Shown: piece by piece, positions 1 through 48,995 of the stretch | Layout of the letters: each line of letters opens with the position of its first letter | Position numbering within the stretch: the first letter of the stretch is position 1 | NCBI GenBank assembly: GCA_016795505.1 | Contig: JAEUHH010000040.1 | Coordinates: 1 to 48,995, forward strand | Origin: Verrucomicrobiales bacterium | Lineage (GTDB): Bacteria; Verrucomicrobiota; Verrucomicrobiia; Verrucomicrobiales; DEV007 | DNA: 48,995 bases | Reading direction: 5' to 3' | Program-made: the position numbers and the translations under genes | Notes under the pieces: generated by a model | Database searches by the model: none | The model's input: only the letters and a program-made list of their open reading frames with translations | What the model was told of the DNA's origin: nothing

Positions 1-138
1 TTGAGCAATTGCTGGAGGACGGTAACGTTGGATCGGGCTGGCGGTTTTTTGTTCATACACCCCTACCGAGTGGCAGGGGAACGAAGGGCGCCAGCCCGCT
101 TTTCAGCCTCAATCGCGTCCCTGCTGTGGGACGGCTGT

Positions 139-236
139 GAACTTTGAACTTTGAACTTGGAACTTTGAACTTGGAACTTTGAACTTTGAACTTGGAACTT
201 TGAACTTTGAACTTTGAACTTTGAACTTTGAACTCA
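139..236. repeat. 7-bp tandem repeat, 14 units of GAACTTT/G
   Basis: Fourteen head-to-tail copies of GAACTTT, some ending in G and the last in CA, with no interruption. Because 7 bp times 3 is 21 bp, the minus strand reads as a repeated Lys-Phe-Lys-Val peptide, but that frame has no recognisable domain and I do not regard it as a gene. The remaining sequence from 1 to 258 shows no gene start. A short reading frame entering from the left edge ends near position 150 and is unassigned. Confidence 0.9.
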
Positions 237-258
237 AAACCCGAACCAAATATCCCAA

Positions 259-1818
259 TCAAACCCCATCCAAATCAGCCGCGATCACCTGGGCGGCGTT
301 GTATCCGGGGAGTCCGGTGACATTGCCGCCGGGGTGACAACACGAGCCGCACAGGTAGAGACCGTCTATGCAGGTGCGGTAGTGTCCGGCACCGGGGAAA
401 GGGCGGTGATAACCCACCTGACCGTGGGCAAAGGCGCCGATGAGCAGGTCGCCGGCGCGCATGTTGGGCAGGGTGCGCTCGACATCGAGCGGGCTGCGGG
501 TGTGGCTGCCGAGCCGGATGTCCGGCCGGGCCAGGTTCGGCGCGTGCGCAGCCCATGTCGCCAGCATCCGCTCACCGTGGCGCTCCTTCTCCGCGTCCCA
601 GTGGGCGGCTTCGCCCCGCAGGGCGTAGGGCAGCTTTTCCCACAAAAAGGCGGTGTGGCGACCGGGCGGTGCCTGGGTGGGGTCGAAGCGGGTCGGACAA
701 CTGCCCCACATCACCCGGCACTCGGGCATCCGCCCGGACTCGTGGGCGGCGACGATCTCGGCAAACTGATCCGCGCGATCAAGCCCCAGGATCACCATCA
801 GGGCCTCGTCGCCGGCGGGGGCGAGGTAACGCGGTGGCTCAGCCAGATTCAGGTAGAGGCCAAAGAGCGGGGCGAGCAGGTTGTAGCGGAAATCGCCGGC
901 CCGCTGGCGCCAATCGGCGGGGATTTGGTCCGGTGCGAGGAGATCGAGGAAGGTCTGCTGGGGATTCAGCCCGGAGGCGACCAGTTTCCTCGCGCGGATG
1001 ACTTCGCCATCGGCCAGCACGACCCCGGCGGCGCGCCCCTGCTCGATGAGCAGCCGCGAAAGCGGCGCCCCGGTGCGGATCTCGCCACCGGCCTCGCGGA
1101 TGGCGCTCTGCAAAGCGGTGGCCAGACGCGCGGCGCCGCCGATCGTCATCTGGGCATAGCGATCGCTGGCCAGCAGGGCGGGTATGTGGTGCCCAAATCC
1201 GGGCAGCCGCAGGTCGACCTCGCGCAGTCCATTGAAGAAAAGCAGGCCGGCCTGGACCGCGGGATGGGTGAACTCACGCCGCACGAACTCGAGCGGTGAC
1301 AGTGCGCTGGTCTCCAGCAACAGGCGCCCGTCGGCGGTCCGGAACAGCCGGGACCGGCGTTCGTCCGGCGGCAGGGGCGGGGCCGCGGCTTCGGGCAGGA
1401 GGATCTCGCGGACGATGGGGCGGAAGGCCTCGCGCCACCGACGCAGTGTCTCGGCATCGCGCTCGCTGAACCGGGAAAAGGACGCCACGGTGCGGTCGAA
1501 GTCGGTATGCCACTCGAGCGAAGCCCCGTCGCCGGTCAGCAGGGCGACATTCAGTGGCGGGGTCAGGTAGCGGGCGCCGTGACGCTCGAGATCGAGTTCC
1601 CAATACCAAGGCATCTCGGTGATGCCCCGGTGGTAGAAGGAATGGGGATTGTGGGAAAAGCCGGAGCCCGCGGGCCACTCCACCGTGGACAGTCCGCCTC
1701 CCGCGACGGCGGCGCGATCGAGGCTCAGGGTCGAGAGCCCCCGCCGCGCCAGATAGGCCTGGAGGACGAGGGTATTGTGCCCGGTGCCGAGCAGGATGGC
1801 GTCGTAGATGGCGGACAT
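259..1818 (-). CDS. Phytoene dehydrogenase-like NAD(P)/FAD-dependent oxidoreductase
   Basis: A 519-residue flavoprotein. The N-terminus has the Rossmann dinucleotide-binding signature GTGHNTLVLQAYLARRG at about residues 10-26, followed by an acidic strand end. The C-terminus carries the second FAD-contact motif of the phytoene dehydrogenase/CrtI superfamily (GLYLCGSCCHPGGNVTG, then GYNAA). Such enzymes desaturate or isomerise carotenoid-type or other lipophilic substrates, but many bacterial homologues have no known substrate. No carotenoid gene lies nearby, so the reaction is unassigned. The start is the ATG at 1818 (MSAIYDAILL), because the reading frame further upstream is low-complexity and crosses a 45-bp interspersed repeat at 1911-1955. 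The family is clear; the substrate is not. Confidence 0.85.
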   Translation of the reverse strand: MSAIYDAILLGTGHNTLVLQAYLARRGLSTLSLDRAAVAGGGLSTVEWPAGSGFSHNPHSFYHRGITEMPWYWELDLERHGARYLTPPLNVALLTGDGASLEWHTDFDRTVASFSRFSERDAETLRRWREAFRPIVREILLPEAAAPPLPPDERRSRLFRTADGRLLLETSALSPLEFVRREFTHPAVQAGLLFFNGLREVDLRLPGFGHHIPALLASDRYAQMTIGGAARLATALQSAIREAGGEIRTGAPLSRLLIEQGRAAGVVLADGEVIRARKLVASGLNPQQTFLDLLAPDQIPADWRQRAGDFRYNLLAPLFGLYLNLAEPPRYLAPAGDEALMVILGLDRADQFAEIVAAHESGRMPECRVMWGSCPTRFDPTQAPPGRHTAFLWEKLPYALRGEAAHWDAEKERHGERMLATWAAHAPNLARPDIRLGSHTRSPLDVERTLPNMRAGDLLIGAFAHGQVGYHRPFPGAGHYRTCIDGLYLCGSCCHPGGNVTGLPGYNAAQVIAADLDGV

Positions 1819-1910
1819 GGCGGCTGTTGCGAGGCTATCACGGGGTCGATCTGCGGGGGATGGCGCTTTTCCGTCCGGGGAGGGTGCGTCGCTGACAGGC
1901 CGGGGCAGAG

Positions 1911-1955
1911 TCGATGAGACAGGGTCCGTACTCCGATGAGACCCTGTTGGATCGG
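1911..1955. repeat. 45-bp interspersed repeat, copy 1
   Basis: One of seven 45-bp copies in the window (others at 11287, 20507, 29277, 37505, 39722 and 43170). It ends in GATCGG like the others and has the internal ACAGGGT block. A further half unit (AGAGGAGACAGGGT) follows at 1956-1979, as in the copies at 37505 and 39722. It lies between the oxidoreductase start and the TSUP stop. Confidence 0.75.
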
Positions 1956-2008
1956 AGAGGAGACAGGGTTCCATTAGGAACGCCCGCCGGCTTTCCCTCG
2001 GATGGAGA

Positions 2009-3040
2009 TCAGTGGGGATCTTGGGATCCGGGATGGCGGCGTTTTCTTTCGCCCACCAACACCGCACCGTAGCTCCGGAGTCGTTCGAAGCCAAACAGAC
2101 AGGCGGCGACCGCTGTCAGTGAGATCGCGGTCCCGGTCCACCCGAGAGCTGTCCTTTCCTCGTAAAATGTCCAGATCAATTGTCCCACGCACAGGAAGGC
2201 CACAAAGAAGAGGGTGGGTTTTCGCCCGATGTAGTCCACGACGAAGGCTCCCAATGGGGCGCCGAATGCGACGACGGGAGCCGCGGCCAGCCAATTCTCA
2301 AAAACGCCGGGCTGGACGCCGGTGAACAGATTTTTCGTTGCGATACCCACGAGCGAGGTGAAGGCCATGATGACCACGGAGGTGGGAATGGCAATCTTCA
2401 GGTCGGCGCGGCAAAGGAGCACCAGGATGGTGTAGAGGACCATGTCAATGCCCACGCCGGTGACCGATGCGACGAGGGCGCCGGCCAGAAGACCGATGGC
2501 GAGTCCGACGCGGAAGTCCCAGCGCTCATCGAAGTCGGTCATGCCGGTGTGTGAGGCGATCTCGCCAATCCGGCGGATGTGCAGCAGGCCGAAGCTGCCC
2601 CAGATGATGGCAAAGACGAGTTTGATCCAAAGAGCGGGCACGTGGGGGGCGATGAAAAAGATGCCCAGTGGGGTGCCGATGAGGGACCCGAGCATGGAGC
2701 CTTTCAACATGGCCCAGGCGAGTGGCTGGCGACGGGAGAGGATGAAGATGCTGGCGCTGGTCATGCCGATGGATTGGACGGCGAAGCTGAAATCGCGTCC
2801 CAGTTGAGCCGGTTGGTCGAACAGGAGCACGAGGATGGGAAATCCAATGGTGCCGCCCCCCATGGGAGTGGAGCCGGCGGCATAGCTGCCCAGAGCCATG
2901 GCGAGGGCGATGGGCCAGTGCTCCCTGACCTCGGTCCAGTGTCCAAGGCCGAATACCAGCCAGGACCATCCGGAGAAGAACAGGACCATCCAGAGAAACC
3001 AGATCCAGAGATGTTTCCGGGGTGGTGTGGTGATCGACAT
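2009..3040 (-). CDS. Sulfite exporter TauE/SafE (TSUP) family permease
   Basis: A 343-residue polytopic inner-membrane protein with about eight hydrophobic segments. The Gly/Pro-rich motif GSTPMGGGTIGFPIL in the first half and ASVTGVGIDMVLY in the second are typical of the two internal repeats of TSUP carriers. Members move sulfite, sulfoacetate, thiosulfate or other organosulfur anions, and which applies here cannot be read from sequence. The start is the ATG at 3040 (MSITTPPRK); an upstream in-frame ATG would extend the protein across the LysR operator region. It is divergent from the LysR gene at 3146 with a 105-bp gap, which suggests LysR control. Sulfur release by the sulfatase at 21.8 kb is a possible but untested link. 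Confidence 0.85.
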   Translation of the reverse strand: MSITTPPRKHLWIWFLWMVLFFSGWSWLVFGLGHWTEVREHWPIALAMALGSYAAGSTPMGGGTIGFPILVLLFDQPAQLGRDFSFAVQSIGMTSASIFILSRRQPLAWAMLKGSMLGSLIGTPLGIFFIAPHVPALWIKLVFAIIWGSFGLLHIRRIGEIASHTGMTDFDERWDFRVGLAIGLLAGALVASVTGVGIDMVLYTILVLLCRADLKIAIPTSVVIMAFTSLVGIATKNLFTGVQPGVFENWLAAAPVVAFGAPLGAFVVDYIGRKPTLFFVAFLCVGQLIWTFYEERTALGWTGTAISLTAVAACLFGFERLRSYGAVLVGERKRRHPGSQDPH

Positions 3041-3105
3041 GGCGGCTTTTGGGAGGAGACGTGGGACGATAAGGGGGCAAAATAGGCGTTCGCTCTTGTA
3101 ACGGA

Positions 3106-3122
3106 AATAGATTATTGCTATT
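3106..3122. promoter_or_regulatory. Candidate LysR-type operator (T-N11-A palindrome)
   Basis: AATAG, 7 bp, then CTATT forms a perfect inverted repeat. It contains a T-N11-A box (T at 3108, A at 3120), the classic LysR-type binding signature. It sits in the divergent TSUP/lysR gap, 23 bp before the lysR start and 65 bp from the TSUP start, where an autoregulatory and activator site is expected. Confidence 0.55.
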
Positions 3123-3145
3123 GGTTTCATGCCGAACCGGCATCG

Positions 3146-4033
3146 ATGGATTTCCGACACCTGCGCTATTTTCAGGCCGTGGCCGAGGAGCTGAGCTTCT
3201 CGAGGGCGGCGCGGCGGCTACGCATCGCCCAGCCGGCCCTGAGCCGGGCGGTGCAGGAGCTGGAGCGGGATGTGGGGGTGATGCTGCTGGACCGGTCGCG
3301 GCGGTCGATCCGGCTGACTCCGGGCGGAGCGGTGCTGCTGCGCGAGACGGCGGGGGTGTTCGATCATGTGGATGACATGCTGCGCCGGGTGCGGCGGGCG
3401 GCAGCCGGGGAGGTGGGGGAATTGCGGCTGGGCTACATCGGTCCGCCGACGCGGTCTTTCCTCGGTCCCTTGCTGAAGGCTTATCATCGGGAGCATCCGG
3501 GGGTGACGATCGTGCTGGAGGAGCGCACGCCGGAGCGGGTCTGGGAGATGGTTTCGAAAGGCCGTCTGTCGGTCGGCCTGACGCGCCCGGTGCTGGCGCA
3601 CGAGGCTCTGGGCCTGCAGTCGCTGTTGCTGCGAGAGGAGCGGCTCTGTGCGGCGGTGCCGGTGGAGCATCCGTTGGCGGACCGACCGTCGATCCCGTGG
3701 CAGGCGCTGGCCGGCGAGTCGATCGTAATGCTGGCGCGGCGCGAGGGGGCGGGCTCGCACGATGCCATCCTGGCGGCGTGCAGTGAGGCGGGCTTTGTCC
3801 CGCGGCTGGCGCACACGCCGAGTGTGATCGGCACGGTGCTGCGCTATGTGGAGGCGGGCTCGGGGATCGGGATCGTGCCGGAAAGCGTGCTGCCCGACAC
3901 CGAGGCGGTGCGCCTGATCCCGCTGACGCCCGCGACGACGATCCCGCTGGTGATGGTGTGGTCGCGGGAAGGGGACGACCCGGCGGTGACGGCGTTCCGC
4001 GCGGTGGTGGAGCAGTGGCTGGCGGGTGGGTGA
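3146..4033 (+). CDS. LysR-family transcriptional regulator
   Basis: A 295-residue regulator. Residues 1-60 form the winged helix-turn-helix typical of the family, beginning MDFRHLRYFQAVAEELSF and continuing AARRLRIAQPALSRAVQELE. Residues 90-290 are the periplasmic-binding-protein-like effector domain (LRLGYIGPP start; GSGIGIVPESV near the end). Length is normal for the family. It is transcribed away from the TSUP permease gene, the usual arrangement when a LysR protein controls its divergent neighbour, and the gap contains a T-N11-A palindrome. The effector is unknown; a sulfur- or carboxylate-containing ligand is plausible given the target. The family assignment is secure. Confidence 0.93.
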   Translation: MDFRHLRYFQAVAEELSFSRAARRLRIAQPALSRAVQELERDVGVMLLDRSRRSIRLTPGGAVLLRETAGVFDHVDDMLRRVRRAAAGEVGELRLGYIGPPTRSFLGPLLKAYHREHPGVTIVLEERTPERVWEMVSKGRLSVGLTRPVLAHEALGLQSLLLREERLCAAVPVEHPLADRPSIPWQALAGESIVMLARREGAGSHDAILAACSEAGFVPRLAHTPSVIGTVLRYVEAGSGIGIVPESVLPDTEAVRLIPLTPATTIPLVMVWSREGDDPAVTAFRAVVEQWLAGG

Positions 4034-4051
4034 CGAAACGTTTCCGCCGGA

Positions 4052-4092
4052 AAACAATCGCGGGGCGGTGGCTTTGATTCACCACGCCCCGC
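4052..4092 (-). terminator. Probable intrinsic terminator of the OmpA-domain gene
   Basis: Read on the minus strand, GCGGGGCG (from 4092) pairs with CGCCCCGC (to 4060), with TGG/CCA extending the stem after one bulge and a short A-rich loop. GATTGTTTT follows the stem. It lies just past the stop of the gene ending at 4135. It may also stop lysR read-through from the other side, although no T-run follows on that strand. Confidence 0.55.
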
Positions 4093-4134
4093 GGCTGCGA
4101 AAGGGGAAAAAGTTGGTCCGGTGGTGGTGGCGGG

Positions 4135-5130
4135 TCACTGCTCGACCAACTCGACGCGGCGGTTTTTGGCGCGGCCGTCCTCGGTGCGGTTGCTCGCGAT
4201 AGGGGCGAGGGGACCGACCCCGGCGGGTTTGAGGCGCTCGGGGGCGATGGCGTAGCGGACGATCAGTTCCTTGGTCACCGATTCGGCGCGGGCGAGGGAG
4301 AGCTTCTGGTTGTAATCCATGCCGCCGACGTTGTCGGTGTGGCCGACGATGTGGAGCTTGAGGTCGGGCAGGTCGCGGAGAAGTTTGGCCATCTGCTCGA
4401 GGGTGGGCTGGGACTCGGGTTTGATGTCGGCCTTGTCGAAGTCGAAGAAGATGCCGTAGAGCGCGATGCTGCCGGTGGTCTCGATGCTGCTGGCCATCTT
4501 TTCGGCGCTGACGACGACCATGCGCTGGTCCATGGGCTTGTCCTCGACGATGTCGACCTGGATGACTGGCTGACCTTTCTGGGGCGTGAGGCCGCCGCTG
4601 AGTCCCATGTCATAAGCCGAGACGTAGATGGCGACGGTGATGTTGCCCTCGGGCCGGGTGAGGCGGGCGGCGATGAAGCGGTTGTCGGAGTCGTTGTACT
4701 CGAAGATCTGGGAGAAGACGCCGGTGTAGCGGGCGCCGAAGCGGAAACCGAGGGCTTCCTTTTCTCCTTTGAACAGGACGGTGTAGCCTTTGGCGGCGAG
4801 TTCCTGCTCGTAGTTGCGGAAGACTTCGAGCGCGGAGCGGCCGGCCGGGGCGAGGTAGGAGAGGCGGGTGAGGCGGCCCTCGATGGTCTCCTCCTTTTCG
4901 ATGGTGCGGCCCTGGTTCTCAGGCACGCTGGGATTCAGGGATTTGCCGAGGGGCAGCTTGTATTCGGTGAAGGCCTGCTGGCTGTATTCGAAGATGAAGC
5001 TGTCCTGATAGCGCTTCAGGGCGGGGTGGTCCTTGGCGCCGGCTTTGTCCTGGCTCTGGGCCGAGGCGGTCAGGGCGAGGGCGCCGAAGGCGGCGAACAG
5101 GCGGAGGGTGGTGGCGGGTGCGGTTCTCAT
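4135..5130 (-). CDS. OmpA-domain outer-membrane/periplasmic protein
   Basis: A 331-residue exported protein. Residues 1-25 are a signal peptide (MRTAPATTLRLFAAFGALAL, then ASAQ). The middle 190 residues are an unassigned domain. About the last 110 residues are an OmpA/MotB peptidoglycan-binding domain: ALYGIFFDFDKADIKPES, HIVGHTDNVG, LSLARAESV and a terminal NRRVEL. This domain binds diaminopimelate in peptidoglycan and tethers the outer membrane to the wall. The start is the ATG at 5130, which gives a clean signal peptide. The gene is codirectional with the kinase gene ending at 5255, and the 58-bp element at 5198-5255 lies just upstream, so it may be a target of the neighbouring ECF sigma factor. 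The central domain is unrecognised. Confidence 0.88.
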   Translation of the reverse strand: MRTAPATTLRLFAAFGALALTASAQSQDKAGAKDHPALKRYQDSFIFEYSQQAFTEYKLPLGKSLNPSVPENQGRTIEKEETIEGRLTRLSYLAPAGRSALEVFRNYEQELAAKGYTVLFKGEKEALGFRFGARYTGVFSQIFEYNDSDNRFIAARLTRPEGNITVAIYVSAYDMGLSGGLTPQKGQPVIQVDIVEDKPMDQRMVVVSAEKMASSIETTGSIALYGIFFDFDKADIKPESQPTLEQMAKLLRDLPDLKLHIVGHTDNVGGMDYNQKLSLARAESVTKELIVRYAIAPERLKPAGVGPLAPIASNRTEDGRAKNRRVELVEQ

Positions 5131-5197
5131 GGTGTGTGGGTAGTTGTTGGTGATGGTGATGTTGTTTTTCTTCAGGGCGGTCAGTGGGAGACCGCCG

Positions 5198-5255
5198 TTC
5201 ATTCGGTTCACTGGCAGGGCGGCGGGGGACGTGACGAAAATTCCGAAAAAAATTT
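5198..5255 (-). promoter_or_regulatory. 58-bp conserved upstream element, copy A
   Basis: On the minus strand it reads AAATTTTTTTCG, a 7-bp variable stretch, CGTCACGTCC, a 10-bp variable stretch, then TGCCAGTGAAC and a final TGAA. Copy B at 7648-7705 has the same blocks at identical spacing, 45 of 58 positions matching by my count. It abuts the kinase stop codon and lies 67 bp upstream of the OmpA-domain gene. It is probably a promoter or operator shared by the two genes flanking the kinase/ECF pair. Confidence 0.6.
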
Positions 5256-6742
5256 CAGGAGCCCGGCGTGGACTCGATCACAAAGGGGCGAGGCTCGTCG
5301 AAGCTCACGGCGCGCCAGCGGCCATCCGGCGCCAACACGAGGGCGCCGAAGCGCGGCGGCTCGCCGTCCCAGGCGGTCCATTGCCACGCCTGTCCGCTGC
5401 TCCATTCCCAGGCACCTCCGGGTCGCCAGCATTGTCCGCCGAGGAACAATCCGTCGGGTAAATCGCGGGCGAAGGTGTCGGTGAGAAAGCGATTGAGGTC
5501 CGCGTCGGTCACGGCCGCCAGCCGCCCATCGGCGGCCAGGGCGCGGTCATTGGCCTGCGCCCAGGGGAGCGGATCGGTAACGAGGGTGTATTGCCGTCCG
5601 CGAAAGACGGGTGCGCTGGCGCGGGGTGACGGGATCGACTGCGGCGGCGGTGGGGCGGCGCCGGGCGAGGTGGCCGGCTCCTGTTTCCCGATCCCGTGCC
5701 AGTAGGCGGTGCCTCCGGCGGAAAGGATCAGGGCGACTGCCGCCGCGACGAGGAGGCTGCGGCTGTGGCGCCGGGCGGGCGGGGCTGACGGCTGAGCCGG
5801 GAGGGCAGGCGGCCGAACGAGGGGCAGCAGATCGGCTTTCAAGGCGGCGGCGCTGGGATAGCGTCGGTCGGGCTGCTCCTGCATGGCGCGGAGCACGATG
5901 GGATCGAAGCGGGGATCGGTGCCCGATTTCCGCGAGGGCGGGTCGAAGACGCCGCGTGGCACCTGCCCGGTCAGCATTTCATAAAGCAACACGCCGACGC
6001 TGAAGAGATCGGCCCGGTGATCGACCGGCGCGGTGCCGTGCATCTGCTCGGGGGCGGCGTATTCCGGCGTGCCCATCGCGGCGCCGGTGCGGGTGTGCAT
6101 CGCGCCCTCCATCAGGGAGGGATGGGCCTCCAGCGCGACTTTGGCGAGGCCGAAGTCGGCCACCTTCACCCGGCCGCGGGCATCGAGGAGGATGTTCGAC
6201 GGCTTGATGTCGCGGTGGACGATGCCCTCCTCATGGGCGCAGGCGAGGGCATCGCAGATCTGGGTGGTAATGTCCAGGACCTCGCCCGCGCCGGGCCGGT
6301 GATGGCGCAGCCGGTCCGCCAGGGTGCTGCCGGAGACGTGCTCCATCGCAAAATAGAGCCAGCCATCGGCCGTGGTGCCGAAGTCATGCACGCCGACGAT
6401 GTTCGGGTGTTGGAGGCGGGCGAGGGCGCGGGCTTCGCGGTGAAACCGCTGGACGAATTTCTCGTCGCTGCTGAATTCGGCAGGCAGCAGCTTCAGGGCG
6501 ACCCGCCGGTCGAGCGAGCGGTGCCTCGCGAGGTAGACTGCGCCCATGCCGCCGCGTCCGAGCAATTCGAGGATCTCGTAGTGGGGAAACAGGCCCGCCA
6601 TTGTCTCCGGCGCGGGAGGCTGCCAGCCGGCGGACGGACTCTCGTCGGGAGCGGCGGAGAGACTCAGGTCGATCAGGCCATCGAGGTTCAGGCCTCCCAG
6701 CCAGTCGGGCTTGTCGGTGACGCGGTCAGGCGGGGAAGACAT
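5255..6742 (-). CDS. Transmembrane Ser/Thr protein kinase (PknB-like)
   Basis: A 495-residue kinase with a cytoplasmic kinase domain at about residues 55-310. Visible features are the glycine loop LGRGGMGAVY (61-70), catalytic Lys84 in VALKLL, Glu103, HRDIKPSNILL with Asp178, DFGLAK (196-201) and GTPEYAAPEQM. All catalytic residues are intact. A proline-rich stretch precedes one transmembrane helix at about 329-347. The extracytoplasmic tail of about 145 residues is Trp-rich and unrecognised, and could be a sensor. The start is the ATG at 6742; the longer frame would run into the divergent sigma-factor gene region. The paired ECF gene suggests phosphorylation-controlled sigma activity, a known arrangement in PVC bacteria. 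Confidence 0.92.
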   Translation of the reverse strand: MSSPPDRVTDKPDWLGGLNLDGLIDLSLSAAPDESPSAGWQPPAPETMAGLFPHYEILELLGRGGMGAVYLARHRSLDRRVALKLLPAEFSSDEKFVQRFHREARALARLQHPNIVGVHDFGTTADGWLYFAMEHVSGSTLADRLRHHRPGAGEVLDITTQICDALACAHEEGIVHRDIKPSNILLDARGRVKVADFGLAKVALEAHPSLMEGAMHTRTGAAMGTPEYAAPEQMHGTAPVDHRADLFSVGVLLYEMLTGQVPRGVFDPPSRKSGTDPRFDPIVLRAMQEQPDRRYPSAAALKADLLPLVRPPALPAQPSAPPARRHSRSLLVAAAVALILSAGGTAYWHGIGKQEPATSPGAAPPPPQSIPSPRASAPVFRGRQYTLVTDPLPWAQANDRALAADGRLAAVTDADLNRFLTDTFARDLPDGLFLGGQCWRPGGAWEWSSGQAWQWTAWDGEPPRFGALVLAPDGRWRAVSFDEPRPFVIESTPGS

Positions 6743-6861
6743 GGCGGGCGGGCGGTCACTCGAAAGCGGCTTCAAATAACGCTTTTGCGGTGACTTCCCG
6801 CAAGGGCGAATGCATGCCCCAGCGGTTGCAAATGCCGGCTCCGGTGGAAAACTGCTGCCCG

Positions 6862-7605
6862 ATGGCATCCGATTCCCACGCCGCCTTTCCCCCGACCCGC
6901 TGGAGCATCGTTCTGGCGACCCGCGAGGGCGGCGACAGCCGGGCGGGCGAAAAGGCGCTCGGCGAGTTGTGCCGGATCTATTGGCAGCCGATCTACAGCT
7001 TCGCCCGCCGGCGGGGCGCCTCGCCGGCCGATGCCGAGGACCTCGCCCAGGGATTTTTTATTCGCCTGATCGAGGACGACCTATTCGCGAAAGCCGACGC
7101 GTCGGCCGGACGGCTGCGGAGCTTTTTGCTGGGTGCCTTCCAGCGGTTCCAGCGCGAGGAATGGCGCAAATCGATGGCGGCGAAGCGCGGAGCCGGGCAG
7201 TCGCTGATTTCGTTCGACGCCGACGACGACCCCGAGGCGGCGTTTCAGGCCGAGGACCCTTCGGCCGAGTCGCCGGAGCGGCTGTTTGAGCGGCAGTGCG
7301 CCCGCGCCCTGTTGGCGGCGGCCATGAAACGCCTCGCCTCCGAGCAGGCTGCCATCGGCAAGGACCGCGCCTTTGCCCTGCTGCGTCCTTTGCTGAGTCC
7401 GTCGGAAGATGGCGACGAGGGCGGCACTCATGAGGAGATTGCCGCCGCTCTCGGTCTCACGGTCGAGGCATCGCGGGCGGCGGTGTATCGTCTGCGGAAG
7501 CGCTTTCGGGAGATCCTTCGGGAAACGGTGGCCGATACTCTGAGCCACCCAACGCCCGAGGCGATCGACGAGGAGTTGATGGCCCTGCGTGCCGCGCTTT
7601 CCTGA
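6862..7605 (+). CDS. ECF-type RNA polymerase sigma factor paired with the kinase
   Basis: A 247-residue sigma factor. Region 2 starts near residue 30 (ALGELCRIYWQPIYSFARR, then DAEDLAQGFFIRLIE), a PVC variant of the DAEDLVQE motif. Region 4 is at about 190-235 (THEEIAAALGLTVEASRAAV followed by YRLRKRFREIL). An acidic linker of about 60 residues separates the domains, longer than in classical ECF factors and typical of kinase-linked groups. It starts at the ATG at 6862 (MASDSHAAFPPTRWSIVLAT); TRWSIVL is a common N-terminus in this group. It is divergent from the kinase gene (119 bp apart) with no anti-sigma gene beside it, so the kinase is the likely regulator. Identical elements upstream of both flanking genes are its best candidate targets. 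Confidence 0.9.
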   Translation: MASDSHAAFPPTRWSIVLATREGGDSRAGEKALGELCRIYWQPIYSFARRRGASPADAEDLAQGFFIRLIEDDLFAKADASAGRLRSFLLGAFQRFQREEWRKSMAAKRGAGQSLISFDADDDPEAAFQAEDPSAESPERLFERQCARALLAAAMKRLASEQAAIGKDRAFALLRPLLSPSEDGDEGGTHEEIAAALGLTVEASRAAVYRLRKRFREILRETVADTLSHPTPEAIDEELMALRAALS

Positions 7606-7647
7606 GCCGCGATCCGGCGATCCGGGATCCGCCCCCAGTCGGAGCGA

Positions 7648-7705
7648 AAATTTTTTTCGCCTTTCGCGTCACGTCCTTCGCGGGATTGCCAGTGAACGGA
7701 GTGAA
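7648..7705 (+). promoter_or_regulatory. 58-bp conserved upstream element, copy B
   Basis: It has the same blocks and spacing as copy A: AAATTTTTTTCG, CGTCACGTCC, then TGCCAGTGAAC and TGAA. The T-run sits in a small palindrome (GCGAAAA-TTT-TTTTCGC at 7645-7661). The 3' part holds a direct repeat, AGTGAA-CGG-AGTGAA. It lies 42 bp after the ECF stop and 117 bp before the small secreted-protein gene. Promoter function is inferred from placement, not shown. Confidence 0.6.
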
Positions 7706-7822
7706 GACCCGTGGGCGGGGCCGGCTCGAAGAAGCAAGCCGGTTGCCCAAGCTCCCGGGTCTTCCTTTGAGAAACGAACAACAAACAAACCAAAATCAGA
7801 AATCCAAACTGTTCACACTGCC

Positions 7823-8197
7823 ATGAAAACCAAATCCCGTCTCTCCCTCCTGCTGGCCACCTGCATTGCCCTCGGTGGCGCCGCCCTGCCGGCCGTTTCG
7901 CAGGCCGATCCCTACTACTGGGGATTCCGCATCGTGCCGGTGGTTCCGCCGGATGCGCCCGTCTATGTGCCGACGCCCGCACCGGTGGCGCCCGGCTACT
8001 CGGGTGGCCGGCGCGGTGACTACCAGCCGCACCTGGCCCATGCCTACCGGATGGGCTACTACGCCGGTCGCCAGGACCGCGCCTGGGGGCTCGATCGGAA
8101 TTATCGCCGGGCCTTCGAGCTGTCCGGCGCCTCTTGGGAGAGCTACTTCCAGGAAGGCTATGCCGATGGCTACGACTGCCGGCCGATGAATCATTGA
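7823..8197 (+). CDS. Small secreted protein of unknown function
   Basis: A 124-residue protein with a clear signal peptide (MKTKSRLSLLLATCIALGGA, cleavage after AVSQA near residue 29). The mature part is rich in Tyr, Gly and Pro. It has a Pro/Val stretch (VPVVPPDAPVYVPTPAPVAP), then a Tyr/Gly/Arg segment with MGYYAGRQDRAWG and YFQEGYADGYD resembling a repeated G-Y-x-x-G pattern. I do not recognise the family. It follows the ECF gene in the same direction, with the 58-bp element between them, so it may be an envelope protein induced through the kinase/sigma system. The upstream in-frame extension is unsupported; the ATG at 7823 gives the signal peptide. Confidence 0.75.
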   Translation: MKTKSRLSLLLATCIALGGAALPAVSQADPYYWGFRIVPVVPPDAPVYVPTPAPVAPGYSGGRRGDYQPHLAHAYRMGYYAGRQDRAWGLDRNYRRAFELSGASWESYFQEGYADGYDCRPMNH

Positions 8198-8234
8198 TCG
8201 GAAGCCGACCCGACACAGCCCCGAAGCCAGACCG

Positions 8235-8268
8235 CGCCCCGTCTTTCTCTCCGGAGGAAGCCGGGGCG
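8235..8268 (+). terminator. Possible stem-loop after the small secreted-protein gene
   Basis: CGCCCCG at 8235-8241 pairs with CGGGGCG at 8262-8268, and inner TCC/GGA and CTT/AAG pairs extend the stem. It begins 37 bp after the stop codon. No clear T-run follows, so intrinsic termination is uncertain. Confidence 0.35.
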
Positions 8269-8346
8269 TCGGCATTTCCGGCGGGCGGGCGGCTTCTGTT
8301 GGCGAATTGAATTGACTTGGCCGGCACGATCCGGCACAAGCGGCCG

Positions 8347-9495
8347 ATGAAACCCCATCTCGCTTTCCTCCTGTTGACTCTGTGGCTGGGCGGGTTCTTC
8401 CCGACAGCGGCCCAGGGGCAGCCGCTACTCTACACGGTGCCGTTCCGGGCGGGTGACGGCGGCTATGTGATTTACCGGATTCCGGCGCTGTGGTGGATGC
8501 CGAAAAGCCCCCTGCTGGCTTTTGCCGAAGCGCGTGCGAGTGGTCGCCGCATGGCAGGGGACATCGACATTGCCCTGCGCCGCAGCTTTGACCATGGTCA
8601 GACCTGGGAGCCGATGCAGATCGTGGTCGATCTCGACAAAGACGCCTGCGGCAATCCCTGTGTGGTGCGTGACGAGTCGACTGGCCGGATCTGGCTCGCG
8701 TTCACGCGCAGCCGGGGGCAGGACACCGAGGAGCAGATCGTCGCTGGCACGGTTCCGGGCACGCGGGTGTATGTCATCCACAGCGACGATCAGGGCGCCA
8801 CCTGGTCGGATCCCCGGGAGATCTCGGAGACGGCCCGCGAGCCGGATTGGGGGTGGTACGGCACCGGACCGGGACTCGGACTCTATCTGAGGCGGAATCA
8901 AGGGGATGGCCGGTTGTTGATTCCGGCTTACCACTCTGAGGGAGGGATCTACCGCACGCATTGCCTCTATTCCGATGACCATGGGGAGACCTGGCAGCGT
9001 GGGGCGGTGGCCGCGGAGCACAGCAGCGAGCCCCAGATCGCAGAACTCGATCAGCGCACCCTGCTGATGAATGCGCGGACCATCGCCGGACACGGGCAGA
9101 CGCGGACGCTCGCTGTCAGCTCCGACCGGGGCGAGACGTGGAAGCCCGCCGATGGACTGGCAGCCCTGCCCGAGAATGAATGCCAGGGGGCATTCTATCG
9201 CTGTTTCCGATCCGGCTCGGACGGGCAATACGACTGGGTGTTCACCCACCCGGCCAGCCGGGGACGGGTCGGCGTGCATGGCTGGATCAGCGAAGACGGT
9301 GGAAAAACCTGGCCGAAAGCCCAGCTGCTGTGGTCTGGTCCGAGCGCCTACACCGCGATGATCCGGACCGAGGGAGGCCTGATCGGCATGCTGATGGAAT
9401 GCGGCAGCAAGGACGTATACGAGCAGATCGTTTTCGTCAAATTCGCTCCCGAGTGGTTGAAGGCAAGAAAGGCACCCGTAGGGGCATCGAAATGA
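8347..9495 (+). CDS. Exo-alpha-sialidase (BNR/Asp-box neuraminidase family)
   Basis: A 382-residue secreted six-bladed beta-propeller hydrolase of the GH33/BNR class. A signal peptide occupies about residues 1-30 (MKPHLAFLLLTLWLGGF). The arginine-triad motif appears as YVIYRIPALW (YRIP in place of FRIP). Five Asp boxes follow: SFDHGQTWE, SDDQGATWSD, SDDHGETWQR, SSDRGETWKP and SEDGGKTWPK. FAEAR follows the RIP motif as in known sialidases. The enzyme would release terminal sialic acids or related sugars from glycans in the periplasm or outside the cell. The start is the ATG at 8347. No sialic-acid catabolic genes are visible here, so scavenging of released sugars or unmasking of a deeper glycan are equally possible. 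Exact specificity is not readable. Confidence 0.85.
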   Translation: MKPHLAFLLLTLWLGGFFPTAAQGQPLLYTVPFRAGDGGYVIYRIPALWWMPKSPLLAFAEARASGRRMAGDIDIALRRSFDHGQTWEPMQIVVDLDKDACGNPCVVRDESTGRIWLAFTRSRGQDTEEQIVAGTVPGTRVYVIHSDDQGATWSDPREISETAREPDWGWYGTGPGLGLYLRRNQGDGRLLIPAYHSEGGIYRTHCLYSDDHGETWQRGAVAAEHSSEPQIAELDQRTLLMNARTIAGHGQTRTLAVSSDRGETWKPADGLAALPENECQGAFYRCFRSGSDGQYDWVFTHPASRGRVGVHGWISEDGGKTWPKAQLLWSGPSAYTAMIRTEGGLIGMLMECGSKDVYEQIVFVKFAPEWLKARKAPVGASK

Positions 9496-9619
9496 CGGGC
9501 GGTGAAGTTCGAGCCGGGTGGAGGCATCCGGCAACTGCGCCTGTGGGCGTAGAGAAATCCGACCGTCCGGGCAACCGGCCTTGCAACCGGGACCGGAACC
9601 GGGTAACGATTTCCCTATC

Positions 9620-10633
9620 ATGAAAAAATTCCTCGTCTTCCTGATTCTGGTGGGTGGTGTCGCCGCGGGAGTCTATTTCTACGATCCCTTTCTGAAACCG
9701 TATCTCGGTCCTTTGATCGGGAAACTCACTGGTGACACGCCCGAACCGTTGATCGATCCGGCTCCATCGGCGGCGCCCGCCGCCACGCCGGCCAAAGCCC
9801 CGGCCGCTCCCGCGCTGCCGGTCCCGGGTGGGGCGCCCAAGGCCGCGCCGATGACGCCGGCGGCGGCTCCGGCCACGCCCGCTGCGACGCCGGCGCCTGC
9901 AGCCCCGGCTCCGGTCTCCGAGATCGATCGCCTCGTCGAGCAGCGCTACCCCCTCCCGCAATTTGTGCCCCTCAGCCAGATCGTGAACAACTGGACCAGC
10001 GTGCCGCAGCGGGCCTTTCCCGACCAGATCGCCATCCAGCAGAACGTGCCCTTCGTCCTCCGGGGACCCGATGGCCGGCCGATCGGCTCCAGTGTGGCCG
10101 TGCCGGGCACTCTTGTAAAGCCGGTGAGCCTGAACGGTCAGACGCTCATCATCGCCAGCCTGGCGAATCCGGCGATGCGCAGCGAGATCGCGCTCGATCA
10201 GACGGATTTCAAACAGCGGGTCGAGACGCGCTACAACGACTTCATCGTCTCGATGACCAACCGCATCCGCAACCAGCGGGAGCGGGCCAAGCAGGCCCTG
10301 CTGGCCAAGCCAGAGGCGCTCGCCGCCCTGCAGGGCGCGGGGGCCGGCGGGGGAAGCTTCGGCTCGGCTGACGATCCGCGGCTGGCTCCGGTCAAGGCCA
10401 GCCTGTCCAATCAGGGGGTGATGAGCTTCACCCTGGAAGAGGCGACGGGATTCCGCTGGAACGGCCCGGAACGGATCAACGGCGAAAAATTCCGCGGTCT
10501 CTACGACACCGTGACGGTGAAATATGAGGCCAAGACCATCTTCGGCACCTTCCCGGGCGAGGCCAAGTGCCTGCTCCAAGCCGGCAAGGTGATCGGATGG
10601 ATCGATCCGATCACCGAGGATGAGCTGAGCTGA
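9620..10633 (+). CDS. Membrane-anchored protein with Ala/Pro-rich linker, unknown function
   Basis: A 337-residue protein. Residues 1-20 form a hydrophobic anchor or signal (MKKFLVFLILVGGVAAGVYF). Residues 45-105 are an almost pure Ala/Pro/Thr linker, typical of periplasm-spanning spacers. The C-terminal 230 residues are a soluble domain I do not recognise, containing FKQRVETRYNDF, a possible short coiled segment, and a Gly/Ala patch. The start is the ATG at 9620, which gives the only plausible hydrophobic N-terminus. It stands alone between the sialidase and a convergent beta-barrel gene. The envelope location is well supported; the function is unknown. Confidence 0.8.
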   Translation: MKKFLVFLILVGGVAAGVYFYDPFLKPYLGPLIGKLTGDTPEPLIDPAPSAAPAATPAKAPAAPALPVPGGAPKAAPMTPAAAPATPAATPAPAAPAPVSEIDRLVEQRYPLPQFVPLSQIVNNWTSVPQRAFPDQIAIQQNVPFVLRGPDGRPIGSSVAVPGTLVKPVSLNGQTLIIASLANPAMRSEIALDQTDFKQRVETRYNDFIVSMTNRIRNQRERAKQALLAKPEALAALQGAGAGGGSFGSADDPRLAPVKASLSNQGVMSFTLEEATGFRWNGPERINGEKFRGLYDTVTVKYEAKTIFGTFPGEAKCLLQAGKVIGWIDPITEDELS

Positions 10634-10672
10634 TCCGCGCTGATCGGATCGGAGGATCCCGGACGCAGCGTC

Positions 10673-11188
10673 TCAGAACACCAGCCGGGTGCCGAAACGC
10701 ACGGCCTGGAAGTCGGAGTCGGACGAGTCGTCATCGACGCCGCTGAGGAAGGTGTAGCTCCAGTCGATGAACAGGGGCAGCGGCAGGAAGCGGATGTCCA
10801 AGCCGGCGCCGCCGCGGGCCAGCATCTCCGAGCCGTCGCCGACGAACGCACCGCCGCCGACAAAAACGTAGGGCGCCAAGCCGCCGGCCGGGACCGGATA
10901 GCGGAGCGCGAGATCCATCGTGTAGGTCTGCCACATGTCGCCCGTCTCGACATCGGCCCAGGCGCCGCCGAAGGACACGCCGAGATGCTCATTGAAGAAG
11001 AAATCGAACGACAGGCCGCCGCCCCACGCATTCTGCGCGTCATTGGCGGGGCTGAGATAGGAGGCGAAGGCGCTGATATGCGACTCGGCCCGGTATTCTT
11101 TGATGTCGTATTCCGCGCGGGCGGCCGTGGGTGCGGTCAGCCCGAGGGCGATGGCGAAGAGGGACAGGGCGGAGATGCTGGCTTTCAT
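10673..11188 (-). CDS. Outer-membrane beta-barrel protein
   Basis: A 171-residue protein with a signal peptide (MKASISALSLFAIALGLTAP, cleavage after ARA) and alternating amphipathic strands such as GGGLSFDFFFNEHLGVSFG and PYVFVGGGAFVG. It ends in RLVF, the terminal Phe of barrels inserted by the BAM machinery. The size fits an eight-stranded OmpA/OmpW-like barrel. It is convergent with the gene at 9620 and divergent from the hydrolase at 11398; a 45-bp interspersed repeat occupies the divergent gap. No specific substrate or role can be read from it. Confidence 0.8.
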   Translation of the reverse strand: MKASISALSLFAIALGLTAPTAARAEYDIKEYRAESHISAFASYLSPANDAQNAWGGGLSFDFFFNEHLGVSFGGAWADVETGDMWQTYTMDLALRYPVPAGGLAPYVFVGGGAFVGDGSEMLARGGAGLDIRFLPLPLFIDWSYTFLSGVDDDSSDSDFQAVRFGTRLVF

Positions 11189-11286
11189 GGGAGTGGTCGT
11201 TGAGGTGATTGGGCATTTTTTGGCAGGGAGCGGTGGCGATCAAGTCAAAAATTCTCCGGATTGCGTCGCGGATGTTGCGGCAATTT

Positions 11287-11331
11287 CCGATGCGACAGGG
11301 TATGATCGGCGATGCAACCGGGTTGCATCGG
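11287..11331. repeat. 45-bp interspersed repeat, copy 2
   Basis: It starts CCGATGCGACAGGGTATGAT and ends GTTGCATCGG, exactly 45 bp, and aligns without gaps to the copies at 29277 and 43170. It lies in the divergent gap between the beta-barrel gene and the hydrolase gene. Confidence 0.8.
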
Positions 11332-11397
11332 AAAGGGACTCCCTCGAAAAGAGGACGCCCTGCGATGCCGGTGAAAACGAATCGAAAAGCCGAGAGG

Positions 11398-13374
11398 ATG
11401 AAAACGACACTTTTCCGTTGGATGATCGCCGCCGCGTTGGGCGGTTGTTGTGGCCAGATGGCGGCGCAGGAGGGCGCGCCAGTGATCGAGCGACGCCTGC
11501 CGCCGGTGGGGCTCGAGATCCCGGCGGAGATCCGGGGGCCGCTGGAGGCGCGGGTGACGGCGTTTTTGGACAATGTCTGGGCGGAGGGGAATGATCCGCT
11601 GGTGGCCGATGCGGCGATCTTTGGGAAGGCGGTGCGCTGGGCTTTGATCCATCGGGAAATCTATGATGCGAAGCAGTGGCCGCTGCTCGAAGAGATGCTG
11701 GCAATGGGCGAGGAAAGGCTGAAACAGGTCGAGAACGAGGAGTATCCCTGGGCGAAGCAGCGCGGGCTGTTGGTGCGAGGATACGAATCGCGGGTGGATG
11801 GCTCCTACCAGCCCTATGGACTGGAGATTCCGGCCCATCTGGACCTGTCGAAGCCGGTGCCGCTGCTGGTCTGGCTGCATGGCCGGGGGGACAAGACGAC
11901 GGACCTGCATTTCATCCGCGGATGCCTGGGCAAGTCGCAGGCGCTCGGGGGGATGGTGGCGGAGCAGCAGGATGCCATCATCGTGCATCCGTTCGGCCGA
12001 CATTGTGTGGGATGGAAGCACGCAGGGGAGACGGATGTCTTCGAGGTGATCGAGCACGTGAGCAGCCAGTATCCGATCGATCCCGACCGGATCGCTCTGG
12101 CGGGCTTTTCGATGGGCGGCGCGGGCGCCTGGCACATCGGGGCGCGGTTTCCGGATCGGTTTTGTGCGGTGCATGCCGGCGCGGGCTTTGCCGAGACGGC
12201 GCGCTACAACAAACTGACGCCGGACCGCTATCCGTCGCCGGTGGAGCAGACGCTGTGGAAGGTCTATGACACGCCCGGCTATGTGCGGAATCTGTTCAAT
12301 GTGCCGGTGCTGGCCTACTCAGGCGAGAAGGACAAACAGAAGCAGGCCGCGGACCTGATGGCGGAAGCGATCGCGGCGGAGGGCGGCCAGCTGCGGCATG
12401 TCATCGGGCTGGAGATGGAGCACAAGTATCATCCCGACGCGGTGGCGGAGATCTGGGCCTGGCTCAAGGAGTGCTGGGCCAAGGGCCGCGACCGGGCTCC
12501 GGCGAAAGTCGAGGTTCAGACCCCGACGGCCCGCCACGGCCGGGTGCACTGGGTGGAGTCCGTGGCGCTGGAGCGGCAGTGGGAGGACAGCCGGGTGCAG
12601 GCACAGCGGGACGGGGAGAGCCGCTCGATCGCAGTGACTTCCCGGAATGTGGCATCCCTCCGGCTGCACGGGCCCGATGGGGCGGATCTCGCGGGCTGGA
12701 AGCTGAATCTCGACGGCCAGACGCTGACGGTGGCGGCTCCGGGCTTTCCCGTGGACTCGGTATCGCTGCGGCGGGAAGGCGGAAAGTGGACCTGGGGCGA
12801 GCCGGAAGGCCTGACGAAAGGGGCCGGGCTCCAGGGGCCGATCGACGACGCTTTTCTGGATCGTTTCGTGGTGGTGGGGCCGGAATCGCCGTCGGCGGAG
12901 CCGCGGGTGCGGCAATGGGTGGAGGGCGAACTGGACCATTTTCGCCAACGCTGGCGGGCGCTGATGCGGGGCGATCTGCCGGAGAAAAACGCCGACGAGG
13001 TGAACGCGATCGACGTGGCCGAGGGCAATCTGATCCTGTGGGGTGATCCGACGACGAATCCGCTGATCGCCGAGATGGCCGACCGGCTCCCGGTGCGCTG
13101 GGAGGACGGCAAAATCCGTCTGGGCAGTCAGGAATGGGCCGCCGCCGATCACGTACCGGCTTTCATCTTTCCGAATCCGCTGAATCCCGAGCGCTACGTG
13201 GTCATCAACAGCGGCCTGACTTTCCGCGAAGGCCACGATGGCACCAACTCGCTGCAGAATCCGAAGCTGGGCGACTGGGTGGTGATCGGTCTGGACGAGG
13301 CGCCCAACGAACTGACGCCCGGCCGGGTGGCGGCGAACGGTTTCTTCGACGAGCGCTGGCAGGTGAAGCCGTGA
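11398..13374 (+). CDS. Secreted alpha/beta hydrolase (prolyl oligopeptidase/esterase family)
   Basis: A 658-residue exported hydrolase with a signal peptide (MKTTLFRWMIAAALGGCCGQ). The catalytic domain spans about residues 110-360. Seen are the oxyanion-side LLVWLHGRGD, the nucleophile elbow LAGFSMGGAGAW with Ser238, an acid strand VLAYSGEKD and a late His in GLEMEHKYHPDAV. The C-terminal 280 residues are a beta-rich region, perhaps a second lipase-like or accessory domain, that I do not recognise. Similar PVC proteins are annotated as polyester depolymerase or carbohydrate esterases acting on extracellular polymers. An alternative ATG at 11365 would add 11 residues; 11398 gives the better signal peptide. 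It is a single-gene unit. Confidence 0.83.
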   Translation: MKTTLFRWMIAAALGGCCGQMAAQEGAPVIERRLPPVGLEIPAEIRGPLEARVTAFLDNVWAEGNDPLVADAAIFGKAVRWALIHREIYDAKQWPLLEEMLAMGEERLKQVENEEYPWAKQRGLLVRGYESRVDGSYQPYGLEIPAHLDLSKPVPLLVWLHGRGDKTTDLHFIRGCLGKSQALGGMVAEQQDAIIVHPFGRHCVGWKHAGETDVFEVIEHVSSQYPIDPDRIALAGFSMGGAGAWHIGARFPDRFCAVHAGAGFAETARYNKLTPDRYPSPVEQTLWKVYDTPGYVRNLFNVPVLAYSGEKDKQKQAADLMAEAIAAEGGQLRHVIGLEMEHKYHPDAVAEIWAWLKECWAKGRDRAPAKVEVQTPTARHGRVHWVESVALERQWEDSRVQAQRDGESRSIAVTSRNVASLRLHGPDGADLAGWKLNLDGQTLTVAAPGFPVDSVSLRREGGKWTWGEPEGLTKGAGLQGPIDDAFLDRFVVVGPESPSAEPRVRQWVEGELDHFRQRWRALMRGDLPEKNADEVNAIDVAEGNLILWGDPTTNPLIAEMADRLPVRWEDGKIRLGSQEWAAADHVPAFIFPNPLNPERYVVINSGLTFREGHDGTNSLQNPKLGDWVVIGLDEAPNELTPGRVAANGFFDERWQVKP

Positions 13375-13401
13375 GTCAGCAGCGGTGCGGCAGTCGCGGC
13401 T

Positions 13402-14382
13402 TCACTTGAAGCGGATGGTGACCTTTTCCTGGGTCTCCATCTTGACGCCGTTCAGAGTCTCGACCTTCTGCATCATGGCGGCGACCTGAGCGTCGGTCGG
13501 CTTTTCGGTCTGGAACTTTTCGCCCTCGGCCATGATCTCGGCGAATTTGGGATCGCTCATCATCTTGCCGGGCTCCATGTCGGTCATGGTGATGAGGGTG
13601 CCGTCGACATGTTTGGCATTGGTTTCGGCGATTTCGCCATCGACGCGGATGAAGTAGGCGATGCGCATGCCCTGGAACATGCCCGCGGCCATCTGCATGG
13701 CGGCGGCCGGGTCGATCTGGGCGCCGTTCGGGCCCGTGATCTGGCCTCCGCCGGGGAGACCGGCGCCGCCGCCGAGGCCGCCGGCGCTCTCGCCGAGCTG
13801 GGCGATGGCATCGGCTGACATGCCGGTGTCGATGGTGAGCAGGCCGTCGGCCATGGTGAACTTCACGCCGCTTCCCTCGTTCCCGGCGGTCTGCTTTTCC
13901 ACCTCAGCCGCGGCGTCGGGATTCATTTTTGCCAGATCGTTCAGCGGGCCGGGCGGATTGTTCGGGTCGAAAGCGAGTTGGTTGATGTCGTCGAACTGAT
14001 AGACGACGAGGTAGCCGTCCCAGCCGGCGGCATTTTTCCCGGGTTCGTGGCGGGCGAAGCGAACGCCCTTTCCGTAGGCGCTGGCGCCCTCCTCAAGAGA
14101 GGCCTGCGAGGGCTTGAGCAGGGAATCGGCGGTGGGGAGCTTCGGCGCGTCGGCGCCTGAGCCATCCGGCGTTCCGGCTCCAGCCGCGAGGCCGCTCATC
14201 ATGCCCAGCATGCCGGCCACCTGGGGGGAGAAGTGGTAGCGGGCGAAGATCTCGCCGCTGCCGTCCTTCCGCACGCGGACGACGGTGGAATTCTCCATGC
14301 AGGAGGTGGCGAGCAGCGAGAAGCCGGCCAGAGCAGCGACGGCGAGGGAACGGAGGGAATGGCGGCGCGGGTGTGATTTCAT
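13402..14382 (-). CDS. Predicted lipoprotein of unknown function
   Basis: A 326-residue protein beginning with a type II signal peptide (LAVAALAGFSLLATSC, lipid-attachment Cys near residue 29). The mature protein starts MENSTVVRVRKDGSGEIFAR, a pattern seen in lipoproteins that describe a beta-strand with DGSG. It also has a Gly-rich patch (GESAGGLGGGAGLPGGGQ) and an Ala/Met-rich helix. I do not recognise the domain. It probably sits in the outer membrane facing the periplasm. It is convergent with the hydrolase at 11398, with a 27-bp gap. The start at the ATG at 14382 removes an upstream extension that lacks a signal. Confidence 0.78.
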   Translation of the reverse strand: MKSHPRRHSLRSLAVAALAGFSLLATSCMENSTVVRVRKDGSGEIFARYHFSPQVAGMLGMMSGLAAGAGTPDGSGADAPKLPTADSLLKPSQASLEEGASAYGKGVRFARHEPGKNAAGWDGYLVVYQFDDINQLAFDPNNPPGPLNDLAKMNPDAAAEVEKQTAGNEGSGVKFTMADGLLTIDTGMSADAIAQLGESAGGLGGGAGLPGGGQITGPNGAQIDPAAAMQMAAGMFQGMRIAYFIRVDGEIAETNAKHVDGTLITMTDMEPGKMMSDPKFAEIMAEGEKFQTEKPTDAQVAAMMQKVETLNGVKMETQEKVTIRFK

Positions 14383-14447
14383 GTGGGCAGTGTCGGAAAG
14401 GGTAACGCGGAAGCATGGTTTTGCCAACTGTCGGGGGTGGCTTCCGT

Positions 14448-14807
14448 TCAGTAGCGATAGTAGTGGCGCGGGGCACGACGGTAGCAATCGCGGGGCGGGG
14501 GAGGCGGGCAGGCGTCGTAGTAGCGGTAGTCGTAATGCCGCGGGCGGTAGGAGTAGTCGCGATACCGCGGGTGGTCGTAGTAGTAGCGGTCATCCTGGGC
14601 ACTGCCGATGAGCGCGCCCGCGCCCGCGCCGATGGCGCCACCGATGGCGGCTCCCTCGAGTCCGCGGCCACTTTGATGGCCGATGATGGCGCCGGTACCG
14701 GCGCCGAGGAGACCGCCAACGACGGCGGCTTCGCGGGAATAGGGGCCGCAGGAGATCGCGGACAGCGACACGGCGGCGAGAAGAGCGAGGGCGAAGGAGC
14801 GTTTCAT
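14448..14807 (-). CDS. Glycine-zipper lipoprotein
   Basis: A 119-residue protein with a lipoprotein signal (ALALLAAVSLSAISC, Cys20). A glycine-zipper block follows at about residues 28-68 (VVGGLLGAGTGAIIGHQSGR, then AAIGGAIGAGAGALIG), the pattern of the YMGG/OmpA-like glycine-zipper family that packs helices in membranes. The C-terminal 50 residues are extremely Tyr/Arg/Asp/Pro-rich, with seven or more Tyr pairs, and look disordered. The family pattern is plain; the role is generally unknown, with envelope stress given for some homologues. It is upstream of the lipoprotein gene at 13402 on the same strand (65-bp gap), so the two may be cotranscribed. Confidence 0.8.
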   Translation of the reverse strand: MKRSFALALLAAVSLSAISCGPYSREAAVVGGLLGAGTGAIIGHQSGRGLEGAAIGGAIGAGAGALIGSAQDDRYYYDHPRYRDYSYRPRHYDYRYYDACPPPPPRDCYRRAPRHYYRY

Positions 14808-14960
14808 GGAGGAGAGAGGATGGGGGAGGATGAGGACACGGTGACGCGGTCCGGGCCGACCTACCCGTGGTTCGGCACGCCGCGCGGGGAGGGACGGATG
14901 ACCGCGTCCGGCTATGCAGCGGAAAAATGGGTCTCTTTTCCGCGTCCGGCGCGGTGGATC

Positions 14961-15875
14961 TCAGCCCCAGTGCTCCTCGATCTTGCGGCGCACGAATTCC
15001 GCGCTCCGCAGGAGCTGATCCATGCCATCCACGCCGTCCTCGAGGCTGATCCAGTTCTCGAACGGTCGTTCGCCGGAACCGAAGCCGGCGGCTTTCAAGA
15101 TGGAGAAAATGGCGTCGTAGTCGTTGAGCCCCTTGCCGATCTCGCCGTGGCGGAGGCGTTTGGCATAGCCGGCGGCACCGCTCTCCTCCCGACGCAGGTC
15201 CTCCAGAGTGCCTTCGGCGAGATAGCGATCGCTGGCGTGCATGGTCACGACGCGGGGCGCGACCCGGCGGAGCAGTTCGAGCGGATCCTCACCGGCGAGA
15301 TAGGTGTTCGAGGGGTCGTAATTCACCCCGAAGTGGGCGTGATCGATCCGGTCGACGATCTCACAGAAAATGTCCATCGGCTGGGCGAATTCCGGATAGC
15401 TCCAGAAGTCGTCTTTGTAGTGGTTTTCCATCACCAGCGTGACGCCCTTGTCGGCGGCATAGGGCAGGCAGGCCTGGATGCACTCGACGGTGTAGCGGAT
15501 ACCTTCCTCGCGGGTGAGCATGGGCCGGTTCTGCCCGCTGAGGACGCGGCAGTATTGGCCGCCGAGCTTGGCGATCATGCGGATCCAGGATTTTTGCCGG
15601 GTCACCTGCTCGGCCCGGAAATCGGGATCGGGATGGGTGAAATCGGGCGAGCAGCACAGCATCGGAATGCGGAGGTCGTAATCTTCGACCCGATGGCGGA
15701 TGGCGGACCAGTTCATCTCATCGGCCATCTCCAGAAAGCCGGCATACCACTCCAAGCCATCGACCGGCAGGCTGGAGGCCTCGTCGACCCACTGGGCCAT
15801 CGACACGGTGCCGTCCTTGCAGAGCTGCTGCATGTAGAGCTTGGGGAAGGCGGCGAGTAGGGGCTTGTTGGCCAT
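14961..15875 (-). CDS. Sugar phosphate isomerase/epimerase-like TIM-barrel protein
   Basis: A 304-residue cytosolic protein of the xylose-isomerase-like TIM-barrel superfamily (AP endonuclease family 2 fold). Metal-ligand positions appear as the Glu in VTLVMENHYKD, the Asp in FGVNYDPSNTY, the His in VVTMHASDRY and a late Glu in ENWISLEDG. The length is normal. Members isomerise or epimerise sugars, inositols or hydroxypyruvate; in PVC genomes they often accompany sulfatases and oxidoreductases in glycan use. No sugar oxidoreductase neighbours it. The exact substrate cannot be inferred. The fold assignment is firm. Confidence 0.85.
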   Translation of the reverse strand: MANKPLLAAFPKLYMQQLCKDGTVSMAQWVDEASSLPVDGLEWYAGFLEMADEMNWSAIRHRVEDYDLRIPMLCCSPDFTHPDPDFRAEQVTRQKSWIRMIAKLGGQYCRVLSGQNRPMLTREEGIRYTVECIQACLPYAADKGVTLVMENHYKDDFWSYPEFAQPMDIFCEIVDRIDHAHFGVNYDPSNTYLAGEDPLELLRRVAPRVVTMHASDRYLAEGTLEDLRREESGAAGYAKRLRHGEIGKGLNDYDAIFSILKAAGFGSGERPFENWISLEDGVDGMDQLLRSAEFVRRKIEEHWG

Positions 15876-16121
15876 GATAGACCGGGATTCTAGCGTGGTT
15901 CAGGGCAAGCGCCATCCCCGGATTGTGACAAATCGGGCCTCGGTTGCCTTTTGGGGGAAGGCGATTTTCAGGGAAAGCCGGAGGCGGCTGCCGATCGGGT
16001 GGTTGGCGGGCGATGACCCAAGCAGCGGCGCTTTGTAATCGTCGGATCTCTTCCCGAGCCGGCCCGACATCAGCGGAGCCTTTGCCGCCAGGAGCCCGCC
16101 GATCCGGAAGTCGCGACCACG

Positions 16122-16150
16122 AAAAAAGGCTGCCGGGGGTGCCGGCAGCC
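16122..16150 (-). terminator. Intrinsic terminator of rplM-rpsI
   Basis: On the minus strand GGCTGCCGG (from 16150) pairs perfectly with CCGGCAGCC (to 16128) around a 5-base loop, and six Ts follow. This is a 9-bp GC-rich stem with a T-run, 64 bp past the rpsI stop. The remaining sequence from 15876 to 16121 contains no gene that I can see. Confidence 0.9.
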
Positions 16151-16214
16151 TCTTGACGGTTTTATGGGGATAAAGGGAACAGCCCGGGCGGAAAAGGCCC
16201 GAGCACGGCCGCGA

Positions 16215-16613
16215 TCAGCGCTTCGAGAACTGGAAGCGCTTGCGGGCACCCGGCTGACCGGACTTCTTGCGCTCCTTGGCGCGGCTGTCGCGGGTGAGCA
16301 GGTGATGCTCGCGCAGGGTGCCGCGGCTTTCGGGATTGTGCTTCAGCAGGGCACGGGCGATGCCGAGACGGATCGCGTCCACCTGACCGGTGACGCCGCC
16401 GCCGGCGGTCGTGATGGAAATGTCGAACTGATTCGCCGCCTGAGCCACCTGCAGGGGGTGCAGGACGCGGTTTTGGAGAGCCAGGGTCGGGAAGTAATCT
16501 TCGAAAGCGCGATCATTGATCGTGATCTCGCCGGAGCCGGGCTTGATCGAGACGCGGGCGACGGCGGTCTTGCGGCGCCCGGTGGCACTGATGGTGTCGG
16601 TGACGGTTGACAT
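16215..16613 (-). CDS. rpsI: 30S ribosomal protein S9
   Basis: A 132-residue protein with the family core GRRKTAVARV near the start, INDRAFEDYFP, TAGGGVTGQVDAIRLGIARA and the Lys/Arg-rich C-terminus ending FSKR. The terminal KR of S9 reaches the P-site tRNA anticodon stem in the 30S subunit. The length is normal. It follows rplM by 47 bp on the same strand, the near-universal rplM-rpsI pair, and is closed by a strong intrinsic terminator. Confidence 0.98.
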   Translation of the reverse strand: MSTVTDTISATGRRKTAVARVSIKPGSGEITINDRAFEDYFPTLALQNRVLHPLQVAQAANQFDISITTAGGGVTGQVDAIRLGIARALLKHNPESRGTLREHHLLTRDSRAKERKKSGQPGARKRFQFSKR

Positions 16614-16660
16614 GGTCTAGGAAAGGTGTCGGAGGGGCTGACTGGGGGACGAAACGCGCC

Positions 16661-17089
16661 TCACAGGGAGAAAGGAGCCGGCTGCTGGGCTTCGTGCGGG
16701 TGCTCGGCACCGGCGTAGACCTTCAGCTTTTTCACGATCTGCCGACCGAGGCGGTTGTGGGGGATCATGCCGGTCACGGCACGCTCGACGATGAGTTCCG
16801 GGCGACGGACGCGGACCTTGCGGACCGACTCGCGCTTCTGGTTACCCACGAAGCCGGCGTAGGAGGTGTATTCCTTCTGATCTTCCTTCTTGCCGGAGAG
16901 GCGCACCTTGTCGGCATTGATGACGACGACGAAATCGCCGCAATCGACGTGGGGAGTGAAAATGGCCTTGTTCTTGCCGCGCAGCAGGCGGGCGGCGGCC
17001 ACGGCGACATCACCAAGGATACGGTCCTTGGCATCGATCACCCACCATTGGCGCTGGATTTCTTCGGCTTTGGCTGAGAATGTCTTCAT
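16661..17089 (-). CDS. rplM: 50S ribosomal protein L13
   Basis: A 142-residue protein. Family signatures are [39 protein letters not shown] and [17 protein letters not shown]13 is an early-assembly 23S rRNA-binding protein. It is the first gene of the rplM-rpsI operon, with a consensus-like promoter about 130-155 bp upstream. The leader of roughly 120 nt is long enough for autogenous control, but I could not identify a specific L13 leader fold. Confidence 0.98.
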
Positions 17090-17215
17090 CGTAACGAGGT
17101 CAGGGTAGCCCGGAGGCTGTCTTGCGGATTTTCCCCGGTTTGGCGCCCGTTGGGGGCCTGCTCACACGGCTGGAAAGGAGTGTTTCCGGACTCTGGCGGC
17201 GGGGAAAGGGCCGCA

Positions 17216-17243
17216 AATCTAGGACGATCCGCATTGATGTCAA
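17216..17243 (-). promoter_or_regulatory. Sigma-70-type promoter for rplM-rpsI
   Basis: On the minus strand, -35 TTGACA (17243-17238), a 16-bp spacer, then -10 TAGATT (17221-17216). The -35 is a perfect match and the -10 differs from TATAAT at three positions (G, A and T at positions 3, 4 and 5 read TAGATT). It lies 126 bp upstream of the rplM start. Nothing else is recognisable from 17244 to 17414, the gap before purH. Confidence 0.7.
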
Positions 17244-17414
17244 CCAAATTGGAGCATTTCGGAGCGCGAACTTTTTCGGGGTCCGCAAGAGGGTGATGTC
17301 GGGGAGACTTTCGTCTTGCGCCGGTCGGAACGCGGGCTAAAGCTGGCCCATCATGAGCGTCCGGAGCGGGTCGCCTGGTTCTGGCCCGCCGCGCTCCTTT
17401 TTTCTTTCAAGTCC

Positions 17415-18953
17415 ATGAGTATTCAGCGAGCCCTGATTTCCGTCTCCGACAAGTCTGGTCTGGAGGCCTTCGTGCGCGGCCTGGCCGCCCGCGGCATTGA
17501 GATTCTGTCCACGGGCGGGACCTCCAAGTTCATCCGCGCCCTCGGCGTGGAGGTGCAGGATATCTCCGATTTCACCGGCTTTCCCGAGCTGTTCGAGGGG
17601 CGGGTGAAAACGCTGCATCCGAAGGTCCACGGCGGTCTGCTCCATCGTCGTGACAAGCCGGAGCACGTCCAGCAGGCCGCGGACAATGGCATCGTCCCCA
17701 TCGATCTGGTGGTGGTGAATCTCTATCCCTTCGAGCAGACCGTCGCCAAGGGGGACGTGACCCGCGAGGAAGCGATCGAGCAGATCGATATCGGCGGGCC
17801 GTCGATGCTGCGGTCGGCGGCGAAAAACTGCGATGCCGTCACCGTGGTCGTCGATCCGGCCGATTATCCCGGCCTGTTGGAAGAAATGGAGGATCACCAG
17901 GGCGCCACGACCCTGAAAACGCGGGAGCGGCTGGCGATCAAAGTATTTCAGCGCACCGCCGCCTACGATGCGGCCATCGCCGCCCATCTCAACGATTGCC
18001 AGAAGACCGAGGGTTCCTTCTCAGTCAGCCTGCCGCTCGATCAGGAACTCCGCTACGGAGACAATCCCCACCAGCACGCCGCGCTCTACGGCGATTTCAG
18101 CAAGCATTTCCACAAGCTCCAGGGCAAGGAGTTGAGCTACACCAATGTGTTGGACATCGCCGCCGCCGCCGAGTTGATCCACGAGTTCCGTCGGCCCGCC
18201 GTCGCCATCCTCAAGCACACCAATCCCTGTGGCGTCGGTGCCGACTCCGAGGATCTCCGGGCGGCGTGGGAAAAGGCCTTCGAGACCGACCGGCAGGCGC
18301 CCTTTGGCGGCGTGATCGTCTGCAACCGTCCGCTGACGCTGAGCCTGGCGCGGGTGATTTCCGAGATCTTTACCGACGTGATCATCGCCCCGGATTTCGA
18401 GACCGAAGCCCGGGCGCTGTTGAAAAAGAAGAAAAATCTCCGTCTCATCGAGATGGCCGAGTCCTACAAGGAATGCCTGAACGACCCCGTGATCCGCTCC
18501 GCTCCCGGAGGCCTCATGGTGATGCAGTCCGATCCCGTGGCGCTCGGGCTGGACCGCATGGAGGAGAAAGTCGTGACCCAGAGACCGCCCACGGCCGAGG
18601 AGATCGAGGCCATGCGTTTCGCCTGGCGGGTGGTCAAACACGTGCGGTCGAATGCCATCGTCTTTGCCACCAGCGATCGCACCCTCGGCATCGGCGCCGG
18701 TCAGATGTCCCGTGTGGACAGTTGCCGCATCGCCGTGTGGAAGGCCGAGCAGGCCGGGCTGAGCTTGAAAGGCAGCGTGGTGGCCAGCGATGCCATGTTC
18801 CCCTTTGCCGACGGATTGATCTCCGCCCTCGATGCCGGCGCCACCGCCGCCATCCAACCGGGCGGCTCAGTCCGGGACGAGGAAGTCATCGCCGCCGCCA
18901 ACGAGCGCGACGCTGCGATGGTCTTCACCGGGGTGCGGCATTTCCTCCATTGA
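17415..18953 (+). CDS. purH: Bifunctional AICAR formyltransferase/IMP cyclohydrolase
   Basis: A 512-residue enzyme for the last two steps of de novo IMP synthesis in the cytosol. The N-terminal 150 residues are the MGS-like cyclohydrolase domain ([55 protein letters not shown]). The rest is the formyltransferase domain ([60 protein letters not shown]). The catalytic Lys and His of KHTNPCG are present. The start is the ATG at 17415 (MSIQRAL), matching the family start; the longer frame is unsupported. It stands alone, 20 bp convergent with the next gene. Confidence 0.98.
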
Positions 18954-18973
18954 GGGAGCGGAGCCGGTGTCTC

Positions 18974-20530
18974 TCACGGGGCCGGGCGCTCAATGCCGGC
19001 CGCCCAATAGACGCCGTTTCTCAGTAGATCGCGGAAGGCCTGGACGGCAAAGTCGTCCCGGTGCCCCAGCGATGTGTAGAACACCCGACCGCCACCCGGT
19101 GCCGTGTGTGTCCAGGCCACCGGCTCCGGCTGCGCGATGCTATCGGCCCGGCCGGTCAGCAGCGGCGTGGTGCCGGGCTGTAGTGGCGTGTTTTGGTAGA
19201 GAGAGCCAAACGTCTTGAATTCGGTTGCCGGCAGACCGGCCAGAATCGGGTGCGATGCGGCCGCGGGGACGACTTGGGCAAACGTCGCGAGGTCGTTGCC
19301 ATGGTGGCCGGTGTAGTGGCCCCCGAGGATCGTCGGATCGAAGTCCTGCCACTCGTCGAGACCGGCCGGCGGTGCCTTGTCCCGCTGGTGAAAGGGATGG
19401 CTGGCCGTGCGGATGCCAACCAGCGGTCTGCCCTCGGCCAGATGCGCCCGGAACAGATCGAGCTGCGCCTTCGGCAGATTGCGCCGCCGCACCGAGAGCA
19501 ACAGGATGTCGGCCTGACCGATCACCTCGGCTCCGGGCAGGGTGCTCCGGTCATCCGCGTGCCCATAAACAACGCTGATCTGGAAGTCCTTTCCGAGTTC
19601 CTTCAGGGCAAAGGGCGGCAGAGTCTCCTCGGTCTGATATTCGTCCTCGGCCGTCACGATGACCAGGTGCGGGCGTTTGTCCTCGGGAAAGCGGTAGGTC
19701 AGCCCGTCGCCGAGGATATCGCCGCTCGTCACCGTCGGGCACCAGTGGCGCTCGATGTGTGCGAGGACCAGATCGTTGCCCGTGAAATGGTTGACGTAGG
19801 GCTCCTCGGCAGGGTTGTACATCGTATCCGTCAGGTCGCGCATCAGGGCCACCGTCATGCCCTGGCGGACGAGTTGGCGGATGCCAAAGGGCCGGCCGAG
19901 CACGCACATGTTGGTGTGGACACCCATCACGATGACCTGTCCGATGCCCCGTTGTTTCATCAGATAGTAAGCCTCCGCGGAATCGGTGACGGCATCGCCC
20001 TCGGCGATTTCGAGGGTTTCGATCTGGCGGGTGTAGAAGCGCACCCGGTCGCGGATCTGGCCTGCATCGTCGCAGGGCTGCTCCACTTTCACCGGCATCG
20101 GTGGCTCGCGCGTTTCGTCGAGATGGCACCAGTTTTCCAGCGGGACGGTGGTTTCGATTTTCGGCGCCTGCTTGGCCAGTTCGCGTTGCGGCGTGCCTTC
20201 ATACTTGTCCATGCAGCCGCTGGGGCAGTGGATGATGAGGGCGCCCTGCGACCGGGCCTTGCGGATGACTTCGTTCATGCGCGGGGCCATCTCCGCGACC
20301 CGGCGGGCGGAGTTCCGGCAGTAGTGGTCATCCCACATGTCGCAGATCACGATGGCCGTCTTCGACGCATCCCATTCGGCCGGCCGGGTGAGCGTGTGGT
20401 AGCGACCCGAGCCGGGAGCGGTCTCGGTCTGGCTGCGCAACTGGAGCTTCAGTGAATCGGCAAAAAGCCCGCCCGGCAGGGCCAGCCAGAGCGCGGCGAG
20501 AGAAAGTCGATGGAACAGGGTATGGCTCAT
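18974..20530 (-). CDS. Exported isochorismatase-ThuA-like fusion protein
   Basis: A 518-residue protein with a signal peptide (MSHTLFHRLSLAALWLALPG, cleavage near residue 25). Residues 50-260 form an isochorismatase-like cysteine hydrolase domain: Asp64 in AIVICDMWDDHYC, Lys109 in SGCMDKYEG and nucleophile Cys209 in VIVMGVHTNMCVLG give a complete D-K-C triad. Residues 285-515 resemble the ThuA/trehalose-utilisation flavodoxin-like domain (PHLVIVTAEDEYQTEETLP, then GGHYTGHHGND, then GGRVFYTSLGHRDD). ThuA-like domains occur in PVC glycan-use proteins; their chemistry is mostly unknown. A 45-bp repeat (20507-20551) covers the start codon and the first seven codons. It is codirectional with the esterase at 20587, with a 56-bp gap. 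Confidence 0.85.
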   Translation of the reverse strand: MSHTLFHRLSLAALWLALPGGLFADSLKLQLRSQTETAPGSGRYHTLTRPAEWDASKTAIVICDMWDDHYCRNSARRVAEMAPRMNEVIRKARSQGALIIHCPSGCMDKYEGTPQRELAKQAPKIETTVPLENWCHLDETREPPMPVKVEQPCDDAGQIRDRVRFYTRQIETLEIAEGDAVTDSAEAYYLMKQRGIGQVIVMGVHTNMCVLGRPFGIRQLVRQGMTVALMRDLTDTMYNPAEEPYVNHFTGNDLVLAHIERHWCPTVTSGDILGDGLTYRFPEDKRPHLVIVTAEDEYQTEETLPPFALKELGKDFQISVVYGHADDRSTLPGAEVIGQADILLLSVRRRNLPKAQLDLFRAHLAEGRPLVGIRTASHPFHQRDKAPPAGLDEWQDFDPTILGGHYTGHHGNDLATFAQVVPAAASHPILAGLPATEFKTFGSLYQNTPLQPGTTPLLTGRADSIAQPEPVAWTHTAPGGGRVFYTSLGHRDDFAVQAFRDLLRNGVYWAAGIERPAP

Positions 20531-20551
20531 GATCAAACAGGGTTGGATCGG
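20507..20551. repeat. 45-bp interspersed repeat, copy 3, over a start codon
   Basis: It starts TCGATGGAACAGGGTATGGC and ends GTTGGATCGG, again 45 bp. The ATG of the isochorismatase-ThuA gene (minus strand, 20530-20528) lies inside it, so the repeat contributes the first seven codons and the sequence just upstream. Its middle differs most from the other copies. Confidence 0.75.
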
Positions 20552-20586
20552 AATTGGAAAAAGGAAGGAAGGGCGCAGCCAGGTGG

Positions 20587-21720
20587 TCACGGTCTGAGGA
20601 AATGGGTGAAAAACGCATAGATCACCTCGTTCGACTCCGGGTTGGGCGAGTGGTCGGGCCGGTTGTGCATGGCGACCCGGTTCTCATGACCGAGCAGGCG
20701 ATTGACGGCGATGCTGTGATTCAGTGCCCGCCATCGGTGGGGCGGGTCTTCGCTCCCGCCGGAGACGAGAAAGGGTCGCGGCGCCATCAAGGCGTGGAGC
20801 TCGTGGAGGTCCATGCCGGATGCCAGCAGCTCCGGGTAGACACCCCGGGCGGGGTTTTCCGCCGACGGCACGCCGCGGGGCCGCCACGGTTTCGGGTGAT
20901 AGCCGAGATACCAGGGCTCCCAATAGTTCACGCTGGGCCGGGTGTCGAAGACGATGCCCGGGTCGGACCACGCGGCGCAGGCATACTTGTCGAAAAGACA
21001 CGAGGCAAACAGGGCCCACTTGCCACCGAACGAATGTCCGGTGATGCCGATGCGGTCCGGGTCCACTTCCGGCCGGCTGGCGAGGACCTGCCAGGCATTT
21101 GCCGCGGCATAGCCCAGCATGGAAAGCGGCTCGATTTCGGCCTTTTCCAGCGAAGGCCAGTAAAGCGAGTAGGTCCCCGCCGCGGAGGCTTCCTTGGTGC
21201 CGATGGACAGGGTGACAAAGCCGCGCTTGGTGAGCTGATAGGCGAAATCACGGAGTTCCTTGCCCAGGCCGATGGCCGTCTCCGGCTCATAATAAACGGT
21301 CACGACGGCGGGGCGCTTCCCCGGTCGATCGGGCACCAGCAGGTAGCCGGTGGTCTTTTCGGTCGGCGTCCAGAGGAAGCGGATGCGGTGCTGGGTGAAA
21401 TCTTCGCGCCGGGTCGTCTCGAGGATTTCCGTCTGCGGATCGGCTACCAAAGCTGGCCAGGTCCCGAGCTTGGCATCCCAGAGGCCCCGGATCTCCGCCC
21501 GTCGGGCCTGCCAGTCGGCGGCGGACTTGACCTCCCGGCCGTCGGCAAAGCGGAGCGGAGAGCGATAGTCGCCCGGGTCGTCGGCGAATTCGGCCGGCGG
21601 CGAAAACCATGGCTTCAGGGCGTCGGGCAGCGGTGATGTCCCAGGATCGGCCGCACCCGCGACGGTGAGACCGGCGGCGGCGCAGGCTATCAAAGGGCGG
21701 ATCAACTGGGCGGCTTTCAT
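20587..21720 (-). CDS. Exported alpha/beta hydrolase, esterase (CE15-like or acetyl xylan esterase-like)
   Basis: A 377-residue protein with a signal peptide (MKAAQLIRPLIACAAAGLTV). The nucleophile elbow is IGITGHSFGGKWALFASCL, with Ser in GHSFGG. RPFLVSGGSEDPP holds the likely acid, and HNRPDHSPNPE the catalytic His near the C-terminus. The GHSxGGKWA pattern and overall order resemble glucuronoyl-esterase-type and acetyl xylan esterase-like proteins of PVC bacteria. The in-frame ATG at 21720 is chosen over a GTG at 21729. It is upstream of and codirectional with the isochorismatase-ThuA gene, and divergent from the sulfatase at 21804 (83 bp), so all may serve polysaccharide debranching. The substrate is not established. 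Confidence 0.82.
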   Translation of the reverse strand: MKAAQLIRPLIACAAAGLTVAGAADPGTSPLPDALKPWFSPPAEFADDPGDYRSPLRFADGREVKSAADWQARRAEIRGLWDAKLGTWPALVADPQTEILETTRREDFTQHRIRFLWTPTEKTTGYLLVPDRPGKRPAVVTVYYEPETAIGLGKELRDFAYQLTKRGFVTLSIGTKEASAAGTYSLYWPSLEKAEIEPLSMLGYAAANAWQVLASRPEVDPDRIGITGHSFGGKWALFASCLFDKYACAAWSDPGIVFDTRPSVNYWEPWYLGYHPKPWRPRGVPSAENPARGVYPELLASGMDLHELHALMAPRPFLVSGGSEDPPHRWRALNHSIAVNRLLGHENRVAMHNRPDHSPNPESNEVIYAFFTHFLRP

Positions 21721-21803
21721 CCGAATCACGATAGCGTCTTCCGTCGTCCGGCGGAAGACTTTCCCGCCTTGACGTCGCTGGCTTCATCGCGTCGTTTTGG
21801 CAC

Positions 21804-23252
21804 ATGAACGCGCTGCGGACGGTCCCGAATGTTGTCTTCTGCCAATTGGCTGCCTTGATCCTCGCGGCTGAAGCCGGCGTTGAACATCCCAATATTGTCG
21901 TCATAGTGGCCGACGACCTCGGCTACGGCGAACTGTCCTGCCAGGATCCGGCGACGGACATACCCACCCCGCACATCGATGCGCTGGCTGCGGCGGGGGT
22001 GAGGTTCACCCAGGGCTATGTGACGGCCCCTTTCTGCGCCGCGTCGCGGGCGGGATTGCTGACGGGACGGTATCAGACCCGGTTTGGCTTCGAGTTCAAT
22101 CCGATCGGCGCAAAAAATGACGAGCCCGGCATCGGCCTTCCCGTGGAAGAGAGGACCCTGGCCGACCGGCTGCGGGACGAGGCCGGCTACGCCACGGCCC
22201 TGATCGGAAAATGGCATCTGGGCGGCACGGCGCCGTTTCACCCCATGCGGCGCGGTTTCGATGAGTTCTTTGGCTTTCTGCACGAGGGCCACAGCTTCGT
22301 GCCGCCTCCGTATGAGGGTGTAACGACCTGGCTGCGCCGCAAGCGCCTGCCGGGCGGTGGTGAGGGGCGGTGGGCATCGGAAGATGGCCGACTCATCCTG
22401 AGCACCCATCTGGGGCGGAATGAGCCGGACTACGATGCGAACAATCCCATCCTGCGGGGCAGCCAGCCGGTCGATGAACGGGCCAATCTGACCACGGCCT
22501 TCACCCGCGAGGCGGTGTCTTTCATCGGGCGGCATCGGGAGCGTCCGTTCTTCCTATTGCTTTCCTATAATGCGGTTCACAGCCCGATCCAGGCTGATGA
22601 GGCTTACCTGAAGCGTTTTGCCGGCATCGGGGACATCCACCGGCGGCTCTTCGCGGCCATGCTGGCGCAGCTCGATGATGGCGTCGGCGAGGTGACGGCG
22701 GCGCTCGATCGGCATGGCGTGGCCGGGCGGACTCTGGTCTTTTTCCTCAGCGACAATGGAGGTCCCACCCGCGAGCTGACCAGTCGGAACACGCCGCTGC
22801 GCGGTGAGAAAGGCAGTCTCCTGGAAGGTGGCATCCGGGTGCCGTTTCTGCTGCGCTGGCCGGATGCGGTGACTGCCGGAATTGTCTGTGACACGCCGGT
22901 CAGTTCGCTCGACATCGCCGCGACGGCCCTGGCGGCCGCCGGAGTCAGTACCGGGCCGGATTCCGGGCTCGATGGTGTCGATTTGCGACCCCTGGTCGCG
23001 GGGGAGGCCCGGCCGCCATCGCATGAATCGTTGTTTTGGCGCGTGGGTGCGCAGGCGGCCTTGCGGAGCGGCGAATGGAAGCTGGTGCGCCCCGCCTCGC
23101 AGGGAAAGCCGGCTGCTTGGCAGTTGTACCGGCTCGATCGGGACATCGGTGAGTCGGAGGATTTGGCCGACCGGGAACCTGGACAGCTCAGCCGGCTGGT
23201 GGCGGAGTGGGAACGCCGCGACCGGGGGATGGTGGAGCCGCTGTGGCGTTGA
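21804..23252 (+). CDS. Type I formylglycine sulfatase
   Basis: A 482-residue exported enzyme with an N-terminal hydrophobic segment (VVFCQLAALILAAEAG). The core has the Ca-binding IVVIVADDLGYGE (Asp37, Asp38) and the formylglycine signature FCAASRAGLLTGR, where Cys78 in C-A-A-S-R is the residue converted to formylglycine. LIGKWHLG and DNGGPTRE give later active-site positions. It removes sulfate esters from glycans or other substrates in the periplasm. Maturation needs an FGE or anSME enzyme, not encoded in this window. The start is the ATG at 21804. A GT4 glycosyltransferase follows by 29 bp on the same strand. Confidence 0.92.
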   Translation: MNALRTVPNVVFCQLAALILAAEAGVEHPNIVVIVADDLGYGELSCQDPATDIPTPHIDALAAAGVRFTQGYVTAPFCAASRAGLLTGRYQTRFGFEFNPIGAKNDEPGIGLPVEERTLADRLRDEAGYATALIGKWHLGGTAPFHPMRRGFDEFFGFLHEGHSFVPPPYEGVTTWLRRKRLPGGGEGRWASEDGRLILSTHLGRNEPDYDANNPILRGSQPVDERANLTTAFTREAVSFIGRHRERPFFLLLSYNAVHSPIQADEAYLKRFAGIGDIHRRLFAAMLAQLDDGVGEVTAALDRHGVAGRTLVFFLSDNGGPTRELTSRNTPLRGEKGSLLEGGIRVPFLLRWPDAVTAGIVCDTPVSSLDIAATALAAAGVSTGPDSGLDGVDLRPLVAGEARPPSHESLFWRVGAQAALRSGEWKLVRPASQGKPAAWQLYRLDRDIGESEDLADREPGQLSRLVAEWERRDRGMVEPLWR

Positions 23253-23281
23253 AGGCCTGTTGATTCCAGTCCGACCGCGTC

Positions 23282-24580
23282 ATGAGAATCGCCATGTTCA
23301 CAAACACCTTCGCGCCGCTGGTGGGCGGCATTGAGAAGTCCGTCGCCACCTTCGCGGAGGACTTGCGTGCACTGGGGAATGAGGTGCTCACGGTCACGCT
23401 CCAGCAGGACGACGACGACCGGACGGAGCCGGGGACGCTGCGGCTGCCCGCCCTCCCGAGATTCGCCGGTGGTCCCTACGCCTGTCCGCTGCCGGGCGCC
23501 GTGGGACTGGACCGGGCGCTCGATGAGTTCCGTCCCGAGGTGCTGCATGCCCATCAGCCCTTTCTGTTGGGAGATTCCGCCTATCGACACGCGGTAAGAC
23601 GCGGGCTGCCGCTGGTTTTCACCAATCACACCCTCTACGAGCGCTATGCCGACCGGACTTTCCTCGGCGAATTCGCAGGACTCGAGCGCGCCGCGCGCAA
23701 GCTGGCCGTCGTCTACGCCAATCGTTGTGAGGCTGTGATCGCTCCTACCCAAAGCATCGCCGACATTCTGCATGGGCAGGGGGTGACACCCGACATCGCG
23801 GTCGTGCCGACGGGCATCGATGTGGATCGCTTCGCGCGAGGTGACGGGGCGGCGTTCCGTCAGCGCCACGGTATTCCGGCCGATGCCTTTGTGGCGGGGC
23901 ACCTGGGCCGATTGATTCCGGCAAAAAATGTCGGGTTTCTCGCCGGAGCCGTGGCCGAATTCCTCCGCCGCGAGCCGCGGGGCTGGGCCCTGTTCTGCGG
24001 CGAAGGGCAGTCGGTTGATGAAATTCGCGAGGCTTTCCGCGCGGCCGGGGTGGAAGAGCGACTGATCATGCTGGGAGTCCTTGCGCCGGCCGAGATCGCC
24101 GACGCCTACGCGGCCATGGATGTATTTGCCTTCGCCTCGCTCACGGATACCCAGGGTATTGTCCTGCTGGAGGCGATGGCGGCCGGGACGCCGGTGATGG
24201 CGCTTCGGGCGACCGGGCCGCAGGATCTCGTGGTGGACGGAGTGTCCGGCCGTTTGCTTGATCCGAGGGTGACGGGCGACGAGTTTGCGCAGGGCCTGGT
24301 GGAAGAATCACGGATCGATGATCGGACGCCTCTTCGTGAAGCCGCCCGGCGGCGGGCGGGCGCGTTCGATCGACGGGCCTGCGCGGAGCAACTGGTCGAG
24401 GTCTACGAGTCGGCGCGAAGGCGACTCCTCGCGACGGAACGACCGTCGGAGCCGGCAGAATCGGTGCTCGACGAGTTCCAGCGCCGCGTCGAGGCCGAGT
24501 GGGAGTTGTTCGCCGGTCGGGCGGCCATTCTCCGAGCCCTGCTACCGTCGCGTGGGTTCCCTGAAATCGGGGGGGCATGA
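23282..24580 (+). CDS. GT4-family glycosyltransferase
   Basis: A 432-residue retaining glycosyltransferase with a GT-B fold. The N-terminus has MRIAMFTNTFAPLVGGIEKS with the donor-side GG motif; the middle has VVPTGIDVDRF, and the C-terminal half has LGRLIPAKN and TDTQGIVLLEAMAAGTPVMA. The last resembles the E-x7-E motif with the first Glu replaced by Asp, as in some glycolipid glucosyltransferases. It acts at the cytoplasmic membrane or in the cytosol on a lipid or polysaccharide acceptor. Its coding start is 29 bp after the sulfatase stop, so cotranscription is likely, but a functional link is not obvious. The final 60 residues are extra C-terminal helical sequence. Confidence 0.9.
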   Translation: MRIAMFTNTFAPLVGGIEKSVATFAEDLRALGNEVLTVTLQQDDDDRTEPGTLRLPALPRFAGGPYACPLPGAVGLDRALDEFRPEVLHAHQPFLLGDSAYRHAVRRGLPLVFTNHTLYERYADRTFLGEFAGLERAARKLAVVYANRCEAVIAPTQSIADILHGQGVTPDIAVVPTGIDVDRFARGDGAAFRQRHGIPADAFVAGHLGRLIPAKNVGFLAGAVAEFLRREPRGWALFCGEGQSVDEIREAFRAAGVEERLIMLGVLAPAEIADAYAAMDVFAFASLTDTQGIVLLEAMAAGTPVMALRATGPQDLVVDGVSGRLLDPRVTGDEFAQGLVEESRIDDRTPLREAARRRAGAFDRRACAEQLVEVYESARRRLLATERPSEPAESVLDEFQRRVEAEWELFAGRAAILRALLPSRGFPEIGGA

Positions 24581-24711
24581 CGCCACCGGACTGGCTTCGC
24601 GAGTCGGCGCGGAACTGGCTCACGCAAACGCGACGGTAAGAATCCGGCATTTCGTGGCATTTTTGGGCAAAACGTGTTGCTTTTGACCCCTTTTTTCCCG
24701 TGCATGACCCC

Positions 24712-27700
24712 ATGAATATCCGATGCCTCCATTTAGGGACGCTACTTGTCCTCGCCAGCGGCTTGTCCGACACTGTTTCAGCCGAGGCGGCTGCTGGAGG
24801 GGATCGACCGTCTTTTCGGCGGGATGTCCGTCCGATTCTCTCGGACAAATGTTTTTCCTGCCACGGGCCGGATGAGAATACCCGCGAGGCGGATCTCCGG
24901 CTCGACACCCCGGAGGGAGCGCGGGCTGACCTTGGTGGGTATGCCGCCATTGTGCCGGGCAATCTGGAGAAGAGCGAACTGATCCAGCGCATCATCACCG
25001 ACAATGCCGACGACCTGATGCCGCCGGAGAAGTTTCACAAGCCCCTCACCGCAGCCGAGTTCGACACCCTCAAACGTTGGGTGGCCTCCGGGGGCGAATA
25101 TGAATCGCATTGGGCCTACACACCGATTACCCGAGCTGCCGCTCCAGACGCCGAAGAGCCTGGCTTTGTCCGAAACGACATCGATCGCTTCCTGCTCGCG
25201 GCGCAGCGGGCCCATGGCCTCCGCCCGGCGGGAGAGGCGGACCGACGGACGCTCATCCGCCGGCTATATCTGGATCTCACCGGCCTGCCGCCCTCTCCTG
25301 AGACAGTGGCGGCCTTCGAGAAGAACGACTCGCCGACGGCCTACGAGGAATTGGTCGATGAATTGCTGCGCTCGAAGCACTTCGGCGAGCGCATGGCGAT
25401 TTTCTGGCTCGATCTGGTTCGTTATGCCGACACCATCGGCTACCACAGCGACAATTACATGGAGGTTTCCGCCTATCGGGACTACGTGATCGATGCCTTC
25501 AATGAAAACCTGACCTACGATCGCTTCACCCTCGAACAACTGGCAGGCGACCTGCTGCCCGAGGCCACCCAGCGCCAGCGCATCGCCTCTGGTTACAATC
25601 GCCTGCTCCAGACCACCGAGGAGGGCGGAGCCCAGCCCAAGGAATACATGGCGATCTACGCCGCCGACCGGGTGCGCAATGTCTCCGAGGTCTGGCTGGG
25701 CTCCACCCTGGGATGCGCCCAGTGCCACGATCACAAGTATGACCCCTTCACGATGCGGGATTTCTACAGCATGGCGGCCTTCTTTGCCGACATCGATGAA
25801 AATGCCGTCGGCAAGCGCCAGCCGAATCTCAAGCTGCCCACTCCCGAGGAGGAGGCCGAAATGGCCGATCTGAAAGCCAGAATCGAGGCCGGTGCGTTGG
25901 TGAAAGTGCTGGGTCGCGATGCCGCCCTGGCCGGCAAAGTCGCCGCGGCCCAGAAACAATGGGAAGCCGAACAGGTCGGGCGGATTGGACAGTCCCAGGG
26001 GGATTGGAAACCCGTGAAGCCCGAGGGATTGAAATCGTCCGGAGGCCAGGACCTGAAGGTGCAGCCCGACGGCTCGGTGCTCGCCTCGGGACCGCGCAAT
26101 CCGAATCAGGACAATTACACCGCCGTCATCAAGGCATCCGGCAAGGTCACCGGACTGCGGCTGGAGGCGCTCACTCACGAAAGCCTGACCAAGAAAAGTC
26201 TCGCCCGTGGCAATGGCAATTTCGTCATCACCAACCTCGTCGTCACCGCCGGCGGCAAGCCGGTGAAGATCGCCGCCGCCGCCGCCGACTACGAGCAGCC
26301 GGGCTATCCGGTGGCGCATCTCATCGATGCCGATCCCAAAACAGGCTGGGCCGGCAACGGCCACGTGGAGGCGAAGAACCGCACCGCCGTGCTGACCTTT
26401 GCGGAACCGGTCGACCTGGGGGCTGGCGGAGAACTGAAGGTCGATCTGCATCATCAGTCGCCCTACAGCCAGCATCACCTCGGGCGCTTCCGGCTGTCGG
26501 TGACGGAGTCAGCCAAGCCGGAAGTCAAACCCGGGGCGGACATTCCGCTCGATCTGATCGAAGCCATCGCGGTCGCTCCGGACCAGCGCACGCCGGCCCA
26601 GCGGGATGCCCTGGCGGCGCATTACCAGACCGTGGCGCCGGATCTGGAGCCCCATCGTCGGGATCTCGCCACCTGGCAGAAGCGCCTCGAGGACATCGAC
26701 AAGGGACTCCGCACCATGCTCGTGTCGGCCTCGCTCAAGGAGCCCCGCATGACGCGGGTGCTGGACCGCGGCAATTGGATGGACGAGTCCGGCGATGAGG
26801 TGCAGCCCCGCCTGCCGGAGTTTTTGGCCGGACAGGAGCCGGCTGCCGGCCGCGCGACCCGGCTCGATCTGGCCCGCTGGATCACCAGCCCGGACAATCC
26901 CCTGACTGCCCGCGCGTTCATGAACCGCCTGTGGAAGCTCTATTTCGGCAAGGGCATTTCGCCCGATGTCGGCGACCTCGGCGGGCAGGGGAAGATGCCC
27001 ACCCACCCCGAGCTGCTTGACTGGCTCGCGGCCGAGTTTCGCGACGGTGGCTGGGATGTGAAGCGGATGGTCAAACTCATCGTCACCTCCGGCGCCTACC
27101 GTCAGTCCTCGGTCGGCGAGGCCGCCGTGCGGGAAAAGGATCCCGGCAACGTCTGGCTGGCCCGGCAGGGCCGCTGGCGGCTCGAGGCCGAGTTGGTGCG
27201 CGACACCTCCCTCGAAGTCGCCGGTCTGCTGGTGGATGACACCGGAGGCAAGAGTGTGAAGCCCTATCAGCCGGCGAAATTCTGGCAGCACCTCAACTTT
27301 CCCGCCCGCGAGTGGGAGAACAGCAAAGGGCAGGACTTGTATCGCCGGGGCCTCTACACCTTCTGGTGTCGCTCCTTCCCGCATCCGGCGATGACCGCCT
27401 TCGATGCTCCCAGCCGCGAGGAATGTACCGCCGAGCGGCCGCGGTCGAACACTCCCCAGCAGGCGCTGGTGCTGTTGAACGATCCTGTCTACGTCGAAGC
27501 CTCGCGGGCCTTTGCCGCCAGAATCGCCCGGCAACCCGCCGATGACTCCGGCAAATTGGCGTGGGCCTGGGAGGCCGCCACCGGTCGGCCCGCCGCCGAG
27601 AATGAGCGGACCATCCTCGCGCAGTTGCTCGCGTCCCAGCAGAAGCGCTATGCGGCCGATACCGAGTCGGCCAAGCTTCTCCTCGCCACCGGGGACTCTC

Positions 27701-27795
27701 CGGCTCCCGCCGATGTGGATCCCGCCCAACTCGCCGCCTGGACGCAGGTGGCCCGCGCCATTCTGAACGCCTACGAGACCACTTCCCGCTTCTGA
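24712..27795 (+). CDS. Planctomycete-type cytochrome c plus DUF1549/DUF1553 protein
   Basis: A 1027-residue exported protein. After a signal region (HLGTLLVLASGLSDTVS) comes a PSCyt1-type cytochrome c domain with the heme motif CFSCH in SDKCFSCHGPDENTREADLR. DUF1549/PSCyt2 follows, with a second CxxCH in LGCAQCHDHKYDPFTMRDFY, then a beta-rich insert of about 250 residues, and DUF1553 (PSD1) at the end with DLARWITSPDNPLTARAFMNR and HPELLDWLAAEF. This organisation is a hallmark of Planctomycetes and Verrucomicrobiota. The function is unknown, with electron transfer coupled to polymer oxidation often proposed. The ATG at 24712 is chosen; a GTG at 24700 is also in frame. The DUF1501 gene follows by 53 bp. 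Confidence 0.93.
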   Translation: MNIRCLHLGTLLVLASGLSDTVSAEAAAGGDRPSFRRDVRPILSDKCFSCHGPDENTREADLRLDTPEGARADLGGYAAIVPGNLEKSELIQRIITDNADDLMPPEKFHKPLTAAEFDTLKRWVASGGEYESHWAYTPITRAAAPDAEEPGFVRNDIDRFLLAAQRAHGLRPAGEADRRTLIRRLYLDLTGLPPSPETVAAFEKNDSPTAYEELVDELLRSKHFGERMAIFWLDLVRYADTIGYHSDNYMEVSAYRDYVIDAFNENLTYDRFTLEQLAGDLLPEATQRQRIASGYNRLLQTTEEGGAQPKEYMAIYAADRVRNVSEVWLGSTLGCAQCHDHKYDPFTMRDFYSMAAFFADIDENAVGKRQPNLKLPTPEEEAEMADLKARIEAGALVKVLGRDAALAGKVAAAQKQWEAEQVGRIGQSQGDWKPVKPEGLKSSGGQDLKVQPDGSVLASGPRNPNQDNYTAVIKASGKVTGLRLEALTHESLTKKSLARGNGNFVITNLVVTAGGKPVKIAAAAADYEQPGYPVAHLIDADPKTGWAGNGHVEAKNRTAVLTFAEPVDLGAGGELKVDLHHQSPYSQHHLGRFRLSVTESAKPEVKPGADIPLDLIEAIAVAPDQRTPAQRDALAAHYQTVAPDLEPHRRDLATWQKRLEDIDKGLRTMLVSASLKEPRMTRVLDRGNWMDESGDEVQPRLPEFLAGQEPAAGRATRLDLARWITSPDNPLTARAFMNRLWKLYFGKGISPDVGDLGGQGKMPTHPELLDWLAAEFRDGGWDVKRMVKLIVTSGAYRQSSVGEAAVREKDPGNVWLARQGRWRLEAELVRDTSLEVAGLLVDDTGGKSVKPYQPAKFWQHLNFPAREWENSKGQDLYRRGLYTFWCRSFPHPAMTAFDAPSREECTAERPRSNTPQQALVLLNDPVYVEASRAFAARIARQPADDSGKLAWAWEAATGRPAAENERTILAQLLASQQKRYAADTESAKLLLATGDSPAPADVDPAQLAAWTQVARAILNAYETTSRF

Positions 27796-27848
27796 TCGGA
27801 TCAATCCCAGCCAAACAAGAAGGCATCCACCCACCCGACTTCCTTCCC

Positions 27849-29252
27849 ATGAACCCGTTCTCCCCATCCCGCCGCGCGTTTCTCAACCGTTCCACCGTGG
27901 GCATCGGCTCCCTGGCTTTGACCCACCGCCTGCTGGCCGATTCCGCCCTGTCGGATCGCTGGACCGGTGCGATCAAGCCGCATCACGCCCCAAAGGCCAA
28001 GCGCGTCATCTTCCTCTGTCAGGCCGGCGGCCCGTCCCATCTGGAGACCTTCGATTACAAGCCGAAGCTGGATGAGTTGAATGGTCAGCCCATGCCGGAG
28101 TCGTTCACCAAGGGGCAGCCGATCGCCCAGTTGCAGAATGCCAAGGAACTCAAGATCCTCGGCCATCAACACAAGTTCGTCCGGGCGGGCCAGTCCGGTC
28201 AGACCATCTGCGACCAGTTCCCGCACATCGCCAAGATCGCCGACGATATCGCCATCGTGAAGTCCATGACCACGATGCAGATCAATCACGATCCGGCCCA
28301 CACTTTCATGAACTGTGGCACCCAGATTTCCGGGCGTCCGTGCATGGGCTCATGGATTCAATACGGCCTCGGCAGCGAGGCGGAGGATCTGCCCGGCTTT
28401 GTCGTGCTCACCTCCGTCGGTGGTGGCCAGAACCAGCCGATCGCCTCGCGCCAGTGGCACAGCGGCTTTCTGCCCAGCCGGTTCCAAGGTGTTCAGTTTC
28501 ACTCAACCGGCGATCCCGTGCTCTATGTGGGAAATCCCAAGGGAGTGAGCCGCGACGACCAGCGGGAGGTGGTCGACGCGGTCAATGCGCTGAACCGGAG
28601 CCGCCACGAGATGGTGGACGACCCCGAGATCCTCACCCGCATCACCCAGTACGAGATGGCCTTCCGCATGCAGGCGAGTGTGCCGGAATTGACGGACCTG
28701 TCGGGCGAGCCCCAGCACGTCCTCGATCTCTATGGCGCCAAGCCGGGCGACGGCTCGTTTGCCAGCAACTGTCTCCTGGCCCGGCGTCTCGCCGAGCGGG
28801 GGGTGCGGTTCATCCACCTCTACCATCGCGGCTGGGATCACCACGGCAATGTCAAAGGCGGCATCGAGACCACTTCAAAACTGGTCGACCGCGGGACCTG
28901 GGCCCTGATCGAGGATCTCAAGCAGCGCGACATGCTGAAGGACACCCTCATCGTGTGGGGCGGTGAATTCGGCCGCACGCCGATGGCCCAGGGCACGGGG
29001 CGGGATCACCACATCAAGGGTTTCTCCATTTTCCTCGCCGGCGCCGGCATCAAGGGCGGAGTCAGCCACGGGGAGACCGACGAGCTGGGATACAACGCCG
29101 TGATCGACAAGGTGAGCGTCCATGACCTCCACGCCACCATGCTGCATCTGCTGGGCATCGATCACGAGCGTTTCACCTACCGCTTCCAGGGCCTCGACAT
29201 GCGCCTGACCGGTGTGGAGCACGCGCGGGTGGTATCGGAGATCCTGGCTTGA
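27849..29252 (+). CDS. DUF1501 family protein with Tat-like signal
   Basis: A 467-residue protein with a twin-arginine-style N-terminus (SPSRRAFLNRSTVGIGSLAL), implying export of a folded, cofactor-bearing protein. The body has the DUF1501 (sulfatase-fold-like) signatures FLCQAGGPSHLETFDYKP, TFMNCGTQISGRPCMGSW, LYHRGWDHHGN and WGGEFGRTPMAQG with DHH. The metal-site-like Asp/His residues are retained. It pairs with the upstream DUF1553 gene (53 bp), a conserved PVC two-gene unit. Its activity is undetermined; phosphatase/sulfatase-superfamily chemistry is an inference from the fold. The length is normal. Confidence 0.92.
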   Translation: MNPFSPSRRAFLNRSTVGIGSLALTHRLLADSALSDRWTGAIKPHHAPKAKRVIFLCQAGGPSHLETFDYKPKLDELNGQPMPESFTKGQPIAQLQNAKELKILGHQHKFVRAGQSGQTICDQFPHIAKIADDIAIVKSMTTMQINHDPAHTFMNCGTQISGRPCMGSWIQYGLGSEAEDLPGFVVLTSVGGGQNQPIASRQWHSGFLPSRFQGVQFHSTGDPVLYVGNPKGVSRDDQREVVDAVNALNRSRHEMVDDPEILTRITQYEMAFRMQASVPELTDLSGEPQHVLDLYGAKPGDGSFASNCLLARRLAERGVRFIHLYHRGWDHHGNVKGGIETTSKLVDRGTWALIEDLKQRDMLKDTLIVWGGEFGRTPMAQGTGRDHHIKGFSIFLAGAGIKGGVSHGETDELGYNAVIDKVSVHDLHATMLHLLGIDHERFTYRFQGLDMRLTGVEHARVVSEILA

Positions 29253-29276
29253 TGCCCGACGGGAGGGGCGGCGATT

Positions 29277-29321
29277 CCGATCGAACCCTGTTTGATCGGC
29301 GATGATACCCAGTTTGATCGG
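29277..29321. repeat. 45-bp interspersed repeat, copy 4
   Basis: It starts CCGATCGAACCCTGTTTGAT and ends AGTTTGATCGG, aligned gaplessly with copies 2 and 6. In this copy the first half reads ACCCTGT where others have ACAGGGT, that is, the inner block is inverted. It lies in the convergent gap between the DUF1501 gene and bioD. Confidence 0.75.
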
Positions 29322-29363
29322 AAAGCCGACCCACGGGCAGGCGGCGGAAGGCCGTGGTGGTGG

Positions 29364-30050
29364 CTATCTGCGTGAGCCGATCGCTGGACACAGATCAGCG
29401 GAGGCGGGTTCGTTGAGTCCGAGTGGGGTGACGGATAGACTGGGAAAAAGCTGGCGCAGCACCGCCAGATTGGTGCGGCGGGCGGGGTCGTCGGGATCGG
29501 GTGGGGCGGTCTCGTTGAGGACGATGCCCGCACAGGGCAGGCCGGCGCGGACGATGGCATCGACGGTGAGCTTGGTATGATTGAGCACGCCGAGCCGGTT
29601 GGCGGCGACGACCAGCACGGGGGCGGCGAAGTCGCCGGCGAGGGTGGCGAAGGTCCGGTCGGCATCGAGGGGAACCTCCCAACCACCGGCGCCTTCGATG
29701 ATGACGCACTCGTGGCGGCGGGCGAGAAGTTCCCAGGTGTCGAGGATGGCACAGAGATCGACGGGACGGTCGTCGCCGAGCAGGGGCGCGGCGAGAGGGG
29801 CGACGGGATGGGGAAGCCACACGGGATTCACCGTGTCGAGGGTGAGTCCGGCGGCGGGCTTTTCTCCGGACAGGGAGGCGGCGAGCAGGGCCTCGGCGTC
29901 GTCGCGATCGGGGCCGCAGAGGACGGGCTTGAAGCCGACGGCATCGTGCCCGGCGGCGCGCAGGGAGCGAACCAGGCTGGCGGCGACCCAGGTCTTGCCC
30001 ACGCCGGTGTCGGTGCCGGTGATGAAGAGGGCTCTGGGCTGGATGGGCAT
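29364..30050 (-). CDS. bioD: ATP-dependent dethiobiotin synthetase
   Basis: A 228-residue cytosolic enzyme converting 7,8-diaminopelargonate, CO2 and ATP to dethiobiotin, the penultimate step of biotin synthesis. The P-loop is FITGTDTGVGKT (residues 10-20), VGFKPVLCGP marks the Lys/Pro substrate region, and IIEGAGGWEVPL is the family core motif. VNPVWLPHPVAPLAA gives the FxxPxSP-like loop, here with HPV. It is last in the cdaA-(small)-glmM-bioD series, 35 bp after the glmM stop on the same strand. No other biotin gene is nearby. The C-terminus is slightly long. Confidence 0.95.
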   Translation of the reverse strand: MPIQPRALFITGTDTGVGKTWVAASLVRSLRAAGHDAVGFKPVLCGPDRDDAEALLAASLSGEKPAAGLTLDTVNPVWLPHPVAPLAAPLLGDDRPVDLCAILDTWELLARRHECVIIEGAGGWEVPLDADRTFATLAGDFAAPVLVVAANRLGVLNHTKLTVDAIVRAGLPCAGIVLNETAPPDPDDPARRTNLAVLRQLFPSLSVTPLGLNEPASADLCPAIGSRR

Positions 30051-30085
30051 GGTTGGTGAGAAAGGTGCCGTGGCCGGCGGCCGGA

Positions 30086-31465
30086 TCAGGCGCCGATGGC
30101 TTCGACAAAGGCGGAGCGGATCGTGTCGGCGAGCGACTCGATCTGTTCGGCATCGGCGCCTTCGACGAGGATGCGCACGAGCGGCTCGGTGCCGGAGTAG
30201 CGCACCAGGATGCGTCCGTCGCCGGCGAGACTGGCTTCGGCACCCTGGATGGCGCTGAGCACGCCGGGCAGACTCTCGACGGGCGGCTTGTGGGTGACGC
30301 GCAGATTTCTCTGGGCCTGCGGGTATTTGGTCAGGACGCGGCGCAGGGCGCTGAGGGGCTGGCCGTTGCGGACCATGACACGGAGCAACTGGACGGCGGC
30401 GACGATGCCATCGCCGGTCGTGTTGAGATCGTGGTAGATCAGGTGGCCGCTTTGTTCGCCACCGAAATTGAAGTCGCCCCGCCGCATCTCCTCCATCACG
30501 TAGCGGTCGCCGACACCCGCGCGAACGACGCGTCCGCCGTGGGCGGCGAGGGCGGCATCGAGGCCGGCGTTGCTCATCACGGTGGCGACGAGGGTCTGAC
30601 CGGCGAGCTCGCCCCGGTCGAGGAGGTCGATAGCGCCGATGGCCATGAGTTCGTCGCCGTCGAGCACGGAGCCGGTTTCATCGCAGAGCAGCACGCGGTC
30701 GGCGTCGCCATCGTGGGCGATGCCGGCGTGGGCTCCGGTTTCCAGAACGAGGCGGGAAATGATCCCGGGGTGGGTGCAGCCGCAGTCGCGGTTGATGTTC
30801 ACCCCGTTGGGCTGGTTGTGAAAGGGCACGACCTCGGCGCCCAGGGCCCGCAGGATGGCTTCGCTGGTTTCGAAAGAGGCCCCGTTCGCGCAGTCGAGGG
30901 CGAATTTCAGTCCTTTGAAGAGAGTGGCATCGTCGTGGACGGTGGCGCGGACGGCGGCGATGTAGCGTCCGGCGGCGTGGTCCAGCGGACCGGTGCGGCC
31001 GATGGTGGTGTCGCCTTTGGGCGCGACGGTTTCACCGAGCAGGCGCTGCTCGATCTCCAGTTCGATGGCGTCGTCGAGCTTGTAGCCGTCGGGGCCGAAG
31101 AATTTGACGCCGTTGTCGGCAAACGGATTGTGCGAAGCCGAAATCACCACGCCGAAGGCGGCGCCGGTCTGGCGGGTGAGCTGGGCCACGGCGGGGGTGG
31201 GGATGACGCCGGCCAGCCGCACGTCGATGCCGCGGGAATTGAGTCCGGCGGCGATGGCGGACTCGAGCATGTCGCCGGACTGGCGGGTGTCCTTGCCGAT
31301 GACGACGGTGGGCCACTCGCGGGCGGCATCCGTGCCGGCACGACGGGCGAGAAAGACATCGGCGGCCGCCTGGCCGAGCCGGAGCACGGTGGCGGCGTCG
31401 AGGGGCGGGCGGCCGGCTTCACCGCGGATGCCGTCGGTGCCAAAGAGTTGTCGGGAGGCTGACAT
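30086..31465 (-). CDS. glmM: Phosphoglucosamine mutase
   Basis: A 459-residue enzyme that interconverts glucosamine-6-phosphate and glucosamine-1-phosphate for UDP-GlcNAc and peptidoglycan synthesis. Seen are LFGTDGIRG near the start, the phospho-Ser motif VVISASHNP (Ser111), the Mg-binding AHDGDADRV, GGEQSGHLI and the C-terminal phosphate loop RYSGTEPLVRI. It is preceded by cdaA and a small YbbR-like gene, and GlmM is a known partner and inhibitor of CdaA in Gram-positive bacteria. The gaps are short (21 bp before, 35 bp after), consistent with one operon. All catalytic motifs are intact. Confidence 0.97.
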   Translation of the reverse strand: MSASRQLFGTDGIRGEAGRPPLDAATVLRLGQAAADVFLARRAGTDAAREWPTVVIGKDTRQSGDMLESAIAAGLNSRGIDVRLAGVIPTPAVAQLTRQTGAAFGVVISASHNPFADNGVKFFGPDGYKLDDAIELEIEQRLLGETVAPKGDTTIGRTGPLDHAAGRYIAAVRATVHDDATLFKGLKFALDCANGASFETSEAILRALGAEVVPFHNQPNGVNINRDCGCTHPGIISRLVLETGAHAGIAHDGDADRVLLCDETGSVLDGDELMAIGAIDLLDRGELAGQTLVATVMSNAGLDAALAAHGGRVVRAGVGDRYVMEEMRRGDFNFGGEQSGHLIYHDLNTTGDGIVAAVQLLRVMVRNGQPLSALRRVLTKYPQAQRNLRVTHKPPVESLPGVLSAIQGAEASLAGDGRILVRYSGTEPLVRILVEGADAEQIESLADTIRSAFVEAIGA

Positions 31466-31486
31466 GATTGAGTAGGACCGGCCGGC

Positions 31487-31723
31487 TCAATTTCCTCCGG
31501 ACAGGGTGTCGCCGGGGACCGGGGAGATGATGGGGGCCGAGGGCAGGGGAATCGGCACGACCGACCCCGGGCTGGTGTCTGGCAGCGGGCTGACGGTGCC
31601 GGGCACGGGGATGTCGATGCGGGTGGGACGACGGAGGTTCGTGTCGATGAGGTGCCAGACGGCGAACGCCAGGATCAGCGAGGCGATTTTGGCCTTCCAG
31701 TGGGAAAAGAAGAAGTTCTTCAT
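31487..31723 (-). CDS. Small YbbR/CdaR-like membrane-anchor protein
   Basis: A 78-residue protein. Residues 1-27 (MKNFFFSHWKAKIASLILAF, then AVWHLID) form one transmembrane helix with a positively charged start, closely resembling the N-terminal anchor of YbbR/CdaR proteins. The remaining 50 residues are Pro/Ser-rich and contain none of the YbbR beta-domain repeats. It sits exactly where cdaR is found in cdaA-cdaR-glmM operons (27 bp after cdaA, 21 bp before glmM). I infer that it is a reduced CdaR that keeps only the anchor. A chance short open frame is unlikely given the position and TM segment, but function is unproven. Confidence 0.7.
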   Translation of the reverse strand: MKNFFFSHWKAKIASLILAFAVWHLIDTNLRRPTRIDIPVPGTVSPLPDTSPGSVVPIPLPSAPIISPVPGDTLSGGN

Positions 31724-31750
31724 CGGTCGAATGTCGGCGGGCCGGTTTTC

Positions 31751-32587
31751 TCAATCGGCTGTGCTCGCCAGCGGTCGTTCCAGGCCGGCGGGAGAGTCGT
31801 CCTCGTCGGCGTCGTCTTCGGGCTCGAAGAGCAGGGCATTGAGACGGTCCTTGAGGTGATCGGGATCGAGATTGCGCTCGAGATGGCCCTCGGAGGCGAT
31901 CGAGATGGCGCCGGTTTCTTCGGAGACGACCAGGGCGATGGCATCGGATTCCTCCGTGATGCCCATGGCGGCGCGATGGCGCAGACCGATGCTGCGGTCT
32001 TTCTGTTCGCGTTGGTTCAGGGGAAAGACGCAGCCGGCGCCGAGGATGCGCTCGTCACCGAGCCGGAGGATGAGCCCGCCGTCGTGCAGGGGGGTGCCGG
32101 AGTGGAAGATGGTCTGGATGAGTTCCGGGCTGATGCGGCAATCAATGGAGACGCCGGTTTCCAGGTAGGGTTTCAGGTCGATGCTCCGCTGGATGGCGAT
32201 GAGGGCGCCGATCCGCTTGCGCGAGAGCGTTTTGACGATTTCGACGATGTCCTCGGTGAGTTCCTTCTCCGCGGCGCGTCCGAAGGAGGAAAACCACCGG
32301 TGGCTGCCGAGTTCGGCGAGGGCGCGGCGCAGTTCGGGCTGGAAAATGACGACCAGGGCGACGGCGAGGAAGACGGCGATTTTCTCGAGGATCCAGCCGA
32401 TGACGTTCAGGTCGAGAAAGCTCGACAAGAGCGTGAGACCGATCCAGAGGCCCACCAATCCCGTGAAAATGCGGGCGCCGCGGGTGGCGCGGAAGTAGCG
32501 GTAGCTCTGGTAGATGATGAACCAGAGCAGCAGGATCTCGAGCCCATGACGCCAGTTTTCGGCGATGAAGTCGAGGACGGGTTTCAT
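31751..32587 (-). CDS. cdaA: Membrane diadenylate cyclase
   Basis: A 278-residue protein making c-di-AMP from two ATP. Three transmembrane helices span about residues 18-80 (LLLWFIIYQSYRYF; FTGLVGLWIGLTLLSSFLDL; FLAVALVVIFQPELRR). The cyclase (DisA_N) domain follows. The ATP motif is LHDGGLIL (169-171 D-G-G, where DGA is usual) and the second is GLRHRAAMGITEESDAIA with R203-H204-R205. The C-terminus is acidic. It leads the operon with the YbbR-like anchor gene, glmM and bioD. The c-di-AMP product typically controls potassium and osmolyte transport and cell-wall homeostasis. Activity is likely despite the Ala-to-Gly change. Confidence 0.94.
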   Translation of the reverse strand: MKPVLDFIAENWRHGLEILLLWFIIYQSYRYFRATRGARIFTGLVGLWIGLTLLSSFLDLNVIGWILEKIAVFLAVALVVIFQPELRRALAELGSHRWFSSFGRAAEKELTEDIVEIVKTLSRKRIGALIAIQRSIDLKPYLETGVSIDCRISPELIQTIFHSGTPLHDGGLILRLGDERILGAGCVFPLNQREQKDRSIGLRHRAAMGITEESDAIALVVSEETGAISIASEGHLERNLDPDHLKDRLNALLFEPEDDADEDDSPAGLERPLASTAD

Positions 32588-32693
32588 GCGGGAGGCGACG
32601 GGAGACGAGTGGTGGGCGGGATTCCGGTGGAGGCCGGAAACTCTACCACAGCGTGGCGCCGCGGTCTAACGCGGCGGCGCGCGTTCGTCCGCG

Positions 32694-33560
32694 TCATTGC
32701 CCAGCCAGCAGGCCGCGGCGGGCGCCGGTATCGCCGGCCGGCTGGTAGGCCACCGGGACGAGGCCGGGGAAGGCGGCCGGGCTCTCTGCGGGAGCGGGAG
32801 TCGAAGCCGGAGGAGCCGAGACCAGCGTCGGCGGGTTGGCGGGCGGCGACTGGATGCGGCGATAGTGGCGCTCCACACGGGAGATGAACCACTGCCAGGT
32901 GGCGCCGGGCTTGCCGTTTTCCAGCAGGAAATGCGGGCAGTTTTTGTTCGGCGGATTGGCGTTCGGCCGGGGCCAGTGGTAGTGCGGCACCACGTGGGAG
33001 AGGGGGATCTGGTGGTAATACATCAGCGAGGCGGCGAGCTGCGCGGTGCGGTCGATGGTCCGCGCGATGTCGTTGCCTTTGTGCTCGCACATTTCGATGC
33101 CGATGGAGTAGCGGTTGCCGGGTCCGTCGAAATCGGCGTGCTCACCCCGTTCGTTGGTGGGCAGGTGCTGCACCACGATGTCCTCCTGCACTGTGAAATG
33201 CCAGCACATGTAGCCGCAGACGCCGCCGCGGAGGGCGCCTTTTTTCAGGGCCTTGGCGTGGTCGTGGGCGTCGCCGGTGTAGTTCTGGGTGCTGTGAATG
33301 GTGATGAATTTCGGCGTCATCGGGCGATTGAGCCGGCGTCCGTATTTCCCCTTCGGGATGGGATCGCTCTTCACGCGGATGTATTGCTGCAACTGCGGCG
33401 GCGTGACCGGCGTCTTCGGCACGGGGCCGAGCTTCGCCTCCCAGCTCACGGCCTTCTGGCTGGGGCCGGTCGAGGCACAGGATGACAGAAACAGGGCGGA
33501 GCAGCCGATCAACAGCCAGGCGGCTGGCGATCCCGGTCGTTGGCGACGGGTGGATTTCAC
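32694..33560 (-). CDS. N-acetylmuramoyl-L-alanine amidase (amidase_2), lipoprotein
   Basis: A 288-residue periplasmic enzyme cleaving the MurNAc-L-Ala amide of peptidoglycan. A lipoprotein signal (IGCSALFLSSCAS) precedes a linker and the catalytic domain at about residues 70-225. Zinc-site candidates are the His in FITIHSTQNY, the His in VVPHYHW and the Cys in NKNCPHFLL, together with YSIGIEMCEH. A Pro/Ala-rich tail of about 60 residues ends the protein. The GTG at 33560 is chosen because it gives a normal-length signal; a longer frame beginning at 33653 is less likely. It is codirectional with cdaA (106-bp gap) and possibly part of the same cell-wall cluster. Confidence 0.88.
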   Translation of the reverse strand: MKSTRRQRPGSPAAWLLIGCSALFLSSCASTGPSQKAVSWEAKLGPVPKTPVTPPQLQQYIRVKSDPIPKGKYGRRLNRPMTPKFITIHSTQNYTGDAHDHAKALKKGALRGGVCGYMCWHFTVQEDIVVQHLPTNERGEHADFDGPGNRYSIGIEMCEHKGNDIARTIDRTAQLAASLMYYHQIPLSHVVPHYHWPRPNANPPNKNCPHFLLENGKPGATWQWFISRVERHYRRIQSPPANPPTLVSAPPASTPAPAESPAAFPGLVPVAYQPAGDTGARRGLLAGQ

Positions 33561-33751
33561 AGTGTAGAAAGGTTCCTGGGGCTTGGTTTGTGTTCGGGGA
33601 CGCCGGATGAACCGGAGCGCGGAAACGCTACGCGAACTTTCGCGGGATTGCATCCCTTGTTTGCGGATGAGGTTCGGCTTGGAGAGGGCGCGGGACTCCC
33701 GATAGGATTGGCAGGAAAGCCGGCAAAGGTTACCCTCGCCCTGATACTGCC

Positions 33752-36028
33752 ATGAACCCCATCCGACTCTATCGCTTGTTCCGCCCCGTCCGATCGGCTG
33801 CCCAGATGGCCGCCTTTGGCGTCGTCAGCGCCTTTGCCGAGGAGGGGCGCGTCCTGCCCGAGGGGCAGTTGCCCAAGGATGCCCGGCTTGAGGCGCCCAT
33901 CACCCTGCACGATTACCATCCCTTCCGTCCGGTGGCGTCGAAGGCCGACTGGGAAGTCCGGCAACAGGAGATCCGCCAGCGCGTCCAGGTCGCCAACGGC
34001 CTGTGGCCGATGCCCACGAAGACTCCGCTGAATGCCGTGATCCATGGGAAGGTGGATCGCGGCGACTACACGGTGGAGCGCGTGTTTTTCGAGTCGATGC
34101 CCGGGCATTTCGTGTCCGGCAGCCTCTACCGTCCGGCCGGCGAATCGCTGGCGATCGGCCTGAAGGACGGCCGGCGTCCCGGCGTGCTGTGTCCTCACGG
34201 TCACTGGCCGGAGGGGCGCTTCCACGATGCCGGGGAGGCTGCCGCACTGCGGGAGATCGCGATCGGTGCGGAGCGCTTCGAGAATGGGGCGCGCCACCCG
34301 CTCCAGGCCCGCTGCGTCCAGCTCGCGCGGATGGGCTGCGTGGTTTTCCACTACGACATGCTCGGCTACGCCGACTCGATCCAGTTTCCCGAGCATCGCA
34401 ACGGCCCCCGGCCGCAAATGGAAGGCGCGCGCCCGGGCGAGTTCGGCTTCGTCAGCGCCCAGTCCACCGCCCGGCTCCAGACAAATTTCGGCCTGCAAAC
34501 GTGGAACAGCGTCCGCGCCCTCGATTTCCTCCTCGGGCTGGAGGGCGTCGATCCCGCGCGCGTCCTCGTCACCGGAGCCAGCGGCGGTGGCACCCAGACC
34601 CAGATGATCGCCGCCATCGACGACCGGGTGACGGCGGCGTTTCCCTGCGTCATGCCCTCGACCGCCATGCAGGGCGGCTGCACCTGCGAGAATACCCACC
34701 TGCTCCGCATCGGACAGGGCAACATCGACATCGCCGCCGCCGTCGCCCCGCGCCCGCTCGGCATCACGGCGGCGGATGACTGGACCATCGAGTTGGAGAC
34801 CAAGGGCCATCCCGATTTGCAGAAAGTCTATCAGATGGCCGGTGCGCCGGGGAACTACGAGGCCCACTTCGACATTCACTTCAAACACAACTACAACCAC
34901 GTCTCGCGCACCCACCTGTACCAGTTCGTGAACCGGCATTTCGCCCTCGGGCTGAAGACCCCCGTGCTGGAGCGCGACTTCCAGCCCCTCGACCGGGAGA
35001 GCCTGACCGTCTGGACCGCCGCGCATCCCGCGCCCGCCGGCGATCAGGTGGGGGAAAGCCACGAAAAGGACGTCAACCGCTGGTGGGCCGAGGATTCCGA
35101 CGCCCAGGTCGCCGCCTGGTTGCAGCCGGCCGATGCCGCCGCCTGGCAGACAGCGCGCGAGCCCCTCGCCACCGCGGCGCGGGTCATGATCGGCCGCTCC
35201 CTGCCCGCGGCCGGCGACGTGACCTTCGGTCTCGTGGGCAAGGAGAACCGGCCCGGCTATCTGGAGATGACCGGCCTCATCGGCCTGGAGCCCAAAGGTG
35301 AGGAGATCCCCGCCGCCTTCGCGTTTCCCGGCAAAGACCTGTGGAAAGGCCGCGTCGTCATCTGGCTGTCCGCGCAGGGGAAAGCCGGGATCTTCGAGAG
35401 CGGCCGGCCCGGCACCCTCAGCGAGCCCGTGCGCCAGCTCGTCGAGCGCGGCGTGGCCGTGGTCGGGCTCGATCTGTTCAAACAGGGGGAATTCCTCAAT
35501 CCCGGCGAGACCGCCGAGAATCCCCGCCTCATCTACGCGAAAGAGCCGCCCGCCGACCTGCCTGCCGACAGTTGGCAGCGGTCGCCGGTCTATTACTACG
35601 GCTACAACGACTCGATCTTCGCCCGCCGCGTCCACGATGTCCTCACCGCCCTGACCTTCATCCGCCATCACGAGGAGTGGAAAGTGACCGCCGTCGGCCT
35701 GGCCGGCGAGCCCGGGACCGGCCACTGGGTTGCCGCCGCCCGCGCCCTGGCCGGTGCCGCCGTCGATCGCGCCGCCGTCAGCACCGGTGGCTTCCGCTTT
35801 GGCGCCCTGACCTCGTCCTGGGATGCCGATTTCCAGCCCGGAGCGGTGAAATACGGCGATGTCGCCGGCTTCCTCGCCCTGTCCGCGCCCCTGCCGCTGC
35901 TGCTGGCCGATGACGAAGCCGCCCTGCGCGACCGGGTGCGGGCCGTTTACGCCGCCGCCGGAGCCCCCGGAGCCCTGACCCTGGCCGGCGACGGCGCCGC
36001 CTCGGTGGTGGATTACCTCGCCGAGTGA
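33752..36028 (+). CDS. Alpha/beta hydrolase (acetyl xylan esterase-like), two domains
   Basis: A 758-residue protein. The N-terminus (RSAAQMAAFGVVSAFAEEGR) may be a weak signal. The first hydrolase domain spans about residues 40-400, with the nucleophile elbow VTGASGGGTQTQM (Ser277) and the acid region ITAADDWTIELETKG. The His is probably in FDIHFKHNYNHVSR. Residues 500-750 look like a second alpha/beta domain whose elbow, VGLAGEPGTGHW, lacks a Ser (Ala/Gly at the nucleophile position), so it is probably non-catalytic. PVC genomes carry many such proteins, usually called acetyl xylan esterase. The substrate is unknown. It ends 1 bp before a convergent gene. Confidence 0.82.
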   Translation: MNPIRLYRLFRPVRSAAQMAAFGVVSAFAEEGRVLPEGQLPKDARLEAPITLHDYHPFRPVASKADWEVRQQEIRQRVQVANGLWPMPTKTPLNAVIHGKVDRGDYTVERVFFESMPGHFVSGSLYRPAGESLAIGLKDGRRPGVLCPHGHWPEGRFHDAGEAAALREIAIGAERFENGARHPLQARCVQLARMGCVVFHYDMLGYADSIQFPEHRNGPRPQMEGARPGEFGFVSAQSTARLQTNFGLQTWNSVRALDFLLGLEGVDPARVLVTGASGGGTQTQMIAAIDDRVTAAFPCVMPSTAMQGGCTCENTHLLRIGQGNIDIAAAVAPRPLGITAADDWTIELETKGHPDLQKVYQMAGAPGNYEAHFDIHFKHNYNHVSRTHLYQFVNRHFALGLKTPVLERDFQPLDRESLTVWTAAHPAPAGDQVGESHEKDVNRWWAEDSDAQVAAWLQPADAAAWQTAREPLATAARVMIGRSLPAAGDVTFGLVGKENRPGYLEMTGLIGLEPKGEEIPAAFAFPGKDLWKGRVVIWLSAQGKAGIFESGRPGTLSEPVRQLVERGVAVVGLDLFKQGEFLNPGETAENPRLIYAKEPPADLPADSWQRSPVYYYGYNDSIFARRVHDVLTALTFIRHHEEWKVTAVGLAGEPGTGHWVAAARALAGAAVDRAAVSTGGFRFGALTSSWDADFQPGAVKYGDVAGFLALSAPLPLLLADDEAALRDRVRAVYAAAGAPGALTLAGDGAASVVDYLAE

Positions 36029-36029
36029 G

Positions 36030-36647
36030 TCACGGGGAGAAAAGGGCCCGGAGTTCGGCGCGCCGGGCTTCGACCCCCGTCCAATTGCAGCCGTCGGGGA
36101 AAAGCCAGACCAAGCCCCGCGGGTTGCGCTCGCGCCCGACGTATTTCCCGCCCACCCGTTGAGCGCGGATCTCCGCATCGATCTGCCGGCGCACGGCCAC
36201 CAGCCGGTCGCCCTCCGGGCCCGGCCACTCGGTGAATGCGCCGGCAGCGGGAGGCGGAAAATCCTCCCGCGTGCCCGTCACCGTCACCAGCAGATTGCTG
36301 TGGAGAAAGCAGAGCTTGGTCTCGCCGCCATGGGCCAGCCAGAACGCGCCGTCCGGGGCGACCCGCTTCGCCGTGGCGCTTTGGGCCAACAGATCGAGCG
36401 CCTCCCGGGCCCGGCGGGGCGAGGGATGGGTCTGCACCCGGATCGTGCCGATCAGGTGTTGCCGGCCCGCGGGGCCCTCCATCATCAGAAAAGTCAGCGT
36501 CCCGATCCAGTAGATCGGGACCGGCCAGGCCAGCCAGATCAGCGTCGCACCGGCGGCCACGATCGACAGCAGCCACCGCGGACGCCGCAGCCACGTGTGC
36601 TGCCCCGCCGCGGCGCGATGGGCTGGGATCGTTGCGAAGTTCGTCAC
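36030..36647 (-). CDS. Membrane-anchored protein coupled to the prenyltransferase-like gene
   Basis: A 205-residue protein starting at a GTG that overlaps the stop of the upstream gene by 4 bp (GTGA), so it is translationally coupled. A hydrophobic stretch at about residues 24-58 (LLSIVAAGATLIWLAWPVPI, then YWIGTLTFLMM) gives two helices or a hairpin. The remaining 150 residues form a soluble domain with ETKLCFLHSNLLVTVTGTRE and a Trp/Gly-rich end (WLFPDGCNWTGVEARR). I do not recognise the family. The tight coupling indicates a shared process with the membrane transferase upstream. The longer in-frame reading through that gene is a shadow. Confidence 0.75.
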   Translation of the reverse strand: MTNFATIPAHRAAAGQHTWLRRPRWLLSIVAAGATLIWLAWPVPIYWIGTLTFLMMEGPAGRQHLIGTIRVQTHPSPRRAREALDLLAQSATAKRVAPDGAFWLAHGGETKLCFLHSNLLVTVTGTREDFPPPAAGAFTEWPGPEGDRLVAVRRQIDAEIRAQRVGGKYVGRERNPRGLVWLFPDGCNWTGVEARRAELRALFSP

Positions 36648-37501
36648 GGCATCGGGATCAGCGGCGTCAGCAGCGCCACATCGGCCAGCACCCGGAAGGC
36701 ATCCTGACCGATCGACCGCCGGTTCACATGCAGGATCGTCAGCGCCGCCCCCGCCAGCGAGAGGCTGAAAAGCAGCGGACGCAGCGCCGGCGCCGTTTCC
36801 ACCGTCGTGCCGAACAGGGCGTAGCCCGCCGCCGCCAGCGTCAGCGCGATGCCCAGCGGCGTCACCAGACCGGCCGCCAGTCGCCGTCCCTCCAGGTCGC
36901 CGTCGCGGGCCGAGATCGCCAGGATGTTCAGCGCACAGATCCCGGCGAACAGCGCGAACACCGGCTCCACCGGCAATTTCCCCGAGTAATCCGCAAAGAT
37001 CGGCACCGTGATCCCCGCCGCGATCAGCAGCCCCGCCGCGAGCGACTTGCCCGGCAGCGGCCGGTTGCCGCCGATCGGCGCCACGAAGGCCCCGAAATAC
37101 GCCACCGCGCCCGTCGCCACGATCAATCCCGCGCCGAAGATGGGCCGCTCCAGCCGCGTGATCGCCACCAGCACCCCGATGAAGGCCGCGAAAAAGATCA
37201 GCACCGCGAACAGCCGCAGGTGCCGCCCCATGAAGGCGTGCCGCGGCGTCTGCAGGCCCGGCGACGGATCGCCCGCCCTCCGTTTCAGCGCGTCGAGGAT
37301 GCGGTCGCCCGCGTAGAGACACCAGACCGCGAGGAACAGCACCAGGAAAGCCGTCGCCTCCAGCGGCATGTCATAGGCCGCCGAGAATACCCCCAGCCAC
37401 ACCACCGACACGATCGGCGCGTCGAGACAGAGCAGATTCGGCCACAGCCAGGCGGGCACCCGGTCGGACAGGGGTGCGGGGGAGGGGAGCGTTTCAGACA
37501 T
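36644..37501 (-). CDS. UbiA-like membrane prenyltransferase-family protein
   Basis: A 285-residue protein with about eight hydrophobic helices. Asp-rich segments sit at the cytoplasmic ends: CLYAGDRILDALKRRAGD near residue 70 and AISARDGDLEGRR near 195, in the positions of the two metal-binding motifs of UbiA enzymes (usually NDxxDxxxD and DxxxD), although the match is partial. Members transfer prenyl groups to aromatic or other acceptors. The start is the ATG at 37501 (MSETLPSP); an in-frame ATG at 37513 gives four more residues. Its first 17 or so codons and upstream sequence are duplicated at 39667-39790. Coupling to the downstream gene (4-bp overlap) suggests a joint role. The acceptor is not known. 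Confidence 0.75.
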   Translation of the reverse strand: MSETLPSPAPLSDRVPAWLWPNLLCLDAPIVSVVWLGVFSAAYDMPLEATAFLVLFLAVWCLYAGDRILDALKRRAGDPSPGLQTPRHAFMGRHLRLFAVLIFFAAFIGVLVAITRLERPIFGAGLIVATGAVAYFGAFVAPIGGNRPLPGKSLAAGLLIAAGITVPIFADYSGKLPVEPVFALFAGICALNILAISARDGDLEGRRLAAGLVTPLGIALTLAAAGYALFGTTVETAPALRPLLFSLSLAGAALTILHVNRRSIGQDAFRVLADVALLTPLIPMP

Positions 37502-37573
37502 GCCCTGAGTCAACAGGGTATCGTCGCCGAGTCAACCGGGTCTGATCGGAGAGGAGACCGGGTGTCATCGGGA
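37450..37573. repeat. 124-bp direct repeat, left copy (covers prenyltransferase 5' end)
   Basis: It matches 39667-39790 with a constant 2217-bp offset and no gaps. I count five mismatches in the first 52 bp and none in the last 72 bp (37502-37573 against 39719-39790). It contains the first codons of the prenyltransferase-like gene, its start codon, and 45-bp repeat copy 5 plus a half unit. Looser similarity seems to continue for about 30 bp. Confidence 0.9.
37505..37549. repeat. 45-bp interspersed repeat, copy 5
   Basis: It starts CTGAGTCAACAGGGTATCGT and ends TCTGATCGG, 45 bp, followed by a third half unit (AGAGGAGACCGGGTGTCATC) to 37573. It lies directly upstream of the prenyltransferase-like gene and is duplicated as copy 6. 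Confidence 0.8.
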
Positions 37574-37683
37574 CGGGTGGCGGTGGCCGGTACGAAATTG
37601 GCTTGCCTTCCGAATGCCGCAGAATGAGGGCAAAAGAATAGCCGGATCGGTTTTGAACCTTTCCTGATTTGGAATGGGAAATT

Positions 37684-37711
37684 GTTTCGGGTTTCGAGAT
37701 TAGGATTTCGA
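37684..37711. repeat. Degenerate 7-bp tandem repeat
   Basis: Four diverged 7-bp units (GTTTCGG, GTTTCGA, GATTAGG, ATTTCGA) are followed by GCTTC and a small CCGCC-GCA-GGCGG hairpin at 37716-37728. They lie just past the stop of the OLD-type gene. Together with the GAACTTT array at 139 this is a second 7-bp-unit repeat. The hairpin may help termination, but no T-run follows. Confidence 0.5.
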
Positions 37712-37730
37712 GCTTCCGCCGCAGGCGGCC

Positions 37731-39497
37731 TCAGGGGTTCAGCAGCCGGTGCAGCGCATCCAGCTTCTCGCGCACTTCCCCGTTCAGCTCGCTCGGATCG
37801 CAGAGCGCCACGAGTTCGTGAAGACCGCCTTTTCGCGCCAACATCCGCGTTCCCGTCTCCTTCGCGAGGCGTCGGAAAAACTCCTCGGCGAACCAGCTCA
37901 GCTTCTTGTTCTGCGTCTGGGCCCGCCAGAGTGTCTTTCGGGTGGAGGGATCGACTTTCTGGTAGTTTGCGAAATCCTCGGCTTCGCCCTCAAAAGTCTG
38001 CTCGAGGATCAACTCGTCGAGGATCTGTTGGCGCGTTCTGGCAAAGAGATCTTCTCCCGGTGGCATCTGCTTGTCGGCCCAGGCCAGCAGGAGTTCCGGT
38101 GTGATGAAGTAGTTCTCTGGCTCGTATCGCTTCCATACGCGGATCTCCAATCCCGCCTGATTGCCTTCGCGGCGCGGATTCCCGTCGCTGTCATGGATCA
38201 CGAGTCCCCGGAGGTCCGGGATCATGCCGCGCAGCGCGTGGTAGTGCTCGGCCGCACTCATGCCGTAGCCGCCTTCCACCCGCTCCAGTTCTTCATTCTG
38301 GTTTCGCTCAGGACCGGGGAAATTGTCTTGCAGGTAGTACACATTCAGCCGTGCGCCATCATCCAGCGCCGCCATCACTGGATGTTCCAGCTTGTCAGCA
38401 AAGGCGCGCAGCATGTCCACATCCGTGCCCCCCTCCACGTAGAGGACATGGCCGGTCTCCCTGGCCTTCACGTAGTGTTCCGCACCGAAATGCTTCAGCG
38501 CATTGGTGATGTCCGTCTTCTTCGCCAGATTCTCCGCCTGGCCGCCGAGGATGAGAGTCAGATTCGTCTCCAATGCCTCGCGCAGGACGACCTCGGAGTG
38601 CGTCACCATCACCACCTGACAGCCATTCCGGTGGGCGATGTCGCGCAGCAGCACATAGACCTGTTGCTGCCGGAGGATTTCCAGGTGCGCGTCCGGTTCA
38701 TCGACCAGCAAGACGCTCCCCTTGTGCGAATAGAGGTGCGCGAAGATCAGTAACATCTGTTGAAACCCCCGCCCGGACAGGGACAAGTCCAGGACGCTAC
38801 CGGTGCCCTCCTGTTCATAGCCCAAATCCACCGCCCCGATTTCATTCTCCACCGGTACCGAGAGACGCACTCGGAACAGGCGTCGCATCAGCTCCGTGAT
38901 CTCCTGCCAGTCCTGCGGCTCGGTCTGCTGCACCATCAGGCACAGGTTGCGGATGACTTCCGACGTGCGCCCCAGACCCAGGTTGTAGTTGATGCGGTTC
39001 GGCTGGATCACCGCTTCGTCCGCCGATGTGCCCGACATGGGATAGAGCAGGGACACATCCAGCTTCGCACCAGCCTCGACCGCGCCCTCGTTGGCCAGCG
39101 TGTCAGCCGTCGGCTGACAGTAGACGATCTCGTCGCTCGAGTGGTGGGTGTAGGTCATTGACACCGGCACCGGTTGCCCGCCGACATCGACGGCCACCGT
39201 GATCCGCAGGCGGTTGCCCGCTTTGAGATCATGCCAGAAATGCCGCGTCTGCGGCACGGGCACCGACACGATGCCGAGCCGGTTCAGGGCCTTGCCCAGC
39301 CGCTTCTCCGCCTTCGAGTTCTCGGACTCCAGCCGCCATGTCCGCAGGCCGATGCTCCAGAGCGCGATCGCCTGCAGGGCGCTCGTCTTTCCACAATTGT
39401 TCGGGCCGATGAGCACGGCGGGATGATCCAGCTCAATGCGCTGGATCTCTCCGTAGCGCTTGAAATTCTCGATCTCGACGTAGTGCAGCAGCTTCAT
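37731..39497 (-). CDS. OLD-type ATP-dependent endonuclease (AAA ATPase-TOPRIM)
   Basis: A 588-residue protein. The N-terminal half is an SMC/ABC-like AAA ATPase: FKRYGEIQR, Walker A GPNNCGKTS (31-39), signature LSLSGRGFQQM (238-248), Walker B SVLLVDEPDAHLEI (261-274) and a switch His in VVMVTHSE (295-302). The C-terminal half is a TOPRIM domain with VLYVEGGTDVDML (Glu355), the D-x-D pair Asp436/Asp438 in VIHDSDGN, and RYEPENYFITPELL, as in OLD nucleases. It therefore has intact ATP and metal-cleavage sites. OLD proteins cut DNA and several serve in phage defence. No UvrD-like (GajB) gene adjoins, so this is the solitary type. The ATG at 39497 (MKLLHYVEIENF) fits family starts. The gene is bracketed by the 124-bp direct repeats. 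Confidence 0.9.
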   Translation of the reverse strand: MKLLHYVEIENFKRYGEIQRIELDHPAVLIGPNNCGKTSALQAIALWSIGLRTWRLESENSKAEKRLGKALNRLGIVSVPVPQTRHFWHDLKAGNRLRITVAVDVGGQPVPVSMTYTHHSSDEIVYCQPTADTLANEGAVEAGAKLDVSLLYPMSGTSADEAVIQPNRINYNLGLGRTSEVIRNLCLMVQQTEPQDWQEITELMRRLFRVRLSVPVENEIGAVDLGYEQEGTGSVLDLSLSGRGFQQMLLIFAHLYSHKGSVLLVDEPDAHLEILRQQQVYVLLRDIAHRNGCQVVMVTHSEVVLREALETNLTLILGGQAENLAKKTDITNALKHFGAEHYVKARETGHVLYVEGGTDVDMLRAFADKLEHPVMAALDDGARLNVYYLQDNFPGPERNQNEELERVEGGYGMSAAEHYHALRGMIPDLRGLVIHDSDGNPRREGNQAGLEIRVWKRYEPENYFITPELLLAWADKQMPPGEDLFARTRQQILDELILEQTFEGEAEDFANYQKVDPSTRKTLWRAQTQNKKLSWFAEEFFRRLAKETGTRMLARKGGLHELVALCDPSELNGEVREKLDALHRLLNP

Positions 39498-39578
39498 GGC
39501 GACAGTATGGGCGGGAGCGCACGGAAAACAATCACTCGGTCTCCCCACTTTCGCGTTCTCCAAGGCCTCGCCGGCTGT

Positions 39579-39605
39579 CCGTCCGGAGGCGGCATCCCCG
39601 GACGG
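39579..39605. repeat. Perfect hairpin upstream of the OLD-type gene
   Basis: CCGTCCGG at 39579-39586 and CCGGACGG at 39598-39605 form an 8-bp perfect stem with an 11-base loop. It lies 80-110 bp upstream of the OLD-type start and just outside the right direct repeat. It could be a regulatory or recombination feature; no function is assigned. Confidence 0.45.
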
Positions 39606-39666
39606 CGCAGGCAGGTGGGCGGTGGGATCGCGACCGGCCCGTTTGCCCGCCGCCCGGTCGGCCGTG

Positions 39667-39790
39667 AGGCGGGCACCCGTTCGGACCGGGGCGCGGGGGA
39701 GGGCAGCGTTTCAGACAGGCCCTGAGTCAACAGGGTATCGTCGCCGAGTCAACCGGGTCTGATCGGAGAGGAGACCGGGTGTCATCGGGA
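39667..39790. repeat. 124-bp direct repeat, right copy (orphan gene fragment)
   Basis: The second copy of 37450-37573. It repeats about 17 codons of the prenyltransferase-like gene followed by its upstream region, but its equivalent start codon is CTG (CAG on the plus strand in place of CAT), and unrelated sequence follows after codon 17. It is therefore a dead 5' fragment, placed about 170 bp upstream of the OLD-type gene in the same orientation as in the left copy. The 970-bp stretch 39498-40464 holds this fragment, 45-bp repeat copy 6, a hairpin, the 21-bp tandem array and no other supported gene. Confidence 0.88.
39722..39766. repeat. 45-bp interspersed repeat, copy 6
   Basis: Identical to copy 5 as part of the right direct repeat, including the following half unit (to 39790). 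It lies in the non-coding stretch upstream of the OLD-type gene. Confidence 0.8.
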
Positions 39791-39981
39791 TGGGTGGCAT
39801 CGGGATGGGTGGCGGTGGCGTGGGCGGGAAATATGCTTGGCGGCCTGGGGCCGGTGGTCTGGCGACGAAAAGGAGCGGCATTGGGAATCCGGCGACTGAC
39901 TGACGGGAAGAAATGGCGGGGCAACAGCCCTGTTGAATCCGGTGAATGGCCGGGCAATCGGCTTCGGTCGATCCACGGATC

Positions 39982-40338
39982 GGCGTGGAGAGCGCCTTGT
40001 TTGGGATCGAGAGTCAATTGTTTGGCATCGAGAGGCGATTGATTGGGTTGGAGAGGCGATTGATTGGCATGGAGAGTCGATTGTTTGGCATGGAGAGTCG
40101 ATTGATTGGCATGGAGAGCGGATTGTTTGGCATGGAGAGTCGATTGATTGGCATGGAGAGTCGATTGATTGGCATGGAGAGCGGATTGATTGGCATGGAG
40201 AGGCGTTTGATTGGCATGGAGAGCGGATTGATTGGCATGGAGAGCGGATTGTCTGACATGGAGAGCGGATTGTTTGGCATGGAGAGCGGATTGTTTGGCA
40301 TGGAGAGGCGTTTGATTGCCGTGGACGGGCGATTGATC
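39982..40338. repeat. 21-bp tandem repeat, 17 units, upstream of sufS
   Basis: Seventeen exact-length 21-bp units, typically GGCATGGAGAG, then T/C/G, then a CGATTGATT-like end, with edge units most diverged. Variation is limited to a few positions. Five of six frames are open, so openness is not evidence of coding. In frame with sufS it reads as a heptad (Met/Ile/Leu/Val-Glu-Ser/Arg-x-Leu-Ile/Phe-Gly) spanning 119 residues. I treat it as a minisatellite before sufS; an N-terminal extension of SufS is the alternative. Confidence 0.92.
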
Positions 40339-40464
40339 GAGGTGCCATGGCAGTGGCTCCGGGGCGGGGGGCGTTTGATGTTGGCGACCCGGGCGCCCGG
40401 GCAAATCGCACCGGAAGCGCCTTTGAGAAGCCCCGAAGATGGGCTAGGGTCGTATCCTTTTCCC

Positions 40465-41691
40465 GTGAGTGACGATCCCATCCGCGCCGATTTCCCCATC
40501 CTCTCCCGCACCGTCGGCGCGGGGGCGGGCAAGCCGCTGGCTTATCTGGACAATGCCGCCACGGCCCAGAAGCCGCGGTCGGTCATCGACGCGGTGACGC
40601 GCTTCTACGAGCACGAGAATGCCAACATCCACCGCGGGGTCCACTACCTGAGCATGCACGCGACCGACGCCTACGACGGGGCGCGGGAGCGGATCGCGCG
40701 GGCGATCGGCGCGGCGCATCCGGCCGAGGTCATCTTTGTCCGCGGCACGACGGAGGCGATCAATCTGGTGGCGTCGAGCCTGGGGCAGCGCTTCGAGGCG
40801 GGCGACGAAATCGTGCTCACCGGCATGGAACACCACGCGAATCTGGTGCCCTGGCAACTGCTGGCCGAGCGGCGCGGGCTGACGCTGCGGTTCGCCGCGG
40901 TGACGGACTCGGGAGAGATCGATCTGGACGATTTCCGGTCGCAATTCACCGCCCGCACCCGGCTGGCGGCTTTTACCCAGGTGTCGAATGCCCTCGGCAC
41001 CATCAATCCCGTCGCCGAGATGATGGCCATCGCGCGGGAGCGCGGAGCCTATGTCCTGATCGACGGCGCCCAGGGCGCGGCTCATGGCCCGGTGGATGTC
41101 GGGGCGCTGGGAGCGGATTTCTACGCCTTTTCCGGGCACAAGGTCGTCGGTCCCGACGGCATCGGCGTGCTCTGGGGGCGGCGGGCGCTGCTGGACTCCA
41201 TGCCTCCGTATCAGGGCGGCGGCGACATGATCGAGCGCGTCACCCTGACCGGCTCGACTTTCCGCAGCAGTCCCGAGCGCTTCGAGGCCGGCACGCCGAA
41301 CATCAGCGGGGCCATCGGACTCGGCGCGGCCTTTGACTATCTGGCGCGGATCGGCTGGGAGACCATCGAGGCCCGCGAGCGGGATCTGCTCGACTATGCC
41401 ACGGCGCGCCTGACCGAGATCGAGGGGCTGCGCATCCTGGGCCCGGCCTCCACGGCGGCGAAGGTGTCGGTCATCTCCTTTGTGATGGACTCGGCCCATC
41501 CGCACGACATCGGCACCATCCTCGACACCGAGGGGGTGGCGATCCGCGCGGGTCACCACTGCGCCCAGCCGCTGATGGAGCGCTTCCGCATCGCCGGCAC
41601 GGCGCGGGCCTCGATCGCCTTCTACAACAACCGCGACGACATCGACCGGCTCATCGCGGGACTGCACAAAGTGAAGCGCTTTTTCGGTTGA
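40465..41691 (+). CDS. sufS: Cysteine desulfurase SufS
   Basis: A 408-residue PLP enzyme that transfers sulfur from cysteine for Fe-S cluster assembly. Family features are IRADFPILSRTV with YLDNAATAQKP, NIHRGVHYLS, FVRGTTEAINLVA, the PLP Lys226 in YAFSGHKVVGPDGIGVLWG, and the catalytic Cys366 in AIRAGHHCAQPLMERF, whose surrounding loop is SufS-type. The GTG at 40465 matches normal SufS length; upstream the frame stays open through the 21-bp repeats, which other SufS proteins lack. sufU follows by 36 bp. SufBCD genes are not in this window, so the Suf machinery must be encoded elsewhere. Annotation is secure. Confidence 0.96.
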   Translation: MSDDPIRADFPILSRTVGAGAGKPLAYLDNAATAQKPRSVIDAVTRFYEHENANIHRGVHYLSMHATDAYDGARERIARAIGAAHPAEVIFVRGTTEAINLVASSLGQRFEAGDEIVLTGMEHHANLVPWQLLAERRGLTLRFAAVTDSGEIDLDDFRSQFTARTRLAAFTQVSNALGTINPVAEMMAIARERGAYVLIDGAQGAAHGPVDVGALGADFYAFSGHKVVGPDGIGVLWGRRALLDSMPPYQGGGDMIERVTLTGSTFRSSPERFEAGTPNISGAIGLGAAFDYLARIGWETIEARERDLLDYATARLTEIEGLRILGPASTAAKVSVISFVMDSAHPHDIGTILDTEGVAIRAGHHCAQPLMERFRIAGTARASIAFYNNRDDIDRLIAGLHKVKRFFG

Positions 41692-41727
41692 TCGCTCGCC
41701 GCGCTCCCTTCTTTTTTCCCAAAAAAC

Positions 41728-42192
41728 ATGGACGACCTCGACGACCTCTATCAGGAAATCATCCTGAGCCACAACAAGCGCCCCCGCAACGAAGGCCCGC
41801 TGGACCCCTGCGACTGCCAGGCGGAGGGCTACAATCCCCTCTGCGGCGACAAGATCCGCGTCTATGTGCGGGCCCCCGGCGGGTGCGACGGGCTCATCGA
41901 GGCGGTGTCCTTCACCGGCGAGGGCTGCGCGATCTCGCGGGCGTCGGCATCGATCATGACCGACGCAGTCAAGAACCGGCCCCGTGCCGAGGTCGATGCC
42001 AGGATCGCCGAAGCGCTCCACCTCCTGACCAGCCGCGATGAGCCCGCGGGCGATCTGATGACCCTGGGCGACCTGGCGGCGCTGGCCGGAGTGCGAAAAT
42101 TCCCGCCCCGCGTCAAGTGCGCCACCCTGGCGTGGCACACTCTGGAGTCGGCCCTGAAGGGCGAGGGCTCCGCGAGCACCGAGCGGGAGTGA
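41728..42192 (+). CDS. sufU: Fe-S cluster assembly sulfurtransferase/scaffold SufU
   Basis: A 154-residue NifU/IscU-family protein. Ligand residues are Cys39 and Asp41 in EGYNPLCGDKIRVYV, Cys67 in TGEGCAISRASASIM and Cys131 in FPPRVKCATLAWHTLE, the zinc/Fe-S site of SufU. SufU accepts sulfur from SufS in many bacteria that use the SUF-like system. It follows sufS by 36 bp on the same strand, the usual sufS-sufU pair. Length is normal. The C-terminal tail GEGSASTERE is variable. Confidence 0.95.
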   Translation: MDDLDDLYQEIILSHNKRPRNEGPLDPCDCQAEGYNPLCGDKIRVYVRAPGGCDGLIEAVSFTGEGCAISRASASIMTDAVKNRPRAEVDARIAEALHLLTSRDEPAGDLMTLGDLAALAGVRKFPPRVKCATLAWHTLESALKGEGSASTERE

Positions 42193-42202
42193 GCCGGGCG
42201 GC

Positions 42203-42928
42203 TTAGCGCGTCAGCCAGCCCGTCACGGCGTCGATCATCGGTTGCAGGCCTTCATTGGCGAAGACGTGATTCACGCCGGTCAGCTCGACGAGCTGTTTTG
42301 GCTCGTTGGCGACGGCGAAAATCTCGCGGCTTTCACCGATGGGCACCACGTCGTCCTGGTCGCCATGGATGAGCAGCCAGGGCACCCGGATGGCGGCCGC
42401 CTTGTCCAGCACGCTGCCGATGGCGTGCATGTCATTGACGTAGGTGGAAGACAGCGGGCAGTCCTCGTCCTCCCACATGAAGCCCTCGTCCGGCTTTTCC
42501 ATGCCGAACTCGGTGTCGCAGAATTTCGCCGTGTGGACCATGCCCGCCAGCGAGATGAGCCGGCTGATGCGGTCGTCCGCCGCCGTCCGCAGCACGCCCA
42601 CGGCCCCGCCCATGCTGTGGCCGGCGTAGATGACCTCGCCGTAGCCCGCGGCCTTCACCGCATCGATGACCGAGCCGAGGTCGCCGACTTCCTTCGAGAT
42701 GGTGCAATCGCGGAAATCGCCCTCTGAATCGCCATTCCCGGCGAAGGAGAACCGCAGTGCCGGGTAGCCGGCCGCCGCGAGGGCATTGGCGAGGCCTTCC
42801 GCCCAGGGTCGGTCGAGATTTCCCGTCACCCCATGGCCGATGAGGACGATGCGGGACCGGTCGGAGGCGTCGCCGTGGAAGCGGTAGTCGAGTTTTTCGC
42901 CGGAGGCGTTGGTGATGGGGCTGTTCAT
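42203..42928 (-). CDS. Alpha/beta hydrolase, serine esterase family
   Basis: A 241-residue cytosolic-looking hydrolase. Seen are the oxyanion loop VLIGHGVTGNLDRPW, the nucleophile elbow IYAGHSMGGAVGVL, an acid strand WLLIHGDQDDVVP and His in VNHVFANEGL near the C-terminus, a complete catalytic triad. It resembles the dipeptidyl/feruloyl esterase-like lipase family; the substrate is unknown. The ATG at 42928 (MNSPITNASGEKLDYRF) is chosen; upstream in-frame sequence is intergenic with inverted repeats. It is convergent with sufU, 10 bp apart. Confidence 0.88.
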   Translation of the reverse strand: MNSPITNASGEKLDYRFHGDASDRSRIVLIGHGVTGNLDRPWAEGLANALAAAGYPALRFSFAGNGDSEGDFRDCTISKEVGDLGSVIDAVKAAGYGEVIYAGHSMGGAVGVLRTAADDRISRLISLAGMVHTAKFCDTEFGMEKPDEGFMWEDEDCPLSSTYVNDMHAIGSVLDKAAAIRVPWLLIHGDQDDVVPIGESREIFAVANEPKQLVELTGVNHVFANEGLQPMIDAVTGWLTR

Positions 42929-43065
42929 GGCTTTCTGGGGAAGGATCCTGGATCTTGGATCGGTGGTTGGGAAGTGAGGGGGGAGGATAGCGATGGCAGC
43001 GGCTTGGTCAATGGCGGGAAGACCGGTCCAATCCGGGAGGGGAGAAAAATCCAAGGAGAGGAAAC

Positions 43066-43144
43066 CAAGGAGCAGGGCCGCCCCCGGCCCTGTGCTGGTG
43101 TCGGCACGGGCTTCCGCCGGGGCCGAGGGCGGCCCCACTCCTTG
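43066..43144. repeat. Long imperfect inverted repeat in the hydrolase/ECF gap
   Basis: An 18-bp arm at 43066-43083 (CAAGGAGCAGGGCCGCCC) pairs with 43127-43144 (16 of 18 positions), enclosing a GC-rich 43-base interior. The interior itself can form hairpins, for example CAGGGCC/GGCCCTG at 43073-43092 and GGGGCC/GGCCCC at 43119-43136. It lies in the 383-bp divergent gap 42929-43311, which otherwise holds 45-bp repeat copy 7 and promoters that I cannot place firmly. Confidence 0.65.
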
Positions 43145-43169
43145 AGGCATTGGCCTGGTCTGTCGCTTT

Positions 43170-43214
43170 CCGATCAGACAGGGTATCATCGGCGATGGAA
43201 CAGGGTTGGATCGG
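43170..43214. repeat. 45-bp interspersed repeat, copy 7
   Basis: It starts CCGATCAGACAGGGTATCAT and ends GGTTGGATCGG. It is the best-looking copy: both 22-23 bp halves are themselves bounded by CGAT/ATCG. It lies about 98 bp upstream of the ECF sigma gene. Confidence 0.8.
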
Positions 43215-43311
43215 TCGGTGGCTGTGAGGCAAAAAAAAAATCTTCCGTTTTTTCCAATAAACCGGCTTCATCGGGTTCTATCCGGTAGAGAGGATCGCTC
43301 TTTTCGCGGCC

Positions 43312-43908
43312 ATGAACCCCAGACCCACGCACCCGGACCGCGTCACCGCCCACGCTCTGCCCTTCATGCCTGCGCCGATTCAGACTGACAGTGGCATGGA
43401 GGGGGCGAAGCCGGATCTGCTCGCCCTGTTCGAGTCGGAGGAGACGCCGCTGCTGCGCTACGCGTTTTCGCTGACGGGGCGCCGGGCGATCGCGGAAGAG
43501 ATCGTGCAGGAGGTCTTCCTCCAACTCCACGCGAACTGGGCGGGCGTGGAAAACCCGCGGGCGTGGCTCTTTCGCAGCGTGCGGAACCGCGCCTGCAATC
43601 AGCACCGCGACGGGCGGCGCGAAGTCTCGGGCGACGAGGCGGCGCTGGCCGCGGCGCCGAGTCCGGACGGCACGCCCGGGGAGGTATTGCAACGCCTGGA
43701 AGCGGCGGGCTTTCTGCGGCTCCTCTTGGCCGAACTGGAGGAGCCGGACCGGCGGCTGGTGCAGTTGAAGTATTTCGAAGACCTCCGCTATCGGGAGATC
43801 GCCGAGCGGACGGACATGAGCATCGGGAATGTCGGCTACCGGCTCCACCACATCCTGAAACAGTTGGCCGACAAACTGCGCCACGTCGGCATCGACGGCA
43901 TTTCGTGA
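43312..43908 (+). CDS. ECF-type sigma-70 factor
   Basis: A 198-residue sigma factor. Region 2 begins ETPLLRYAFSLTGRR, AIAEEIVQEVFLQLHANW (an EEIVQEVF core motif) and NPRAWLFRSVRNRACNQHR. Region 4 has LVQLKYFEDLRYREIAERTD, MSIGNVGYRLHHILKQLAD. These match the short ECF group typical of cell-envelope signalling. The next gene, 22 bp downstream, has an anti-sigma-like N-terminus. The start at 43312 is uncertain; ATGs at 43366 and 43396 also fit the domain. A sequence resembling an ECF promoter (AATAAACCGG, CTATCCGGTAG) occurs before it at about 43256-43290, compatible with autoregulation but unverified. Confidence 0.9.
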   Translation: MNPRPTHPDRVTAHALPFMPAPIQTDSGMEGAKPDLLALFESEETPLLRYAFSLTGRRAIAEEIVQEVFLQLHANWAGVENPRAWLFRSVRNRACNQHRDGRREVSGDEAALAAAPSPDGTPGEVLQRLEAAGFLRLLLAELEEPDRRLVQLKYFEDLRYREIAERTDMSIGNVGYRLHHILKQLADKLRHVGIDGIS

Positions 43909-43930
43909 ACCCAGAAAACCACCAGCACGA

Positions 43931-46900
43931 ATGAACGAGGAATCCAATACGCTCCATCCCTGGATCGAACCCGAGACCGAGGCGCGTCTGACCGCCCTGG
44001 TGCTGGGCGAGGCCTCGGACTTTGAACGCGACGAACTCGAACGCCTGGTCGCCGAGCGGCCCGAGCTGGCGCTCTACCGGAAACGGCTGGAAGCGATGCA
44101 CCGGCTGCTGCGCGAGGTGGCGACGGGGGAGAGCGCAGCAGAGCAGAGGGAGTGGAAGCTGGCGCCGGAGCGGCGGGCGGCGTTGCTGGCGCGCTTGCGC
44201 GGAGAGGGGAAGGCGGAGGAGACGATCGTGGTGATGCCGCAACCGAAACGGCGCCTGCCGTGGGGCATGGTGATCCGGATCGCGGCCTGCGTCGCGGTGG
44301 TGGCTTTGATGTTGGTGATGTTTTTTGTACCAGCGGGCGAAAACATCATGTCGAGCAGCGACTACTACCTAGCCGAGGCCGCCAAGGATGCTCCGGTGGA
44401 TCGGTGGGGAGATGATGACTTTCTCAGGACCGAAAGCGAGGCTCTGAGCACGCCTCGCGTCAACTCTCCCAAATACGCGGGAATGCCGTCGAGCGGAGCG
44501 GGTAACTCATCGGCTGGCGCTCCGCTGGAACAGCCTGCGGTGGGACTTTCCGATTCTTCCCGAAGCCAGTTCAGTATGGCGGGCACCACAAAGGCATTTA
44601 TCCAGTTGGAATCGCGCGTGGAGGCCGATCGGGACGAATTTGCCCTGGGACAAACCAGTGCGCCAGACGGGGGCATTTCCCGTCCCAAGGCCGAAGTGGC
44701 ATTGGTGGACGAGGGCTTTGGAGTCGTGGCGGGAGACCGGATGGAAGTGCGGTGGAAGGAAGCGCTGGACCAGTCTGCTGCGGCGACCGCAGCCGACAAG
44801 CCGGTCGAAGAAGGACGGAGCGCCGGGCGGCGCGAGCTGGATGGGGCAGAGAGGCTCACTCTGGGAGGGGTCGCCGAGTCAAAGGCGGAGCCGGAAGTGT
44901 TGGCGAAGGAAAAGCAGTTGGCGGACAGCGCCGACGGTACAGAGGGACGGTCAGAACTGTATCGCTTTGGGAATGTCCGTTCCGATAGCGGGCCGACAAA
45001 CGCCCCGGCTCCGGCGGCCGCTGCTCCGGCGCCGGTGGCTGTCTCCCAGCCCCAGACAGTCGCGGCGGCTCCGATGTCCGGTCCGGAAAAGCCGGGTGAG
45101 CCCGCTCCGGTAGCGTTGTCCCAGGAAATGCTGTCCCAGGAAATGCAGCCGAAGAGGAGTCTCTCGGTCGAACAAGAGGTTCTGGGAGAGGTGACCAAGT
45201 TCAAAGGGTTTGCGAATCTGGCGAAACAGAGTGAGGCCGGAAAGCAGGCTCCCTCTGCCGGAGAGCCCAAGCATTTCTTTGACGCCTACGATGCCGAGGG
45301 AGACAAGACGGCTGCGGGGCGTGGCTTGAGGGAAGATTTAGGCACGGTCGGAGCCGCCAACCAGGCCCCCGGAAAGGATCATGAGCCGAATCGCGCGTTG
45401 CATTTGGGACTGGAGCGGTCGGAACTGGCGGACGCGCCGGAAGATTTTGACCAGCTTCAGCGGTTGGCCGAGGTGGACCCCTCGTTGCAGGATATTCTGG
45501 CGCTGACGCCGCAGGTGGGGCGGAAGATGGCCCAAAGCAAGGGGGGCTTCGCGGGAAATGGCGGCATGATTGAGATCGAGGAATTGTCGGAAACGGAGGA
45601 CCGTGTGCTGAGCAGGACAGGGGAGGATGGTGGTGGTGCGGTCGCCATTTCGCGTGGTGAATTTCAAGGGCCGATCTCCTCTCTCGCGGCGGTAGACTTC
45701 ATCGGCAAAGCCGAAGAGAGTTCCACCCGGTGGCGGCGCGCCCAACCGTTACCAGCCCTCGACGAAACCTCTCCCTCCGCCGAGCCCTTTTCGACCTTCT
45801 CGCTCCACGTCAGCGACGTCTCCTTCCAACTCGCGAAGAGCTCCCTCGCCTCCGGCAAATGGCCCGAGGCGGAGAAGATCCGCATCGAGGAGTTCGTCAA
45901 TGCCTTCGACTATGGCGATCCGGTTCCTTCGATGGGCGAGCGCGTCGCCTGCCGCATCGACCAGGGCGGGCATCCCTTCCTGCAGCAGCGCAACCTCGTC
46001 CGCATTGCCCTGCGCACGGCCGAGGCGGGACGTTCCTCGGGCACGCCCCTGCGCCTGACCCTGCTCCTCGACAGTTCGGGTTCGATGGAGCGTCCCGACC
46101 GCCGCGCCACGCTGACCCGCGCGGTGGCGACCTTGGCGGGTTTGTTGGGCGAGAACGACCGCATCACCCTCGTCTCGTTTGCCCGCCAGCCGCGCCTCGT
46201 CGCCGATGCGGTGGCGGGGAACGAAGCGATGAAACTCGCCGAGACCGTCGCGGCGCTTCCGAGCGAGGGAGGCACCAATCTCGAGGCGGCCCTGGAACTC
46301 GCCTTTGAAAAAGCCCGCGAGCACCAGGAGGCGAACGCGCAGAACCGCATCGTCCTCCTCACCGACGGAGCCGCCAACCTCGGCGACGCCAAGGCCGAGA
46401 GCCTCGGCGCGCGTGTCGAAATGATGCGCGATGCCGGGATCGCCTTCGATGCGGCTGGCTTCGGAGCCGAGGGGCTCAACGACGAGATCCTCGAGGCACT
46501 CACCCGCAAGGGCGACGGACGGTATTACCTGCTCGACCGTCCCGAAGACGCGGGCGAGGCCTTTGCCGAACAGATCGCCGGGGCCCTGCGCCCCGCCGCG
46601 AAGAACGTGAAGGTGCAGGTCGAGTTCAATCCCGATCGGGTGAAATCCTACAAGCTGCTCGGCTTCGAGAAACACCGCCTCGCCACCGAGGACTTCCGCA
46701 ACGACGCCGTCGATGCCGCCGAACTCGCCGCGGCCGAGGCGGGCGTGGCCGTTTATCAGGTCGAGCCCGATCCGGCCGGCGAAGGCGACCTCGGTTCGGT
46801 CTCGGTGCGTTTCCGCGATCTGGAAAGCGGAGAGATGGTCGAGCGCCGCTGGGCCCTGCCGCACCTGGCCACCGCTCCTGCCGCCGATCAAGGCGGTGGC

Positions 46901-47089
46901 GCCACCCATCTCGCGATCGTGGCCTCGCAATTCGCCGCGAAGCTGGCCGGGGGGCCGCTCGGCGATGTCGTGGATCTCGGCGAACTCGCGAGACTCGCCG
47001 CGACCTTGCCCGACAGCCCCCGAGTCAATGAACTGCGCACGATGATCGAGCAGGCGCGGGGATTGGAAGGCGCGTCAACGAGTTTCTAA
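43931..47089 (+). CDS. Anti-sigma-like membrane protein with VWA and DUF3520 domains
   Basis: A 1052-residue protein. Residues 1-110 resemble cytoplasmic anti-sigma/zinc-finger-less regions (TEARLTALVLGEASDFERDE, LERLVAERPELALYRKR). One TM helix follows at about 116-137 (IRIAACVAVVALMLVMFFV). About 500 residues of low-complexity, Ala/Ser/Glu-rich sequence lead to a VWA region: STFSLHVSDVSFQLAKSSL near 620 and the MIDAS motif LLLDSSGSMER (Asp714). The C-terminus is YfbK-type DUF3520 (VEFNPDRVKSYKLLGFEKHR). The VWA domain would face the periplasm. The order fits an envelope sensor holding the ECF factor encoded just upstream (22 bp), though this is inferred from placement. No frameshift is seen. 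Confidence 0.85.
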   Translation: MNEESNTLHPWIEPETEARLTALVLGEASDFERDELERLVAERPELALYRKRLEAMHRLLREVATGESAAEQREWKLAPERRAALLARLRGEGKAEETIVVMPQPKRRLPWGMVIRIAACVAVVALMLVMFFVPAGENIMSSSDYYLAEAAKDAPVDRWGDDDFLRTESEALSTPRVNSPKYAGMPSSGAGNSSAGAPLEQPAVGLSDSSRSQFSMAGTTKAFIQLESRVEADRDEFALGQTSAPDGGISRPKAEVALVDEGFGVVAGDRMEVRWKEALDQSAAATAADKPVEEGRSAGRRELDGAERLTLGGVAESKAEPEVLAKEKQLADSADGTEGRSELYRFGNVRSDSGPTNAPAPAAAAPAPVAVSQPQTVAAAPMSGPEKPGEPAPVALSQEMLSQEMQPKRSLSVEQEVLGEVTKFKGFANLAKQSEAGKQAPSAGEPKHFFDAYDAEGDKTAAGRGLREDLGTVGAANQAPGKDHEPNRALHLGLERSELADAPEDFDQLQRLAEVDPSLQDILALTPQVGRKMAQSKGGFAGNGGMIEIEELSETEDRVLSRTGEDGGGAVAISRGEFQGPISSLAAVDFIGKAEESSTRWRRAQPLPALDETSPSAEPFSTFSLHVSDVSFQLAKSSLASGKWPEAEKIRIEEFVNAFDYGDPVPSMGERVACRIDQGGHPFLQQRNLVRIALRTAEAGRSSGTPLRLTLLLDSSGSMERPDRRATLTRAVATLAGLLGENDRITLVSFARQPRLVADAVAGNEAMKLAETVAALPSEGGTNLEAALELAFEKAREHQEANAQNRIVLLTDGAANLGDAKAESLGARVEMMRDAGIAFDAAGFGAEGLNDEILEALTRKGDGRYYLLDRPEDAGEAFAEQIAGALRPAAKNVKVQVEFNPDRVKSYKLLGFEKHRLATEDFRNDAVDAAELAAAEAGVAVYQVEPDPAGEGDLGSVSVRFRDLESGEMVERRWALPHLATAPAADQGGGATHLAIVASQFAAKLAGGPLGDVVDLGELARLAATLPDSPRVNELRTMIEQARGLEGASTSF

Positions 47090-47101
47090 ACCAGAGGTTC
47101 A

Positions 47102-47196
47102 ACCACGGATGCACACGGATGGACACGGATCCTGACAAACCTTCCAAGGCATTCCAGCCCACTTCCCATCCGTGAAAATCCGTGTCCATCCGTGGT
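47102..47196. repeat. Inverted repeat of ACGGAT-rich arms after the VWA gene
   Basis: The left arm 47102-47130 and the right arm 47168-47196 are 29 bp each and pair at 25 positions; each arm holds three ACGGAT-type cores. It starts 12 bp after the VWA stop and ends 41 bp before the next start. It could terminate or attenuate read-through or be a mobile short repeat; sequences of this look are common in PVC intergenic DNA. Confidence 0.7.
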
Positions 47197-47237
47197 CCAA
47201 ACCTTTTCCCCTTTTGAACTTTCCCCACCCAACCCTC

Positions 47238-48995
47238 ATGAATCCCCGACTCCACCCTCTTTGGTCCCTCATCCTGCTCCTCTTCCCGGCGTTGCAGGCT
47301 CAGGAACCCCAGCCCGCCGTCACCGCCGATGCCTCGGGCAAGATCATCATCGACACGCGGGGCGAACGACCGAAGCCGGCTCTCTTCTACCGCGTCGTCG
47401 TCGATGGCACCGCGACGATCCAGCGGGACCGGGTCGTCACCGAGGCGGCGATCGATGTCACGCGGATCCAGGGAGCGGGCGCGTCCTACCGCATCGGCCT
47501 GCGCGGGACGGACAAGGTCGCCGCGGTGACGGGGGACTCGGTCGGATCGTGGGCGGTTCGTCAGGAGGGCGCCGGGACTCGGTTGCTCGAAGTGACGGTG
47601 AAAACGCCCGAGGTGGACACCCATCGGTTCGGCATCCGGATCGAGTCCGAGCCCTTCGCCTCGCTCCCGGCCTCGTCCGAACTGACCCATTTCGCTCCGG
47701 GGGGCAAGGAGACGGCTTCCTTCCATTCCGTGCTGGCCCTCGCCTTCGCCGGAGGCACGACCGGACGCGTCACGACGGCGGAAGGATTCCTCCCGCTCGG
47801 AAATCCTGACGGAAACACCAAGACGGTTCGTTATCAGACGACGACGGGCGGGAAACTGGTCGTGCAGGTGAAGCGGTCCGGCCTCGCGCCCGAGCCGGTC
47901 GAGTTTTACGGTCTCGGACTCAGGGGGGCGGTTGACGCCACGGGCAAGACGGCCGTTTTCAACCTCAGCGGGAATGTGAAGGTGAGCGAGCCGGGCGCGT
48001 CGGTCACGATCCTGGGCGGCAACGCGGCCCTGACCAACGCTCCCCAGGAAACGGGAGGACGCATCGTTCTAGGCCAGGAACATGGGGCGCCGGTGCTGCG
48101 GCTCGTCTTTCCGAACGCGGGGGATTTTCCCCTCGATCTCGACTTTGTCGCCGCCATCACCGAGGACGGCCCCTGGCGCCGGCTCGACTTCACGGTCGGA
48201 TCGTCCGCGGTCATGCCCCTCTGTCTCACGGCCCTGGAAGAGGGAACGGAATTCACCAATGCGGGCGGCGAACTGCTGCCGGAACACGAGAGCGGCAACT
48301 GGCTCGGTTTCCTGCCCGCCGGGGGCCGCGCGCGGCTCGCGTGGAAGCCGGGGCGTCCCGCGACCGAGGGGAAACTTTTTTTCACGACCAGCGCCCTCGT
48401 CGAGGCGACGCTCGGGGCGGGATTGCTGCGCCAGGATCACCGCATCGACTACCGCATCCTCCAGGGCGAGATCGAGAGCCTCGTCCTCGACCTCGCGGGC
48501 GAAGGGGAAGTCGTCGCGGTCGAGGGAGCCGGGCTCACCTCGTGGCAGGTCGTCGCGGAAGAAGGCGGTGCGCGGCGTTTGGAGGTTTCGTTAGGAAAGT
48601 TCCTCACCGGTGAAACCTCGCTCTCGGTCCGCACCCAAACGCCGCTCGATGCCTTCCCGGTGAAGGCCCAGCTCGTGCGGCTGACGCCGCGGAACGCGGT
48701 GCGGCACTCGGGTCACCTGCGGCTCGCCAATGTCGGGTCGGTGCGCCTCGATCCCGCGACGACCGAGGGCCTCGCCCAGCTCTCGCCGGAGCAGTTTCCC
48801 GGCAATGCGCTGGAGGCCCGCCAGGTCTTCGTCTATCGCTTTCCCTCAGCCGATTACGATCTCGCCGTCGCGGCCGACCGGGTCCAGCCCGAGGTGGGCG
48901 TCTCGCAGCTCGTCACCTACGAGGTCACCGAGACCGAGCGCCGTCTCTCGGCCGATCTCGAGCTCGACATCCGCGAGGCGCCGATCCGCGAATGG
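47238..48995 (+). CDS. Large exported protein, unknown function (incomplete at right edge)
   Basis: The reading frame is open for all 586 codons from the ATG at 47238 to the last base, with no stop, so the protein continues beyond the window. It has a signal peptide (NPRLHPLWSLILLLFPALQA, cleavage before QEPQP). The visible part is beta-rich with repeated hydrophobic/Gly strands, reminiscent of stacked Ig-like or beta-sandwich modules, and contains few Cys. I do not recognise a domain. It is the third gene after the ECF and VWA genes, 149 bp beyond the VWA stop and past the inverted repeat, so it may be in the same transcription unit or regulon. Similar three-gene orders occur in other PVC genomes to my recollection, which I cannot verify here. 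Confidence 0.75.
   Translation, partial: MNPRLHPLWSLILLLFPALQAQEPQPAVTADASGKIIIDTRGERPKPALFYRVVVDGTATIQRDRVVTEAAIDVTRIQGAGASYRIGLRGTDKVAAVTGDSVGSWAVRQEGAGTRLLEVTVKTPEVDTHRFGIRIESEPFASLPASSELTHFAPGGKETASFHSVLALAFAGGTTGRVTTAEGFLPLGNPDGNTKTVRYQTTTGGKLVVQVKRSGLAPEPVEFYGLGLRGAVDATGKTAVFNLSGNVKVSEPGASVTILGGNAALTNAPQETGGRIVLGQEHGAPVLRLVFPNAGDFPLDLDFVAAITEDGPWRRLDFTVGSSAVMPLCLTALEEGTEFTNAGGELLPEHESGNWLGFLPAGGRARLAWKPGRPATEGKLFFTTSALVEATLGAGLLRQDHRIDYRILQGEIESLVLDLAGEGEVVAVEGAGLTSWQVVAEEGGARRLEVSLGKFLTGETSLSVRTQTPLDAFPVKAQLVRLTPRNAVRHSGHLRLANVGSVRLDPATTEGLAQLSPEQFPGNALEARQVFVYRFPSADYDLAVAADRVQPEVGVSQLVTYEVTETERRLSADLELDIREAPIREW

What the first reader, a model, noticed from the sequence alone, without database searches (positions are those of the whole stretch)
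5198..7705. Shared 58-bp element before both genes flanking a kinase/ECF pair
The elements at 5198-5255 (minus) and 7648-7705 (plus) share 45 of 58 positions and, more strikingly, the same spacing between AAATTTTTTTCG, CGTCACGTCC and TGCCAGTGAAC. They sit symmetrically: one after the kinase gene and before the OmpA-domain gene, the other after the sigma gene and before a small secreted-protein gene. The simplest reading is a common control site, perhaps a promoter of the paired ECF sigma factor. The three-block structure does not match a promoter consensus that I know.
Basis: partly seen in the sequence, partly recalled or inferred. Interest (0 to 1): 0.72.

Follow-up and report, generated by a model that had tools for sequence, protein, structure and literature searches.

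The report
Shared promoter of kinase-linked sigma factor
Two matching stretches of DNA beside a bacterial signalling-kinase/sigma-factor gene pair look like the on-switches which that sigma factor uses to turn on two neighbouring envelope-protein genes, because the same switch sits before the same kinds of gene in related bacteria even where the genes have moved apart.

Summary
Elements A (5198-5255, minus) and B (7648-7705, plus) agree at 45 of 58 positions, and three patterns drawn from them match nowhere else in the 6.5-Mb genome. Best reading: a pair of promoters for the neighbouring ECF sigma factor, core GT[A/C]AC[G/A]-N14-GCCAG[A/T] with an A/T tract upstream. The support is comparative. 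The core lies before the OmpA gene in 13 of 13 genomes or records with a sigma of this clade, and before 0 of 25 distinct OmpA homologues elsewhere. It survives a change of gene order. In genome G076, where sigma stands alone, two sites on another contig precede the OmpA-kinase pair and a small-gene homologue. A sister sigma clade keeps GTCAC with a different second block. The regulon looks narrow here: two strong sites (not exhaustive). Use by sigma, start sites and kinase control are inferred. New member of a known kind.

The parts
5198..5255 (-). Element A: predicted sigma-dependent promoter of the OmpA-domain gene
   Evidence: 45/58 identity to B; core conserved before the OmpA gene in 13 of 13 genomes or records with a sigma of this clade
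5230..5235 (-). -35-like block GTCACG of element A
   Evidence: GT[AC]AC[GA] in the 25 catalogued sites; the search pattern requires it
5210..5215 (-). -10-like block GCCAGT of element A
   Evidence: N14 spacing to -35; GCCAG invariant in the 21-site alignment (sites were picked with GCCAG in the pattern)
7648..7705 (+). Element B: predicted sigma-dependent promoter of the small secreted-protein gene
   Evidence: present after the sigma gene in L063, L064 and in 7 of 8 loci L090-L097
7668..7673 (+). -35-like block GTCACG of element B
7688..7693 (+). -10-like block GCCAGT of element B
6865..7605 (+). ECF-type sigma factor gene (246 aa), proposed to recognise A and B
   Evidence: TIGR02937 sigma70-ECF at 1.3e-12, above its cut-off; Pfam regions 2 and 4 only below cut-off
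5255..6742 (-). Ser/Thr protein kinase gene, divergent from sigma, proposed to control its activity
   Evidence: Pkinase PF00069 at 5.9e-48; kinase homologue in the fetched stretch of 24 of 25 loci and 14 of 20
4135..5130 (-). OmpA-domain / DUF4892 envelope protein gene, predicted target of A
   Evidence: PF00691 at 3.7e-19, PF16234 at 6.6e-8
7823..8197 (+). Small protein gene (124 aa) with a signal-peptide-like start (by eye), predicted target of B
   Evidence: No Pfam or NCBIfam match; homologues 61-64% identical follow the same element in L063/L064
5176..5196 (-). Stem-loop (7 bp stem) in the predicted 5' leader of the OmpA transcript
   Evidence: RNA fold, leader z = -1.7; conservation not shown
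7703..7764 (+). Strong stem-loop GAAGACCCG...CGGGTCTTC in the predicted 5' leader of the small-protein transcript
   Evidence: RNA fold, leader z = -2.8; conservation not shown

Best explanation
Elements A and B are promoters of the ECF sigma factor encoded between them. RNA polymerase carrying this sigma is proposed to bind GTCAC (-35) and GCCAG[A/T] (-10), 15 bp apart between GTCAC and GCCAG, helped by an A/T tract upstream that could act as an UP element. It would transcribe the OmpA-domain gene from A and the small secreted-protein gene from B. The divergently encoded Ser/Thr kinase probably controls the sigma factor's activity in response to an envelope signal; that step is inferred. Shown here: the motif, its spacing, its position before the same two gene types, its co-occurrence with this sigma clade, and its absence before the OmpA homologues examined elsewhere. 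Inferred: recognition by this sigma, start sites, the role of the A/T tract, kinase control and the signal.
For: (1) Only two full-motif sites in the genome; a sequence model gives A 7e-11 and B 3e-8, next hit 0.09 (150 of 2669 candidates scored). (2) L063 and L064 (sigma 87-88% identical) keep both sites. (3) In 8 f4 loci with sigma 54-57% identical, OmpA lies between sigma and kinase, unlike the window, yet all 8 OmpA genes keep the core; 7 of the 8 also have it directly after sigma, and in the eighth (L095) it lies before the relocated small-gene homologue. (4) Out of sample, G076: sigma without these neighbours on contig C3; of 11 bare-pattern matches I picked two on C5 by eye, and they precede the OmpA-kinase pair and the small-gene homologue; model R1, not trained on G076, then ranked the same two first (7.5e-8 and 1.7e-7, next 0.069). 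(5) Out of sample, G054: both sites. (6) Core before OmpA in 13 of 13 genomes or records with this sigma clade, 0 of 25 distinct homologues without; the window's OmpA is only 38-40% identical to the f4 OmpAs that share the site, while two site-less homologues are 46-47% (L188, L196). (7) Sigma tree: window group plus group I form one clade (99/93); group II, with GTCAC but a different second block, is separate, and the sigma stretch I take for region 2.3-2.4 differs in parallel (placement recalled). (8) Over 64 distinct sigma proteins, an A/T tract plus GT[AC]AC lies divergently upstream in 19 (reversed control 0) and downstream in 19 (control 1). (9) Paralogue in G001: three GTAACG-N14-TCTTTAA sites before three genes.
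Against: No expression, start-site or binding data exist here. The bare core GTMACR-N14-GCCAGW is at control level genome-wide (G000: 7 hits against 8 in the reversed control), so specificity must need more than the core, or the sigma also uses weak sites. Model R1 scores two real-looking N15 sites poorly (0.019 in G059, 0.16 in G058), so variant sites in G000 could be missed. The sigma gene has no such site of its own (sense upstream 4 of 64 against control 3), whereas many ECF genes are thought to be autoregulated (recalled). The window's kinase has no element upstream of it either. Of the 38 sigma rows outside the three groups, only 6 have the A/T-GT[AC]AC feature divergently upstream and none downstream. 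GCCAG is an unusual -10 (recalled). Many relatives are close, so the counts are not independent. 21 of the 25 sites trained R1, so its good scores in nine of the ten genomes with this sigma clade are circular.
Confidence: 0.84

Rival explanations
1. A and B are operator sites of another DNA-binding regulator, and the sigma factor acts elsewhere.
For: The bare -35/-10 core is not enriched genome-wide, and bases downstream of -10 are also conserved, as an operator could require.
Against: The sites go with this sigma clade and with its relocated targets. The second block differs between sigma clades while the first stays. The geometry is promoter-like.
Confidence: 0.09
2. A and B are terminal inverted repeats of a mobile kinase/sigma cassette.
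For: They face outward in inverted orientation around a 2.4-kb gene pair, and in the three searched genomes of the same genus the best sigma matches are only 36-40% identical.
Against: In f4 relatives the element lies between sigma and OmpA or on a different contig from sigma, before target genes; an extra copy precedes an extra target gene in L093. Similarity lies in promoter-like blocks.
Confidence: 0.02
3. The conserved element acts as a leader RNA (attenuator, thermosensor or stability hairpin) rather than as a promoter.
For: Stem-loops follow A and B, and the six group I leaders that I folded pair GGGGATGA (or most of it) with TCATCCC just before the start codon.
Against: The most conserved blocks (GTMAC, GCCAG) lie upstream of these structures. 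The group I leader sequence is not seen in the window, L063 or L064. No Rfam match in window 4000-8500 or in seven loci.
Confidence: 0.03
4. Chance similarity, or members of a dispersed repeat family.
For: The window holds other 45-46/58 inverted pairs, and one lies in a real dispersed repeat family.
Against: Full motif unique in the genome, and the core is retained before the same gene types at sigma identities of about 54-88%.
Confidence: 0.01

Closest known systems
ECF sigma factor promoters in general (for example SigX- and sigmaE-type; consensus recalled)
   Same: A/T-rich upstream tract, a GTAAC-like -35, a short -10 about 20 nt downstream, targets in the cell envelope.
   Different: -10 is GCCAG[A/T]; the GTMAC-GCCAG gap is 15 bp against the usual 16-17 (recalled); the sigma gene itself lacks the site.
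Kinase-linked ECF43 systems EcfP/PknT (Vibrio parahaemolyticus) and EcfK/PknS (Xanthomonas citri) (PMC8999054 section 3.4 and passages; PMC13147305 passages)
   Same: An ECF sigma encoded beside a Ser/Thr kinase.
   Different: ECF43 members lack the DAED motif in region 2.2; this sigma keeps DAED, so activation by restoring charge there is not supported. PMC13147305 also reports phosphosites in the linker of EcfK, a route not tested here.
Kinase-linked groups ECF59, ECF61, ECF62, ECF217 (listed in PMC8999054 with planctomycete examples)
   Same: Kinase-linked ECFs; groups other than ECF43 are said to keep a DAED-like motif.
   Different: Group assignment could not be tested; I saw no target promoter for these groups in the passages read.

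Membership tests
ECF-dependent promoter | -35 of the AAC kind with a short -10 at fixed spacing (recalled) | tested here: met
   GT[AC]AC and GCCAG with N14 after the sixth base in 23 of 25 sites, N15 in 2; the search regex allowed 13-16 and required GCCAG[AT]
ECF-dependent promoter | Occurs with its sigma factor and not without it | tested here: met
   13 of 13 against 0 of 25 OmpA upstream regions; model hits below 1e-6 in 10 of 10 genomes with this sigma clade and 0 of 7 without (partly circular)
ECF-dependent promoter | Transcript starts just downstream of -10 and depends on the sigma | not testable with these tools
   Needs 5'-end mapping and in vitro transcription
ECF-dependent promoter | Autoregulation: a site upstream of the sigma gene itself (common, not universal; recalled) | tested here: not met
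   Upstream sense 4 of 64 sigma genes, reversed control 3; none upstream of the window's sigma
ECF43 kinase-activated sigma | Kinase gene next to the sigma gene | tested here: met
   Kinase 5255-6742 divergent from sigma 6865-7605
ECF43 kinase-activated sigma | Region 2.2 lacks the acidic DAED/DxxD motif | tested here: not met
   DAED present in the window, L063 and L064; criterion from PMC8999054
ECF59/61/62/217 | Match to the group's profile | not tested
   No profile library of ECF groups was available
Housekeeping sigma-70 promoter | TTGACA / TATAAT hexamers | tested here: not met
   One site found in 4000-8500, at 7767-7796, not at A or B
Intrinsic terminator | G+C stem followed by a T run | tested here: not met
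   0 of 5 terminator-like sites overlap A or B
Terminal inverted repeats of a mobile element | Repeats bound the same cassette | tested here: not met
   Element in trans in G076 and between sigma and OmpA in L090-L097

The most novel reading that the evidence does not exclude
The large family of these sigma factors (39 matches in one searched genome), many of them kinase-linked, uses a promoter code with a nearly constant -35 (GT[A/C]AC) and a paralogue-specific -10, so that each kinase/sigma unit drives only a few genes, mostly its own neighbours, without cross-talk. Second blocks seen: GCCAG[A/T], a group II set such as GCATAA/GGATAA/GGCTAA, TCTTTAA in one locus, and possibly TCCGAAG. Against it: outside the three groups only 6 of 38 sigma rows show the A/T-GT[AC]AC feature, and only one locus outside groups W and I shows convincingly paired sites.
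Probability: 0.33. Interest if true: 0.68.

Novelty: new member of a known kind. Interest (0 to 1): 0.5.

Why it matters
The searched genomes hold many sigma factors of this family (43 of 57 relatives have at least one match), and I found no target promoter for them in the papers searched (listings, with passages of three papers). A specific promoter with two predicted target genes makes such a system testable with simple reporters. It also gives a concrete case in which the -10 sequence and the sigma's putative region 2.3-2.4 change together between sister clades while the -35 stays.

Tried and rejected
The first genome pattern with a gap used a wrong gap (N12-16 where the true gap is 11) and found nothing; corrected. 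A PWM from A and B alone was too weak to find distant sites. Reading B's leader as pairing its 5' end with the start region (centroid) was dropped, because L063 lacks the matching strand (sequence, by eye). An upstream reading frame overlapping the start codon in group I leaders was considered by eye and dropped, because the frame is not kept (sequences). A lectin-like reading of the kinase's C-terminal part is recalled only; Pfam gave nothing. One pattern hit (L092:6711) was left out of the 21-site alignment as a probable chance hit. In G076 I picked two of 11 pattern matches by eye; the other nine there were not inspected beyond the two fetched as loci (listed). In the OmpA test, 30 of the 42 matches and all 11 were examined; L202 (51 nt upstream only) was dropped and repeated places counted once. 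The match table was truncated by the tool and loci were fetched for the best match per genome only, so the 64 sigma rows are a best-scoring sample. and the others scan only the genomes named; one search scored 150 candidates per genome.
Full report
OBSERVATION. Elements A (5198-5255, minus) and B (7648-7705, plus) match at 45 of 58 positions. AAATTTTTTTCG, GTCACG-N13-17-CCAGTGAAC, and the longer pattern with up to 3 mismatches each occur exactly twice in the 6,547,602-base genome, at these two places, with 0 control matches. With B plus 4 bases as a BLAST query, A is found at E = 2.3e-6 and the next hit at 0.10. Ungapped identity alone is not unique in the window: two other inverted pairs reach 45-46 of 58, and one of them involves a dispersed repeat family. 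So the weight lies in the genome-wide uniqueness and in conservation.

GENES. The sigma gene is 6865-7605 (+), the Ser/Thr kinase 5255-6742 (-), the OmpA/DUF4892 gene 4135-5130 (-) and the small gene 7823-8197 (+). Element A begins on the last base of the kinase stop codon and points at the OmpA gene. Element B begins 42 nt after the sigma stop and points at the small gene.

CLOSE RELATIVES. Two named Verrucomicrobiales MAG contigs (L063, L064; sigma 87-88% identical) have all four genes in the same order (L063 is cut at a contig end within OmpA) and both sites. In them the A/T tract is changed in sequence (AAAAAAATTCC before B of L063), while GCGTCACGTC and TGCCAGTGAACGGAATGAAGA are kept.

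MORE DISTANT RELATIVES, GROUP I. In another family of the order (f4), nine sigma genes are 54-57% identical. In eight of these loci (L090-L097) the OmpA gene lies between sigma and kinase, unlike the window. All eight OmpA genes carry GTAAC[G/A]-N14-GCCAGA upstream. Seven of the eight carry the core directly after sigma (N15 in L096 and L097); in L095 it precedes a relocated small-gene homologue. In L093 the gene next to sigma is a different one, and a further copy precedes a small-gene-like gene. The ninth, G076 (L098), has sigma without these neighbours on contig C3. The bare pattern matches 11 places in G076. I picked two on contig C5 by eye; one precedes an OmpA-kinase gene pair (OmpA 92% identical to L090's) and the other a homologue of the small gene. 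Model R1, which G076 did not train, then ranked the same two first (7.5e-8, 1.7e-7; next 0.069). G054, found later, has both sites beside a sigma gene whose frame is broken and whose pieces are 69-78% identical to L090's sigma.

SITE ANATOMY. In 25 catalogued sites the gap after GTMACR is 14 in 23 and 15 in 2 (the pattern required GTMACR and GCCAGW and allowed gaps of 13-16). The A/T run lies about 10 bp before GTMAC in the window group and in most group I small-gene sites, and directly against GTMAC in several group I OmpA sites. Block 1 is therefore an A/T-rich, movable feature, consistent with an UP element (inference).

SPECIFICITY. The bare core is at control level in whole genomes (G000: 7 matches against 8 in the reversed control). 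The 60-position sequence model R1 from 21 sites gives in G000 A (7.3e-11) and B (2.7e-8), then 0.086 (150 of 2669 first-look candidates scored). All 10 searched genomes with this sigma clade have a best hit of 7.1e-7 or better; the 7 without have 0.005 at best. This is partly circular, because sites from nine of those ten genomes trained R1; G076 did not. R1 also scores the two N15 sites poorly (0.019 and 0.16), so it can miss variants. The OmpA test is cleaner: 13 of 13 OmpA genes in genomes or records with this sigma clade (G000, L063, L064 and ten f4 genomes, G054 with its broken sigma included) have the site, and 0 of 25 distinct OmpA homologues elsewhere do (30 of 42 matches and 11 of 11 examined; L202 dropped; repeats counted once). 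The window's OmpA is 38-40% identical to the group I OmpAs that share the site, while two site-less homologues reach 46-47% (L188, L196), so sharing follows the sigma rather than close OmpA similarity. Absence of this sigma clade in the negative genomes is judged from the identities.

SISTER CLADE AND PARALOGUES. Group II sigma genes (about 48-52% identical) have an A/T tract, GTCACA and a different second block, read by eye (such as GCATAA, GGATAA, GGCTAA, GGTTA). The A/T-GTCAC feature lies divergently upstream, towards the kinase, in 13 of 14 and downstream in 11 of 14 group II rows. The tree places the window group with group I (99/93) and group II apart. The stretch I take for region 2.3-2.4 reads FQRFQREEWRK in the window, LQRWQRGEWRK in L090 (group I) and FGRHIKHWQRQ in L033 (group II). 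Over 64 distinct sigma proteins the A/T tract plus GT[AC]AC is found divergently upstream in 19 (reversed control 0), downstream in 19 (control 1), upstream in sense in 4 (control 3) and convergent downstream in 0 (control 0). All 19 downstream cases, and 13 of the 19 divergent ones, belong to the three groups; of the 38 rows outside them only 6 have the feature divergently upstream. The sigma gene itself seems not to be a target. In G001, a genome of the window's genus, a paralogous sigma/kinase locus has three sites GTAACG-N14-TCTTTAA, two before paralogous secreted-protein genes and one before a methyltransferase-like gene if that gene starts at the ATG at L045:7181 (gene types read by eye). 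A pair test across loci gave 13 similar pairs in 10 loci of 254 pairs tested, and 0 of 295 in reversed sequence. L020 and L045 are the same place, the L100 pair looks like chance, and the rest are groups W and I; group II pairs did not reach the threshold.

MECHANISM. Most likely the sigma factor, when active, directs polymerase to A and B and so raises an OmpA-domain envelope protein and a small secreted protein. The kinase next to it probably sets its activity, as in EcfP/PknT and EcfK/PknS (PMC8999054 section 3.4 and passages, PMC13147305 passages). The sigma keeps DAED in region 2.2, so the ECF43 way of activation, in which phosphorylation restores a missing charge, is not supported; a different phosphosite, such as the linker sites reported for EcfK, or an indirect route is needed. 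In group I and II loci the kinase lies downstream of such a promoter (after OmpA, or directly), which would give positive feedback (inference); in the window group it does not.

LITERATURE. Searches gave listings; passages were read in PMC8103513, PMC8999054 and PMC13147305. None of what I read describes this motif. The papers on planctomycete ECFs that I looked up are not held here, nor is the ECF re-classification paper, so a published motif cannot be excluded. Promoter consensus statements for other ECFs are recalled.

Noticed in passing
window 11306 and 29296 (exact core); similar stretches at 1912, 37513, 43157; 38 places in G000: A dispersed repeat with core TCGGCGATGNNACCNNGTT, partly in tandem with a 22-base period (contig C75 near 93566): 38 genome matches against 0 in the reversed control. 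REP-like by eye; function unknown.
   Followed up: partly
L090-L097 and L141, leaders after the small-gene promoter: Group I leaders start GGGGA[T/C]GA(A)CGCGG and end TCATCCC just before ATG (10 leaders aligned); in the six folded, the two ends pair, with an inner hairpin in most (z -2.7 to -6.1). The leader is kept before different genes (L093). No Rfam match in five of these loci. A structured leader on the regulon's mRNAs is possible.
   Followed up: partly
L045 (G001:C416) 5251, 6153, 7101: Three promoter-like sites GTAACG-N14-TCTTTAA at a paralogous sigma/kinase locus in the window's genus.
   Followed up: yes
L063 near 3455-3495 and L064 near 6789-6830: A long perfect or near-perfect inverted repeat (CGTTACAATTCTTGTCC...GGACAAGAATTGTAACG) between the sigma gene and element B, seen; perhaps a terminator or an operator.
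   Followed up: no
window 37502 / 39719, about 40050-40300, about 139-230: Exact 58-base direct repeat, and overlapping high-identity pairs that suggest short-period tandem repeats, in the all-against-all scan.
   Followed up: no
L217 (G054:C18) 2298-3021: Group I sigma gene with a broken reading frame (two tblastn pieces in different frames); genuine frameshift or assembly error.
   Followed up: no
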